Shown: positions 1 to 64,000 of the stretch, one piece after another | Position numbering within the stretch: the first letter of the stretch is position 1 | How the letters are laid out: each line of letters begins with the position of its first letter | NCBI GenBank assembly: GCA_916048095.2 | Contig: OU696578.1 | Location: forward strand, 3,222,798-3,286,797 | DNA: 64,000 bases | Direction of reading: 5' to 3' | Source of the DNA: Sacculina carcini | Lineage: Eukaryota > Arthropoda > Thecostraca > Sacculinidae | The notes under the pieces: generated by a model | The model's input: only the letters and a program-made list of their open reading frames with translations | The model's database searches: none | Told to the model about the DNA's origin: nothing | Program-made: the position numbers and the translations under genes

Positions 1-479
1 CAATATAAAGGATTATTAGCTCATAGAGGGAAAATAAATGAGCCAGCAAAAATAACACACATGATAATAAAAGAGAAAAACGAGTATAAAAACAGCAAAA
101 GAAATATCTTACACATTAACATACATCACATCATACATCACATTATACATTAACAACAACAACAACATGTATTTGTTATAGCGCACCGAAGGGCTCGGGC
201 GCGACACGATTATAACAGTTGGAAACACGGAATACAAATAACAGGACAGATGCAAAAGAAGTAAACAACAAATATGCAATAAATGACAATAAATATAGAG
301 ACAAAATATGGGCAAAACATACAAAGCAGACGGACATGACGGACAAGACAACACGACTGAAACATAATGACAACACAACACAGCAAACACAACTCGGGAG
401 AATATAGTCATAGCGTAGATAAAGTAAGCATGCAAATGAGGGAAGGAATACGAGTAAGAACAGGCTAAAGTAACATGTT
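1..479. other. AT-rich non-coding DNA, probable LINE 3' flank
   Basis: No supportable gene. Reading the minus strand, the sequence after the LINE remnant at 480-1903 ends in a short run of TTG triplets (plus-strand CAA repeats near 153-168). This may be the 3' tail of that LINE. Confidence 0.3.
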
Positions 480-1903
480 ATAGTGATGCAAAAGGTGTGA
501 GAGTGTGGGAGACTGGGTCAAAAGAGAGGTCAAAAAAGTGTTTGGAGAGCTTAGAGCGGAAAGAATTGTAGGAAAGAGAAGAAGTTATGTGAACTGGGAT
601 GGAATTGTAAAGGCGAGGGGCGGAAAAAAAGAATGATTTGGAGGACCAAGGAGATTCATTTACAGCACGAGGGCATACAAGGGGAAGAAGAATTCCGGAA
701 GGAGTGAGGCAAGGAGTGAGGAGAAGGCGGAGATAGGATGGCTGATGAGGATCGTGGAAAAGCTTATATATCAGACAGCACAGGCGAAAGTGGTATTAAC
801 ACTGGTAACCAAGAAAATCGAATGTAGAGAGAACAAGATTTAGTGCTGTCGGAATGGAGGAGTTAGAGGTGTGGGCAAAGATAGCAAAAATTTATACAGA
901 GCAGAAGAGAATGAGGAGTATGATTTTTGCTTCAGGACATGAGGAGAAAGTTGATTGTAAAGACGGGGAGCAGAAAAGTAGAATGACTTGGCTGACCAGT
1001 TTGACTCATGAAGAGCAGGAGGAGAAACAAGAGGTACAGGACGACGACTGGAAGATCGCTCGTTGCACTGTAGGAGAGTAAGTAAGTAGGAAGGAGGAGA
1101 AGGCGAGGGAAGAAGTTTTTATACAAGACAGCAAAACTTATGATGGATCCTCGAAGGGACTGGCAGCCAGCCTAGTTGCCGAATATGTACAGAGCTTGGT
1201 GTCCTAGGCGGAACACGCAAAACGAACCGACAGGAAAGGTTAATGATTGGCTGAAGGGAGCGAAGATATTTTTGAGGTAGGTGAAAAATATAGAATTGCA
1301 ATAGTCGAAACGGGAGAAGATATAGGGACTAACAAGAAGCAGTGCAGACGATTCGTCGATGTGTCGGCGTATAGGGTAGAGTTGGCGCAAGATGAATCGA
1401 CAGGATCGGGTAACGTTTGAAAGATGCCTGGAGAAGTCAAGTGAAGGATCAAAGACAATGCCCAAACTACGAATATGAGAGGAGAGGGACAATTGAAGAC
1501 AGTTCGGAGATATCCCAGGAGGGTGAAATATAATATACTCTGTCTTATCTGGATTCAAGAGGAGATCTCCGGAGGTCGCCCAGGCATCTATGTTGGATAG
1601 AAGTTGGACAATGAGATAACTGTTAGAGGACGAATAAGGGAAGAAAATTTGGATATCATCCGCATAAATGTGGAAAGATATAGGATAGGTGCGGAGGATC
1701 GGACAAAGAGAAGAAACATAAAGATTAAATAAAAGAGGGCCGAGAAGAGAGCCTTGGGGAACACCCGAAATAATAGGAGAAGAAGATGAATATTCGTATT
1801 TTATACGTATTTTTGCTTGGTGGACGATATTGTCTTTTGTTGGACCATTTGGTGTTGTTGTGGTTAATAAATATGAATGAATGAATGAATGAATGTGCTG
1901 CAC
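480..1903 (-). pseudogene. CR1/L2-like LINE reverse transcriptase remnant
   Basis: On the minus strand, 1903-1172 reads as the C-terminal half of a non-LTR reverse transcriptase: the GVPQGS-LLGPLLFNLY block, then the catalytic ADD (YADDIQIF), then the thumb. Further downstream (1300-900) other frames give the usual CR1/L2 tail, LGWLPVPSRIHHKFCC and an APRLYNQLS block resembling the family's 'APRLWNSLP'. A second copy of this tail block appears at about 700-480, so the 3' end seems duplicated. There are several frameshifts and no endonuclease domain. The 5' side stops near a GAAT tetranucleotide run (about 1876-1891). It is a dead, 5'-truncated element. The clade (CR1 versus L2) is not certain. 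Confidence 0.8.
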
Positions 1904-3400
1904 AGAAGAAGTAAAGAAGCATAAATGTTAACAAAAATGATAAAAAACAAACAAGAAAATCAGGTAGGAAATTAGGCAAAGCATGAGGAAGATGGATGGA
2001 GGATAAGAACTAAAGAATGACAAAGAAGTTGTTGAAGACAAATACTCCGATAAATACATAAATAATAGAGAGAAAGAAAAGCCATGAATAGGGAAATTTA
2101 ATTTTTTATATCAAAATAGTTCACTAATCACAAGATGAAAACTATAATATATTTCACTCAGATATAATTTTTAGTTTTTGCTATACCTTTATTAATTAAT
2201 CATATGACCGTTTTCATTCATCATTCAATATTTGTAAAATATTATAATTTCTGTATTTTATTTTTATCTGAATGTTCAGTTTTCAGTTAATGGCAAATGA
2301 ATGTCGTTCAAATCAGGACGTTTAGAATTGTTACTTGTTTTGTCAAGACACTCACTATTTTCGGTTTATTGCTATTCTTATTACATTGTGTGTCATGCAA
2401 ATTAATTTCATTGTAAATCTACTGTTATTATACATTATTTATATTACATTACTTATATTTCTATATTTGCATCAATAAACGCTATCGCTAGAATGTTCCG
2501 AGGCGTCAAGTACAAAAGTTTGCGGATAATAATGCACTCGCTCTTGTGCGTTCAAACCTGTTGTTTTATGCTTGAAGTAAGTTTGATTGTGGTAAGATTA
2601 ATTTAAATTTACTGAGCCACCACGTATTGCATTATTATTAGTGATAATATTTCTTGATCATTCGATTAGAACATGAATAAATTAAACTTTAATTGCTATT
2701 ACGTACAAATTTATCGAGAAAAAACCCAAATAACAAATGGTTCCGAGTATTTAACATGAGACACATTTCGATTAATTTTTCGGCTAATTTCTGCATTTAT
2801 TTCTGGAGCAACCAGGTCAGAATAGATTCAATCAACCAAAAATGACCAAATAGTTATATAATTACATCATTAATCTGCTTAGCAGATATGTCTCCATATA
2901 TATGACACCTTTGTCTGTTTGTCTGTCTGCTTGTCCAAAGAGTTTACGAAATTCACTGTCCTCTGGTGAAAATTTGCGTGACTGCCTATCGTTCTAGTTT
3001 CAGTAACTCTTTTCCGCCCCATTTCCACCAACCAGCAATATCCAAAAACTAGAAAATCCTGTACTGAGAATTGCAAGAAAAACATCAAATATAAGCAATT
3101 AATTTCAGTGGTAGACATTACATCAATGTCGAATAAGCCTGTTTAATATCTAAACCGGCTTTTTATGCGCACTGTTTTCACAATGGAGAGTCATACTATC
3201 AAGTCCCAGGAAAGTGTGGACTAGCTGCAGTCCCGCCTCTATCCCTCGTTCTATGTTAGATAAGGAGAAGTTTGGTTAAGTTATGTTAGTTAGGCTAGGA
3301 AATTTAGGAAAGAAATACAGCTGGGACTGAAGTGGGACCAAACATACCCAGGACCCAATGCCCTTGGTTGCTTCACAGTGAGGTGGGTGGCTGGAAATCA
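1904..3400. repeat. AT-rich DNA with a dispersed repeat at about 2100-2560
   Basis: No gene recognised. About 2100-2560 matches, in inverted orientation, about 22950-23470: both hold the same run including 'aatgtcgttcaaatcagga' and the block around 'gaatgttccgaggcgtcaag'. This is an unclassified dispersed repeat; no terminal repeats or coding trace were seen. Confidence 0.55.
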
Positions 3401-3995
3401 TACATCAGTGGTTCCTAACCCCTGAGTGGCAGCGCAAAGTTGGGTCGCCGAGTCATTTGGGTACTGGGTCGCTAAGAGTTCCCGGAAATAACAATTTTGC
3501 TATTAAGGTAATTATAATCATATAATTATATAACGTAATACTCACAATGCAGGATGCAATGCGTTAGTGTTCTAAGCAGATCATGATTAAATCTAATGAT
3601 GACTTAATATAATTGAATTGTGGTTCAAGCCGAAATTATTGCATATGACTACAATTCCTTTATCTATTTAAGTTTGGGTAGCGATGCTTGATTTGAGCAA
3701 ATTTTTGGGTCGTTGCCAAAAAAAGCTGAACAAATACCGCCCTAAAGAATGAAAAACAAAACATGTTCAAGAGAAGATGATCTACTTGTTGATTTACTCT
3801 CATCTAACAATGATCTTACATCTGTGCAACTTTTACAACCTTTAGACCATTGTATATTGTTCATTTTCGCCTTATCACAACTGCCAAAGTTTAGCACTGT
3901 AGTAAATACCAGCTATTGCCGTTACATAATTAGGTTTGGGATTATTCTAAAATAATTTCAGCTTTAAAGTAAACACTTGCATAAATATGAATTTA
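3401..3995. other. Non-coding DNA with a possible hAT-type terminus near 3408
   Basis: At about 3408 there is 'cagtggttcctaacccctg', which resembles hAT element ends of the CAGTGGTTCTCAACC type. No matching partner end was found. A 68-codon ORF at 3749-3955 shows no recognisable motif and is not called. Confidence 0.25.
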
Positions 3996-3998
3996 TTT

Positions 3999-4030
<32 letters not shown>

Positions 4031-4580
4031 GAGTGTATGTGTGTGTGAGTGTGTATTTGTGTGAGTGTGTGTTTGTGTGTGTGTGCTTGTGTGAGTGTGT
4101 GTTTGTGTGTGTGTGCGTGTACACGTGTGTGTTATTGTTTCTGTGTGGTCATCGCAGCGTATGACCGTGTGTGTTTGTTTGTACGCACTTGTGTGTGTGT
4201 GTGTGTTTGCACGCATTTATGATTTCCACAGGCAACTACCGACGTCCCGTTACACACACACACACACGCGCGCACACGCGCACACCAGCATACACACACA
4301 CACACACACATAAACACGTGTCGGAAAGCTATACACCAATGAGCAGGTGTGTGCAGTGAGGTGTATGTGCGTGTGCGTGTATGTATGTGCGTGTGTGAGC
4401 GAGTGAAGAAGTATAGTTCTGCTTCGACTAATTGACGTGAAATAAGCACATACACACACGCACAAACATACACACACACACACACATATACACATACATA
4501 CACGCTTCACATGCACACACATACACATAGACGCTACACATGCATGCACACACACACACACACACACACACAAATACATT
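3996..4580. repeat. (TG)n/(CA)n microsatellite cluster
   Basis: Interrupted TG tracts at about 3996-4130 and 4190-4210 are followed by CA tracts at 4250-4312 and 4447-4570. Every long ORF here translates as cysteine-valine or histidine-threonine runs and is spurious. Confidence 0.95.
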
Positions 4581-5116
4581 GTATTGTATTGTATTGTATT
4601 TCGAAACGACACAGTAAACATATAATAACACCAAACATATTTTCATGTGTCGGGGGAAGCCATAAAGGCTTATATCCCTTTAAAAAAACAAAAACAAATA
4701 AAATATAAGAAGAAAATGAAAAAACGTATATTTACAGTTTAGTTCAGTTGGAAATGTACAGTGGCAAGTAATAGATGCGTTGCTTGCTGTACCTTAAATT
4801 TACAGTTCAGCAAGAGCTCAGTTTCATAATGAGATCATAAGAAGATCGGCAATCTCCACCAGGCAATTGAGTCAACATTGGGCTTTGTTATTTACATATA
4901 TTTTAAGAGAATGGTGTTGAATAGGCATGTTGTGAATTTTTTCATAGACGTCATGTCACTCAGAATTATTTCTTTGTTCTTCACCAATTCATTCCACAGC
5001 TTCACACCGTTTATGGTCAAAGCTTGATTTCTGACGTATGTTCTTCTGTGTTGAACTAGGAACAGGTCGGGACGACGAGGATTTGTTTCAAAACAAATCT
5101 GTTGATTTTTGTGCAA
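4575..5116 (-). pseudogene. 3' end of a CR1/jockey-like LINE
   Basis: On the minus strand 5116-4892 encodes a typical LINE reverse-transcriptase C-terminus, with RRTYVRNQALTINGVKLWNEL near residues 25-45 (the family's 'G..LWN.LP' block). About 300 bp of 3' UTR follow, including TAAGCCTTTATGGCTTCCCC. The element ends in a pentanucleotide tail (TGTAT repeats on the plus strand, 4579-4600). A short tandem-repeat tail is usual in several LINE clades. It is 5'-truncated and non-functional. Confidence 0.7.
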
Positions 5117-6040
5117 TTTTTTATAAAAAACTTTTTACATTAATTTACATGTTTTCAACTGTATAAGACCTGAAATATTCAATATTTTTCCTCTGGTGAA
5201 AAGTGGTTTTGATGGTGTGTTTCGTGGTAAATGTTACATGCACACACACACCATCACGCACACGTGTACATATAATTTGATCTAATACATACATACATAT
5301 ATACAACATGCATATACACAATATTATCTGTAATTTTTTTCATGCATTAAGCATGAATATCACGAATAGCACGTGAATACTATGTCAAATAGAGCTGAAA
5401 AAGCTAAAAACAGCCGAAACAGCTGATTAGCTTCAAAATGCTGAAATTGTAGGATCAAATGAGCATTGAAGAATGGAAATTTAGCGAAGAGCCAGTTCTA
5501 ATATCACCATCAACAAAGTATTCTCCATAATACAGCCAATATAACACAACTGCTAACATCACACCCCTATTTTTGTTATAAGCGCCTGGGAGAGCAGAAA
5601 CACAAGTACATTAAATATTGCAATGCGGTTTTATTTCATATTCATTAACATTTAATATTTTACATTCATCTATTTGTGATTTTCACAATAAAATCAATAA
5701 TATGCAAATTTTAAATATTTTAAATCAAACAATCTTTAACAAGTCTATTTGCAATAAAATGTGCAACTAGCACCAAACACCAAACAAAACCCTCAACTCA
5801 GTGTTTGTAGATGTTTTTGCAACGTGGTATTAGCTGGTATGCAAATGAGTGATGCTTGTCTGACGTACAGAAGCTGTTTGAATCTGGTCGACCTGGTGGA
5901 TAAACAAACTCTGATGGCAAAAAAAAGTTTATGAAATTTTTATAGCTGCACTACTCAATGAAATAACTATTATGTATATAGTACATGTTTATATTATTGA
6001 ATGTTATAAAATAAGTCTGATTAATTCAATAGTATTTCAT
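5117..6040. other. Non-coding DNA, nothing recognised
   Basis: AT-rich, with a short CA/AC tract near 5240-5265. No ORF with a recognisable motif. Confidence 0.4.
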
Positions 6041-6042
6041 AT

Positions 6043-6135
6043 ACAGTCGACCTTCCAAATAGCGGACCTCCGAATAGCGGAATCATATATTGGTCCCTCT
6101 CATATAGCGCACCTATAAATAGCGGAAAATGAGGG
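6043..6135. repeat. Possible pogo/Tigger-like transposon terminus
   Basis: From 6043 the sequence reads ACAGTCGACCTTCCAAATAG and carries repeated 'aatagcgga' motifs (6057, 6071, 6118). This arrangement resembles pogo/Tigger ends. No partner end or transposase was found nearby, so the call is weak. Confidence 0.3.
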
Positions 6136-6698
6136 TTCTGAATGATTCTTAAATACAGCATGTATGGAATATATTGACTCTTGTCGACCTTGAAGACCTT
6201 GAGACCTCTTGTTGAGCTTGTCGACCGATAACATTTGACTGTTACAAGCTGATTGGTAGAAACGAGTGACTTATCAGGGCCGGTTATTGACATAGGCACA
6301 GGCATAATATTAGGAATAGGCAAATTAGACGGTCGCCTAGGACCCCAGATTGGTGAGGATCTTGTACAAGAAACATACAGGAATTTAGACATTATGTAAG
6401 ATATACAAAGAACTAAAACATATTACAGACAGGCGCACGTGGGCATTACTGCCCCACGCGCGCCTACAATAAGGCGCAACATCACCACACTTCGAACACG
6501 ACACCCACACAACTCTACACCCATTCACGCTCTCACCGTGACATATGGGAGTACATACACACACACGCGCACAGTCCTCACGCACACCGCAACAACCAAT
6601 CAGCGGCGAGCCGGTCACTCGCTCGCCGCCGCGGGGCATGAACACTTCACCAAACACATACAAACACACTTTCAAGCTACACAAAGCGCGAACGAGAA

Positions 6699-6758
<60 letters not shown>

Positions 6759-7555
6759 ACACACAGACACACAGACACACAGAGTAAACCATACACACTC
6801 AAACGCGCTCACACACACTCCATCTCTCACACAATACATAATCATACCACACATTCGTATAACATTGACAATTTCGATTACTTTAGCATCGGAGAGTAAT
6901 GATGTGCTCACCATTGATGGAATGGATCTCTCCTTCAAAGTGCAGCATACCAAGCCCAAGGCGTCCCTAGAAGAACGTCGCATAGTTGAGCAATTTTCTT
7001 GGGTTATGAACAATTTTGGTAGACACATTTGAGAACGATTCAACGGTACATTGTTCAAACCGTTGTATTGTTCAACCACCTAGATATAATTTTGAGAAAA
7101 TACAGTAAATTATATGGTTGAAACAAGCCAGATAACGCCTGCCTATTTGTTTACCAAAAAACTCCAATACAGAGTAATTACTGATACGAGTATTCACAAG
7201 TATTCACAAATTCGCTAATAAAAATCAGTCAGTCATAGCTATTGCCAAAAGAAGCTAATCAAAGTGATGTTTAATTAGAGGATGTCGTTCTATTTTTCAA
7301 TCATTCCCCTAGAAAATCCTTCTATTAGAAGACGTATATTCGCATATACACACACATATATGCTCACGCATACACATACCTTGACATACTTACATAAGGA
7401 CGTTCCTTATAAAAATGGGATACACAAACAATATCAGACAGATATCAAGAACTGTCAAACAATTTAACGCACTTGAGAGTTAATGTTGTTTTTGTAGTTT
7501 ACTGATTTGTATAGCGTATGATATCAACAACATCATAAAATAACCTAACAGTGAA
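6136..7555. repeat. Intergenic DNA with a (CA)n microsatellite at about 6700-6755
   Basis: The uninterrupted CA run is followed by CAGA-CACA variants up to about 6781. The stretch 6890-7030 has a more coding-like base pattern but matches no family I recognise. The ORFs spanning the microsatellite are artefacts. Confidence 0.7.
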
Positions 7556-7789
7556 GCATGGAAAATGTGCGCGTGTATGTGTGTTTCAGTGTGTGTCAGT
7601 TTGTGTGTGTGTGTGCCTGTATGTCTTTGTCAGTGTGTATGTGTTTATGGCACTGTATGCCAGTGTGTGCGTGTGTGTATGTGCGTCAGTGTGTTTGTCG
7701 GTGTATTTGCATTTGTGATTTTATACTATTATGCGCAGTATTCTATGCTGCAACGTACCAGATGAAGATACATATCCGAAAGACAAACA

Positions 7790-7849
<60 letters not shown>

Positions 7850-7852
7850 ACA
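7556..7852. repeat. GT-rich tract and (CA)n microsatellite
   Basis: 7565-7700 is an interrupted GT-rich stretch and 7790-7848 is a long CA run. The cysteine/valine-rich ORFs across it are not genes. Confidence 0.9.
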
Positions 7853-8264
7853 CTCACTTGAGCATTCCTCCAAAAGTCGGCGATTCAGCACAGACGCGCA
7901 TACAAATACAAACATGATGAACGCAGAAGCACGTGTAAACAACACAATTAAGTGTGTGTGCGTGCGTGTGTGCGTGTTTGCATGTGTGTCTATGGGGACA
8001 ATTGACGTAACATTCCTTGTGAAAATAAACTTCTAAATTGTCGCACATACATCTTAACATCAGCACACACACATACCTGTTTGTGCGTGTGTGTATAATA
8101 TGTCAGTAGGTTGATACAGAAACACAACGGAAGCCATGGAGCTGGTATTTGAAACGATATTATATTTTTGTATGCTGAACATGCCCTCAATGTGTTGCAA
8201 TGGTAAACATCGGAAATCAGTTGGGCATACGCTATTTTTCTCTTAATAAGCCTATAACAGATAA
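7853..8264. other. Non-coding DNA
   Basis: Short degenerate TG/CA stretches near 7950-8100; nothing else recognised. Confidence 0.4.
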
Positions 8265-9060
8265 GCATAGGTGGGCGCGCGAAACTTCTTTTGGGTTCCG
8301 AATCCGAACCCGATTCTTCGCTGGTTTTGGGTTCCGAACCCCCGAATAGCGAACCCGATTTTCAAATTTTCCGTGCGAACATATATTCCGGACATTCGTC
8401 TGCGAACCTCCGAATCTCTTAAAATAGCAAAGCGAACCTTCATTCCGATACCTTCCGAACATGTACAAACCTAACCTTTACTCATTCCGAATCTCCAAAT
8501 CTAAATTTCCGATTAAAAATTTGTTTAAGATATATACATAATTTATTGAACAAACTATTTTTATAAAAACAAAGTATTAATAAAAGACAGTAAAAAGTAA
8601 AATCAAAAGTTCACAAAAAACATTATATAAAAAATTCACAACACTTCGGTCTTCACTAACTTGTCGGCCCTATCTCTCCCTCTTAGCAGCTTCAAGTTTC
8701 TTTTTATGAAGGTCAGGCGCTCAAAATTCAGATTGGACAGAGAGGCTCGCTTTGGCCTAGAAATATCCGAGCCGAAGCTGAAGAGTCGTTCAGCTGAGGC
8801 AGACGAGGGCAGGGGAGTGTTATACTTGATGAAACAGTTCACCCAGTCTTGCTTGTGCTCCTTGGGCAAGTTTGCCGTGGAGATCTTCATGATGCGTGTG
8901 CCAACAGTGGCGCCACAGGTGTCAACTTCCTTGCCGACCTCCTCCTCCTGGTTGGCCACCACAACTGACTCCTCCTCGTCCTCAATATGGAAGGCAAACT
9001 CGTCGTGCTCGCTGGTGTGGCTGGACGCAGAATGTGGCCTGGAGGCGGAGGCTACATCAT
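8265..9060 (-). pseudogene. hAT transposase C-terminus with subterminal repeats
   Basis: On the minus strand 8962-8636 encodes a hAT-family dimerisation domain. Residues about 43-92 contain FIKYNTPLPSSASAERLFSF, followed by a 'RPKRASLS' block and FERLTFIKRN. These are the usual hAT C-terminal signatures, in which this domain is needed for transposase multimerisation. The ORF lacks the catalytic DDE region. Downstream, 8280-8500 is packed with TTCCGAA/TTCGGAA-type short motifs, as expected for the subterminal binding sites of a hAT end near 8265-8280. The element is truncated. This hAT type differs from the one in repeat X. Confidence 0.8.
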
Positions 9061-9688
9061 ATGCACAAAAATATGCACGTCACATCGAATCAAAGCGAAT
9101 GCGATGGCACAAAAACAAAATCACAAGACAACACAAAACTATATAGATGTGTACTCCACACCGCTAGTGATCAGATTGACACTTTGCGAAACTACTCATT
9201 GGCAAAAGGGTAATTTAAGATCGAACAGAAGAACCCTGTATGTTTATAACAATTCGAAACACGCTATTTTCGTTTCTGGTCACATTTAAATTGGCGGAAC
9301 AATTGAATTAATTGGATTTCTCAGTGCTGTTGTGGAAAATGAATGGATGTGGAATCAGATGAAATAGCCTACGGATGAAATTGACTAAAATTCTGCCCTC
9401 TATATATCAGCATTCTGTCCTCTATATCCTGGCATGCTCACTTGATTAAGAGTTTATTCAATGCCCATAGTGCAATCCCCATCTGCGGCTTGCGGGAAAT
9501 TCCCCACTGGTGGGATATGGAGTGGTTGCCAAGTGTGGAATTAAACACCGAACAAAAGAGTAAAAGTGTGTGTTTATTAATCCGAACTTGTTCTTTTTCG
9601 ATTCTAATGACTTACTGACATTTAACTTGGTCGAATAGTTGAATATATTTGATTCACCAGCGCTGTTGTTGAAAATGAAGAGAAGAGA
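9061..9688. other. Non-coding DNA
   Basis: A short stretch at about 9122-9165 resembles, in inverted orientation, the start of the gypsy LTR at 43507 (cacatctgtatagttttgtg). Otherwise nothing recognised. Confidence 0.35.
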
Positions 9689-10117
9689 TTAGTATCGATA
9701 TGTATCCCGACTGATTAGCACAAGTCATCCACAGCAATAAGTAATTCACTCCAAACAGTCTCGCTCATTCGAGACTCTCACTCTCAGTCTCGCTCGCTCA
9801 CTCCAAACAGTCTCGCATTTCCGACAGCTCATACCTAACTGATTGCACCAAGTCCTCTGCGGAGACAAGAGATAGGCTGGGGGACTGAAGATGGTCGCAT
9901 AGTTGTTTGGTAACTAGCAACATTTTCTGTATTGATACTAGGCTACCTCGCTCCACCCTCATACTAATTCTGATTACCACGCTCCACCCTAATACTAAGC
10001 CGACTAAAAGTTCAATACCAAATACGATGATACGGTAACGTTTAAACGAAACATAGGGCAAAAACACTTCACAATTGGAATGAATGAATTAGACTGAACA
10101 ACAATCAAATAGGTGTA

Positions 10118-10260
10118 CAATGTACTCCGGATATAAGAGACTTGTCGGGACTGGAGAAGAAGTGTCATATACTCGGGGTTATCTTATATCCGGGGAATAG
10201 TACACGTCAAGCATAGAAGATTGACCCGAAGAAATACTCTCTTATAACCGGGGTACACTG
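10118..10260. mobile_element. 143-bp pogo/Tigger-like MITE inside repeat X
   Basis: The element begins CAATGTACTCCGGATATAAG and ends, in reverse complement, CAGTGTACCCCGGTTATAAG. These are matched terminal inverted repeats of about 24 bp. It is flanked by TA on both sides (10116-10117 and 10261-10262), the target duplication expected of Tc1/mariner/pogo elements. A copy of equal length sits at 61687-61829. No coding capacity. Confidence 0.6.
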
Positions 10261-10855
10261 TAATTAATATAGAACAATTTTTATATTAAAATGAAATGGC
10301 ATGCATTTAGGACAATAAAGCTTCGTTTAGAGTGGTAAAAAATGTTAATGTTCATATATTATTATTTGAGAGGTTTAGCGCACTTGGGGGCTAGGCATAC
10401 TTAGGGGGGCTTGGCATATTTTAAGGGGGACTGAGGCCCCGGACGCCGGGTCCCCCTTGGTGCCGCCACTGGTGTTTGTGTTCAATGCGCGGCAATGTTG
10501 TTTGCATGCGGATCCAGTAGCCGATCCACAGTTCAATATTGGGGGGCTGAATTATATATGAGTGGCTAGGTATCCTGTGAAGGTGATGACTTGGGGCATT
10601 TTTCAAAGATATATACACACATTTACACACACATTAATGTGCGAAATACTTTGCGATAATGCTTATATCAAGAAATTATACAGAAAGATATTTTCTTGAC
10701 CTCATTTAGTGAATCTCTTAGTTGTGAGGAGTTTATAGAATTTTTTTGGGGCAATTTTTGATCTCAGAGCTCCCCCTGGATCCGCCACTGTGCATATCTT
10801 ATGCTCAATTAGTTCGATATAGTTAAAAGAGCTTGTGTGTGTTCACCTGGTCTTA

Positions 10856-11449
10856 GGGCGTGTTTCATTATCACTAACGTAAGTGCTGAAGGAAATTGAT
10901 GGAAGTGAACGGATAATGAAACACTTTGTGAAGTGATACATCAATGACGCTTGTTTGACTATTTTGAACAGCTGATTGCGAATAATCCCACAAACTTTCT
11001 GGTCCAAATAATTTGTTTTGCTTCATTTTCATCATTTGCATTTGCTTTCTGTTGATTTGCTGAGTTTTAGTTCATGGATTCATTAATTCCATATGGAGCT
11101 GCGCTAATCTCAGCATTGTCGGATTTACACAAATACCACACAAATACACAAACACAAGCCGTCCGCTATGGCAAACGAAATGCTCACAGAAAATATATTC
11201 TATATTATATAGTCCTCAACAAATATATTATATTCCTCTATTCAATTCCAAAACAAACAGCACACGGGAAAGTGAATGTCGCTAAAGCGCAATGATTGCC
11301 TAATGATTAAATGAATAAATAAATGATTGCCTTCTGCTTCAAGCCTTCCGAGTGAAGCGCAGTGAAGTACTTCACTCCACCTTCAGCATTGATAATGTAA
11401 CACTGTGAAGCGCTTCCTAGCGCTTCAGCATTCATAATGAAACACGCCC
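10856..11449. mobile_element. 594-bp PIF/Harbinger-type MITE
   Basis: Terminal inverted repeats begin GGGCGTGTTTCATTAT at the left and end ATAATGAAACACGCCC at the right. A TTA trinucleotide lies directly outside each end (10853-10855 and 11450-11452). The homologous copy of repeat X has the uninterrupted site with a single TTA at 62422-62424. A 3-bp TTA duplication is the PIF/Harbinger signature. The interior has no transposase trace, so it is non-autonomous. Confidence 0.85.
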
Positions 11450-12002
11450 TTAGTTTGTTGTCCTGCTGGAGGGAGGAAAGTGCGGAGTGTCTTTCAGTAT
11501 ATTCCTTGGGCCGATAGGACGTTTACCCTTCGTTCATCCCTGGATATGGGGAGAAGGCACGTGTTATGCTAATGTATCGGCTCAGTCAGAGTGGTCTTAA
11601 CTAGAGTATCTAATAGCTTAACATTTATCGTAATTCGAGATCAAGATTACAATAATTGTAAAGAAATTATAATCATAATTGTAGATTGTAATTGTAATAA
11701 TATCATTTTTATCGTTTGAATTTGAAATTTAGCTTACAATAATTAGTTTTTCTTCAACAATTATTCGAATTATTTCTTGGTGATACAAATGTTTCAATTA
11801 AATACCCAAATTATACTCCAAATACAGCTGTAATACACGCTACACGTGAAACAACCACGCGATCCAAGTCAAAATTGAGTACTTCCCGCTGTATCGGGCG
11901 CGAAAACTGCATGTTCAAGGTGGCAGGGTGTAGATATATTTTAGAAAAAATTATTGTAATTTTTGGTTTTTTCGATCAAATCAACAGCACACCTCCAGAA
12001 AA

Positions 12003-12855
12003 TGCTGTTAAATATTCTTCTAGAGAATACACGTAGCAGTTGAACTGCTGCTGAAGGCTTGCTGGTGGCAGCGCATATCCAGCCAGAAACTGTGAGTTGT
12101 GATAGTTGAGTTGCTGTTCACTTGCATATGACACGTCGTAATTCTTCTGTGTATGATCGTAATTGGTAAGCTGTTGCTGCTCGTTGGCTCGTAGCGGTTC
12201 ATGTGTAGGAATTGTTTGTTGTATGTAATTGATCTGTTCGGTGTAACTTGTTGATGCTGTCTCAGAACTTGCTACACTCTGCTCCTGGAAGTTGAGCTGC
12301 TGTTTGATGTTTGTCTGAGAAGGTTGATAAGGTCCTATTGGTTGATTAATATTGTTGAACTCCTGTTGGATGTTGTTTTACTGCTCGTAGTTCGCCAGAG
12401 GCGGTTCACATCCTGCCAGAGGCCGTGAGTTGTGATAGTTGAGACTTGCATGTGACTGATCGTAGCTAGCTTGTAGCTGCTCTGAGTGGTAATATTGCTG
12501 GTGGTCGTTGGTCTGTGGCAGTTCATTGCTTGTAACAGGCTGTTGTGCATAGTTGAGATGCTCCGAGTAATTAGTCATTGTTGAGTTGTTGATGTTCACT
12601 GGTATGATCAGGAGCGTTGATGTCCAGTGGATATACGTAGCAGCAGAACTGCTGCTCGTAGCAGACCTGTGGCGGAGAATATCCCACCAGAGGCTTCACG
12701 TAATAATCTGTCACAATTTGGTAGTTTGCCTCTGGCAATATATATGTTGCCAGAGGATGTACGTAATAGTACAACGGTGACTGGATGTTTTGCAATGGTA
12801 GGTTGTAATTTACCATTGGCTGTATGTAGTTGAGAGGCGCATAGAAGGTCATGGC
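12003..12855 (-). pseudogene. Broken copy of the 21-residue-repeat Q/Y/P-rich gene
   Basis: The first about 85 codons (12852 downwards) match the start of the intact gene at 45305-47383, including MTFYAHLNY-type and FCCYV motifs. Two large deletions follow relative to the intact gene. One near 12587 changes frame. The second, near 12379, fuses '..LANYEQ' to 'NNIQQEF' and creates a TAA at the joint. A third frame-open block runs to 12003, where repeat X begins. The 5' leader (gccagcaatagcc before the ATG) is shared with the intact gene. It lies between two X fragments. It is a pseudogene shortened by losses between repeat units. Confidence 0.85.
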
Positions 12856-12896
12856 TATTGCTGGCGATGACAGATGAAATTGAAATGATATGTGAT

Positions 12897-13951
12897 GAAA
12901 TGAAATGTAACGATATCATAAAAATGTGTTACTTCAGAAAAATGCGCCTGTTTTGATGATTGACAGCGAATTCGTTGATAATACAATCAACGTTCATTTG
13001 TTTCGCTCCCATATAATTCATGCATAATACAGCGATGTTGCTGGTGCGGTTGTGTCCACTGCTGTTTCATATATGTGTTTTTAAGATATTAAGACATTAA
13101 AAACTCATTTCGCAAGACGCTGATGTGACAGGTAGAGTAAGTGCAATGCATACAAGATTGTAAATGCCAATGAAAACTGCTATATGTGGTTCCAACATAA
13201 CTTCCAGCTTCAATGGTGTTTAAACATTCTGACACTTGTATTTCTTCTGGCTACAAGTGTTTTCAACTGGTGAGTCTCCACATCAAGTTTGTTCTCTGTT
13301 ACACCAAAATTGACTGCAATTTCCGCCAAAGCCGCTTAATCAAGGAATGCACTGTGCTTCCAAAACAATACAGTCGCACCTACCAAAATACTACAGAAGG
13401 CTGGAGAAAATCGCCTTGTCAACTCACTGATGATTTTATCTATGAAAGCAAAGTGGGTTTTTCTTTTGATAATGGTTCGATCAAGTGTGTATTCATCTGT
13501 GTCGCTTGCAGTAGACGTTATTATGAATGCATCGAAGTGTACAAGCAGGTCTAGGAGCAGATCGCTTCCTACCTGAATTAGTGTCGATACGTATCCCGAC
13601 TGATTTGCACAAATCATTGGCAGCAATAAGTAACTCACTCCAAACAGTCTCGCTCATCATTTCCGACAGCTCATACCTAACTGATTGCACCAAGTGCTCT
13701 GCGGAGACAAGTGATAGGTTGGGAGACTGAAGATGGTCGCATAGTTGTTTGGTAACTGGACAATTGTCTGTATTGATAGTAGGCTACCTCGCTCCACCCT
13801 CATACCAATTCTGATTACCACGCTCCACCCTAATACTAAGCCGACTGAAAGTTCAATATAAAATACGATGATACGTTAACGTTTAAACAAAACATAGGGC
13901 TAAAATACTTCACAAAGGAAATGAATTGAATTAGACTGAATTACAATCAAA
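12897..13951 (-). mobile_element. Repeat X, copy B (partial hAT-derived element)
   Basis: This matches 60645-61680. On the minus strand, 13760-13200 encodes, through frameshifts, LLIAANDLCKSVGIRI, then NSGRKRSAPRP, then FIDKIISELTRRFSPA. The order (basic block, then 'FID.II.EL..RF') is that of ZMYM1/DUF4371-type hAT transposases. A plus-strand 113-codon ORF at 13213-13554 is antisense to this and broken in the sister copy, so it is not called. Confidence 0.55.
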
Positions 13952-14084
13952 TGGGAGTGTAATAAACACACACAAGAAACAACGAGCACTAACTGTGTAT
14001 TCAACGCCTTGTCCGTCCTGGTTACATAATCCCACGCTAGTAGGCGCTACAAGTATGCTGACTTGTTGTCTAAGGACAAATCCC

Positions 14085-15920
14085 AGACCTATCAGCCTCG
14101 CGGCGTCAGCTTCCAGCATGGTATCACGTGAAGGGTCAAGAAATCCAAAATAGGCGGTGACATCAGATAGTTCTTAACTTCGTTGAACGCTGTGTATAGC
14201 GTGGATGTCCACATCCATTTATTATTGCGCTTCAGAAGATCTCGCAAAGGTCTGGACTCTTCGGCAATCTGAGTGGAGAAGTAATCGAGTTGGTTCACCA
14301 ATCCGAGGAATGATCTAAGGCCTGTGATATCTTTTGGACATGTAAAACTCTCTATTGCACTTGTCTTCCTAGATTCTACCGTGTAGCCTTTTCCACTCAC
14401 AGTAAAGCCGCAAAAATTAGTTTTGTTTGTACCAAATACGAATTTTTCCTTGTTCAGAGTGATGCCTGCTTCGTCACATCGACAAAGGACCTGCCAAACG
14501 CGTGCAAGGTGATTGTCGTACTTTGAATGATTTATGAGGATTTCGTCTACTACTTTACATGTGTTGGGAATGTCACCAAGGATTGCGTGTCCACTTCGAT
14601 TGAGCTCGTTTCCACTGGAAACAAGTCCCATGGGGGCGCGCTTGTATCTGTATCGGCCAAAATGCGTGATAAAGCATGTCAAATTCCTGTCCCCTGTATC
14701 GATCAATGCTTAATAGTACCTTGATTTTGCGTCACATCTGGTAAACTATCGCGTTATCGTTGATACAACATCAAGTGGGCTATACATAGGGTGCGTGGCT
14801 CGCTGGACATATCTATTGAGTTTAGTCAGATCAGCTGTCAATCGGCATCCGGTGTTGTTCCCGTTAGTATCTTTATCGTGGTACTAGAACAATCGGATGA
14901 CACCATGAGGCTGGGTGGCTGACAGGCTCAATTCCATTTTCCTCAATCAATTTGCCCAGCTGAGTTTTCAAGCTATCACGGTAACAAATCAGAACGGAAC
15001 GAGGGGCAGTAATGCTCACTGGTGTGGCATCTTCTTTCAAAATTATCCTCATTGGGTCACCTTCCATGCTTCGCAAAACTCCACTTTATGAGAACACACG
15101 AGGGAAGCATTTTATCATCTCTGTGGTGTGGCTGTATATTTCCTCATAAGTTGGCTCTCGGTTCAGATTCCACCGAGGCTTCGAGCGATGATATTGCCAT
15201 CTATCAGAAGCAGCACGTGTATTCTTGCTAGTTCTGAGTCGAAACACATCTGTGGCACTATACTCGCAACTTGTCTTTGACGCCTCGTTGGTTTGTAGAT
15301 CGCAAGTCTCGTTTGCTTCCATTTGTTTCGGAAACCATTTGTGTAAAATTCTTAAATCAATAGCGTCCACCCATGATAAAAGTGCGTTGGAAATGCTGGG
15401 GACCACGTATGCCGTTGCACTGCAGGTTGCTGAGCCCAGTTTTATTTCAAGTGGGCAAGCTCCCACGCAAGTGAGTCTTTTCCCATTTGCTGCAAAAAGC
15501 TTCACATTGGCGGGAGAAGATTAAAGTGGTTAATGTTCAGTAGGCTGGTCACTTGCCTGTTGATGATTGTCAAATCACTTCCAAAGTCTGTCGCTCGACT
15601 TATTGTTCCAGTTTCACCCGAGCGTGTTAACGCGGTCACTTCTGTCAACGGTAGTTGCCTGATCTTGTGACGTTCAACTGCTTGAACATTTACGTCAGTA
15701 ATAATGAAGCGTACGTTTTCATCCTTGTGTTCCGCTCGTTCGCGCTGATACGAAGATTGAATTTCCGTTTCTTGCCTACTCGGGCAAAATGATCGATCTG
15801 GTCACAGTTGTCGCACCTTTGTTTCAATTCACGGCATTCTGAATTCCCATGTCGGCGACCACAGCGATTACAATTAGTCGCACGCCCATTGCCTTCCTTT
15901 TGCGTCTGTGCTTTGCACAC
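14085..15920 (-). pseudogene. Decayed Ty3/gypsy pol
   Basis: Reading down from 15920 the minus strand gives a zinc knuckle (CNRCGRRHGNSECREL, a CX2CX4HX4C-like array), then an aspartyl-protease region (15505-15086, with the catalytic region degraded), then the N-terminal reverse transcriptase (15076-14873, ending 'SHPASWCHPIVLVPR'), then RT palm/thumb and the start of RNase H (14706-14092; 'FCGFTVSGKGY', 'LRSFLGLVNQLDYF'). The catalytic YxDD box has decayed to VVDE near 14553. Frame changes separate the blocks. Domain order and the 'SFLGLVNQL' connection identify Ty3/gypsy. It is inactive and unlike the gypsy element at 40-44 kb. Confidence 0.85.
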
Positions 15921-16107
15921 ACTTGCATGTACCTGCTCATGTGTGTTACTGTGCTCGGTGCGTTATCCATATTAGTGTGTATTAGTGTATTGGTATTATC
16001 GTATGCATTACGGTGTCATTTGCTCAATGAGCTGCCGGAACTATGTACGCCACTAAATACACTGCGTGCAACACACACTTGGTGTTTGACTGTTATAGAG
16101 TGAGGAC

Positions 16108-16769
16108 GTGTGTGTTGTGTACGATATGGATTTTGACGGTGTGAAAGCTTTGATTGAGGCGCAGGAGCGTAAATATCGCTCTGCAATGGAAAAAGTTGCT
16201 GACCAATTCAAGGAGAGGATAAAGCAGCTGGAGCTAAAAACCGAAGAAGTTATAAAGAGTCTGGAGTTTACGCAGAAGGAGCTGGACGACGAGAAAAGGG
16301 AAACCAGAAGGCTGGAAGAAAAGATGATAGCGATGGAGCGAAGAATATTCGATAATGAGGATTTCAGCAAACGAAAAAATGTTCGCGTCGTAGGAGTGGG
16401 TGAAAATCCTGGCGGGGAAACTTGGGAGCAAACTTCTCTCAAGGTACAAAATATAATATCTACTAAACTGGAAATTGAAGTGCCAAAAGAAAATCTAGAG
16501 GCACGCCGAGTTGGTCCCGTCTCTACTGCCAAGGGCAGACAAATTATAGTAAGGTTCAGCAACATCGGCCATCAGGACGCAGTTATACGTAACGCCAGAA
16601 AATTGCGTGGCACGGGAATTTAATTCAACGAGGACCTGTGCCAGGCATCGAGAGAGCGCGTGCGGGAGCAAATGCAGCAGCTGCACAAAGCGCGCCAGGA
16701 AGGAAAAATCGCTTTTTAGGGGCGCTCGACTTGTCATCCGAAATAGGCAGTCGAATGTCAGTGTACCGT
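16108..16769 (+). pseudogene. LINE ORF1, first part (coiled coil + RRM-like)
   Basis: From 16126 (MDFDGVKALIEAQ) the ORF encodes about 75 residues of charged heptad-rich coiled coil. An RRM-like block follows, starting RKNVRVVGVGENPGG and running to RFSNIGHQDAVIRNARKLRG. This is the layout of LINE ORF1 RNA-binding proteins. A TAA interrupts it at 16621-16623, coding-like sequence continues (EDLCQASRERVREQMQQLHK), and a one-base loss in a T run near 16720 shifts frame. The reading frame is then split by the inserted transposon 16770-19187 and resumes at 19192. The start at 16126 is preferred because the extra upstream codons look like leader. Confidence 0.75.
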
Positions 16770-17354
16770 TGTGACGGCCCAAGATGCGACCTGGCCCAAG
16801 ATGCGACCTCGACGCTTGCGACGCGTATAAGGCATTCAATGCCTCCTAGGGTCTGTTATTATCTGTTATGAAATTGCATTTGTTGTTTGAATAGTTTCTT
16901 GCTGTCATATTCTGAGTTCACATTGATTTAATAAGTCTTATTGGGGCCTATATTTACTTGAGTGCTTATTCTGGTGTCTTATTTTCGTTGCAGTGGAAGT
17001 TGTTTGGACCAATTCCATTGTTTGTTGTGTTTTGTTGTGCGATTGATTCTGATAGCTGTTTTTTAATACCGCAGGTGATTAACTGGTTAAACTGATAAGC
17101 GCACGTTTATTTTCTGCTGCCTGTTGTTTTCGGCAATCTTTTAGCTTTCTCATGTGTGCTTGATCTGGTTTTGATGTTTCTGTATATTGTGTGTGTATAC
17201 GTGTTTGCTACATTTGATCCATTCTATTTATTCTTGCCGTTGATTATTTTTGCTCGCATATGTGGTTATATGCGCTATACGAAATATATTATTGCTTGAT
17301 TGGTCTTGTTACTTTGTTGGTTAGTACACGAGTTAAACTGTTTTCCCTGGTGGT

Positions 17355-17693
17355 TAATAGGTTAAATGCCTAAGTGACAGCTGCTACATGGGAAGAAGCC
17401 GAAGCTTATGAACACACAGGTGTGCCCCGTGCAGCTCGCTGCCACCGCATAACCGACCCTCTCCACGCTATGGCGCCACAAGGACGTAAGACGTATTAGA
17501 GAGGGCCACCTCCCGAGAATGCATGGCACAACCCATGACTGATATCTGGTACCATCATTTTCTGCTGGGTGGACAGGGGCTGTGGGATTGTAGAATTCGC
17601 CCAATGAAATTCTGCTCCGCCGGGTTTCGAACCACGGACCTCCCGCTTGTGAGGCGGGTGTGCTAACAACTGCACCACGGAGTCCACAAAAGG
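17355..17693 (-). mobile_element. tRNA-Val-derived SINE
   Basis: On the minus strand from 17686 the sequence folds like a tRNA head: GGACTCC acceptor, A-box TGGTGCAGTTGTTAGC, anticodon stem CCCGC/GCGGG with loop CTCACAA (anticodon CAC, valine), and a B-box-like GGTTCGAAA. The T stem and acceptor are mismatched. The head continues into about 260 bp of non-tRNA body (with 'GGCCCTCTCTAATACG' and 'CTTCGGCTTCTTCCC'). Head plus body define a SINE transcribed by RNA polymerase III. It is not a functional tRNA gene. Confidence 0.75.
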
Positions 17694-17739
17694 GTGGTGG
17701 GCTTTATGTTGGTCAAACGGTGACGTGATTGATACGAGT

Positions 17740-17845
17740 GTCGAGAAAGTATTTCTGTGCTGGCCGTGACTGCGAAAACCCGTGTGGCGGCCGGACCTGC
17801 GGTGTGCCAGCCGGGGCCGTGAGGCTTTGCCCCCGCAAAATTACA
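17740..17845 (+). repeat. 5' fragment of the RTE-like LINE
   Basis: 'gtgctggccgtgactgcg' and 'gcggtgtgccagccgg..ccgtgaggc' match the start of the intact LINE at 34023-34172. Only about 100 bp remain. Confidence 0.6.
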
Positions 17846-18144
17846 CGCGAACATAGCCTTCTCTACTGATGTGTTTAAATGCGTATGGTCAACAATCTAT
17901 ATATGGTCAATATGTGGACAAAGTAGGCTACGCACACTAAAAACTATTGAATTTCATGTAATTTAAAATCACTACTCTGGGGGATGTGAGGGTATATTTA
18001 CAAACATCGCTGCCCTCTTCAATAATCAAACATCAGATTCTCCAGTGGGCGTCCAAGTTCAAACTGCATGGTTGGTATAACACTTGTTCAGCATCAACCA
18101 ATCTGATTCTACTCAGATTAGTGTTGAACACAATGTGTGTGTGT

Positions 18145-18255
18145 GTGTATGTGTATGCTCGAATTTCGTCCATGAGAAGCAGGTCACAGCGAGCAGCGTG
18201 GCAGCTATGAGACCCCGCCTCTGAGCGGATAATACTTTCCATGGTGAAGGGCAAC
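18145..18255. repeat. Short dispersed repeat
   Basis: About 65 bp around 'tggcagctatga' and 'gagcggataatactttcc' recur at 26350-26416. No element class can be assigned. Confidence 0.5.
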
Positions 18256-19191
18256 CTGTAGTCATTGTGGACATGTACATCTGCATTCCACTCTGCTAGC
18301 CCCGTGGCAGAACTAGATTTGATTTAGTAAGAAATGGTGATGCTTTGATTGTAAGCCGAGCTGTAAATCAGCCATGCATTCTCAGAAAACAGTCACTCAA
18401 GAGACACTTCGACAGTCAACAATGAACTAAATAATTGCAGAAGAATCTAAGGATGAACCAAGCCTGTGGGTCACTACAAATGACCCCTATGTGAATGCAC
18501 GTGTACACCTACATACATTTAAAACGTGTTTAGGTAGCTTCGATTCGTTTGTATTCGTCTTCGATTAGTTTTTCTTAAATATGCACATGCTCACGAGTAG
18601 AAAAACAAACCACCGATCAACGATTTTATTCGGTTTAATTGCCAAACAAAACTCGTAAAAATAGTCAGAAATACAGGACTGACAACATAAGAGATGAAAA
18701 GGAGGAAAAACGAAAACAGATGGAGCATGCAATGAACACATGTGGAGAACACGCTCAAAACGAAATTCCCAAGAAACTCATGTTTGGGGCCTACAATACG
18801 ACTACACCACAAACACAAAGACAAATACGCACAAAGACAAAAATCGTTCACAAAGACAAATATCACCTAGATAATAGCTCAACGTCTGCAGCTATTTTCC
18901 TGAACAGATACCATTCCCACAACAAAACACAACAAACAATGGAATTGGTCCAAACAACTTCCACTGCAACGAAAATAAGACACCAGAATAAGCACTCAAG
19001 TAAATATAGGCCCCAATAAGACTTATTAAATCAATGTGAACTCAGAATATGACAGCAAGAAACTATTCAAACAACAAATGCAATTTCATAACAGATAATA
19101 ACAGACCCTAGGAGGCATTGAATGCCTTATACGCGTCGCAAGCGTCGAGGTCGCATCTTGGGCCAGGTCGCATCTTGGGCCGTCACACCGT

Positions 19192-19403
19192 CAGACAGTG
19201 GAAGTGCAGTGGGCGCCACATCGACTCAGCATGCCGCTGGGGGAATATCTGGTTCGACCGGAGGGGCGGTGTCGTCAGGGGACGCTGGTCAGGCTCCTCA
19301 GAAGCGGGCGCCGCCAGGCTGTGGAGATGCTGCCACTGCGGAGTCGTCGCAAGAGAGTGAGACCCGGCCAAGACAGTCGATACACGCCAAGGCCCGAAAA
19401 TAA
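19192..19403 (+). pseudogene. LINE ORF1, C-terminal part
   Basis: Continues the ORF1 frame beyond the inserted transposon: a Ser/Gly/Ala-rich low-complexity tail ending SETRPRQSIHAKARK and a stop at 19401-19403. The basic end is typical of LINE ORF1 proteins. Confidence 0.65.
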
Positions 19404-20012
19404 ATGCAAGTATGCATGTATGTTACTTTATATAACTTTATATATAACACTTTATATACTTTATATATACTTAAATATGTACAGATATATGTGTAATGTT
19501 GTGTGCGTGAGTGTGTGTATGGTTATGCTCATGTGTGATTGCTTTACCATTATGGTTAGTTTGTTTGTTCTAAACTGTATTTGGTGTACCAAGGCCTGCA
19601 AATGCGCTTGGGTTAACATCCCAGTTTCAGGAGGTGTGGCTAAGCCTGTTCGGTGGACGCGTCATTGTCTGTGGTGTTTTTGTGTGTTTGTGGCTGTGTG
19701 TGTGAGTCATGCTGACTGTAGCGCGTGGTTCACCCGCAGATATACATCCGTGATGTGCATGCGTCTACATTGCAGTTTGGTTGGTCGTGAGCGTATATAT
19801 AACAGATGTGTGCGTATGGATGTGTGTGTGATTATATACACATGTGTGAGAATATCTATGATGTGTAATGTTGATGTGAGTGTGAGAATATGTATGATGT
19901 GTAATGTCGATGTGAGTGTGAGAATATGTATGATGTGTAGTGTTGATGTAAGTGTGAGAATATGTATGATGTGTAGTGTGATTTTTGAACAGCCATCGCT
20001 TCGACTTCTATA
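19404..20012. repeat. LINE inter-ORF region with a 39-bp minisatellite (19840-19980)
   Basis: AT repeats at 19427-19490 are followed by GT-rich sequence. At 19840-19980 there are about 3.5 tandem units of 39 bp built on 'gtgtgagaatatgtatgatg'. The open frame through it is incidental. Confidence 0.75.
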
Positions 20013-22731
20013 TTGATGCATAACAGGGGTATGAATTACACAGATCTGAGCTACAATCCTCTTCAAAGCATAGGTGCTTATGATGGTCCATGTGCGGATG
20101 AATTATATTTAAACAGAATGTGCAGCTCCATTCCAGATTGCAAATATATATTGGCCGATGACATCAACATACCAAATAACACCTTTACAATTTCTCACGT
20201 TAATATTGGATAAATTCCCAAAAAAAAATCCAATGCTTTAAAGACTATATTTTATGCCCTTTCCCTAACATTGTTGACGTCATCGGTCTTACTGAAATCC
20301 GACTAGATACTCATCTCACCTCTTTGTATTGTATGCCGGGATATAATCTCTTCACCAATACTAGAAACGTTCACGGGGGAGGCGTGGCGATATACTTCTC
20401 AAATAATCATGATGCTACAGAAAAAAAAAATATAAATTTTTCTTATTCGCACGTTGAAACTCTGGCCGTACAAGCACGTATTAATTATAAAAAATATTTG
20501 TTTATTTGCGTTTATAGACCTCCAAGCGGGACATTTGACGATTTCATCACTACAATGACCAATATTCTTACATATGCACAAGAAAAACAATACAGCGGGA
20601 TATACGTCTTTGGGGATTTCAACTTAAATTTATTAGCATCTAACGACAACAATGTTTTTGATTATATTAATCTAATGTTTTCTTTTTCTCTCTTTCCTCT
20701 TATCAATAGGCCAACAAGAGTGACCGACACTACGGCAACTTTACTTGATCACATATGGTCCTCTCAGCTGGAAAATAACATCGACAATTTTATTATTGAA
20801 ACTGACATTTCTGATCACTTTCCTATTATATCCCAATTTCGATTAACACCTATTAGAAAAAAGTCCGAATATATTCAAAAAAGGGTAATTTCTACAAGCT
20901 CTATGGAAAAATTCATAATTGATCTTGCTGAAGCTGATTGGTATCCGGTATTTATAACAGAAAATGTTATAGAGGCTTATAATATATTCTACGAAAAAGT
21001 TTTACACACTCTTCCAGCAACACTTCCCTGAAAAATAGATCTATCTTAAAAGGAAAAATCAATTATTCCCATATATAACACCTGCACTAAAGGTGAGTAT
21101 TAGAGAAAAACATAGACTAGAACGATTTGCCAAGAAGTGGCCCTTGACATACAAGAAAACATATACCAAATTCAGGAATACGTTAACTTCAACTTTAAGG
21201 GCGGCTAAAAGCAATTATTATAAAAACAATTTCTGCCAAAATCAAGGAAATCCAAAATGTCAATGAGAGTTTATTAATACACTTCTTGGCAGGTCTAAAG
21301 GTCGTAATCCCAAAATTGAGCTGTGTCCGGAATCGTCTAATGTCTCCGTTTCTCTTAATGAACACTTCTTAAAGCATCAAACAGTAATTGACAAGGAAGA
21401 TGACTATAAAAAATATCTACACGCCTCTCCTAATGTTTCGATGTATCTATATCCCACAAATGTTGCTGAAGTTAATCGAATTCTAGTTAATTCTACTTCA
21501 ATCTCTACTTCATTCTACCTGGATATGATGACATACCACCTAGACTGCTGCAACAATCTTCTTCTTTAATATCCTCTCCACTTGCTCATATCATAAACTT
21601 TTCTCTCAAAACAGGGGTTTTCCCGGATCAATTGAAACAAGCCAAAGCTGTTCCTTTATTTAAAACTGGCGAAAGAACTGATATTAACAACTATCGTCCC
21701 ATTTCTATACTTCCGGCCTTTCACAAGCTGTTTGAGAAAGTCATTTCTTCTAGATTAAATAATTAACTTGAAAAAAATAATTTACTCTTTGATCAACAGC
21801 ATGGGTTCAGAAATGGTCGTTCAACGGAATCAGCAGTTCTAAATTTCGTAAATAATATTTATTCATGTCTTGAAAACAAGTTTTTTGTTGCAGGTATCTT
21901 TTTAGATTTTTCGAAAGCGTTCGACAGTTTGGATCACGAAATTCTCTTTAAAAAATTACATAATATAGGGATAAGAGGGGTTCCACTAAGTCTCTTCATA
22001 AGTTATCTTAGTAATAGAAAACAAAGTGTTTTTTGCAATCAGAGTTATTCACAATTTATGGCAATCAGCAAAGGAGTTCCTCAGGGTTCTGTATTGGGTC
22101 CCACACTTTTTCTTATATACATTAACGATATTATAAATTCGAGCAATATATTTGATTTTCAACTTTATGCCGACGATACTGCCCTTATAATAAATAATAA
22201 AGACATTACTCTCTTGCACCAAAATCTAGTTTCCGAACTAATAAATGTAATGGCATGGATTCAAGCTTACAAACTGAGGCTGAACACTGGCTTCAAAATC
22301 AAACTATATTCTGTTTCAGAATAGATCGTTGAGCTACTCCTTGCCACCGGTGCCTATTAATAATGGATTCCTTCTGCAGGTGAAATTTACTGAATTCCTG
22401 GGGGTTACAAATCTAATCTAAATTCGACCAAAATCTAAATTTCAAATATCACATTGATAAAACTTGTACCAAATTATCTAAAATTACTGGGGTTTTGTAT
22501 AGAGTAAGACACCTTTTAACTGCTGAAGCCATGCTCAGTATCTATTATACCCTTTTCTATCCTCATCTTATTTATTGTGTTCCAATTTGGGCATGTACTT
22601 GGCCTTCCTTTTTACATAGAGTGACTCTAGCTCAAAGCAAATTTCAAGCGTTTTTAATGTTCTTGAATCCTTACACATTTAGCCTAGAACAAAAAACTCG
22701 GCGAACCTATCACGAACTTCGAGGTCTGTGA
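20013..22731 (+). pseudogene. CR1-like LINE ORF2 (endonuclease-reverse transcriptase)
   Basis: 20130-20330 gives 'FTISHVNIGSIPKK..' and '..LTEIRLD' across frame changes. 20324-21031 carries the rest of the APE endonuclease: YRPPSGTFDDF, GDFNLNLLA, LLDHIWSS and SDHFPIISQF. Reverse transcriptase follows: the 'YRPISILPAFHKLFEKV' region near 21690, GIFLDFSKAFDSLDHE near 21894-21940, SKGVPQGSVLGPTLF near 22066, and LYADDTALII near 22164. 22495-22731 is the C-terminal tail. At least four stops or frameshifts (for example TGA at 21029, TAA near 21763, stop at 22322) disable it. Together with ORF1 at 16.1-19.4 kb this was one CR1-like element of about 4 kb. Confidence 0.9.
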
Positions 22732-23713
22732 GTACGCCCAATTTCTCCTGAAATAAGCACGTTGTCACGGGAATATGTGTGAGCCATGATACAGGAGGAC
22801 GGTGTAACTTAGTTTGATATTCACTCGGTATCGGAATGTTCATCTCAATCGATGTTGCTAAAGCTCGCCTCGAAAAGGTGGATGCTAATACACGATGTCG
22901 CCGACTGCGCTGATGAGATGGAATTGGATGAAAATTTAATATTCGACGGATACAATGACCTTGTGGTGGGTCACTCTGGTTAAATCAATTTTACCACACA
23001 CAACATAACATGAAACATATGAGACAAGGTTTGGACGCTCAAGAGAGTGTATTCTTGTCCAAACACATTTCATACTTGACGCCTTGGAACATTCTAGTAA
23101 TTTTTGCTCTGGCGTACCAATCAGCGATGGCGTCATTTAATGCAAATATATATAAACATTTAATATAAATCACATATAACAAATTAAACAGTAAATTTAC
23201 AATGGAATTAATTAACATGACATAAAACGTAATACAAATAGCAATAAGCCGAAAACAGTGAATGCCTTGAAACAAGTAACAAATCTTAACGTCTTGATTT
23301 GAACGACATTCATTTGTCATTAAATAAAAATTAAACAAGCAAATACAAATTGAAATACATAAATTTTAATATATATAAATATTGAATGATGAATGAAAAC
23401 GATCAAAAGAATAATTAATAAAAGCATAGACAGACACTACAACATTTTCGAATGAGAATTTTAAGAACGTACGAGTTTTGATGATGTCATTTATTCACGA
23501 GGAAACATTTAGACATATTAAGAAATTATTTATCTCAACCGCAAGTGCTAATTAGTTGTTCAGCACGAGTTTTTATCAGATAATGATTTACGAGGTCACT
23601 AGTATAGTAATTGTGTTAGATGCAGCCATTTCTGAACTGGATTTCAGCTGTGGGACATCGTTCTCACACACTGTCAGTTTAGATTGTGTTCAAGGTGAAA
23701 ACTTGAAAACAAC
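22732..23713. other. Intergenic DNA 5' of the formin-PKC gene
   Basis: 22950-23470 is an inverted copy of the dispersed repeat at 2100-2560. The last 240 bp are unique. TCAGTT at 23674-23679 fits an animal initiator motif 38 bp before the ATG, but no TATA box or downstream element was found, so a promoter is only suggested. Confidence 0.4.
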
Positions 23714-25804
23714 ATGCAATATATTCTGAAGAAGATCAATATTGAGGAGGCGTTTGCCAAACACCTCGCGTGGACCGGTGTTACCGAAAAGGCAGCAAGG
23801 TTATGCGTCCACTATAACAACACTTCAAAGTGGAGCATGCTTTCCAACTGGAAGAAGACCATTCGCCAGTGTCCCGCGTACTGTGTGCGCAATCTCAAAC
23901 AATACTCGGCAACCATGACCACCAAGAAGCCCAGCAAGGTCCTCGCCAAGTGTAGCAAGCATACCACTTTGCTGCAAAACCTGGAGATCTCGCTGCGTAT
24001 GTACAACAGACGTTGGCTTCTGGATTTCGTGGAGCAGCAAGGAATCATTGTTCTGCTCGACTACATGAATATCATTCTGTCGGCCAAAGAACGTCTTGAC
24101 CAAGAAGAGGAGACCACCACTCAAACTTGCTGTATGCCGATATTCTACAGATCAAAACCAAACACCAATAAGTCCATTCTTATTAAAAATGCACACCAGG
24201 TGTTGAAACAATGTGTGCTTGGTATCAAAGCAATAGTGGGAGATAAAGTATCCATCAATAAAATAATCCTGAATCGGGAAAATATCCTAGTGCTGGTACG
24301 TTACGTCTACTTTATCGTACAGGAGTCTTCGGCAACGATCATTATCGATCCAACAGCATCTACGATCATGGGCATTTTAAAAACGTTGGCGATAAACGAC
24401 CCATATGTCCACACTGTGCTTGAAGATTTTCGCTGCAATGATCTCTACACTCGTCAAATGGAAAGATTAAGTGATTTGGTCAATAATTTCGATGAGCCTG
24501 GGCCTGAATCGCCATATATTGAGATGCAAGATCCTGATACCAAAACTGAAACGGTCAGTGCGGACCTGGTGCCTGCGGCGGTGGCGACGGCGGCCAGCTC
24601 AATTGAGGCGGCAACGTGTCCCACCAAGTACTCGCTGGCCGATTTTGAGCTGATTAGCGTAATTGGACGCGGCGGCTATGGCAAAGTGATGATGGTGGAG
24701 CTGCGACGCACTCGGCGCGTGTACGCTATGAAGGTGATCAAGAAGGAGATGCTAACCTGCGACTTTTTTATCAAATCAGTAAAGATCGAAAAGAACGTCC
24801 TTCAGACAGTGTCCAACCATCCATTCCTGGTTGGACTGCACTCGTGCTTTCAGAGTTTCAGTCGGCTGTTTTTCGTGATTGAGCTTGTGAGCGGCGGTGA
24901 CCTCATGTTTCACATGCGTCGCCACGGCAAACTGCCGGAGGAGCACGTCAGGTTCTACTCTGCTGAGATTTGCATAGCGCTCAAATTTCTGCACGAGAAG
25001 GGCATCATCCATCGTGACCTGAAGCCGAAAAATGTGCTGATTGACCACGAGGGCCATATCAAGCTGACGGACTACGGCATATGCAAGGTGGGAATTCGGC
25101 CGGGCGACAGGACATTCACATTCTGCGGCACGCCCGGCTACATGGCACCGGAGATGCTGCGTGGCGAGGGTTACGACTTTAGTGTGGACTGGTGGGCGCT
25201 GGGTGTGCTCATGTACGAGATGATGACAAATGACAATCCGTTCAATATTGGCGATTTTCCTGACTGTACCACTGATAGATTACGTAAACTGTGCTGGATG
25301 TGTAATGCCACCAGGACACTACGCATTCCGCGGTCTTTGTCGGTGGAGACGCGCAACATCCTCAAGGGATTTATCAAGGAACACCCGCTGAAGCGACTGG
25401 GATGTCATTCGGATACCGGTATCCAGGACATACTGGAACACGCGTTCTTTGAGAGCATTGACTGGCAGCTACTGGAGCACAAAGAGCTGACGCCGCCGTA
25501 CAAGCCGTACATCAAGACCAAACGTGACCTGGCCAACTTTCCGCATGCTTTAACGGACCAACCGGTGTGGATGGCACCTGACAGACCAACCAATACACGC
25601 CTTCAATACATCGACCAGAGCAATTTTGACGGATTCGACTATGTCAACCTGTCACTGATAGGTCACACAGAAAGATGTTATACCATCGTTATAATTATAT
25701 CGGTATGTCTTATTATATTATTGATTCAAGCAGCGATGCAGCCAGTGGAGCGGTCACACCGGCCAGGATCAGTACCTCGGCCAGGACCAGAACGTGCCCG
25801 GTGA
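23714..25804 (+). CDS. Chimeric formin GBD/FH3 - atypical PKC kinase
   Basis: One open frame of 696 codons. Residues about 10-270 resemble the GTPase-binding/FH3 region of FMNL/DAAM-type formins: a 'KW' followed by P-x2-Y-x3-L-x2-Y, then KVLAKC..LQNLEISLR..., W101, DF.....VLLDYMN, then FH3-like helices VLKQCVLGIKAIV and TASTIMGILKTLA. Residues 311-650 are an AGC kinase closest to atypical PKC: G-loop GRGGYGKV 318-325, K340, E359, HRDLKPKN 433-440 (D435, N440), DYG 453-455 as in aPKC, activation-loop T469 in TFCGTP, MAPE 477-480, and hydrophobic motif FDGFDY 638-643 with the acidic residue typical of aPKC. The turn-motif Thr is A621. PB1, pseudosubstrate and C1 domains are missing. Residues 656-674 form a hydrophobic, tail-anchor-like segment. 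No intron is needed. All catalytic residues are kept, so an active Ser/Thr kinase is expected. Partner GTPases are inferred. Confidence 0.88.
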   Translation: MQYILKKINIEEAFAKHLAWTGVTEKAARLCVHYNNTSKWSMLSNWKKTIRQCPAYCVRNLKQYSATMTTKKPSKVLAKCSKHTTLLQNLEISLRMYNRRWLLDFVEQQGIIVLLDYMNIILSAKERLDQEEETTTQTCCMPIFYRSKPNTNKSILIKNAHQVLKQCVLGIKAIVGDKVSINKIILNRENILVLVRYVYFIVQESSATIIIDPTASTIMGILKTLAINDPYVHTVLEDFRCNDLYTRQMERLSDLVNNFDEPGPESPYIEMQDPDTKTETVSADLVPAAVATAASSIEAATCPTKYSLADFELISVIGRGGYGKVMMVELRRTRRVYAMKVIKKEMLTCDFFIKSVKIEKNVLQTVSNHPFLVGLHSCFQSFSRLFFVIELVSGGDLMFHMRRHGKLPEEHVRFYSAEICIALKFLHEKGIIHRDLKPKNVLIDHEGHIKLTDYGICKVGIRPGDRTFTFCGTPGYMAPEMLRGEGYDFSVDWWALGVLMYEMMTNDNPFNIGDFPDCTTDRLRKLCWMCNATRTLRIPRSLSVETRNILKGFIKEHPLKRLGCHSDTGIQDILEHAFFESIDWQLLEHKELTPPYKPYIKTKRDLANFPHALTDQPVWMAPDRPTNTRLQYIDQSNFDGFDYVNLSLIGHTERCYTIVIIISVCLIILLIQAAMQPVERSHRPGSVPRPGPERAR

Positions 25805-26643
25805 CATCGGCCGTGTTCAACATTGACAGGTCACATCTCGATCGATGTGTCTCTTGTCCATCTAATATCTAACATCTAGCATCAGCGTTGTGCTTCAAGT
25901 GCAAATCAACGCAACAAATCTGACGGAAGACACGTCATATTTCTACTTCTCTCTCTATCTGTCCTACTCTCTCTATCGTTTGCCGTAATCTCAAGCTGTG
26001 AAAACAGGGCGAGGAGATGAATGTTGGCAGCGGCTATTATTGCCATCTCCACTGTCCTAACACCTTTCCGAGAAGATTTATGACGTCACAATGAACTTGT
26101 GCACATTGCAAAAATATAGCCGATATTGTCGACATTCATGGCGAGCATGAACGAATGTAGTGGGCTTTGAGCTTGCTAGAACAAAAACACTCATTGAACG
26201 GACAATATGAAGATGTGACATTATTTGAATGGGACCAATTTTAATTGAGTGAATGTATCTTAAGTCAGACTGCTCAAGATTAAGTTTGACGAAATTATGA
26301 AAAAACGTTTGCCCACTGATAACAAAGAAAGCAGGCAACAATGAGTAGCTTGGCAGCTATGATACTCCCGCCATATGAGCGGATAATACTTTCCTCTGGG
26401 AAAGGGGGACCTGTAGCCACAGATCAAAATAATTACATCAGCAAGTAGTGTATTTAACCTTTGTATTGTAGCGCCTTCGTCGTCTTGATTTTATTATATT
26501 TTTTATATCTTACTTCGTGCGTTATTCGAAATTGTTTATTATTCATTTGTTTCCTTTTCATCGTTTTTCCGGTATTAATTCACTTCCACCCAAAACATTA
26601 ATATTCTTGTGGGGCAGAATTTGAATATCTTGTTATATATTTA
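25805..26643. other. Intergenic DNA 3' of the formin-PKC gene
   Basis: No gene. 26350-26416 is the second copy of the short dispersed repeat at about 18160. No clear AATAAA was found in the first few hundred bases, so the transcript end is unknown. Confidence 0.4.
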
Positions 26644-26919
26644 TGTTGACATATTTATTCTAGGTAATCAACGGAAAATTCACCTCAAAACAATACCATA
26701 TATTCCCTCACTCAAGATACACCGAACAACAACACGATGCGCCAAACACAATCATACAATATACATATAGTTGCCAATTCACGATGGATTTCGCCAAATG
26801 TTTTCACACATCACTCACACTAACACATGTTACGAAATCCACACGCACAAACGAGAACCTGTAACGCAATGAACAACAGCCGAACCAAGAAACACGAAAG
26901 AACACTTTGATACACAACA
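26644..26919 (-). repeat. Copia LTR (minus-strand element)
   Basis: On the minus strand the LTR begins TGTTGTGTATC at 26919 and ends ATGTCAACA at 26644, giving TGTTG...CAACA ends. About 150 bp (26650-26805) match, inverted, the LTR at 27536-27695. It directly follows the RNase H coding end at 26926, as a 3' LTR should. Confidence 0.75.
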
Positions 26920-26925
26920 TTCCTA

Positions 26926-27427
26926 TCAGGCTGCTCCATGTTTAGCAGTGAAGTGTCGATTGTTCATCATCTGGCTGCGTGCCTCTTCTAGTTTCATCCT
27001 ATTAACACATTTGGTAAACACATCCGCCAAATTATTACCTGATGGAACATATTGAACATTGACCAAGCCATTCTCTATTTCGGACCTGATAAAGTGGTAC
27101 TTAATGCCAATGTGTTTTGACCTTTGATGAAGTACACGACTATTAGCTAAAGCTATGGCTCCCTGGTTATCGCAAAACAACTTGGTACACTTTCCAAAAT
27201 TACCGCCCATTACGACAGATAGTTGTTTAAAAAACTTGGCCTCCTTATAGCCTCGGCCATGGCCATATATTCGGCTTCACACGATGATAAAGCTACTGTG
27301 GGTTGTTTGCGCGACTTCCACGATATGGGGGAACTGTGTGGAGTCATTCGGAAACAGTAGCCCGATATACTTCTACGATCTGATGAGCTACCCCAATCTG
27401 CATCACAAAATCCAGCAAGCTCAATAC
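26926..27427 (-). pseudogene. Ty1/copia RNase H C-terminus
   Basis: The minus strand encodes the copia RNase H: GFCDADWGS, SISGYCF, ALSSCEAEYMAMAEA, then LFCDNQGAIALA, RSKHIGIKYHFIRSEIENG and LADVFTK. D, E and D active-site positions are visible. A one-base loss near 27247 splits the frame. The element is cut at about 27427, where it abuts a copia element on the opposite strand. Reverse transcriptase is absent. Residual copy, inactive. Confidence 0.85.
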
Positions 27428-27535
27428 TCGAAGATCACAAACTTTAGATCTAACTTTAGAACTATTAAGATCACAAACTGAACCAATATATAAACAATGT
27501 ATGCCCCATAAATTTTGCTGTGACACCTAAATTGT

Positions 27536-27695
27536 TGTGTGAAAACTTTTGGCGAAATCCATCGTGAATTGGCAACTATATGTATATTGTATGATTGTGT
27601 TTGGCGCATCGTGTTGTTGTTCGGTGTATCTTGAGTGAGGGAATATATGGTATTGTTTTGAGGTGTTTTGATTACCTACAATAAATATGTCAACA
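27536..27695 (+). repeat. Partial 5' LTR of the plus-strand copia element
   Basis: Matches the minus-strand LTR from 'ttggcgaaatccatcgtgaa' to the terminal CAACA at 27691-27695. The 5' part of the LTR is missing or replaced. Confidence 0.7.
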
Positions 27696-28313
27696 GGTTA
27701 TGGGCCCAGACGGCTTCTGTTTGATGGTGATGCTCAGAATTTTGATTTGTGGGAGACTAAGTTTTTGGGATATCTCAGGATTCAGAAACTCCACCATGTA
27801 GTTGTGCCAGTGGAAGTATGGACAATCTCTACTGATAAAAATGAATTAGTTTTTGCGGAGCTCATACAGTATCTTGACGACAAAAGCCTCTCATTGATAA
27901 TAAGAGAAGCCAAGGATGATGGTGGAAAAGCTCTAAAGATTTTGAGAGAACACTACCGGTCGTGCAGAACACCAAGAATAATTTTATTGTACACGGAACT
28001 TACATCTTTGAAGAAATCAGCAAATGAGGATATGACAGATTACGTCATCCGAGCGGAAAATGCTGCAACTGGTCTGAAAAATGCGGGTGAATTGGTGAGT
28101 GACAATCTTTTGACGGCGATGGTTCTCAAGGGTCTCTCTGCTGACTATCAAACGTTCACAGCAGTGATAACGCAGAAGGAAAAACCGACGACTTTCGCCG
28201 ATTTCAAAGTGGCATTGCGAAGCTTTGAAGAAAATGTCCAGATCAAGGAATTAGATGGCGACACTATTCTGAAAAAAAACTATAGCAGTCAGCGAGGGAG
28301 CGACTGTTGCTGA
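27687..28313 (+). CDS. Copia gag, N-terminal part
   Basis: A 208-codon ORF with a copia capsid (UBN2-like) pattern: RRLLFDGDAQNFDLWETKFL near residues 8-27, then LREHYRSCRTPRIILLYTEL and MVLKGLSADYQTF. Its ATG is in the last nine bases of the LTR, and codons 4-8 are the primer-binding site. The frame ends at 28311-28313, just before the zinc knuckle, which is in another frame. It is a degraded element, so the protein may not be made. Confidence 0.8.
   Translation: MSTGYGPRRLLFDGDAQNFDLWETKFLGYLRIQKLHHVVVPVEVWTISTDKNELVFAELIQYLDDKSLSLIIREAKDDGGKALKILREHYRSCRTPRIILLYTELTSLKKSANEDMTDYVIRAENAATGLKNAGELVSDNLLTAMVLKGLSADYQTFTAVITQKEKPTTFADFKVALRSFEENVQIKELDGDTILKKNYSSQRGSDCC
27696..27710 (+). promoter_or_regulatory. 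Copia primer-binding site (initiator tRNA-Met type)
   Basis: GGTTATGGGCCCAGA immediately follows the LTR's CAACA end. This is the motif used by animal copia elements, complementary to an internal part of initiator tRNA-Met. It lies inside the gag reading frame. Confidence 0.75.
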
Positions 28314-28326
28314 TCGGCGGCCTCTG

Positions 28327-29181
28327 GTGACATGTTATGGTTGTGGTAAAAAGGGGCATATACTGCGAAACTGCACTCAGAAACCGCGCAGATGGTGTGA
28401 AGTGTGTAACAGTCACACTCATGATACCAAATTCTGCAGGAGGAAGATTCATGTGAAAACTGTGAGCAACGAGAACGACGATTTTGTATTCAAGGTCAGT
28501 AGTAATGTTATGAACGTGGATATTGATGATGTGAATGTTGAAAGAGGTGGTTTTGGTCATGTGGAAGTGGTTAATAGTTTGCTTGTTGATTGCGAAGCTA
28601 CAGCGCATATTGTGAGATAACGTGATAATTTTGTGTCTTTTGATGAAACGTTTGAGGGTTCTCGTCATTGTATTGAGTTGGCGGATGGTAGTCGAGTTAA
28701 GGGTGTTGTCGAACAAAAGGGAACAGCATGTGTTTCACTGTATGATTCAGGCGGTGAATCTAGACATGTTTTGCTAGAAAATGCTCTACTTGTGCCATCA
28801 TTTTCTCAGAACATTCTTTCTGTACAGGCTGCTGCAGAAAAGGGAAGTGAAGTGTCTTTTATTGGTAATCACGGATATTTTATCACACCTGATGGAACAA
28901 AGTTTCATATTAAGAAAAAGCGTAATCTTTATTATCTGTATAGTGTTGTACATGATAATGATGCCCGGCGATCACTGAAATCGTGGCATAGTACTTTTGG
29001 TCATTGTAATGTAAATGATATAATTAAATTGGAAAAGGTAGTGAATGGAATGACAATCACTGTTGTGAACGCGAGGCAATATTTGACTTGTATTAGTTCA
29101 ACCCGTCATTCTTTGTCACTTGCTGCGGTCGAAAGACAAAAGGGGGTTTTCAGTATTTGGATTGTTTTGGTGATGGATTGA
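28327..29181 (+). pseudogene. Copia zinc knuckle, protease and integrase start
   Basis: 28327-28450 encodes the CCHC knuckle CYGCGKKGHILRNC and a second Cys/His cluster (WCEVCNSHTHDTKFC). The protease region has 'LLVDCEATAHIV' near 28586 (DSGAT-type active site with Ser and Gly altered), then a TAA at 28618. 28633-29060 gives the protease C-terminus and the pre-integrase 'SWHSTFGHCNVNDIIKLEK' with the H-H start of the HHCC finger. The integrase core dissolves by 29181. The rest of pol is missing. Confidence 0.8.
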
Positions 29182-29453
29182 AAGGGCGTGGATCGCAAAG
29201 AGATATTGTAACTTATCTTATCTTATACTGACCTGGTCTTATCGTCAGCTTATACGTATCGTCATCCTATCTGATTTTCAACGTTTGAAGGGAAATTTAT
29301 ACACGGATTGTGGAAAGAAGGATTAACATCGTATTGCTGGAACGATATTTTGGTTCACATATTTCGTGCTGCATATGTCTGTGCGGAGTATATTGGTGGA
29401 AATCCATTGGTCATAACAAAGCTTACAATATCTCTGAAATTGTGCGTAAAACC

Positions 29454-30408
29454 ATGTCATTATCGATGATGAAAAGAAAACGTGGCAGTCAAGCTGCAAT
29501 AATCACCAGACTGAGACAAAGAGGAGAACTGATAATTTTGTCAAATGGCAGTCGTGATGGACTATTGGAGGTATTGAAGGAAGTTGATGAAGCGCTAACT
29601 GTGTGTTGTGAAATTAATGCAGAGTATGTAGATAGTCTAGCGTCAGATGAGGAGGAGACACACAGAGCAGCTGCTTATGAAGAAAAGGTAATAGCAGACT
29701 GCGAAACCTTCAGGGTATCATTAACACAGTATTTGCAGAAGAGAGCAGGCGACACACCATCTGTGGTATCAGAGGCTAGTGCTGTTCCGTCGGCCACTTC
29801 TGCACATTCTCAGGCAGCTGCAGAAGTAGAACTGCAAGTCAAGCAGGAGACACAGCAGTTGAAACAAAGACTGTTTATGCAAAGAGAGAAACAAGAATTG
29901 GAAGACAAGTTACTTCTCAAAGTCAAGGAAGACGAGGATGAAGCAGCCAGACTCCGATCAGAGTTATGGAAAAAAACAGAGCATTCATTGGAGTGGGAGA
30001 GGAGAAATGACTTTGAACCGGAAGACCCAGTCAATGAGGGGAACACACATGACTCTGCGAAACTTCAAGAAGGGCAGCAACAAGGAGCTAGAACGGCTAC
30101 GGAGCCAGTGAGTACAGCCAATACACATATTGATCACACTCTACCTAGATTGACTCTGCCAGTATTCTCTGGTGATGTTGCGGAATGGCCAAGATGGTAT
30201 ACGCTCTACAAGTTATCTTTTGGGCACTTACAGTACATGGGGCCACCGCAAAGTGGTAATAATGCTTGCACTCTTCCCATGCTACTAGATTTAACTGATA
30301 CTGATGTTACTGATGTTACTGATGTTACTGATGTTACTGATGTTACTGATGTTACTGATGTTACTGATGTTACTGATGTTACTGATGTTACTGATGTTAC
30401 TGATGTTT
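29454..30408 (+). pseudogene. BEL/Pao gag, truncated into a 9-bp repeat
   Basis: From about 29454 the frame encodes a BEL/Pao gag: an N-terminal helical region (KRKRGSQAAIITRLRQRGEL), a long charged coiled coil with many Glu/Lys near residues 180-245, and the DUF1759 signature LPRLTLPVFSGDVAEWPRWY near 30147-30200. After about 30 more residues it runs into about 12 tandem copies of GATGTTACT, read as Asp-Val-Thr repeats, and stops at 30408. The capsid C-terminus, zinc knuckles and pol are absent. Confidence 0.8.
30299..30407. repeat. 9-bp minisatellite (GATGTTACT)n
   Basis: About 12 near-perfect units at the 3' end of the BEL gag fragment. Confidence 0.95.
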
Positions 30409-30939
30409 AACTGATGTTAGGTCTGATTTTCTTGCTTAGGACAAGCACCTATGATGAGGAAAACTCCGCGGAATAGAGCGTCAACTAGTTGCAATCATGT
30501 AGTGTGTACCAAGCGCTGATTATAACTAACAATAGATGCTACTGTGTTGATGGTGTCATGCTGCACTTGAAATGTAGTTGAGGCGGAATGACATGCACAG
30601 CACATACGACAGGCACGTGGGGCAGAATAAACTGCAGGGCTACATTTAGTACGGTTGAAGCGCCATCTGGAGTCTTGTTCGTTCGAGCAACATTTCACGT
30701 GGTTGTCGGGCAATAGAAGTATGTTGGAACACCAGTGATATTAACTATACCTTTTACAATTGCATATGTCCCAACTGAAATCAAAATTGCTATCAAAATC
30801 CCAGCTAGAACCACAATGTATGTTTTTGTTTTTTCATTTTATATCAAACGTAATTGTTATCAGTACATTTTATTGTATTTCATATGAACAATTTAGCATT
30901 TGTTGTAAAACACAGCTATTTACTACTTACTATTTACTA
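30409..30939. other. Non-coding DNA
   Basis: A 72-codon minus-strand ORF (30713-30495) has a Cys-rich run RMCCACHSA but no family match I can name. Nothing else recognised. Confidence 0.3.
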
Positions 30940-31125
30940 CTATACCATTTGCAATTTGATTTGAGAAAAGTGAAAATAGAATTGAGAAAAGTGAAAATAG
31001 ATTTGAGAAAAGTGAAATTAGATTTGAGAAAAGTGAAATTAGATTTGAGAAAAGTGAAATTAGAATTGAGAAAAGTGAAATTAGAATTGAGAAAAGTGAA
31101 AATAGAATTGATCCATGTTATTTCA
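30940..31125 (+). repeat. 21-bp minisatellite element, copy 1
   Basis: Seven tandem 21-bp units of the form 'ttgagaaaagtgaaaatag', bounded by 'ataccatttgcaatttga' and 'ttgatccatgttattt'. The same unit order and flanks recur inverted at 33379-33564, so core and flanks move or duplicate together. Confidence 0.9.
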
Positions 31126-31345
31126 AACATATAAATTATCGTTATAACCCGAAAATGCAAATTTATTTCATATATTTGTTTAAAAAATAATAAACTGAGA
31201 ATCTTGTAACATCTCTAATATCTTTATTGAACAGAAATTCATTGAAATATCATAATCAGACATCAGACATTAGCAGTGATTCCACAATACGTGTAAACAG
31301 CCATTAAGTACAACAAAATCAGTTTAAATAATCGCAAACGAATTA

Positions 31346-32384
31346 TGGATGCGTGTAGAAACGAAAGGGATTGGAAGAATGTAGCTAAAACACTCGGTGT
31401 TAACATAAAACGGTCTTTTACTGGCTGAAATCCAACGAGGATTGCCCAAAACACCGGGGAGGCAATCGCGTGAAAAAAACGCCACAAATGATTAACACAA
31501 TAATATCAGCGGTTGAAAAAACGCCGTCACTCACTCTGACAGACCTGCAGCTCATCATCCACTCGCAGCATGTATATCAGGTGTGCCTAAACACAATCAG
31601 GAACTGGCTTGACGGGGAGTTGTTGTCGCTGAAAGCCTTGCGACCGACGAATGATCGCATGAGCAACGCCGACAATAAGCGAAAAAGGGCCGAATACATG
31701 GAGGAACTCTTCCGTATTCGGTCCGATGGTCGCACGCCAGTGTGGGTGGATGAGACGAACTTCAATTTGTTCTGCAAGCGCAGCCAAGGACGGTCAAAAG
31801 TGGGGAGCAGAGCTGCTGTGGTTCTCCCGGCCAGCAAAGGCACCAATCTGCACATCATTGGCACCATGGCAACAACAATACTCGTCCTCATGTCCACCAG
31901 GCGGGGCTCGTTCAACAAGGAGAGCTGTGCTGAATGCTTTCAGTGTCTGGTGGAGCAGTGTCGCCAAGCTGGAATCGATCGCCCCACGGTAATTTTTGAC
32001 AACGCCCCAGCACACAGTCCACTGGAGGCAGTGTTTGAGGAGCAGCAGGACATTTAGCTGCTCAGAAAGACCCCCTACTCGTACCTGCTCAGTCCTATCG
32101 AGCTTTCATGGAGCTCAATAAAGAGCCACGTGAAAAGAAGTTTAAGGGAGAAAATGCCCGATGTGCTGGCCATGACTCGAGACAACGCCGGCCCGTCCAT
32201 TACCGAGCAGCGGATGCAACTGCTGGAGACGGTCGCTCTCGAGGCGATCAGCCACGTGGATACAAGTCGTATCCAGTGCATTGTATCATACAACGCACCT
32301 GCAGAGCTACGCCAATCGGGTAGAGCGTTACTACGCTGCAGCGTTCCGCGGAGAAGACCTCGTCGAGATTTCTTGACTCATTAA
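31346..32384 (+). pseudogene. Tc1/mariner (IS630-type DDE_3) transposase
   Basis: An N-terminal helix-turn-helix begins at 31346 (MDACRNERDWKNVAKTLGVN) and changes frame by a one-base loss near 31416. The frame then stays open through the first catalytic Asp in VDETNFNLF, KGTNLHIIGTM, and the second Asp in FDNAPAH. A single TAG at 32055-32057 interrupts it before PYSYLLSPIELSW, which carries the catalytic Glu about 33 residues after the second Asp. It ends at 32384. About 345 residues in total, normal for the family. Terminal inverted repeats were not found. Confidence 0.85.
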
Positions 32385-32879
32385 TTTTGTATTGTTTGTG
32401 TATACTTGTTCTCTTGATTAATTTCCGTTCATCAGCTGGCGTGACGTTTCAATGCTATTTGAATTCAAACAACGCGTGTACTTAAATTCAAGCGAAAAGG
32501 CAAGATATCACCACTCAACACAATCACAACACAGCATGGCCCACTAAAACACCTTCACTAACAAACACACACGAACGTTGTGCGCAAACAACTGCCCTAT
32601 GGCGCGCACTGCCCCAGTGGCGCGCTGGGCCCCACCCCCTGCATCCCCACACCAGCGAGTTCACTCCTTGGAAATGCTGCGCTCGCTCATAACACGTGCA
32701 TACAACATACATACACTCACACTACCTCGCACACACAAATAGACACCATACACAAAAATATACTGTACAATATTAAACATAGTAAAGATGGCTAGCAACG
32801 ACAAGCGCCATTCGCACGTGATGCCTTAACACTTGCCATAAGCTGGATTGTACCGTCTCTGAAATTGTTGTTTCTGTAG
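32385..32879. other. Non-coding DNA
   Basis: CA-rich stretches near 32560-32760; no gene recognised. Confidence 0.4.
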
Positions 32880-33022
<143 letters not shown>

Positions 33023-33378
33023 TGTGTACACGTGTGTGCACGCTTTGCTTGCGAGTGCTCTCCGAGAACAGTGGCTCTATGCAAAATCGCTGACAATGAT
33101 ATATTGGCTGATAGAATTCCTCATAAAGTAAGCACATGTACGGTACATATATGTATTAAAATTGTAGTACATAGTACATATCATTGCACATAATTGTATA
33201 GTACATATTAAGTAGTACATATCTGTATTGTAATTGAATTGAATATAATTAAATAATTTGTTATACATATTTAAATGCACTGGAGAGCACAATAGTGACC
33301 TTATAGCTTAAATAATTAATATATCACTTAATTTTATGTAACACTTCTAAACATTTCAAATGAATACTCATAATGTGT

Positions 33379-33564
33379 AAAATAACATGGATCAATTCTA
33401 TTTTCACTTTTCTCAAATCTAATTTCACTTTTCTCAATTCTAATTTCACTTTTCTCAAATCTAATTTCACTTTTCTCAAATCTAATTTCACTTTTCTCAA
33501 ATCTATTTTCACTTTTCTCAATTCTATTTTCACTTTTCTCAAATCAAATTGCAAATGGTATAGT
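33379..33564 (-). repeat. 21-bp minisatellite element, copy 2 (inverted)
   Basis: Inverted copy of 30940-31125, again seven units with the same two flanks. It is followed at 33567-33640 by a segment shared with 60590-60660 (near the start of repeat X). Confidence 0.9.
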
Positions 33565-33978
33565 TCGAAAGTGAGAGCACATTTTGCGTAGAACACCAAT
33601 GATTTGAAGCTCAGTAATATGAAATGTTATGATATCATACTCTACAATTATTCATAATTATAATTACTATATAATTAGTCATAAGGAGCCCAAAAATCTA
33701 TATCTTTTTGATCTGAGATAAGTATTAAATACGTTATAAATGCAACTTTTTGTTTTAGCGCAAATTTTTATTTTTATGATCAACTATATAGATTTAGGAC
33801 AATTTTGAATTTTTAGAACAATTATTTCACACTATCAAGAATAATATTCAGTTCTTAATGTGTACAATGCATAAAATGTTGATGTATTGTCAACATAAAC
33901 TCGATACGTATGCATATGGAAGGCGTGTGAATATTGTGTCCGTGTGTGGTGCTAGACATACTGCGTGTGCATAGCACG

Positions 33979-36900
33979 AGGAGTCGTGTGCGCGCAGCCG
34001 TACTGTGAACACGTGTTTTTCGGTGCTGGCCGTGACTGCGGCTCCGTGTGTGTTTAGTGATGGGCTTGACAGCTCACCGTGGTAAGCGTTCGCGGCCGCA
34101 TGGGCGGAAGCGATCCATTCAGTGGACACACACGACGGACTCGCGGTGTGCCAGCCGGAGCCGTGAGGCCCTCAGGGCCCCCGCTCTAAACGTTGCAACA
34201 TTTAATACGAGGACTTTGAGGGAAAATTGTCGTCTTAATGAATTATGTAAATTAGCTATAGATTTGAACATTGACATCATCGCCGTCCAGGAGCACAGAC
34301 GAACTGTGAAGGCACCAGCAACGTCCGTCAACGTTCACGGCTGGACTTTCTGGATTGCAACTGCAAACTCTCAAGGCCAAGGTGGTGTTGGCTTATTGTT
34401 GTCGCCGCGTGCCAGGCGAGCTCTCCTCAGCATCGAGTATCCGCACGCGCGAGTCACAACAGCGACATTCCAGCTGAAGACCAACAGATTGCGCATTGCA
34501 AATTGTTATATGCCCACCGCATGTGCAGCCGCACTGGACGAAGCAGAAGAGTGCATAAATGTGCTGACTACGTTTGTGGCCGGCGGTGCAAATCGCGATG
34601 TCACCTGTGTTGTCGGTGACTTCAACGCCGACCTACAAACTGGAGTCAACAACAAGCATGCCTTTTCGCAGTCAAAATCAACGCACACCGACGCAGTGAG
34701 TGATTTCGTGGCTAGCAACGACTTGATCGCTGCAAATGGAGTCATGCGGCAACGGCAAAGCCATATTCCGACATTCTTCGGACCCAATTGCCGCAGGGCT
34801 CGACTGGACTATGTGTTCGTTCAGCGCCAGTGGTGTCGCATACTGCGTAGAGTCTCCCGAATTCGTCCTCGCTGCATTCCATCGGACCATACCATGCTAC
34901 GGTGCTCACTGAGCCTGCGCCTGTGGATGGGCGTCAAACACAGACAACAGCGTCAAATCCAGTGGTCAACACTGAGAAAACCGGCAGCGCGCAGGAGGTT
35001 TATCGGCGCTGTAATCAATCAGCAAAGACAGGGCGACGGAAGCTACACCAGCCTCGCTAAGTCGGTCCTATATGCTGCCGACGTGACCCTCCCCTCACGC
35101 GCGCGAGGGCCCAGGAACGCTCTGTGGGACGACTCTGCCATAGCGACAGAGCGCGTGAAAATACTGCACAGCACCAAACAAGGGTCAGTCTCCCACACAA
35201 ACTCTCTTCACGAAGTTTACGAGCGGCGGCGTAAAGAGCTTATCGACAGCGTGGTAAACGAAATACAGCGACACAGAGAGAATGGGAGGGGTGCAGCGGC
35301 ATGGCAGTGTATTAACACAATTACGGGGCGGAAGAGCAAGCACCCATCACTTTTCAATGCGGAGAACCCCAGTGAGCGCCTGAACAAAGTCCGAGCACAC
35401 TTCAGTGACATCCTCAATACTGAAATGTCAAATGCGTGCTCTCCTTTGCTGGACTTCGGTTCAATATCATCACACAACACGCTGCCAGTTATCAGCACAG
35501 CAATGGCGGTCAACATTGCAGAGCTGAAGCGGGCGTGCGGCACAGGGGCTACAGGCAAGTCGTCCGGAAAAGATGGCATCCCGTCAGAAGTGTGGAAACT
35601 GCCGCAGTTGGCGTCTCTGCTCCTACCACACATCAACGCGGTAGTGCAGCGAGCTGATCCTCCATCGGAATGGTTGTCGTCGCACATAGTGTGCATACCG
35701 AAGAACCCAGGCAGTACAGCACTCGGCGACCAGCGTGGTATCTCTCTGATGTGTGCTGCAGCCAAGCTGTGCAACAGAGTCTTGTTGCAGCGCATAAGGA
35801 GAATACTAGAAGAAAGGTTGCTGAATGTCCAGGCGGGTTTCAGACCTCACAGGTGCACGTCTGAACAAATTGCCACACTTCGTGTTTGTATAGACACCTG
35901 TCGCACGAGAAAAAAGTCACTGTGTGTTGTGTTTGTCGACTTTTTCAAAGCCTTCGATCGAGTAAACCGTGGGTCATTGCAGTCCATCTTGCTCGCCTAC
36001 GGAGTCGACAACACACTGGTCAGCGCCATAATGAGCCTCTACACCAACACCGTAGCACAGGTCAGGGTCGGCAGCGAGTACACCGAGCAGTTTGAGACGT
36101 CAAGCGGTGTACTACAAGGTGACACTCTCGCACCGTACTTGTTCGTTGTAGTCATGGACTACATCATGAGGTGTAGCATCCGGCAGGAGCAGGCATTCAC
36201 TGTGAGAAGGCGGCTCTGTCAGCGGCGACCTGCGGTGAAGCTTGCAGCTCTGGCCTATGCCGACGATCTGGCGCTGCTGTCGGACAACATCGCCGACGCT
36301 CAAAAACAGCTGGCCAGACTGGAGGCGGCCGCCGCGTCTGTGGGTCTGCAGCTCAATGCCTCCAAGTGCAAGGTGCTGTTAGTGGGTGTGCAAAAATCTG
36401 ACAACATTCTGTCTACGAACGGACACCGGATTGACGTCTGCGAGGACTTTGCCTATCTGGGCAGTCAGCTGAAGGACAGTCGGTCGGCGTTCAGACGAAG
36501 AAGAGCACTGGCGTGGATTGCTGCACGGAAACTCCACGGATTTCGGGCATCATCAGCAGCAATATCGGAGAAAGTGCAACTGTTCAGGGCATGTGTTGAG
36601 CCTGTTCTGTTGTACGCAAGCGACACATGGGTGTTGTCTGGCAGTTTGTCTAGCGAAGTCGACGCCGGTCATCGCGCATTGCTCCGGTATTGCTGCAATC
36701 TCGGCTACCCACAGCTGGTATCCAACGACGTGCTCTACAATAAATCTACGAGTCGACCTGTCAGCCAGATGATACGCCGTCTACGCATCGCTCTGCTCCG
36801 TCACGCTGTCACCCACCCGAATACGCCACTGGCCCTTGTGTGTGCGCCCGCCAACAAAGCCTCAGAGCCGCTCAGAGTGGGAGGTGCTCTCACGAAAACA

Positions 36901-37200
36901 TACCTCCAACAGCTGGAAGACGACTGCAGTTTCGCTGGCAAATCTCTTGCGGTCTGCTTGAAGATTGCAAGTGCGAAAGTGTGGCATAATTTATTTAAGA
37001 ATATTTAATTGGGTAGTGCAATTGTATGGTGTTATACTTGTATTGTATTTGTATCGTCTAGTCATTAATAATTATTAATGTGTTTTTATTAGTGTAAGTA
37101 TTGTATTTATTACCCGTCATGTCTTTCGTTATTATATTGTTGCAACAACGTGCTCATGCCTTTTCTCATGGCCTGATAATACACGTATCATCATCATCAC
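33979..37200 (+). mobile_element. Full-length RTE-like LINE insertion
   Basis: The right arm of the inverted repeat holds the uninterrupted site (near 51355-51390), which fixes the ends. The 5' end is at about 33979 after 'catagcacg'. The 3' end is a (TCA)n tail at 37187-37200 before 'atacgggcac'. The length is about 3.2 kb. No clear target duplication is visible. A short triplet tail fits RTE-type elements. Confidence 0.85.
34048..37008 (+). CDS. RTE-like endonuclease-reverse transcriptase
   Basis: An intact 986-codon ORF. An APE-type endonuclease spans residues about 47-285: NVATFNTRTL, the catalytic Glu in QEHR (E82), GDFNADL (D191, N193), RLDYVF and SDH (D280, H281). Reverse transcriptase follows: FVDFFKAFDRVNRG near 630, SSGVLQGDTLAPYLF near 688, and the YADD catalytic box at 737-740. 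After the thumb comes the usual C-terminal tail (LYASDTWVL). Endonuclease and polymerase residues are all present, so it could be active in target-primed reverse transcription. The ATG at 34048 is the first in frame; 34060 is also possible. The clade is assigned from layout and tail, not phylogeny. Confidence 0.9.
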   Translation: MCLVMGLTAHRGKRSRPHGRKRSIQWTHTTDSRCASRSREALRAPALNVATFNTRTLRENCRLNELCKLAIDLNIDIIAVQEHRRTVKAPATSVNVHGWTFWIATANSQGQGGVGLLLSPRARRALLSIEYPHARVTTATFQLKTNRLRIANCYMPTACAAALDEAEECINVLTTFVAGGANRDVTCVVGDFNADLQTGVNNKHAFSQSKSTHTDAVSDFVASNDLIAANGVMRQRQSHIPTFFGPNCRRARLDYVFVQRQWCRILRRVSRIRPRCIPSDHTMLRCSLSLRLWMGVKHRQQRQIQWSTLRKPAARRRFIGAVINQQRQGDGSYTSLAKSVLYAADVTLPSRARGPRNALWDDSAIATERVKILHSTKQGSVSHTNSLHEVYERRRKELIDSVVNEIQRHRENGRGAAAWQCINTITGRKSKHPSLFNAENPSERLNKVRAHFSDILNTEMSNACSPLLDFGSISSHNTLPVISTAMAVNIAELKRACGTGATGKSSGKDGIPSEVWKLPQLASLLLPHINAVVQRADPPSEWLSSHIVCIPKNPGSTALGDQRGISLMCAAAKLCNRVLLQRIRRILEERLLNVQAGFRPHRCTSEQIATLRVCIDTCRTRKKSLCVVFVDFFKAFDRVNRGSLQSILLAYGVDNTLVSAIMSLYTNTVAQVRVGSEYTEQFETSSGVLQGDTLAPYLFVVVMDYIMRCSIRQEQAFTVRRRLCQRRPAVKLAALAYADDLALLSDNIADAQKQLARLEAAAASVGLQLNASKCKVLLVGVQKSDNILSTNGHRIDVCEDFAYLGSQLKDSRSAFRRRRALAWIAARKLHGFRASSAAISEKVQLFRACVEPVLLYASDTWVLSGSLSSEVDAGHRALLRYCCNLGYPQLVSNDVLYNKSTSRPVSQMIRRLRIALLRHAVTHPNTPLALVCAPANKASEPLRVGGALTKTYLQQLEDDCSFAGKSLAVCLKIASAKVWHNLFKNI

Positions 37201-37240
37201 ATACGGGCACATATGTTTAGACACAATGTTTAATGTTCAT

Positions 37241-37407
37241 TAATGTTTAATTCTATTGCACAAATGCACGTGTCTATATCACAGTCTTATGTCTGTATTA
37301 TATTTTTTGTCTGTCATTATATTCCATATGTCTGTACATATAAAATAAAATACAGACATAAAACTGTGATATAGACATGTGCATTTGTGCAATAAAATTA
37401 AATATTA
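37241..37407. repeat. Palindromic foldback element
   Basis: The left arm 37241-37300 (with 'caaatgcacgtgtctatatc') is nearly the exact reverse complement of 37349-37407. The fold has a loop of about 48 bp. The copy in the right arm of the large repeat is at about 51140-51310. Confidence 0.85.
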
Positions 37408-39423
37408 ATTTTTATACTTTATCTAGCAACCCTAGAGCAACTAGTTAGATTAACAGTACTTGAATATAATTACCGCATAATCAGATGATGTTTTATCTGC
37501 AAAATCCATTTAGACCTTGAAACATTAAAGAAAATTAACATCAAGTGAGAATTTCAAATTATATTGTGTATTTAAATGTCACTACCAGGCATCGGTGCGA
37601 TAAACTCGACAGACTAGGAAAGCATGTGAAACAATCTTAACCCAACCGCCAATGCTCAAAATGAATCAAGTAAAAACAAAAACGTGAAACTCCGAAGGTG
37701 TAATGTTAAGAAGTGATTTCAATGTTTAATTTGATTACGCTATTATTTATAATTGACGATATTTAGCGAACCATTGAGCTAAGCTTATTAGCGCAACTAT
37801 TTGCGATTTTTAGCGCTTCCAAATCGCCAGTAAGGTGACAGTTGAAGCTCATGAAGCATGCAATTCTAGCACAGCCGCGAGTGCTCAAAACGTATTGTGG
37901 TAATAGCTATTGAATGTAAAAGGTACAAATTTTCCTCACTAAATGTGTTTTTCATAAACTTTTTACGGGTTTTAGTGAAATTTGTACAAAAAACTTATGT
38001 TAACTTTGTAGCGAAACTTTACATAAATTTTAGTCCACCAAAAGGTCACCCTAGTAATTACCTAAGATCGCCGGGCTTCACTTACTGGATCGGAAGATTG
38101 TGGTGGTGAAATTATACTGAATGTGGTTATATGAAAGCACGCATGAATCTTGTTTTCCACTTGGGGGGTCTGTTCACCACATTTCACACATTCACAACAT
38201 ACCTTCTCACACACACATGCATACACACGCATACACACCATGTTTTTCTCCATGATTTAAAATTAATTTAAAATAATTTTACAACTCTGCTCTGTATGAG
38301 CGAATCTACAATAACCATAAAAACTACAGATTTAAGATAAGCCTTAGATATTTTGATAGATTTCGAGTAAACAAGACAACACAGAGATGTACAACACTCA
38401 CCAACCTCGTTTACACCACGGGGGTCCAACATGAAATGACGCCAAATTGCGCGCAACTACCAACACTTTGTCGCTGATTGGTTGGCTGTGAACATGATTC
38501 GACCATTCAGCGTCGGTCAGACAAATCCACGCAGTTGCCACGCAGACGTATCCACGCAAACTTTCGAGCGCTGGTGAACCGAGAGATGCAAGAACATGTT
38601 TTTTGTGGTCTTTTTTGCAAAAAAGACATGTTTTCAAGGTTTTGTAGGATGAGCCACAATTGCCATCTGATGCTGGTTTTTAGTATATATAAATTAGTAT
38701 ATTTGATGTTTTCTACCTTTTACATGTTTTACCTAAAAAATAATTTCATAATATTATAAAAAACAAATATTTATCAATAAATATCCCAAGATAATGTTCG
38801 AAAGTCCATCCCGACTCGGTGGTTTACGTTTTATTCATTGAAAAGAAACAATGTTTTTTGAAATATGGCTTTAATGATGTGGATATTTGAAATAATTTGT
38901 CAGCAGAACACAACAAATTGATTGATTGATCAAGTATTTTTATGGAAACCAGGTTTTTTCTGAAAATGAGCCATGATATTTTGAAAACTGGTTTTAAATT
39001 CGTTATATTAATGTACAAATTCAGAAAAGGTTGTCAGCAGAACAAGACAAGTGGTTGATCAAGGTTTTTCAACAAACGTTTTAAGCCAACGTTTCTTTAA
39101 TAAAACAATTTGTTTTTAAAACAACTTATATGGAAGATAGATTTGATTGATGTACCTTCAAATACATTTTGTATATGAATAGCCTGTTGGTATAAGCGGC
39201 TGGTTGTATCTCTAGGTGAGCCACACGAACATGTGCCGGTGATGGTGACCACAACAGCAGCCACAGCGACCCTGCCGGCTCCTCAGAATCAGCACGGCAG
39301 CGACGCTGAGTCAACATCAACCGCCGTCGTAGCATCGACAACAACAACAACAACAACAACAGCAGAGGCTGCATAACCAACAACCAACTCCGTTTATGTA
39401 CTTACATGGTGATTCTATATATC

Positions 39424-39490
39424 AGGGGTTCTCAACCTTTTTCTTGCCGTGGTCCCCTTCAACACAATTCGTGTCCTTGTGGCCCCCCAG
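39424..39490. repeat. hAT-type terminus
   Basis: CAGGGGTTCTCAACCTTTTT followed by 'gccgtggtcccc' and 'ggccccccag' matches the usual look of hAT/Charlie-like ends. The same sequence is inverted at about 49055-49121 in the other arm. The partner end is not identified. Confidence 0.5.
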
Positions 39491-39951
39491 AAACTAAGCT
39501 TTGATTTTTCACTTTTCAAACCCACATGTAATTACTAGTGCTGTTAAAACTTAATAAAGTTAATTTTTCACCCAAGGGTCACTTTTTCATAAGCGAAATA
39601 AAACTGCATGAACAAGTTGTGTACGATAATTATTTAAAAAAGTATTAGGTTACCAAAAGTTACTTTTTCATCGTTAGGTTACTTTTTTTGCTTTTAGGTT
39701 ACTTTTTTATCGTCAGGCTACTTTTTTATCGTCAGGTTACCTTTTGTTATTTGTATTTTTATTAGGAAACTTTTCCACCGAGTTTGGTGACCTTTTGCAG
39801 ATAAGAGGCACAAAAACGGTATAAGTCAGGATCAAATAGCAAAAGAGACGGAATATCAGGTCTGAAGATGAAGAAATGTCCAAATTTGTGCTGTTAGGAT
39901 TTAGCAATTAATCTTCACCATATTCTCTGTGTTACTCGGTATTTTTACGTT

Positions 39952-40195
39952 TGACGGCCGCAGCAGTTGCGCCCCGTCGACTCGGCAGTGCTCAAGCTGC
40001 CATCACTGGAGTCAGCCGAGTTCGTGTTCATACGACATGACGGCCACCGCCGTCCTCTCCAGTTCGTGTTTGACGGGCCCTATCGCGTACTCAAGCGGAC
40101 CCCAAAAACTTTCACCGTCGAGCGCAACGGTAGAGATGTCGTGAGCATTGACCGCTTGCGACCAGCGTTCATCGACAACGACGTTCAGCCGTCGT
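39952..40195 (+). pseudogene. Gypsy integrase C-terminal fragment
   Basis: Near-identical to 43131-43370 (pol C-terminus, with LQFVFDGPYRVLKRTPKTF). It is fused at 40196 to the interior of an LTR. The 411 bp lying between these points in the 43-kb copy are missing, so this is the 3' end of an older, internally deleted gypsy copy. Confidence 0.8.
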
Positions 40196-40254
40196 CAGCG
40201 TTTGCAAGCACAGAGAGGAGTCATACCGTATATTTGGTATGCGCACCGGTTCGA

Positions 40255-40267
40255 GAATGTTCTAGAA
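40255..40267 (+). promoter_or_regulatory. Heat-shock element in the gypsy LTR
   Basis: GAATGTTCTAGAA is a perfect three-unit heat-shock factor site (GAAnnTTCnnGAA). It lies 29 bp before a TATA box. The identical site is at 43838-43850 and 63397-63409. Confidence 0.7.
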
Positions 40268-40295
40268 CCACGCGATTATACGTCATGTGTGTACG

Positions 40296-40305
40296 TATAA
40301 AAAGG
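40296..40305 (+). promoter_or_regulatory. LTR TATA box
   Basis: TATAAAAAGG, about 28 bp before the conserved ATG at 40324. The equivalent in the 3' LTR begins at 43879 and in the third LTR at about 63438. Confidence 0.65.
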
Positions 40306-40323
40306 CGCCTGTGTTTCGTATCA

Positions 40324-40380
40324 ATGGCGGATACGCTAAACATTTCGAGTCTGGCAGAGCTACTCTCTTTGTCTCGGTAG
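40324..40380 (+). CDS. Conserved 18-codon ORF inside the LTR
   Basis: MADTLNISSLAELLSLSR then TAG. The same ORF, with one residue different, is at 43907-43963 and 63466-63522. It follows the TATA box by less than 30 bp, so it would lie at or near the transcript start. It could be a leader peptide, an upstream ORF, or chance within a conserved LTR. Confidence 0.3.
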   Translation: MADTLNISSLAELLSLSR

Positions 40381-40943
40381 TTTGGTGTATTATGTCACTC
40401 GGGTATTGCACAACGCTAGAGTGAAGTGGGTATTCCTACTGTTCGCTCACTCGTTGTCCGCCCGCTAAGGATAATATCACTAGTATTGATTTAGATATTA
40501 GCCCGTGGCCCTTTTCAGAGAGTGACTACACCTCTGTCTGAGATTGTCGCCCTTTTCTGCATTTTGTAGTTGCACGTTATTTTATTTGTGTGCACTGGGC
40601 TTACGCAACATTGTTGCTCGCTGCGCGTATTTACACTGTGGCCCGCTGCGCCTATTTTTACTTGTATGTTCTGTATTGTACATGATTTTATGATGTATTG
40701 TTATGTGTTGTTATGTACTGTTAATGTATGGTAATATATAACTGAAACTACAGCATCTGTGTTGCTTTTGGCGAAGTTAGCCAGTAGCGCAACAAATTGG
40801 TGACCCCTGCTAACTGAAATATCGCTGTGGTGGCAGTGCTGTATTTACTAACAAGAACTACTGCATGTACTAACATTTAATACTGCATGTGCTAACATTA
40901 ACTACTGCATGTGTTTCAGGGACTTACCTTTGTCTTTGAATCT

Positions 40944-41055
40944 TGACTTGCATCTTGGCTGGTCACTCTTGCATCTTGGCTGGTCACTCTTGCATCTTGG
41001 CTGGTCACTCTTGCATCTTGGCCGGTCAATCTTGCATCTTGGCTGGTCAATCTTG
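40944..41055. repeat. 21-bp tandem repeat in the gypsy leader
   Basis: Five units of 'ttgcatcttggctggtcact' type between the primer-binding site and gag. Confidence 0.9.
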
Positions 41056-41190
41056 TAACTTGCACTGCACTTGTCTTTGTGACTTTATCTTGGTGTTTCT
41101 TGTTCGTTTTTTTATCTTGTCAGCGACTTCATGGTTGGGGCGTAGCATAGCGTTTCTTGTGCGTTCTTGTCTTCTTGCGACATCGTCATC

Positions 41191-42049
41191 ATGGACAACA
41201 ATAACCCGACACCTCTTGCTACAACTGTTAGCCACACTCCAGCCATTATGGGTCCTCCTTCGCCGTTCGTCGAAAAACACCCGCAGATTTGGATAATCCA
41301 GTTGGATCTGTGTTTCGCCAGGGCTAGAATCACCTACGAAACGTTGCGTCTTCAGACTGCAGCGTCCCTCCTGCCTCCCCATCATGTGATGGAATTCATT
41401 GATACGATTAGGCAGCCACCAGTTAGCGCCTACACGCATCTGCGAGGCGCTTCAGGCACGCTTAGGCACAACCACGGAGGAAAATCTGCGCTCCCTACTT
41501 GAATCACAGGAGCTCGGCGATCGTCGTCCTACTCAGCTTCTGCGACACATGCAAGAACTCACATCTCCGTACCTCAAAGAGGGAGAATCTCCACTCGTGC
41601 GGCAAATCTTTCTGAAAGCTATGCCACCGGCAGTAGCACCGTTTTTGAAATTTCTCCCGGCTGACACATCGCTGGAGACTCTGGCAGGCACAGCAACCAG
41701 GGTAATTTCGGCTATACCCCGCGCCAACGCCGCAATCAACGCCGTGCAGCAGACTGAGTGCGACTGTGCACAAGCTCTGCAAAACAAAAAGGAACTGAGC
41801 GGTATTAAGCAACAGCTGAACGAGATACAGAGTATGCTTGCAAAACTGTCGCACCGTGATAGATCTGCAAGTCGCGCAAGGTCATCACAGCGACAACAAT
41901 CAAACCACCGCATCAGCTCTCCTGTCTTGGCTTCGGAGAAACAATCAAAGCAGAGCGAGAAAGCAGACCGAAAAATCTGCTGGTATCACACCAAATTTGG
42001 CAAAAATGCACGTGCGTGCGTGGAACCCTGCGCGTATGCTTTAAACTAG
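41191..42049 (+). pseudogene. Ty3/gypsy gag (one frameshift)
   Basis: MDNNNPTPLATTV starts the capsid region: PSPFVEKHPQIWIIQLDLCF, then after a frameshift near 41430-41450 EALQARLGTTTEENLRSLL, ESQELGDRRPTQLLRHMQEL and FLKAMPPAVAPFLKF. It ends with a degenerate zinc-binding tail, CWYHTKFGKNARACVEPC, of the CX3HX-type seen in this gag group. An earlier ATG at 41167 is in frame but weaker. Confidence 0.85.
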
Positions 42050-43029
42050 TGGGCGGGTGTGAACGTGCGTCGCATTCACTACCCGCATGTTCTCATGGCG
42101 ACAACAATTCACCGTTTTTTGTGCATGACTCGGCCACCGGGTGTAATTTCATAATAGACACAGGTGCGCAATTCAGTTTATTGCCTGCCAAGTGCAAACT
42201 ACTTCGCAACCGTGCGCTTGCACCTCCACGACGATCACCACTGGTCCTACAGGCCGTGAATGCATCAAAGATTCCTACATACGGTGATTTTTCCACTAAT
42301 GTCACGTTAGGTATCAGACGAAACTTTTTCTGGACTTTCATAATAGCAGACATCGACATCGCTATTATCGGCATTGATTTTTTGTCGCATCACAACTTGA
42401 CGGTTATTCCTCGCACACGCCAGCTGTTAGATAACGAAACGGGCCTTAGAACCACTGGTAACCACTGCCGAAATTCACTCAGCATATCTGTGTGCGCACC
42501 AGAGCATGACAAAGCTTATGTTGGATTACTGTGGAAATTTTCAAGTTTATTGTCTTCTGCTCTTTCCAATGAGGTTAAACACGGAGTTGTGCATTGCATT
42601 CAAACTCGAGGGAAACCCGTCTTTTGCCGCCCGCGTAAGCTTGATGCGGCCAGACTTAAAATAGCCAAAGATGAGTTTATGCGCATGCTCGAACAAGGAA
42701 TCATTCAACCCAGCCAAAGTCCGTACGCGTCTGCAGTATACATTTCGCGTTTTGGGGTACCTGAATGCATTGTATCCGATAGAGGCAGTCAATTAACCTC
42801 CCAGCTATGGCGAGAACAAAATAATCGGTTAGGAGCACACAACTTTTTCACTACTGCATATCATCATTCAGCCAACGGGCTAGTTGAGCGCTTGCACCGC
42901 CAGTTAAAGAGCGCTCTTAGAGGCTGCACTAACTGGGCCGATAGATTGCCAATTGTGTTACTAGGCATTCGAGCCTGTATCAAAGAGCCCCTAAAATGCT
43001 CAGCCGCTGAACTAGTGTACGCTTGCTAA
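42016..43029 (+). CDS. Gypsy pol with in-frame RT-integrase deletion
   Basis: A 337-codon open frame. It starts with aspartyl protease (FIIDTGAQFSLLPAK, active site DTG, near residue 49) and the start of reverse transcriptase (..FMRMLEQGIIQPSQSPYAS near residue 240). At about 42739 it joins directly to the second half of integrase: RFGVPECIVSDRGSQLTS (catalytic Asp) and ANGLVERLHRQLKSALRG (catalytic Glu). The RT palm, RNase H, zinc finger and first integrase Asp are gone, yet the frame is open. The product is protease plus two partial enzymes, so the element is non-autonomous. Confidence 0.85.
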   Translation: MRGTLRVCFKLVGGCERASHSLPACSHGDNNSPFFVHDSATGCNFIIDTGAQFSLLPAKCKLLRNRALAPPRRSPLVLQAVNASKIPTYGDFSTNVTLGIRRNFFWTFIIADIDIAIIGIDFLSHHNLTVIPRTRQLLDNETGLRTTGNHCRNSLSISVCAPEHDKAYVGLLWKFSSLLSSALSNEVKHGVVHCIQTRGKPVFCRPRKLDAARLKIAKDEFMRMLEQGIIQPSQSPYASAVYISRFGVPECIVSDRGSQLTSQLWREQNNRLGAHNFFTTAYHHSANGLVERLHRQLKSALRGCTNWADRLPIVLLGIRACIKEPLKCSAAELVYAC

Positions 43030-43130
43030 GCTTCACATCCCAGGCGAAATTTTTTAACACAAAACACATGTTGCTAACCCGTGTTCCTTCGCAAAGCAGC
43101 TGTCGCAACATTTCAGTTCGGTGCAGCCGC

Positions 43131-43489
43131 AGCAGTCGCGTCCCGTCGACTCGGCAGTGCTCAAGCTGCCATCACTGGAGTCAGCCGAGTTCGTGTTCAT
43201 ACGACATGACGGCCACCGCCGTCCTCTCCAGTTCGTGTTTGACGGGCCCTATCGCGTACTCAAGCGGACCCCAAAAACTTTCACCGTCGAGCGCAACGGC
43301 AGAGATGTCGTGAGCATTGACCGCTTGCGACCAGCGTTCATCGACAACGACGTTCAGCCGTCGTCCGAAGACAATTTGCTGTTTTCTGTTCTGGCGCCTC
43401 AACCGCTGACCGGTGACACCAGCACACCACAACGCTACACAACCCGATCAGGTCGCGTAGTCAAACCACCTGTTCGTTTCTCGCCCTGA
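43131..43489 (+). pseudogene. Gypsy pol C-terminus
   Basis: A frame change from the upstream ORF gives RPVDSAVLKLPSLESAEFVF through FDGPYRVLKRTPKTF to GRVVKPPVRFSP and a stop at 43487. This is the integrase C-terminal (GPY/F-like) region. A polypurine tract (GAGGGGGGAGC, 43492-43503) follows. Confidence 0.8.
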
Positions 43490-43506
43490 TCTGAGGGGGG
43501 AGCTCC

Positions 43507-44372
43507 TGTGTCGTACACATCTGTATAGTTTTGTGTTTACTTGTGATTTGTTTTTCGAGTAATTTAATTCCTTTTGATTTGGTGTAACGGGTATTTTTCT
43601 GTTATAACTTTGCGTTACCGTATTTGCGTTGTGTATTTGCGTCGATTTTGCGTGATTCATGTTTCGATGTTTTGTGCTATATGCTTTGTGCCTAGTGACT
43701 AGCGTTTGCCCGGTGCTAAATTTAATTGGTAAATTTAGAGCATCTGAGAGTGCTGACATTTGCTCACGCACTTAGCAACAGCGTTTGCAAGCACAGAGCG
43801 GAGTAATACCGTATATTTGGTATGCGCACCGGTTCGAGAATGTTCTAGAACCACGCGATTATACGTCATGTGTGTACGTATAAAAATGCGCCTGTGTTTC
43901 GTATCAATGGCAGATACGCTAAACATTTCGAGTCTGGCAGAGCTACTCTCTGTGTCTCGGTAGTTTGGTGTATTCTGTCACTCGGGTATTGCACAACGCT
44001 AGAGTGAAGTGGGTATTCCTACTGTTCGCTCACTCGTTGTTGGCCCGCTAAGGCTAATATCACTAGCATTGCTTTAGTTAATAGCCCATGGCCCTTTTCA
44101 GAGAGTGACTATACCTCTGTCTGGGATTGTCGCCCTTTTCTGCATTTTGTAGTTGCACGTTATTTTACTTGTGTGCACTGGGCTTACGCAACATTGTTGC
44201 TCGCTGAGCGTATTTACACTGTGGCCCGCTGCGCCTATTTTTATTTGTATGTTCTGTATTGTACATGATTTTATGATGTTATGTGTTGTTATGTACTGTT
44301 AATGTATGGTAATATATAACTGAAACTACAGCATTTGTGTTGCTTTTGGCGAAGTTAGCCAGTAGCACAACA
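43507..44372 (+). repeat. Gypsy 3' LTR (866 bp)
   Basis: Starts TGTGTCGTAC right after the polypurine tract and ends GCACAACA. It contains the heat-shock element at 43838-43850, the TATA box at 43879, and the 18-codon ORF at 43907-43963. Confidence 0.85.
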
Positions 44373-45304
44373 ACATTTTCCAGTACAATTTCTGCTTTTT
44401 TATTGAGCTACTACGCCATCACCGCAACAGCCAATCAAAATCCAGCAAAGCGAACCACAAAAGCACGCCAACGCACACAAACAACAACAATAATAAACTA
44501 ACATAAATCGCCAAACCAAAACATCACTTTCTAAATTATTCATACAAACACACACGCACGCACACAGAGCACGCACGTACACACACATAACAGTATAGAT
44601 ATATAGCGCCGGCTATAGTCATACGCTGCGAATTTATAAGGACACCGACACTCAATCATATTTGTTACTAGTAATAGATAATAAGTACATATAAAATATA
44701 TATATAAAATGTAATATTGTTTAGAATTTTACTATGTCTTATTTTGACTGGTTTTTAATATATTTTGGTAGTCCTCGTTCAGTCCGTGGGCCTCGTATTT
44801 GAAACTCTTGATGTAAACGTATGCCTTTGCACGAGTCTGCGATGTATTGCTGTATTATATGTATGTGTGTGTGTGTGTGGGTGTGTGTGTGGGTGTGTGT
44901 GTTATTTTGGTGTGACTCTGTTGTTTGAATGAATTGGTTTTGGAGTCACTGGGGTGTTTTTTACTCGTGAGTGTCTCGTGACAAAACGCAATTGGTTTCT
45001 AGTTCTCTAATTGGTCGTACTGGCCATCTCGCCACTGATTGGTCACAACATTTGTTACCGCGGAAAACAAAAACATGAAATCAGAAAGTATTGTTTATTA
45101 ATGTTGCGGATGAAATCAACATTTAGACGTCAATACTTTCTCAACACCGTGTTACAATGTGCCAAATTCACTCATTCATTCTCAATTCAGCTGGTTACGA
45201 ATCAACGTCTGCTGAGTGATAGCGAGTGATATTGAGGATTTCGGCTGTAACACAAGTATATGGCAGCTAGTGGTACGTCAGATATTGCACGTGACTGATG
45301 CTGT
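44373..45304. other. Non-coding DNA between LTR and repeat gene
   Basis: The first 61 bp also follow the LTR at 63932-64000, so the shared unit extends past the LTR. A short TG tract is at 44865-44905. Four ATTGG (inverted CCAAT) motifs fall at 44930-45045. A minus-strand AATAAA (plus TTTATT, 45094-45099) could serve the repeat gene. Confidence 0.5.
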
Positions 45305-47383
45305 TCACATGCCTGTACCAGAACTTGCCAGATGATGTTCTGTGTGGATTAACTGTTCTGGACTATATCTCTGTGGCGGTTCATTAGTGGCCACAGACTG
45401 ATAACGGATGTTATATTGTTCATTGACTTGTGGCTGTGTATAACTCTCCACAGGCTGCGCGTAACAGTTGAACTGTTGCTGGCTTATTTCATCAGTCGGA
45501 GCACGGCTTTCCTGGGGCTGGTCGTAGTGGGAGAATTGCTGTTGGCTGTTTGTTTGGGGAATTAGATAACTGCTCACATTTTGCTGCAAGCAGTTTGACT
45601 GTTCCTGATCGTTTGATTGTGGAGAAGCCGCCAGTTGCTGCACATAATACTCCGTCACAAGTTGATAATTTGCCTCTGGCAATACATAACTTGCCAGAGG
45701 CTGTACGTAATAGATGAGCTCTTGTTGGACATTTGTCTGAGGAGACTGGGGCGTCCCCAGAGGTTGCGCCAAGTTGTTATAGCACTGATGTTGGTCACTT
45801 CTTTGTGTCTCACAAGGAATTTCCGAGGTGTTGTTCAACTGCTGTTCATTTGAATGAGGCTGGTCATAGCTGGACATACTCTGCCCGTAACATCCTTGCT
45901 GCTGATTATCTGACTGTGCTGCTAAATATTCTTCTAGAGAATACACGTAGCAGTTGAACTGCTGCTGAAGGCTTGCTGGTGGCAGCGCATATCCCGCCAG
46001 AGACTGTGAGTTGTAATAGTTCATTTGCTGTTCACTTGTATATGACACATCGTAGTTCTCCTGGGTCTGCTCGTAATTGGTAAACTGCTGTTGCTCGTTG
46101 GCTTGTAGCGGTTCATGAGTAGGAATTGTTTGTTGTATGTAATTGATATGTTCTGTGTAACTTGTTGATGCTGGCTCAGAACTTGCTACACTCTGCTCCT
46201 GGAAGTTGAGCTGCTGTTTGATGTTTGTCTGAGACGGTTGATAAGTTCCCAGTGGTTGATTAGTATTTTTGAGCTCCTGTTGGATGTTGTTTTGAGGCAG
46301 TTCGTCATTAATCACAGGTTTTGGTACGTAGCTGGTTTGTTCTGTACCATTTGCCTGTGGCGGTACATCTCCCGCCAGATGGTCCACTTGATAGTTGAAT
46401 TGCTGATGTTGAATCGTCTGTGGTGGAGCGTAATTCTCCAGTGGATAGACATAGCAGCAAAACTGCTGCTCGTAGTTCGCCAAGTGCGGTTCACATCCCG
46501 CGAGAGGCTGTGAGTTGTGATAGTTGAGACTTTTATGTGAATGATCGTAGCTAGCTTGGAGCTGATCTGAGTGGTAATACCGCTGGTGGTCGTTGGACTG
46601 TGGCAGTTCATTGCTTGTAACAGGCTGTTGTGCATAGTTGACCTGCTCCGAGTAATTAGTCATTGGTGGTTCATAGCTCTCTACAGGTTGAGCTTGACTG
46701 TTGAACTCTTGAGAGAGGCTTGTCTGATATGTTTGATGATCCCCCAGAGGCTGCTGCAAGTGTTTGAACTGATCTTGACAATAATTTTTCTGCACGTGGG
46801 CGTATATCTGTTCTTCATTATCATGCTGAGGAACGGCGCTTGTCAGTTGATGTTCGTAGGAGACTTGTTCTTGATCTTGAGCTGTCTCTGCAGCTTCCAA
46901 ACTTGTTATTGGTTGAACAAAGTTGGATAACTTTAGTTCACTTGGTTGTTGCTGAGCATTGCTCGCTTGTGGCTGCTCGATGTGATTGAACTCCTGTTGG
47001 ATGTTGTTTTGAGGCAGTTCAGTATTAATTACAGGTTGTGGTACGTAGATGGTTTGATCTGTACCATTTTCCTGTGGAGGAGCATATCCCGCCTGAGGCT
47101 CCACAAGATAGTTAAGTTGTTGATGCTCACTAGTCTGTGTAGGAGCGTTGATGTCCAGTGGATTTACGTAGCAGCAGAACTGCTGCTCGTAGCAGACCTG
47201 TGGGGGAGTATATCCCACCAGAGGCTGCACGTAATAATCTGTCACCAGTTGGTAGTTTGCCTCTGGCAATATATATGTTGCCAGAGGTTGCACGTAATAG
47301 TACAACGGTGACTGGATGTTTTCCAACGGTAGGTTGTAATCTACCATTGGCGGTATGTAGTTGAGATGCGCATAGAAGGTCAT
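45305..47383 (-). CDS. Q/Y/P-rich protein of about 33 repeats of 21 residues
   Basis: An intact 692-codon ORF of unknown function. Almost the whole protein is a 21-residue periodic repeat. The clearest units are near the N-terminus: YYVQPLATYILPEANYQLV, then YYVQPLVGYTPPQVCYEQQF, then CYVNPLDINAPTQTSEHQQ. The consensus is roughly aromatic-Y-V-x-P-L-x2-Y-x-P-P-Q-x4-Q-Q-x2. The motif FCCYV occurs twice, and Q, Y, P, N and S dominate. No signal peptide, membrane segment or known domain is visible. Start 47383 is supported because the broken paralogue at 12855 shares the ATG and leader. A possible AATAAA lies 206 bp past the stop. It might be a structural, adhesive or condensate-forming protein. 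This is inference from composition only. Confidence 0.75.
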   Translation of the reverse strand: MTFYAHLNYIPPMVDYNLPLENIQSPLYYYVQPLATYILPEANYQLVTDYYVQPLVGYTPPQVCYEQQFCCYVNPLDINAPTQTSEHQQLNYLVEPQAGYAPPQENGTDQTIYVPQPVINTELPQNNIQQEFNHIEQPQASNAQQQPSELKLSNFVQPITSLEAAETAQDQEQVSYEHQLTSAVPQHDNEEQIYAHVQKNYCQDQFKHLQQPLGDHQTYQTSLSQEFNSQAQPVESYEPPMTNYSEQVNYAQQPVTSNELPQSNDHQRYYHSDQLQASYDHSHKSLNYHNSQPLAGCEPHLANYEQQFCCYVYPLENYAPPQTIQHQQFNYQVDHLAGDVPPQANGTEQTSYVPKPVINDELPQNNIQQELKNTNQPLGTYQPSQTNIKQQLNFQEQSVASSEPASTSYTEHINYIQQTIPTHEPLQANEQQQFTNYEQTQENYDVSYTSEQQMNYYNSQSLAGYALPPASLQQQFNCYVYSLEEYLAAQSDNQQQGCYGQSMSSYDQPHSNEQQLNNTSEIPCETQRSDQHQCYNNLAQPLGTPQSPQTNVQQELIYYVQPLASYVLPEANYQLVTEYYVQQLAASPQSNDQEQSNCLQQNVSSYLIPQTNSQQQFSHYDQPQESRAPTDEISQQQFNCYAQPVESYTQPQVNEQYNIRYQSVATNEPPQRYSPEQLIHTEHHLASSGTGM

Positions 47384-48607
47384 GGCTATTGCTGGCGATG
47401 ACAGATGAAGCGAATTTGTCGTGAAACAACAAAGCTGTCACTTCAGTCAAATCCACAATACGATTGAATACACAGAGTTCGTTGACCTACCGTTCGATTA
47501 AAAACATACAAATAACGTGATAGCGCCGCTTAAGATCGCCTGAAATTATTTAGTTTTATATATTATTTTCGTTAGTTTTTAATTGAGGCTAGTATTGAGA
47601 TATATCTATACCTGTTGTATGAAATAATGTCATTCCATTCTATAGCATTATATCAGTGAATATGTCTTGATAATTTTTATTTAATACTACCGTTTATTCA
47701 GTTTATTTTGCGATTCTTCTGCATTTTTATACGGTAATGTTGTTGGGTTTCGTATGAGTTGGGCATAGAATCACATTAATTAAAGTAATTCAATTATTTT
47801 TTTGGTATTGAATTAAAATTAATTTATAATTAATTAAATTTTAGGTATGTGCGTGTGTACAAAATCAAATTTTGATTCCGTCAAGCAAATATTTTATTTT
47901 TTGAATTCATCAACAAGGTGAAATGGGAAGATTGTCAACGCTATAATTTGTATGACTGCACTATTTATATACCTTGATGATCAAGCAACAGTGAGAGAAG
48001 AGCAATAACATTATCTAAACAATAACAAACCCATTAACCCATTAGCCGGCAGTGATCTAAAAATAGATCACCAATTTCAACTATTTTTTCTCAGAATTGT
48101 TTTTTGATATGATGAATATAATTTATTCGTTATAATATTTGGACCTGTGATGAAATGTATTGACAGACAGACGTGCAGACAAGTCACTCAATACTCCCCC
48201 GAAAACCACTTCACATTAAACGCAGTAACACCCACACGACACCATCTCATGCACGACACTCCCGATTCAATATCATATCGCTCCGCAATACGCATACACA
48301 CAAACATACATACACATACATATACACACACACTGCACGCGCCAATTCCTTGACCGAACAAGGCAGCTGCAATTCACATATCGGTGCACCCGTACAACAT
48401 TGAAGCAGGGGGCGCAACTACTTGAAACCGCATCGCCCGCACTGCCTAGTGCACTGCCACGTGCAGGCTCGCTCAAAACTACAATACTCGCATATACACA
48501 AAGTGCAGTATCTGCTATAGAGCTCACACATCCCACGCTCCAAACATCTCACGACACCCTCCGGTTCGTGGACATTTCCTAAAATGAAATGACACTATCC
48601 TGCGTAC
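47384..48607. other. Intergenic DNA 5' of the repeat gene
   Basis: The first about 25 bp upstream of the ATG are shared with the paralogue. A TATATA/TTTATA stretch is near 47553-47562. The rest is AT-rich with no recognised gene; the CA-rich stretch 48230-48340 gives spurious ORFs. Confidence 0.4.
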
Positions 48608-51592
48608 CCAAAAACGTAAAAATACCGAGTGACACAGAGAATATGGTTAAGATTAATTGCTAAATCCTAACAGCACAAATTTGGACATTTCTTCATCTTC
48701 AGACCTGATATTCCATCTCTTTTGCTATTTAATCCTGACTTATACCGTTTTCGTGCCTCTTATCTGCAAAAGGTCACCAAACTCGGTGGAAAAGTTTCCT
48801 AATAAAAATACAAATAACAAAAGGTAACCTGACGATAAAAAAGTAACCTAAAAGCAAAAAAAGTAACCTAACGATGAAAAAGTAACTTTTGGTAACCTAA
48901 TACCTTTTTAAATAATTATCGTACACAACTTTTTCATGCAGTTTTAGGTAGCTTATGAAAAAGTGACCTTTGGGTGAAAAATTAAGTTTATTAAGTTTTA
49001 ACAGCACTAGTAATTACATGTGGGTTTGAAAAGTGAAAAATCAAAGCTTAGTTTCTGGGGGGCCACAAGGACACGAATTGTGTTGAAGGGGACCACGGCA
49101 AGAAAAAGGTTGAGAACCCCTGATATATAGAATCACCATGTAAGTACATAAACGGAGTTGGTTGTTGGTTATGCAGCCTCTGCTGTTGTTGTTGTTGTTG
49201 TTGTTGTCGATGCTACGACGGCGGTTGATGTTGACTCAGCGTCGCTGCCGTGCTGTTTCTGAGGAGTCGGCAGGGTCGCTGTGGCTGCTGTTGTGGTCAC
49301 CATCACCGGCACATGTTCGTGTGGCTCACCTAGAGATACAACCAGCCGCTTATACCAACAGGCTATTCATATACAAAATGTATTTGAACGTACATCAATC
49401 AAATCTATCTTCCATATAAGTTGTTTTAAAATTAAATTGTTTTATTAAAGAAACGTTGGCTTAAAACGTTTGTTGAAAAACCTTGATCAACCACTTGTCT
49501 TGTTCTGCTGACAACCTTTTCTGAATTTGTACATTAATATAACGAATTTAAAACCAGTTTTCAAAACATCATGGCTCATTTTCAGAAAAACATGGTTTCC
49601 ATAAGAATACTTGATCAATCAATCAATTTGTTTTGTTCTGCTGACAAATTATTTCAAATATCCACATCATTAAAGCCATATTTCAAAAAACATTGTTTCT
49701 TTTCAATGAATAAAACCTAAACCACCGAGTCGGGATGGACTTTCGAACATTATCTTGGGATATTTATTGATAAATATTTGTTTTTTATACTATTATGAAA
49801 TTATTTTTTAGGTAAAACATGTAAAAGGTAGAAAACATCAAATATACTAATTTATATATACTAAAATCCAGCATCAGATGGCAATTGTGGCTCATCCTAA
49901 AAAACCTTGAAAACATATCTTTTTTGCAAAAAAGACCACAAAAAAACATGTTCTTGCATCTCTCGGTTCACCAGCGCTCGAAAGTTTGCGTGGATACGTC
50001 TGCGTGGCAACTGCGTGGATTTGTCTGACCGACGCTGATTGGTCGAATCATGTTCACAGCCAACCAATCAGCGACAAAGTGTTGGTAGTTGCGCGCAATT
50101 TGGTGTCATTTCATGTTGGACCCCCGTGGTGTAAACGAGGTTGGTGAGTGTTGTACACTTGTGTTGTCTTCTTTACTCGAAATCTGTCAAAATATCTAAG
50201 GCTTGTCTTAAATCTGTACTTTTTACGGTTATTGTAGATTCGCTCATACAGAGCAGAATTGTAAAATTATTTTAAATTAATTTTAAATCATGGAGAAAAA
50301 CATGGTGTGTATGCGTGTGTATGCATGTGTGTGTGAGAAGGTATGTTGTGAATGTGTGAACTGTGGTGAACAAGTGTAAAAACTGTGGTCCCCAAGTGGA
50401 AAACTAGATTCATGCGTGCTTTCATATAACCACATTTCCGTATAATTTCACCACCACAATCTTCCGATCCAGTAAGTGAAGCCCGGCGATCTTGGGTAAT
50501 TTCTAGGGTGACCTTTTGGTGGGCTAAATTTTATGTAAAGTTGCGCTAAATAGTTAACATAAGTTTTTTGTACAAATTTCACTAAAACCCGTAAAAAGTT
50601 TGTGAAAAACACATTAAGTGAGGAAAATGTGTACCTTTTACACTCAATAACTATTACCACAATACGTTTTGAGCACTCGCGGTTGTGCTAGAATTGCATG
50701 CTTCATGAGATTCAACTGTCACCTTACTGGCGATTTGGAAGCGCTAAAAATCGCAAATAGTTGCGCTAATAAGCTTAGCTCAATGGTTCGCTAAATATCG
50801 TCAATTATAAATAATAGGGTAATCAAATTAAACATTGAAATCACTTCTTAACATTACACCTTCGGAGTTTCACGTTTTTGTTTTTACTTGATGCATTTTG
50901 AGCATTGGCGGTTGGTTTAAGATTGTTTCACATGCTTTCCTAGTCTGTCGAGTTTATCGCACCGATGCCTGGTAGTGACATTTAAATACACAATATAATT
51001 TTAAATTCTCACTTGATGTTAATTTTCTTTAATGTTTCAAGGTCTGAAAGATTTTGCAGATAAAACATCATCTGATTATGCGGTAATTATATTCAAGTAC
51101 TGTTGATCTAACTAGTTGCTCTAGGGTTGCTCGATAAAGTATAAAAATTAATATTTAATTTTATTGCACAAATGCACATGTCTATATCACAGTTTTATGT
51201 CTGTATTTTATTTTATATGTACAGACATATGGAATATAATGACAGACAAAAAATATAATACAGACATAAAACTGTGATATAGACACGTGCATTTGTGCAA
51301 TAGAATTAAACATTAATGAACATTAAACATTGTGTCTATGCATATGTGCCCGTATGTCGTGCTATGCATATGTGCCCGTATGTCGTGCTATGCACACGCA
51401 GTATGTCTAGCACCACACACGGACACAATATTCACACGCCTTCCATATGCATACGTATCGAGTTTATGTTGACAATACATCAACATTTTATGCATTGTAC
51501 ACATTAAGAACTTAATATTATTCTTGATAGTGTGAAATAATTGTTCTAGAAATTCAAAATTGTCCTAAATCTATATAGTTGATCATAAGCTA
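48608..51592 (-). repeat. Right arm of the large inverted repeat
   Basis: Reverse complement of the left arm without the LINE. It contains the foldback element (about 51140-51310), a hAT-type end (about 49055-49121) and the empty LINE target. At 51333-51384 a 26-bp unit 'catatgtgcccgtatgtcgt..' is present twice in tandem. The left arm has one copy, interrupted by the LINE. Confidence 0.9.
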
Positions 51593-52360
51593 TAATTTAT
51601 ACCAACAAATGATACAAAAAAACGTGTAAAATTGGCAAATTTCTCAAATACATCCAAAATTACACTTGAACATCGGGCGACTAAAATTAATACATTTTTC
51701 TACTATTTCTCAGTAACTATTTGTTATACCTAAAAATAAATTATACCATCGTGCTAGAAATCTTGTTTTCTACAATACGGTAAATTTTTTAATTTTCCTA
51801 AGTGTATCTGAAGGAAGTTACGGCGGTGTAAAGTGAAAAAGACATATTGCCAATTTGACAGCTATTATGCGCACTTGCGATTACACAGGAATATACACCG
51901 ATTAAATTTCACTGAAGCCCAACCACAATTAAAAATGCATCATATTTGCTCCAAGCATGGATGGTGTGGTTTTATTGGGTACAGTTTAATTAATGCTACA
52001 CTATACTGAATAGAAAGGCTTTATTGTCCTCAATATTTACACATGAATTGTTCCGCCCGACGGGCGGGTAAAATACTACTGGGAACAAAGTTAACTACTG
52101 AATTTTACTGTATAATTTAATTGGTTTAATTTCAAGTTGCATAAGCTTAAGTTGCATAAGGATATGGGTTGTAATATCATGCAATGCCAACTATATGAAT
52201 ATGCTTTTTTAGCGGACGCATAAATCTGGAATTATAGAGATGACAGAAGGTTTCATTGTTTTGATAGTGTTACACTTCTGAATTACTACACACGAAGGAT
52301 GGGTGTGAACTTGAGCACTGTTGAGGAAAAAACTTCGTGAATAATTAAAACAAGAATTTA
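51593..52360 (+). repeat. Direct repeat, copy 1 (about 770 bp)
   Basis: Matches 53107-53875 in the same orientation, from 'aatttataccaacaaatgat' to 'caagaatttacaaattta'. It begins exactly where the inverted-repeat arm ends. No coding trace. Confidence 0.85.
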
Positions 52361-53106
52361 CAAATTTATATTTTTCTATTGGATAAGATTTTTGCTTTTT
52401 GATTCATTATATTCTATTTATAGTTCCGCACGACGGGCGGGTTTAAATACGAGGCAGTTCGAGGGAAAATATTTTGCCACATCTAAAATAAAACATTCAC
52501 ATTTAGACTTTTCTATTGGTTAAGACTTATTATGGGTTTACTTTGTCTTTTTTAATTTCTAATCATTTTTTATTAATTCAATATTCATTTTACTTTATTT
52601 ATTGTTCTGCACAAAGGGCGGGTTTTAATGCTAGATGGTGATGTTGAGTTATAAATATATTTTGAAAACATTATGATAAAAAATTAGTCATTTTTCATTG
52701 TTTTGTGTCAGAGTTCTGAATTATTCAGCACGACGGGCAGGTTTAAATAGGATTTTTTTGGGTTTACTCAACTCTTTTTTAATTAATATTTATTTTATCT
52801 TATGAATTGAATACAAATTTAATAGTATGAACTGTTTCGCACGACGGGCGGGTTTCCATGCTAGAATTTGCATTGTTTGTTACATGTTTGTGTTCTGAAT
52901 TATTCCGCACAATGGTTGGGTTTATATATGAGGCGGGTTGAGGGAAAATATTATTTAAAAATAAAAATAAAAATATTCACACTTGGACTTTCCTATTGAG
53001 TGAGACACTTATGAGTTTTCATTTTCTTTTTAAATTAGGAATATTTTTTATGAATATGAATTTTTATGAATATTAATTCCATTTTATGAATTCCTCCGCC
53101 TCCTTA

Positions 53107-53875
53107 TTTGTAATTTATACCCACAAATGATACAGAAAACGTGAAAAATTGGCAAAATTCTCAAATACATCCAAAATTAGACTTGAACACCGGGTGACTA
53201 AAATTAATTCATTTTCTATTATTTTTCTGTAACCATTTGGTACACATAGAAATAAATTATAACATCGTGCTGGAAATTTTGTGTTCTACAATGCGGTATA
53301 ATTTGTAATTTCCCAAAGTGTATCTGAAGGAAGTTACGGCGGTGTAAAGTCAAAAGGACATATTACCAATTTGACAGCTATTATGCCAACTTGCAATTAC
53401 ACAGGAATATACACTGGTTAAATTTCACTGAAGCCCAATCAGAATTCAGAATGCATCATATCAGCTCCAAGCATGGATGGTGTGGTTTCATTGCGTACAG
53501 TTTAATTAATGATACACTATACTGAATAGAAAGTCTTTATTGTCCTCAATATTTACACATTAATTGTTCCGCACCACGGGCGGATAAAATGCTACTGGGA
53601 ACAAAGTAAACTACTGAATTTTACTGTGTAATTTAATTGGTTTAATTTCAAGCTGCATACGCTTAAGCTGCATAAGGATACGGGTTGTAATATCATGCAA
53701 TGCCAACTATATGCATATGCTGTTTTAGCGGAAGCATTAATCTGGAATTATAGAGATGACCGAAAGTTTCATTGTTTTGATAGTGTTACACTTCTGAATT
53801 ACTACACACGAAGGACGGGTGTGAATTTGAGCAGTGTTGAGGGAAAAACATCGTCAATAATTAAAACAAGAATTT
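53107..53875 (+). repeat. Direct repeat, copy 2 (about 770 bp)
   Basis: Second copy of 51593-52360, about 1.5 kb downstream. An 83-codon ORF at 53695-53946 is not conserved in copy 1 and is not called. Confidence 0.85.
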
Positions 53876-54234
53876 ACAAATTTGACTTTTTCTGTTGGTC
53901 GTTTTTCATCAATTTTCTTTGTGTTTGTTTCGTGTTTGAGTTCTGAATTATTTCGCACGACGGGCAGCTTTAAATATGAGGCTGGTTGTGGAAAAACATG
54001 TTTTCTAAATTGAAACATAAATTTCACATTTAGACTTTTATATTGGCTAAAACTTTCCTATGGGTTTGATTTTCTTTTTCAGTTTTCACTAATGTTTTTA
54101 TGAATTGAATATTAATTATATTTTATGAACTGTTCCGCACGACGGGCGGGCTTAAATGTATCTATAAAGAGTGGGTTAAAATAATAGCGAGGTATATGAT
54201 ATTTTGCTAGCAGTAAATATTCTAGCGATAAAAG

Positions 54235-54900
54235 TAGAATAGCTCTTAAGCAAATGATTTTGGAGAATGATGTGAACCTTTAAATATATTTTGCGATCTG
54301 ATGATATATGTATTAGGAATAATGCGTAGCAGAATATAGATTGCATAATATAATATCGGCTGTAATATCAAGGGCTGTAATATCGGTGTAATCCAAAAAA
54401 TAACAACTGTATGAATATGATGCATTAGTGGAAGCATTAACCGGGAATTATGAGATAATATGATAATGGTGTATAATTATATCGCATTATGTAACAAATG
54501 TGAATTTAGCTGCCTTACAGTTTGTTTCCGATACTATATTGGCGGGTTGAGAGATAAGTATTGGTGGCCGCGTGCTTGGGACCCCTGGGGTAGATAATCT
54601 CAGTCTTCTGATTACAAATTATGATCGAATCAGTATGTTTTGTGATCACAAACTAATAAGTTAAATCACCTCAGACTAGGCTGAGTTCGGTCAAGATTGA
54701 ATGGTTGGGTTGGGTTGGGTAGGTTTGACTCAGATTATATTGGGTTTTAATGATAGCGGAAAATATATAAATTTTAGCAATAAATATTATAGCGGTAAAA
54801 GTAAAATAGTGCTTAGGCAAATGATATTGGGGAATGATGTTAAGTAATAAATATAGTTTGGAAACATTCTGATGAAAATTTTTCATCATCTTTCATTGTT
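54235..54900. other. AT-rich DNA within the array
   Basis: Includes a short GGGTT/TTGGG tract at 54703-54722. 54230-54300 and 54775-54860 are diverged copies of each other. No gene. Confidence 0.4.
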
Positions 54901-56093
54901 TGTTTCGTGTTTGTGTTCTGAATTATACCACACGACGGGCAGATTTATATATCAGGCGGGTTGAGGGATAATATTTGTCAAAATAAGAACAAAAATATGC
55001 ACATTTAGACTCTTATATTGGTTAAGATATTTATAGGTTACATTTTTTGGTTTTTAATTTGTATTCATTAAATTTTATGGATTTGATATGAATTTTATTG
55101 TATGAATTGTTCCGCACGACGGGTGGGTTTAAAAAAGTGTTTTTAGATCATTTTTTCAAATGGTTCATTTAAAAAAAGGTTTGTTTTTTTTAAAATAAAA
55201 ATGTTCCGCGGGCAGCAACTATAGACAATAGAACGTTCAATTTACCCTGTAGAATTAATCCATACACAAAACCAATGGATTTGACTTCAAGATGCAGAAC
55301 GGATCGTGTTCGAGTTCTGAATTATTCAGCACGACGGGCGGGTTTAAAAATGACTCAGGCGGACTGAGGGGAAATATTGTGTCGAAATAAAAATAATTAA
55401 ACTTATAATTTTCAATTGATTAATATTTTTATGAGTGTACCCTATTTCATTTTTATTTTTCCATATTTTTTATGAATTGAATATGAATTTCATGTTATGA
55501 ATTGCTCCGCACAACGGGCGGGTTTTAATGCTATATATATACATAAAGAATAAATTATCTGTTTGTCTGTGTATGTACATGTGTATGCTCGAATATGAGG
55601 TGACATAATTGCGATGGTTCATGGTTCGCTGGTTCAATGATCAGGGGCTTCAAACGCAAACGAAGCGATGGCTCATTTTTATGAAATAAAAATGTCCCGC
55701 GGGCAGCAATAAAACGTTCAATTTCACCGTGTAGAATAAATTCATATACAAAACTAATGGATTAGACTTCATGAACCAGAACGGATGGTGTTCGAGTTCT
55801 GAATTATTCCGCACGTCGGCCGGGTTTAAATATGAAGGGGGCTGAGTGAAAATATTTTGTCAAAATAAAATTAAAAATAATGAAATTTAGACTTTTTAAT
55901 TGATTAAGGTTTCTATGAGTTTGCCTTATTTTTAATTTGCAATATTTTTATGAATTGTTCCGCACAACGGGCGGGTTTTAATGCTAGTAATCAATATAGT
56001 AGGCTAAGTACTATAAGTAACTAAGTAGGCTAAGTACAAATAAGTACAATATAATCAAATGGCAAAGATTGATTTTGAACTTGACACTTATGA

Positions 56094-56225
56094 CAGGGGT
56101 TTTTAACCTGGGGTTTTTATACCACTTCGGGGTATGGGACTCGATTTCTGGGCACTGGCATGAATGATTAATGGCTTATAAATCTTGAAATTATCAATGT
56201 TAAAAATAAGTACTAGTAATCCGAA
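56094..56225. repeat. Partial hAT-type MITE
   Basis: Starts CAGGGGTTTTTAACC and matches, inverted, 59890-60036, including 'cggggtatgggactcgattt'. Only one end is present. Confidence 0.65.
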
Positions 56226-56359
56226 CAACTTCAACGCGTCGAATTAGTATAGCAAGTGTGGCAGTTTCTCGGTTGTTAGTGTGTGTTGGATTAATTTAGA
56301 TAATTGTAATTGCATTCAATATTTGAAATTTAAAGTTGAGATATGTAATATAACAAAAT

Positions 56360-57133
56360 ATGTGCGACCGACAGAGCACTTGTGCTCAAGGCGCACAAAT
56401 GAGGGTAAATTGGAAGGATGTGGCCCACTCATTGGGAGTCAACAGCAGCACAGCTTATAAGTGGTTGAGAAAAGGAACAATTCAAGCAAAACCAAAAGGT
56501 GGCTCAAAGTCAATAAAAACTGCAGAAATGATTGATAACATTTTGTCCACGATTAAGGAGAATCCGTCGATCACGTTGCGCGAGCTGAAAGACATGATCC
56601 AGGCAGAGTTAAATGTACAAGTGTGCATTAATACAATAAAAAATTGGATGGATGGATAGCTGATAACTCTGAAGGATGTGAGGCCCTGCATGCAAAATAT
56701 GAACCGTGCAGAAGTAAACGAAGGCAGAAAAGTGTACATCAATAAATTATTTGAAGAGCGTTCTGAAGGAAGGACGCTCATATACATCAACGAGACGAAT
56801 TTCAACTTGTTTTGTAGGCGTCGCGAGGGAAGATCGAGGATCGGTACAAGGGCAGAAGTGGTGACCAACTCAACAAAAGGCTGCAATATCCATTGTATTG
56901 GAGTCATGACTAGCACTGTCATGTTGAGATTTGAGACACGCAGGGGCTCTTTCAAGGCAGCAGATATCAACGCCTGGTTCAGGCAGCTGGTTGACCAGTG
57001 TATTGCCGACGGTGTTTTCAAGCCTACTTTTATATATGACAACGCACCGGCACATTCCTCCGTTAAGTCAGTGATTCAGCCAGATGAAGATGTCAGGCTG
57101 CTGAGGCTGGCACCGTATTCATACTTACTGAAC
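56360..57133 (+). pseudogene. Tc1/mariner-type transposase, copy 2 (truncated)
   Basis: An N-terminal helix-turn-helix (VNWKDVAHSLGVNSSTAYKW) is followed by NTIKNWMDG and an in-frame TAG at 56657-56659, then the catalytic core. The first catalytic Asp is changed to Asn (INETNFNLF, codon AAC at 56789-56791). The second Asp (YDNAPAH) is kept. The ORF resembles the transposase at 31.3-32.4 kb. It is cut at about 57133, right after PYSYLLN, so the catalytic Glu is missing. Inactive. Confidence 0.85.
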
Positions 57134-58800
57134 CGAGAAAAGAGGCACTGGTGTACGAGGGACATATATACAAGGGAAAGTGGTAGGTGAGCACATAAAC
57201 ATACACAGTTATACACAGACATACACATGTACACAAATACATTGACGATAACGTAAACATGAGAAAGACAAGCAAGTGGGCATCAAGCAGACGGACATAC
57301 ACACCAGGGACATGCACGCATGGGATATACACGCACCGTCGTAATATACTTTTCCAGATGATTAGTGTACGCCGGTGACTATTTCCACCGACCACCAAAA
57401 CAATGCCACGACCGTACGTACAGGTGGGGTGAGCACACAGACATACACGGACGTCGTCCGATCAAATACACGCGTCAGGCAAACACCGGGGGTTTCACTG
57501 TCACCAAGACATCAGGCAAACACTGTCGCGGCGGATCACACGATTGAAATGTACATCGAAAATAATAACAGGAATAAAATGTTTCAACATACATTTTTCT
57601 TGGCCCACATTTTTTAAGTTTGGTCCTGCGGCCCCTCAAGAAAATCTCATGGCCCATGTTGAGAACCACTGGTCTAAACCACTAGAAAACGTAAATCACG
57701 AATCATTTTAGGAAAATGTCACTAAGAAAAAAGTTCCAGAAGAAGAAAGTGGCCAAAACATATTTCAGCAGCTGAACCCGAAAACTATGTCAAGTGATTG
57801 GGCTTAGCTCCGATTCAAGGTTAATATTTAAATAAACTATATAGAATTAATTTGTTTTATTTATGTATTTCAATTAACTTATGTAAGCTCAGGTAGCTGG
57901 CAGGGGAAATTCGTTTTCAGTAACAGACCTTCCACCGCAAGCCCAATATGCAGTGTGTGGTTGAATTCAACAAAAACAAATATATGCACTATAAACACAT
58001 GAATACGACGACGCTACATGACGACACAACACAACTCCACGAACACGGTTCTCGCTGGCCAACTGCCCCGAAACATGAAACACTTCAGCGTCCGACCGTT
58101 GTGTGCATCACTCATTCAAACGAAGCCAAATGGCGTGAAACCTCTGCATGAAATGCAGCACACACCATGGTATCCTCCCATTAAGACACCCAAACATATC
58201 CTATCCTCCCAAATATTACGCATGAAAACGACACTGAAACCACAATATTTATCCTGTCATCGGCAAGGATTTTTTATGCATCTCCCAAGTGTAAATGTTA
58301 ACATTTTCACGGCTTGCCTTAATTTGATATTAAATGAAATTTGATATGCAATTCAACATGATTTAATTATCTGCAATGATGCCGTTCAGGTCTTCATACA
58401 GGCGCAGCGAGATATGAAGGAATCCATGTATGGAGAAAATGCCGTTTGAATTGAGTGGCCGGATCAGCGTGATTGGCGGAATGTTTAGAAATATTTCACA
58501 TGTAAAGCCATGCTCTACGTCACAGCCGCATTTGTTCATCAATTACCAAGCTGTTTTACCAATTAACATTAAACTAACATTCATTCATGGGCTCATAGAT
58601 TATCAGAACAGCAGCAAATCAACAACAACATGAATCTTGACAACAGAATAAAGATTGCATCAACATATAGACAACAACGGTGTAACGGCTGAGACAGACG
58701 CATTATATTTCCGCATTTGCAACAATATAACTATATAAAATGCAAGAGCAGACATCAAATTATCTCATCTAGGTATTCCCCTCTGGACGCTGCACCATAA
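57134..58800. other. Non-coding DNA with a hAT-type end near 57665
   Basis: At 57598-57669 'ggcccacattttttaag' to 'gttgagaaccactg' is a hAT-like right end (reverse of CAGTGGTTCTCAAC). The rest shows no recognised gene. Confidence 0.4.
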
Positions 58801-58807
58801 TATACTT

Positions 58808-59140
58808 CTACGCTGGAGGTGAATGGCTTGAGGTTCTGCGTAGTAAATTTCTCCATGACTGAGCCGCATGTTCCAAAGTCCTGGATCGCATCTCAACCAA
58901 GGTTGTGCCAGCTAGTCCTCTCCTCGCAGCCGATATTTCTGGAATGACTCTGAGGAGTTCTTCTTTGACAAATGATTTGAAGAAGCTCCACAGAAGTTCA
59001 ATCGGGTTGAGTATGTATGAATACGGTGCCAGCCTCAGCAGCCTGACATCTTCATCTGGCTGAATCACTGACTCAACGGAGCGATGTGCCGGTGCGTTGT
59101 CAAATAGTACAAAGTAGGCTTGAAAACACCGCCGGCTATA
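58808..59140 (-). pseudogene. Tc1/mariner-type transposase, copy 3 (C-terminal part)
   Basis: The minus strand encodes the second Asp (FDNAPAHRSVESVIQPDED), the catalytic Glu in PYSYILNPIELLWSFFK, and the C-terminus ending at 58808. It is near-identical to copy 2 over 57040-57130 but inverted. A one-base change before the Asp shifts frame. It supplies the part missing from copy 2. The N-terminal half is replaced by unrelated sequence beyond 59140. Confidence 0.85.
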
Positions 59141-59736
59141 TTAAACGTAAAAACCAAAAACCTACATTGTGGTCCTGGCTGGGAGAATTTTGATTTCAGT
59201 TGGGACAAATGAGATTGAAAGTCACTACTGAACTAGCGTAATACTAACTCAAAGCTAGAAGCCTGATAACAAAAACTAACTAAATCTGTTTCATGTTTGG
59301 AAACTGGCTCCACGTAAGCGGAGCCATAAAAAATTAATTTAGACTCATTCGAGTGCCACTCTCCACGGAAATCTTTAGTAAAAGGCGAAAGATTTGTTCG
59401 CTCTGAAGAGAGGCCAGAGATACTCATCAACCGGCTACGGCGCAAACACAACCATAAACGCAAGATAATATTGATAGTGATATTGTGTTGGGATAAATGG
59501 ACCTATCATCACGTTTCTGTCACTGCAGAAAGTGGAACATTCATGTCGTACGGAAAACACATATATAGCAATAATAAAACTTGTGTCCGAAATGCAGGAC
59601 TCGCACGGGAATCATGGAAATGTGTGTATCACCGCTATAAATGTTTGACAAAGATTGCCCTGTCCTCTGGTGGCAACAAGATACATTAGCCACAAGTACA
59701 CGATTCTTGTCTATAGTCCTATTCGGTCTCATACAC
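59141..59736. other. Non-coding DNA
   Basis: No gene recognised; short ORFs on both strands lack motifs. Confidence 0.35.
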
Positions 59737-60034
59737 CAGGGTTTCTTAGCCTTTTGATGATCCCATACCCCCAATGGATTGCCGAATATGGTTCATTCCC
59801 CCTTTATTTGACTGTTCAAATATTTTTCACCAATCCGATTATTTTCCAGTATGTTTTCTAAATCCACGAGTATTTTAATTGCTTGAATTTATTATACTTT
59901 AGATACGGATTACTAGTAAAACTTTACCATTGATAATTTCAATATTTATAAGCCATTAATCATTTATACCAGTGCCCAGAAATCGAGTCCCATACCCCGA
60001 AGTGGTATAAAAAACCCGATTAAAAACCCCTATC
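59737..60034. mobile_element. hAT-type MITE, about 300 bp
   Basis: Left end CAGGGTTTCTTAGCC; right end, read inverted, TAGGGGTTTTTAATC. The flanks 'tcatacac' and 'tcataagt' are similar and may be a decayed 8-bp target duplication. The interior has the block shared with 56110-56225. Confidence 0.6.
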
Positions 60035-60589
60035 ATAAGTGTCAAGTTCAAAATCAATCTTTGCCATTTGGTTAGATGCTCACACCATCACACATTTATA
60101 GAAAAACTGAGTGATTGCGTTGTTATGCTTGTTTACTTGTACTGTTCTCAACATCGTAATTTAAAATTAATTGCAGAAAAATTGTGCGCACCGTAAATGT
60201 CCTTCTGAACAATAATTGTTGTGACAAATTCATCTACGATTAATCAGAAACAATGGAAGCGAAAACGTTCCACATTGTATCGTGTATGATCGTTGCATGT
60301 TTGTGTATTTACTGTTTTATGCCTGTGTGGGCTTATAATATATTCAGTTCATAATATATTCCATTTGCAATTGTATTTGAAGCTTTTTATGTTGGTATCA
60401 TGATTTTCAATCTTAATTGAGCAGGAATGCAAGTCAAACACCCGCACTAAGCACAATTTCTAATAACAACGCGTGTCGCCCGTAAGAGTGAAGCGCCCTC
60501 AATCGATGACGATATACTTTCGTGAACGGGTCTGTATCTAGCTGGCGTTGGTTGTTTCAGTGTTTTCGTTTGTGTTGTTGTTTACGTTC
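60035..60589. other. Non-coding DNA
   Basis: Unique AT-rich sequence; nothing recognised. Confidence 0.35.
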
Positions 60590-62998
60590 GAGAGTGAGAG
60601 CAGATTTTGCGTAGAACACCAATGATTTGAAGCTCAGTAATATGAGATGTAATGATATCATAAAAAGTGTTACTTCAGAACAATGCGCCTGTTTTGATGA
60701 TTGACAGCGAATTCGTTGATCATACAATCAACGTCCATTTGTTTCGCTCCCATATAATTCATGCATAATACAGCGATGTTGCTGGTGCGGTTGTGTCCAC
60801 TGCTGTTTCATATATGTGTTTTTAAGATATTAAGACATTAGAAACTCATTTCGCAAGACGCTGATGTGACAGGTAGAGTAAGTGCAATGCATACAAGATT
60901 GTAAATGCCAATGAAAACGTCTTTATGTGGTTCCAACATAACTTCCAGCTCCAATGGTGTTTAAACATTCTGACACTTGTCTTTCTTCTGGCTATAAGTG
61001 TTTTCAACTGGTGAGTCTCCACATCAAGTTTGCTCTCTGTTACACCAAAATTGACTGCCATTTACGCCAAAGCCGCTTAATAGAGGAATGCACTGTGCTT
61101 CCCAAAAAAACAGTCGCACCTACCAAAATACTACAGAAGGCTGGAGAAAATGGCATTGTCAACTCACTGATGATTTTATCTATGAAAGCAAAGTGGGTTT
61201 TTTTATAATGGTGCAATCAAGTGTGTATTCATCTGTGTCGCTTGCAGTAGATGAATTCATCGAAGTGTACAAGCAGGTCTAGGAGCAGATCGCTTCCTAC
61301 CTGAATTAGTATCGATATGTATCCCGACTGATTTGCACAAATCATCGGCAGCAATAAGTAATTCACTCCAAACATTCTCGCTCATCATTTCCGACAGCTC
61401 ATACCTAACTGATGGCACCAAGTCCTCGGCTGACACAAGTGATAGGTTGGGGGACTGAAGATGGTCGCATAGTTGTTTGGTAACTATCAAAATTTTCTGT
61501 ATTCATACTAGGCTACCTCGCTCCGCCCTCATACTAATTCTGAATAACACGCTCTACCCTAATACTAAGCCGACTGAATGTTCAATATCAAATACGATGA
61601 TACGTTAACGCTTAAACAAAACATGGCAAGAACACTTCACAATTGAAATGAATTGAATTTGACCGAATAACAATCAAAGGAGGGTGCAATGTACTCCGGA
61701 TATAAGAGACTTGTCGGGACTGGAGAAAAAGTGGCATATACTCGGGATTATCTTATATCCGTGGAAAAGTACACGTCAAGCATAGAAGATTGACCCGAAG
61801 AAATACTCTCTTATAACCGGGGTACACTGTAATTAATTTAGAACCATTTTTATATTAAAATGAAATGGCATGCATTTAGGACAATAAAGCTTCATTTAGA
61901 GAAGTAAAAATGTAAATGTTCATGATTATTATTTGGGAGGCTTAGCGGGTTTGGGGGCTTGGCTTAGGGGGGGGGGGGTCTTGGCATATTTTAGGGGGGA
62001 CTGAAGCACCCACCGCCGGGTACCCCTTGGCGCAGCCACTGGTGTTTGTGCTCAATGTGCGGCAATGTTGTTTGCATGCGGATCCAGTAGCGAATCCAGA
62101 GTGCAATATTGGGGGGGCTGAATTATATATGAGTGACTAGGCAGCGTGTGAAGGTCATGACTTGGGTCATTTCTCAACGATATATACACACATTTACACA
62201 CACAATAATGTGCGAATATTCTTTGCGATAATGCATATATCAACAAATTATACAGAAATGTATTTTATTGACCTCATTTAGTGAATCTCTTGTTATGAGG
62301 AGTTGATGGAAACATTTTGGGCAATTTCAGACCTAAGAGTTCCCCTGGATCCGCCACTGTGCATATATTATCCTCAATTAGTTCGATAGACTTAAAAGAG
62401 CTTGTGTGTGTTCACCTGGTCTTAGTTTGTTGTCCTGCTGGAAGGAAGGGAAATGCGGAGTGGCTTTCGGTATATTGCTTGAACCGATAGGACGTCTACC
62501 CTTCGTTCATCCCTGGAGAGGGGGAGAAGGCACGTGTTATGCTAATGTATCGGCTCAGTCAGAGAGGTCTTAACTAGAGTTTCTAATAGGTTAACATTTA
62601 TCATAACTTGTGATCAAGATTACCATAATTGTAAAAAATTATAATCATAATTGTAAATTATAATTGTAATAAAATAATTTTTTTCCTTTGAATTTGAAAT
62701 TTATCTTACAATAATGAGTTTTTCTTCAATAATTATTCGAATTATTTCTTGGTGATACAAATGTTTCAATTAAATACCCAAATTATACTCCAAATACAGC
62801 AGTAATAGACGCTACAAGTGAAACAACCACGCGATCCAAGTCAAAATTGCGTACTTCCCGCTGTATCGGGCCCGAAAACTGCATGTCCAAGGTGGCAGGG
62901 TGTAGATATATTTTAGGAAAATTTATTGTCATTTTTGGCTTTTTCAGGCCATTTTCAGGTGACTTTTTTCTATCAAATCCACAGCACACCTACAGCAA
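60590..62998 (-). mobile_element. Repeat X, most complete copy (hAT-derived)
   Basis: Core 60645-62998; 60590-60645 is also shared with 33567-33640. On the minus strand 61490-60846 encodes fragments of a ZMYM1/DUF4371-like hAT transposase: VTKQLCDHLQSPNLSLVSAE, SELLIAADDLCKSVGI, NSGRKRSAPRP, then the RRFSPAF region in another frame, and a possible C-terminal dimerisation stretch near 60960-60850. Several frameshifts are present. It contains the 143-bp Tigger-like MITE (61687-61829) and the empty TTA site (62422-62424) for the MITE found in copy A. Confidence 0.6.
61687..61829. mobile_element. 143-bp pogo/Tigger-like MITE, second copy
   Basis: Same ends and length as 10118-10260. It lies at the same place in repeat X, so it was present before X multiplied. 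Confidence 0.6.
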
Positions 62999-63065
62999 AT
63001 CACTTGCAATACGCGGAAAACTATACGCGTCACTCAACACATACTCCGCGTCTCTCCCCATCGCA

Positions 63066-63931
63066 TTGTGGCGTACACATCTGTATAGTTTTGTGTTTAC
63101 TTGTGATTTGTTTTTCGAGTAATTTAATTCCTTTTGATTTGGTGTAACGTGCATTTTTCTGTTATAACTTTGCGTTACCGTATTTGCGTTGTGTATTTGC
63201 GTTGATTTTGCGTGATTCATGTTTCGATGTTTTGTGCTATATGCTTTGTGCCTAGTGACTAGCGTTTGTCCGGTGCTAAAATAATTGGTAAATTTAGAGC
63301 ATCTGAGATTGCTGACACTTGCTCACGCACTTAGCAACAGCGTTTGCAAGCACAGAGAGGAGTCATACCGTATATTTGGTATGCGCACCGGTTCGAGAAT
63401 GTTCTAGAACCACGCGATTATACGTCATGTGTGTACGTATAAAAAGGCGCCTGTGTTTCGTATCAATGGCGGATACGCTAAACATTTCGAGTCTGGCAGA
63501 GCTACTCTCTGTGTCTCGGTAGCTTGGTGTATTCTGTCACTCGGGTATTGCACAACGCTAGAGTGAAGTGGGTATTCCTACTGTTCGCTCACTCGTTGTT
63601 GGCCCGCTAAGGCTAATATCACTAGCATTGCTTTAGATAATAGCCCGTGGCCCTTTTCAGAGAGTGACTACACCTCTGTCTGGGATTGTCGCCCTTTTCT
63701 GCATTTTGTAGTTGCACGTTTTTTTACTTGTGTGCACTGGGCTTACGCAACATTGTTGCTCGCTGAGCGTATTTACACTGTGGCCCGCTGCGCCTATTTT
63801 TATTTGTATGTTCTGTATTGTACATGATTTTATGATGTATTGTTATGTGTTGTTATGTACTGTTAATGTATGGTAATATATAATTGAAACTACAGCATCT
63901 GTGTTGCTTTTGGCGAAGTTAGCCAGTAGCA
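63066..63931 (+). repeat. Gypsy LTR, third copy
   Basis: Matches 43507-44372 over its full length, including the heat-shock element (63397-63409), the TATA box and the 18-codon ORF (63466-63522). It starts TGTGGCGTACAC and has no gypsy coding sequence upstream. It may be a solo LTR or part of a duplicated segment, since the next 69 bp to the window end also match 44373-44433. Confidence 0.85.
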
Positions 63932-64000
63932 CAACAACATTTTCCTGTACATTTTCTGCTTTTTTATTGAGCTACTACGCCATCACCGCAACAGCCAATC

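Follow-up and report, generated by a model that had tools for sequence, protein, structure and literature searches.

A single intronless open reading frame of 696 codons occupies positions 23714-25804 of the forward strand of the Sacculina carcini DNA analysed here (the window, 64,000 nucleotides; C10:3222798-3286797 of the searched genome, where C-numbers are contig labels and L-numbers fetched loci). Inspection of the open reading frames agreed with the initial annotation, which had placed one continuous frame here: it starts with ATG and is preceded by in-frame stops. The gene and its immediate surroundings comprise the following features.

23714..25804, +: frame encoding GBD, linker and aPKC kinase, 696 codons, intronless (open frame and Pfam domains)
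23735..24301, +: FMNL-type Drf_GBD and first armadillo-like helices, residues 8-196 (Pfam E 1.9e-10; family profile)
24530..24625, +: remnant of the post-C1 aPKC linker, residues about 273-304 (blastp against the canonical aPKC exon, L019)
24647..25450, +: aPKC-type kinase domain, residues 312-579, with K340, E359, D435, N440, D453 and activation-loop T469 present (Pfam, PDB, family alignment)
25451..25651, +: AGC C-terminal tail, with Ala621 in place of the turn-motif Thr and the acidic hydrophobic motif FDGFDY retained (family alignment)
25679..25801, +: C-terminal extension containing a hydrophobic stretch, which probably arose by read-through into a former 3' UTR (copy comparison)
23471..23713, +: upstream stretch common, in whole or in part, to other family copies; 5' UTR or promoter (blastn against family loci)
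22647..26467, +: unit common to the C4, C26 and C25 copies (DNA comparison, 6 copies)
26327..26422, no strand assigned: 96-bp repeat past the frame end, with a diverged copy at 18177-18264 (comparison with family loci)

A formin-type GTPase-binding module joined to an aPKC kinase

When the first 300 amino acids were scanned separately against Pfam, Drf_GBD scored 41 bits (cut-off 30.1), and the domain was likewise matched in 17/17 family N-termini scanned (E <= 0.01). The module is of the FMNL type. The best PDB matches of the window N-terminus are FMNL2 (E 2.4e-8) and FMNL1 (E 7.3e-5), and a profile built from the 17 family N-termini matches the PDB chains of FMNL1 (E 4.4e-13) and FMNL2 (E 2.7e-11); the matches to Diaphanous are far weaker (0.81-0.97). 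This family profile match stops at residue 219 of 433 in the FMNL1 chain; in the window N-terminus, detection is confined to the GBD and the first armadillo helices, and armadillo repeats 4-5 were not detected. The N-terminus had been described as a formin GBD/FH3 region: the Pfam search returned the GBD and left FH3 (PF06367) unmatched, and that label was too generous because the FH3 part is only partly detectable. A structure model of the GBD from a two-row alignment reached a pLDDT of 40.7, too poor for use.

The identification of the second half as an atypical PKC catalytic domain was upheld. Pfam Pkinase matches with an E-value of 1.5e-64, whereas Pkinase_C scores under its family cut-off; the best PDB match is PKC iota at 448 bits, against 324 bits for PKC beta. 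Among the best 120 of 4,960 protein matches, the window kinase is 53-63% identical to animal aPKCs, with one shorter match at 70%. The usual aPKC regulatory domains are absent, as had been proposed: up to an E-value of 10 in Pfam, the window protein has no match to PB1 (PF00564), C1 (PF00130), FH2 (PF02181) or FH3. Joining of an FMNL-type GTPase-binding module to an aPKC kinase in one frame is therefore confirmed as real.

Across 39 distinct kinases, comprising 38 of the family and L019, Lys340, Glu359, Asp435 and Asn440 are kept in every one and Asp453 in 38, and six carry DYH instead of DYG. The turn-motif Thr is found in 36/37 kinases with a letter at that position, the window (Ala621) being the sole exception; Ala also stands there in the C4 and C26 relatives. 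At the acidic position of the hydrophobic motif (FDGFDY in the window), 36 kinases have a letter, which is D in 33 of them and E in 2.

As described in the portion of the FMNL2 study available to us (PMC4432619), K73 and E111 of FMNL2 touch Cdc42, E311 and D360 in armadillo repeats 4-5 make further contacts, and the whole GBD-FH3 is proposed as the binding unit. The basic patch gives an offset of +2 between paper and chain numbering, and on that basis R51 and E91 of the window protein, both invariant in 17/17 family N-termini, are the counterparts of K73 and E111. FMNL2 H222 aligns with window position 165, which is basic in 11/17, and the repeat 4-5 contact positions lie past the detectable domain. 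The likeness to a Rho-family effector is thus one at residue level.

A large and varied family in the genome

The genome searched comprises 264.4 Mb in 43 contigs, and all counts from its profile searches are lower bounds: 130 of 712 candidates were scored with the kinase profile, 62 of 581 with the window protein and 147 of 147 with Drf_GBD. The last search gave at least 147 Drf_GBD matches at E <= 10, 131 of them above the family cut-off; the same profile had no match in 14 control genomes, all prokaryotic. A kinase match lies downstream of 82 of the 147 GBD matches, on 20 contigs and often in tandem, when both are required to be on the same strand, within 9 kb and in open frames of about equal length (within 60 aa). 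This count drew on 101 kinase places rather than on all 260 rows of the two kinase searches, and four of the 82 pairs (C20) have a GBD below the cut-off. The PKC type of the kinase was verified in the fetched loci and, for the other loci, is taken from position and frame.

In the fetched loci, 21 frames, the window included, hold at least part of the GBD and of the kinase together. Their order is GBD, Ser/Pro-rich linker and then one, two or three kinases in a single frame; the kinase-profile search listed frames with up to four kinase matches (C24, 2,738 aa), the longest frames reaching 2,897 aa. Stops are present in some family copies. One damaged GBD-kinase copy, at C8:6391830-6393950, shares its contig with the canonical aPKC at C8:6620142, at a distance of about 226 kb. 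In L028 and L027 (C20 and C24) the aPKC linker is repeated inside single proteins, with nine matches in L028, from which we infer that the linker itself evolves by internal duplication.

The remaining 65 GBD matches include short frames (C8, 274-385 aa), 631-aa frames (C18) and double-GBD frames (C9). Among the places entered, Drf_GBD genes without a kinase were seen on C9 (7484654, 7647465, 7674576), C18, C8 and C32, some with a double GBD and some short, and a 1-kb piece of one C9 GBD gene carries a Ser/Pro-rich stretch. The GBD expansion is perhaps broader than the kinase family alone.

The kinase half derives from the genome's own aPKC

Locus L019, on C8, is the last exon of a canonical aPKC and holds C1, linker and kinase together. 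By blastp, the family linker matches this exon from the last C1 residues on. In the clearest copies the match begins at position 32-41 of the 120 residues compared and in others later; in the window it begins at 92, with an E-value of only 0.012, compared with values down to 1e-25 in other copies. The borrowed sequence begins where C1 ends, and the family accordingly lacks PB1, pseudosubstrate and C1.

A 51-row kinase tree, from which split or partial kinases are omitted, places the 41 family rows in one clade (100/99), sister to L019; these rows represent 38 distinct kinases, because three L006 rows are the same places as three L028 rows, and the counts over distinct kinases leave these three out. 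Together, the family and L019 fall in a wider group (97/99) that also contains P0003 and Pollicipes pollicipes, a goose barnacle. Among 120 proteins listed, ranked by likeness to the window, these two are also closest to L019, at 87% for P0003 (a sequence of 'lgn' source, taken as assembled sequence-archive reads) and 81% for Pollicipes pollicipes, which points to a probable barnacle origin of the genome. The window row has a long branch (0.38). The kinases of the chimeric family have one origin, in the 3' portion of the aPKC gene of the same genome. By eye, the GBD clades agree with the kinase clades, as would follow from joint inheritance of both halves. At C21:5685680-5689690, the GBD of an ordinary formin is seemingly split into three consecutive pieces in short frames. 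Two of the pieces are below the cut-off; the split suggests that introns interrupt ordinary formin genes here but not the family.

Both halves are constrained in the copies examined

In comparisons of the window with 22 family GBDs, dN/dS was 0.31-0.55; with 40 family kinase rows it was 0.34-0.64, and with L019 0.29. One-sided site tests for the window gave p<0.001 for 21/22 GBDs and 36/37 distinct kinases. Among deep pairs, defined by a synonymous difference of at least 0.15 per site, the median dN/dS was 0.35 both for GBDs (n=211; p<0.001 in 205) and for kinases (n=657; p<0.001 in 644); the p-values of all these pair tests are indicative, because the pairs share ancestry and are not independent. 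For close relatives the ratios were 0.57-0.74 (GBD) and 0.46-0.55 (kinase) against nine C4 copies and 0.44-0.50 (GBD) and 0.63-0.71 (kinase) against two C26 copies. The GBD comparison with C4 involves about 24 nonsynonymous to 10 synonymous changes and at that depth is not clearly apart from drift. The openness of the frame was assessed separately. If the frame drifted with 0.06 changes per site, a value close to half the kinase dS measured against the C4 copies, about 5 stops would be expected and it would stay open with P 0.006 (0.009 when simulated); at 0.12 changes per site these values become about 10 stops and 3.6e-5. Sequence comparison thus shows purifying selection on both halves in the copies examined.

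Nearest copies, shared DNA and surroundings

Nine C4 copies (9301906-9494120) are 88-90% identical to the window across all 696 residues; for two C26 copies the figure is 88-89% across residues 1-661, and for a single C25 copy, which carries a TGA, 85% across residues 1-660. At the DNA level, all six copies from C4, C26 and C25 that were compared share a sharp end with the window at 26467, and five of them also share the stretch from 22647 (or 22721) to 22962. Positions 22963-23428 of the window copy are inserted sequence. More distant family copies share about 23471-25660 with the window. The 96-bp repeat lies 523 bp past the frame end in the window and 45-251 bp past it in eight other family loci; it may represent either a 3' element common to these loci or a small repetitive element. 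No terminal inverted repeats of the shared unit were found, and the unit holds no further frame of at least 100 aa.

All nine C4 copies have the hydrophobic C-terminal tail; both C26 copies are in a different frame there, and the window differs from the C4 copies by 4-6 nonsynonymous to 1 synonymous change. A membrane anchor formed by this stretch is not supported, because the C26 frame differs and the changes against C4 are mostly nonsynonymous.

Remnants of LINE-type and copia-type retroelements and of a DDE transposase lie around the gene (20324-21031, 27687-28313, 34048-37008, 31470-32057 and 56678-57190). Elsewhere in the window, the reverse strand at 45305-47383 carries a 692-codon frame that is Gln/Tyr/Pro-rich and contains repeats, with no Pfam match at E <= 0.001.

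Discussion

We describe a family of genes in which a formin-type GBD precedes an aPKC kinase. aPKC is a deeply conserved polarity kinase that is restrained by its own N-terminal half and by Par6-Cdc42. Like PKC iota/zeta and Drosophila aPKC, the family has the DYG motif, the acidic hydrophobic motif and a linker from an aPKC exon of its own genome; unlike them, it has no PB1, pseudosubstrate or C1 and carries the GBD at the N-terminus instead, and the window and its C4 and C26 relatives have no turn-motif Thr. With FMNL1/2/3 it shares, by profile, the N-terminal GBD and first armadillo helices, but the window protein has neither FH2 nor a complete FH3 and carries a kinase. PKM zeta, a brain aPKC, also dispenses with the regulatory half and is not known to have a replacement module, whereas the family kinases add one of GTPase-binding type. 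PKN and ROCK are AGC-related kinases governed by Rho, with the kinase beside a Rho-binding part as in this family; PKN uses HR1 repeats and ROCK a coiled-coil, and neither is known to use a formin GBD. The window protein also lacks the MGxxxS start reported as a myristoylation motif in the FMNL2 text available to us (PMC4432619).

The search for the same architecture found many copies in this genome and none elsewhere in the proteins searched. Among the best 120 of 4,960 full-protein matches (about 7,990 candidates scored), none had Drf_GBD in its Pfam list; a profile of 14 N-termini, again with about 7,990 candidates scored, returned a single FMNL-like protein at E 0.11; and the window N-terminus alone, compared with 5.8 billion proteins, gave 0/2,988 candidates at E <= 0.001. 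A viral origin was considered and rejected, as no relative appeared among viral contigs, a set that may not include records close to the genome of the window. Kinase families are reported, in the part of the genome paper available to us, as the most striking expansions in the genome of Sacculina carcini, a rhizocephalan barnacle (PMC9582164). A term search of the main text of that paper found no 'PKC' and no 'formin', and in a Peltogaster transcriptome paper (PMC9664023) the main text, searched in the same way, contained none of 'kinase', 'PKC' and 'formin'. The GBD-kinase family may be the identity of those kinase expansions.

The model that we consider probable, judging from the sequences, is a lineage-specific, PKM-like aPKC family that would be free of the usual autoinhibition and placed by a Rho-family GTPase. 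The catalytic half of the host aPKC, from the end of C1 on, has been separated from PB1 (which binds Par6), pseudosubstrate and C1 and joined in one frame to an FMNL-type GTPase-binding module, and the chimera has spread and diversified into many genes. With those three elements gone, the kinase would lack the usual aPKC autoinhibition and resemble PKM zeta. An active Rho-family GTPase would recruit it, through the GBD, to membranes or to sites of actin organisation, and the Par6 step would thereby be bypassed; copies with several kinase domains would be multi-headed versions. The direct GTPase control of a polarity kinase put forward in the initial annotation would fit this model and is, like it, an inference.

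The GBD may instead no longer bind a GTPase and serve as a dimerisation or docking scaffold for constitutively active kinases. The short detectable armadillo part, the undetected counterparts of the FMNL2 repeat 4-5 contacts described in the accessible text of PMC4432619 and the variation at the H222 position all favour this reading; the invariance of the predicted GTPase-facing R51 and E91 in 17/17 N-termini, and a GBD constrained as much as the kinase, make it rather unlikely. A further reading takes the copy number as a product of transposition rather than of host benefit, with the gene as cargo of an element that is mobile or selfish. In keeping with it are the spread of GBD-kinase frames over 20 contigs, the same 3' end of the unit at several places, the 96-bp repeat near that end and the retroelement and transposase remnants around the gene. 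Yet no terminal inverted repeats were found, the unit holds no other frame of at least 100 aa, many copies stand in tandem arrays as from unequal crossing-over, and both domains are under purifying selection in the copies examined, so that we regard this reading as improbable.

Decay would offer another account, with the window gene a retrocopy or chance open frame that yields no working protein. Its lack of introns, its rapid change, the loss of its turn-motif Thr and the stops in some relatives could all be read in this way. We nevertheless find it very improbable, given 696 codons that drift would leave open with the low probabilities calculated above, dN/dS well under 1 in deep comparisons and retained catalytic residues. 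That two adjacent genes or an assembly join were misread as one gene has a negligible chance of being correct, as the 21 frames with at least part of both domains are scattered over many sites of the genome. The existence of independent copies also led us to reject an assembly error or an oddity present in one copy.

The GTPase-placed aPKC family that we favour, if true, would represent a new way of wiring an old signalling enzyme. The regulatory half of a polarity kinase has been exchanged and the exchange multiplied to dozens of genes, which amounts to a natural experiment on rewiring. On a wider reading, which as a whole we hold to be unlikely and offer as speculation, this parasitic barnacle would have evolved a large, rapidly changing repertoire of aPKC kinases, directed by GTPases and free of autoinhibition, with one or several heads, which uncouple polarity signalling from the Par6/Par3 complex and may serve the lineage's own biology, such as invasive root-like growth inside the host.
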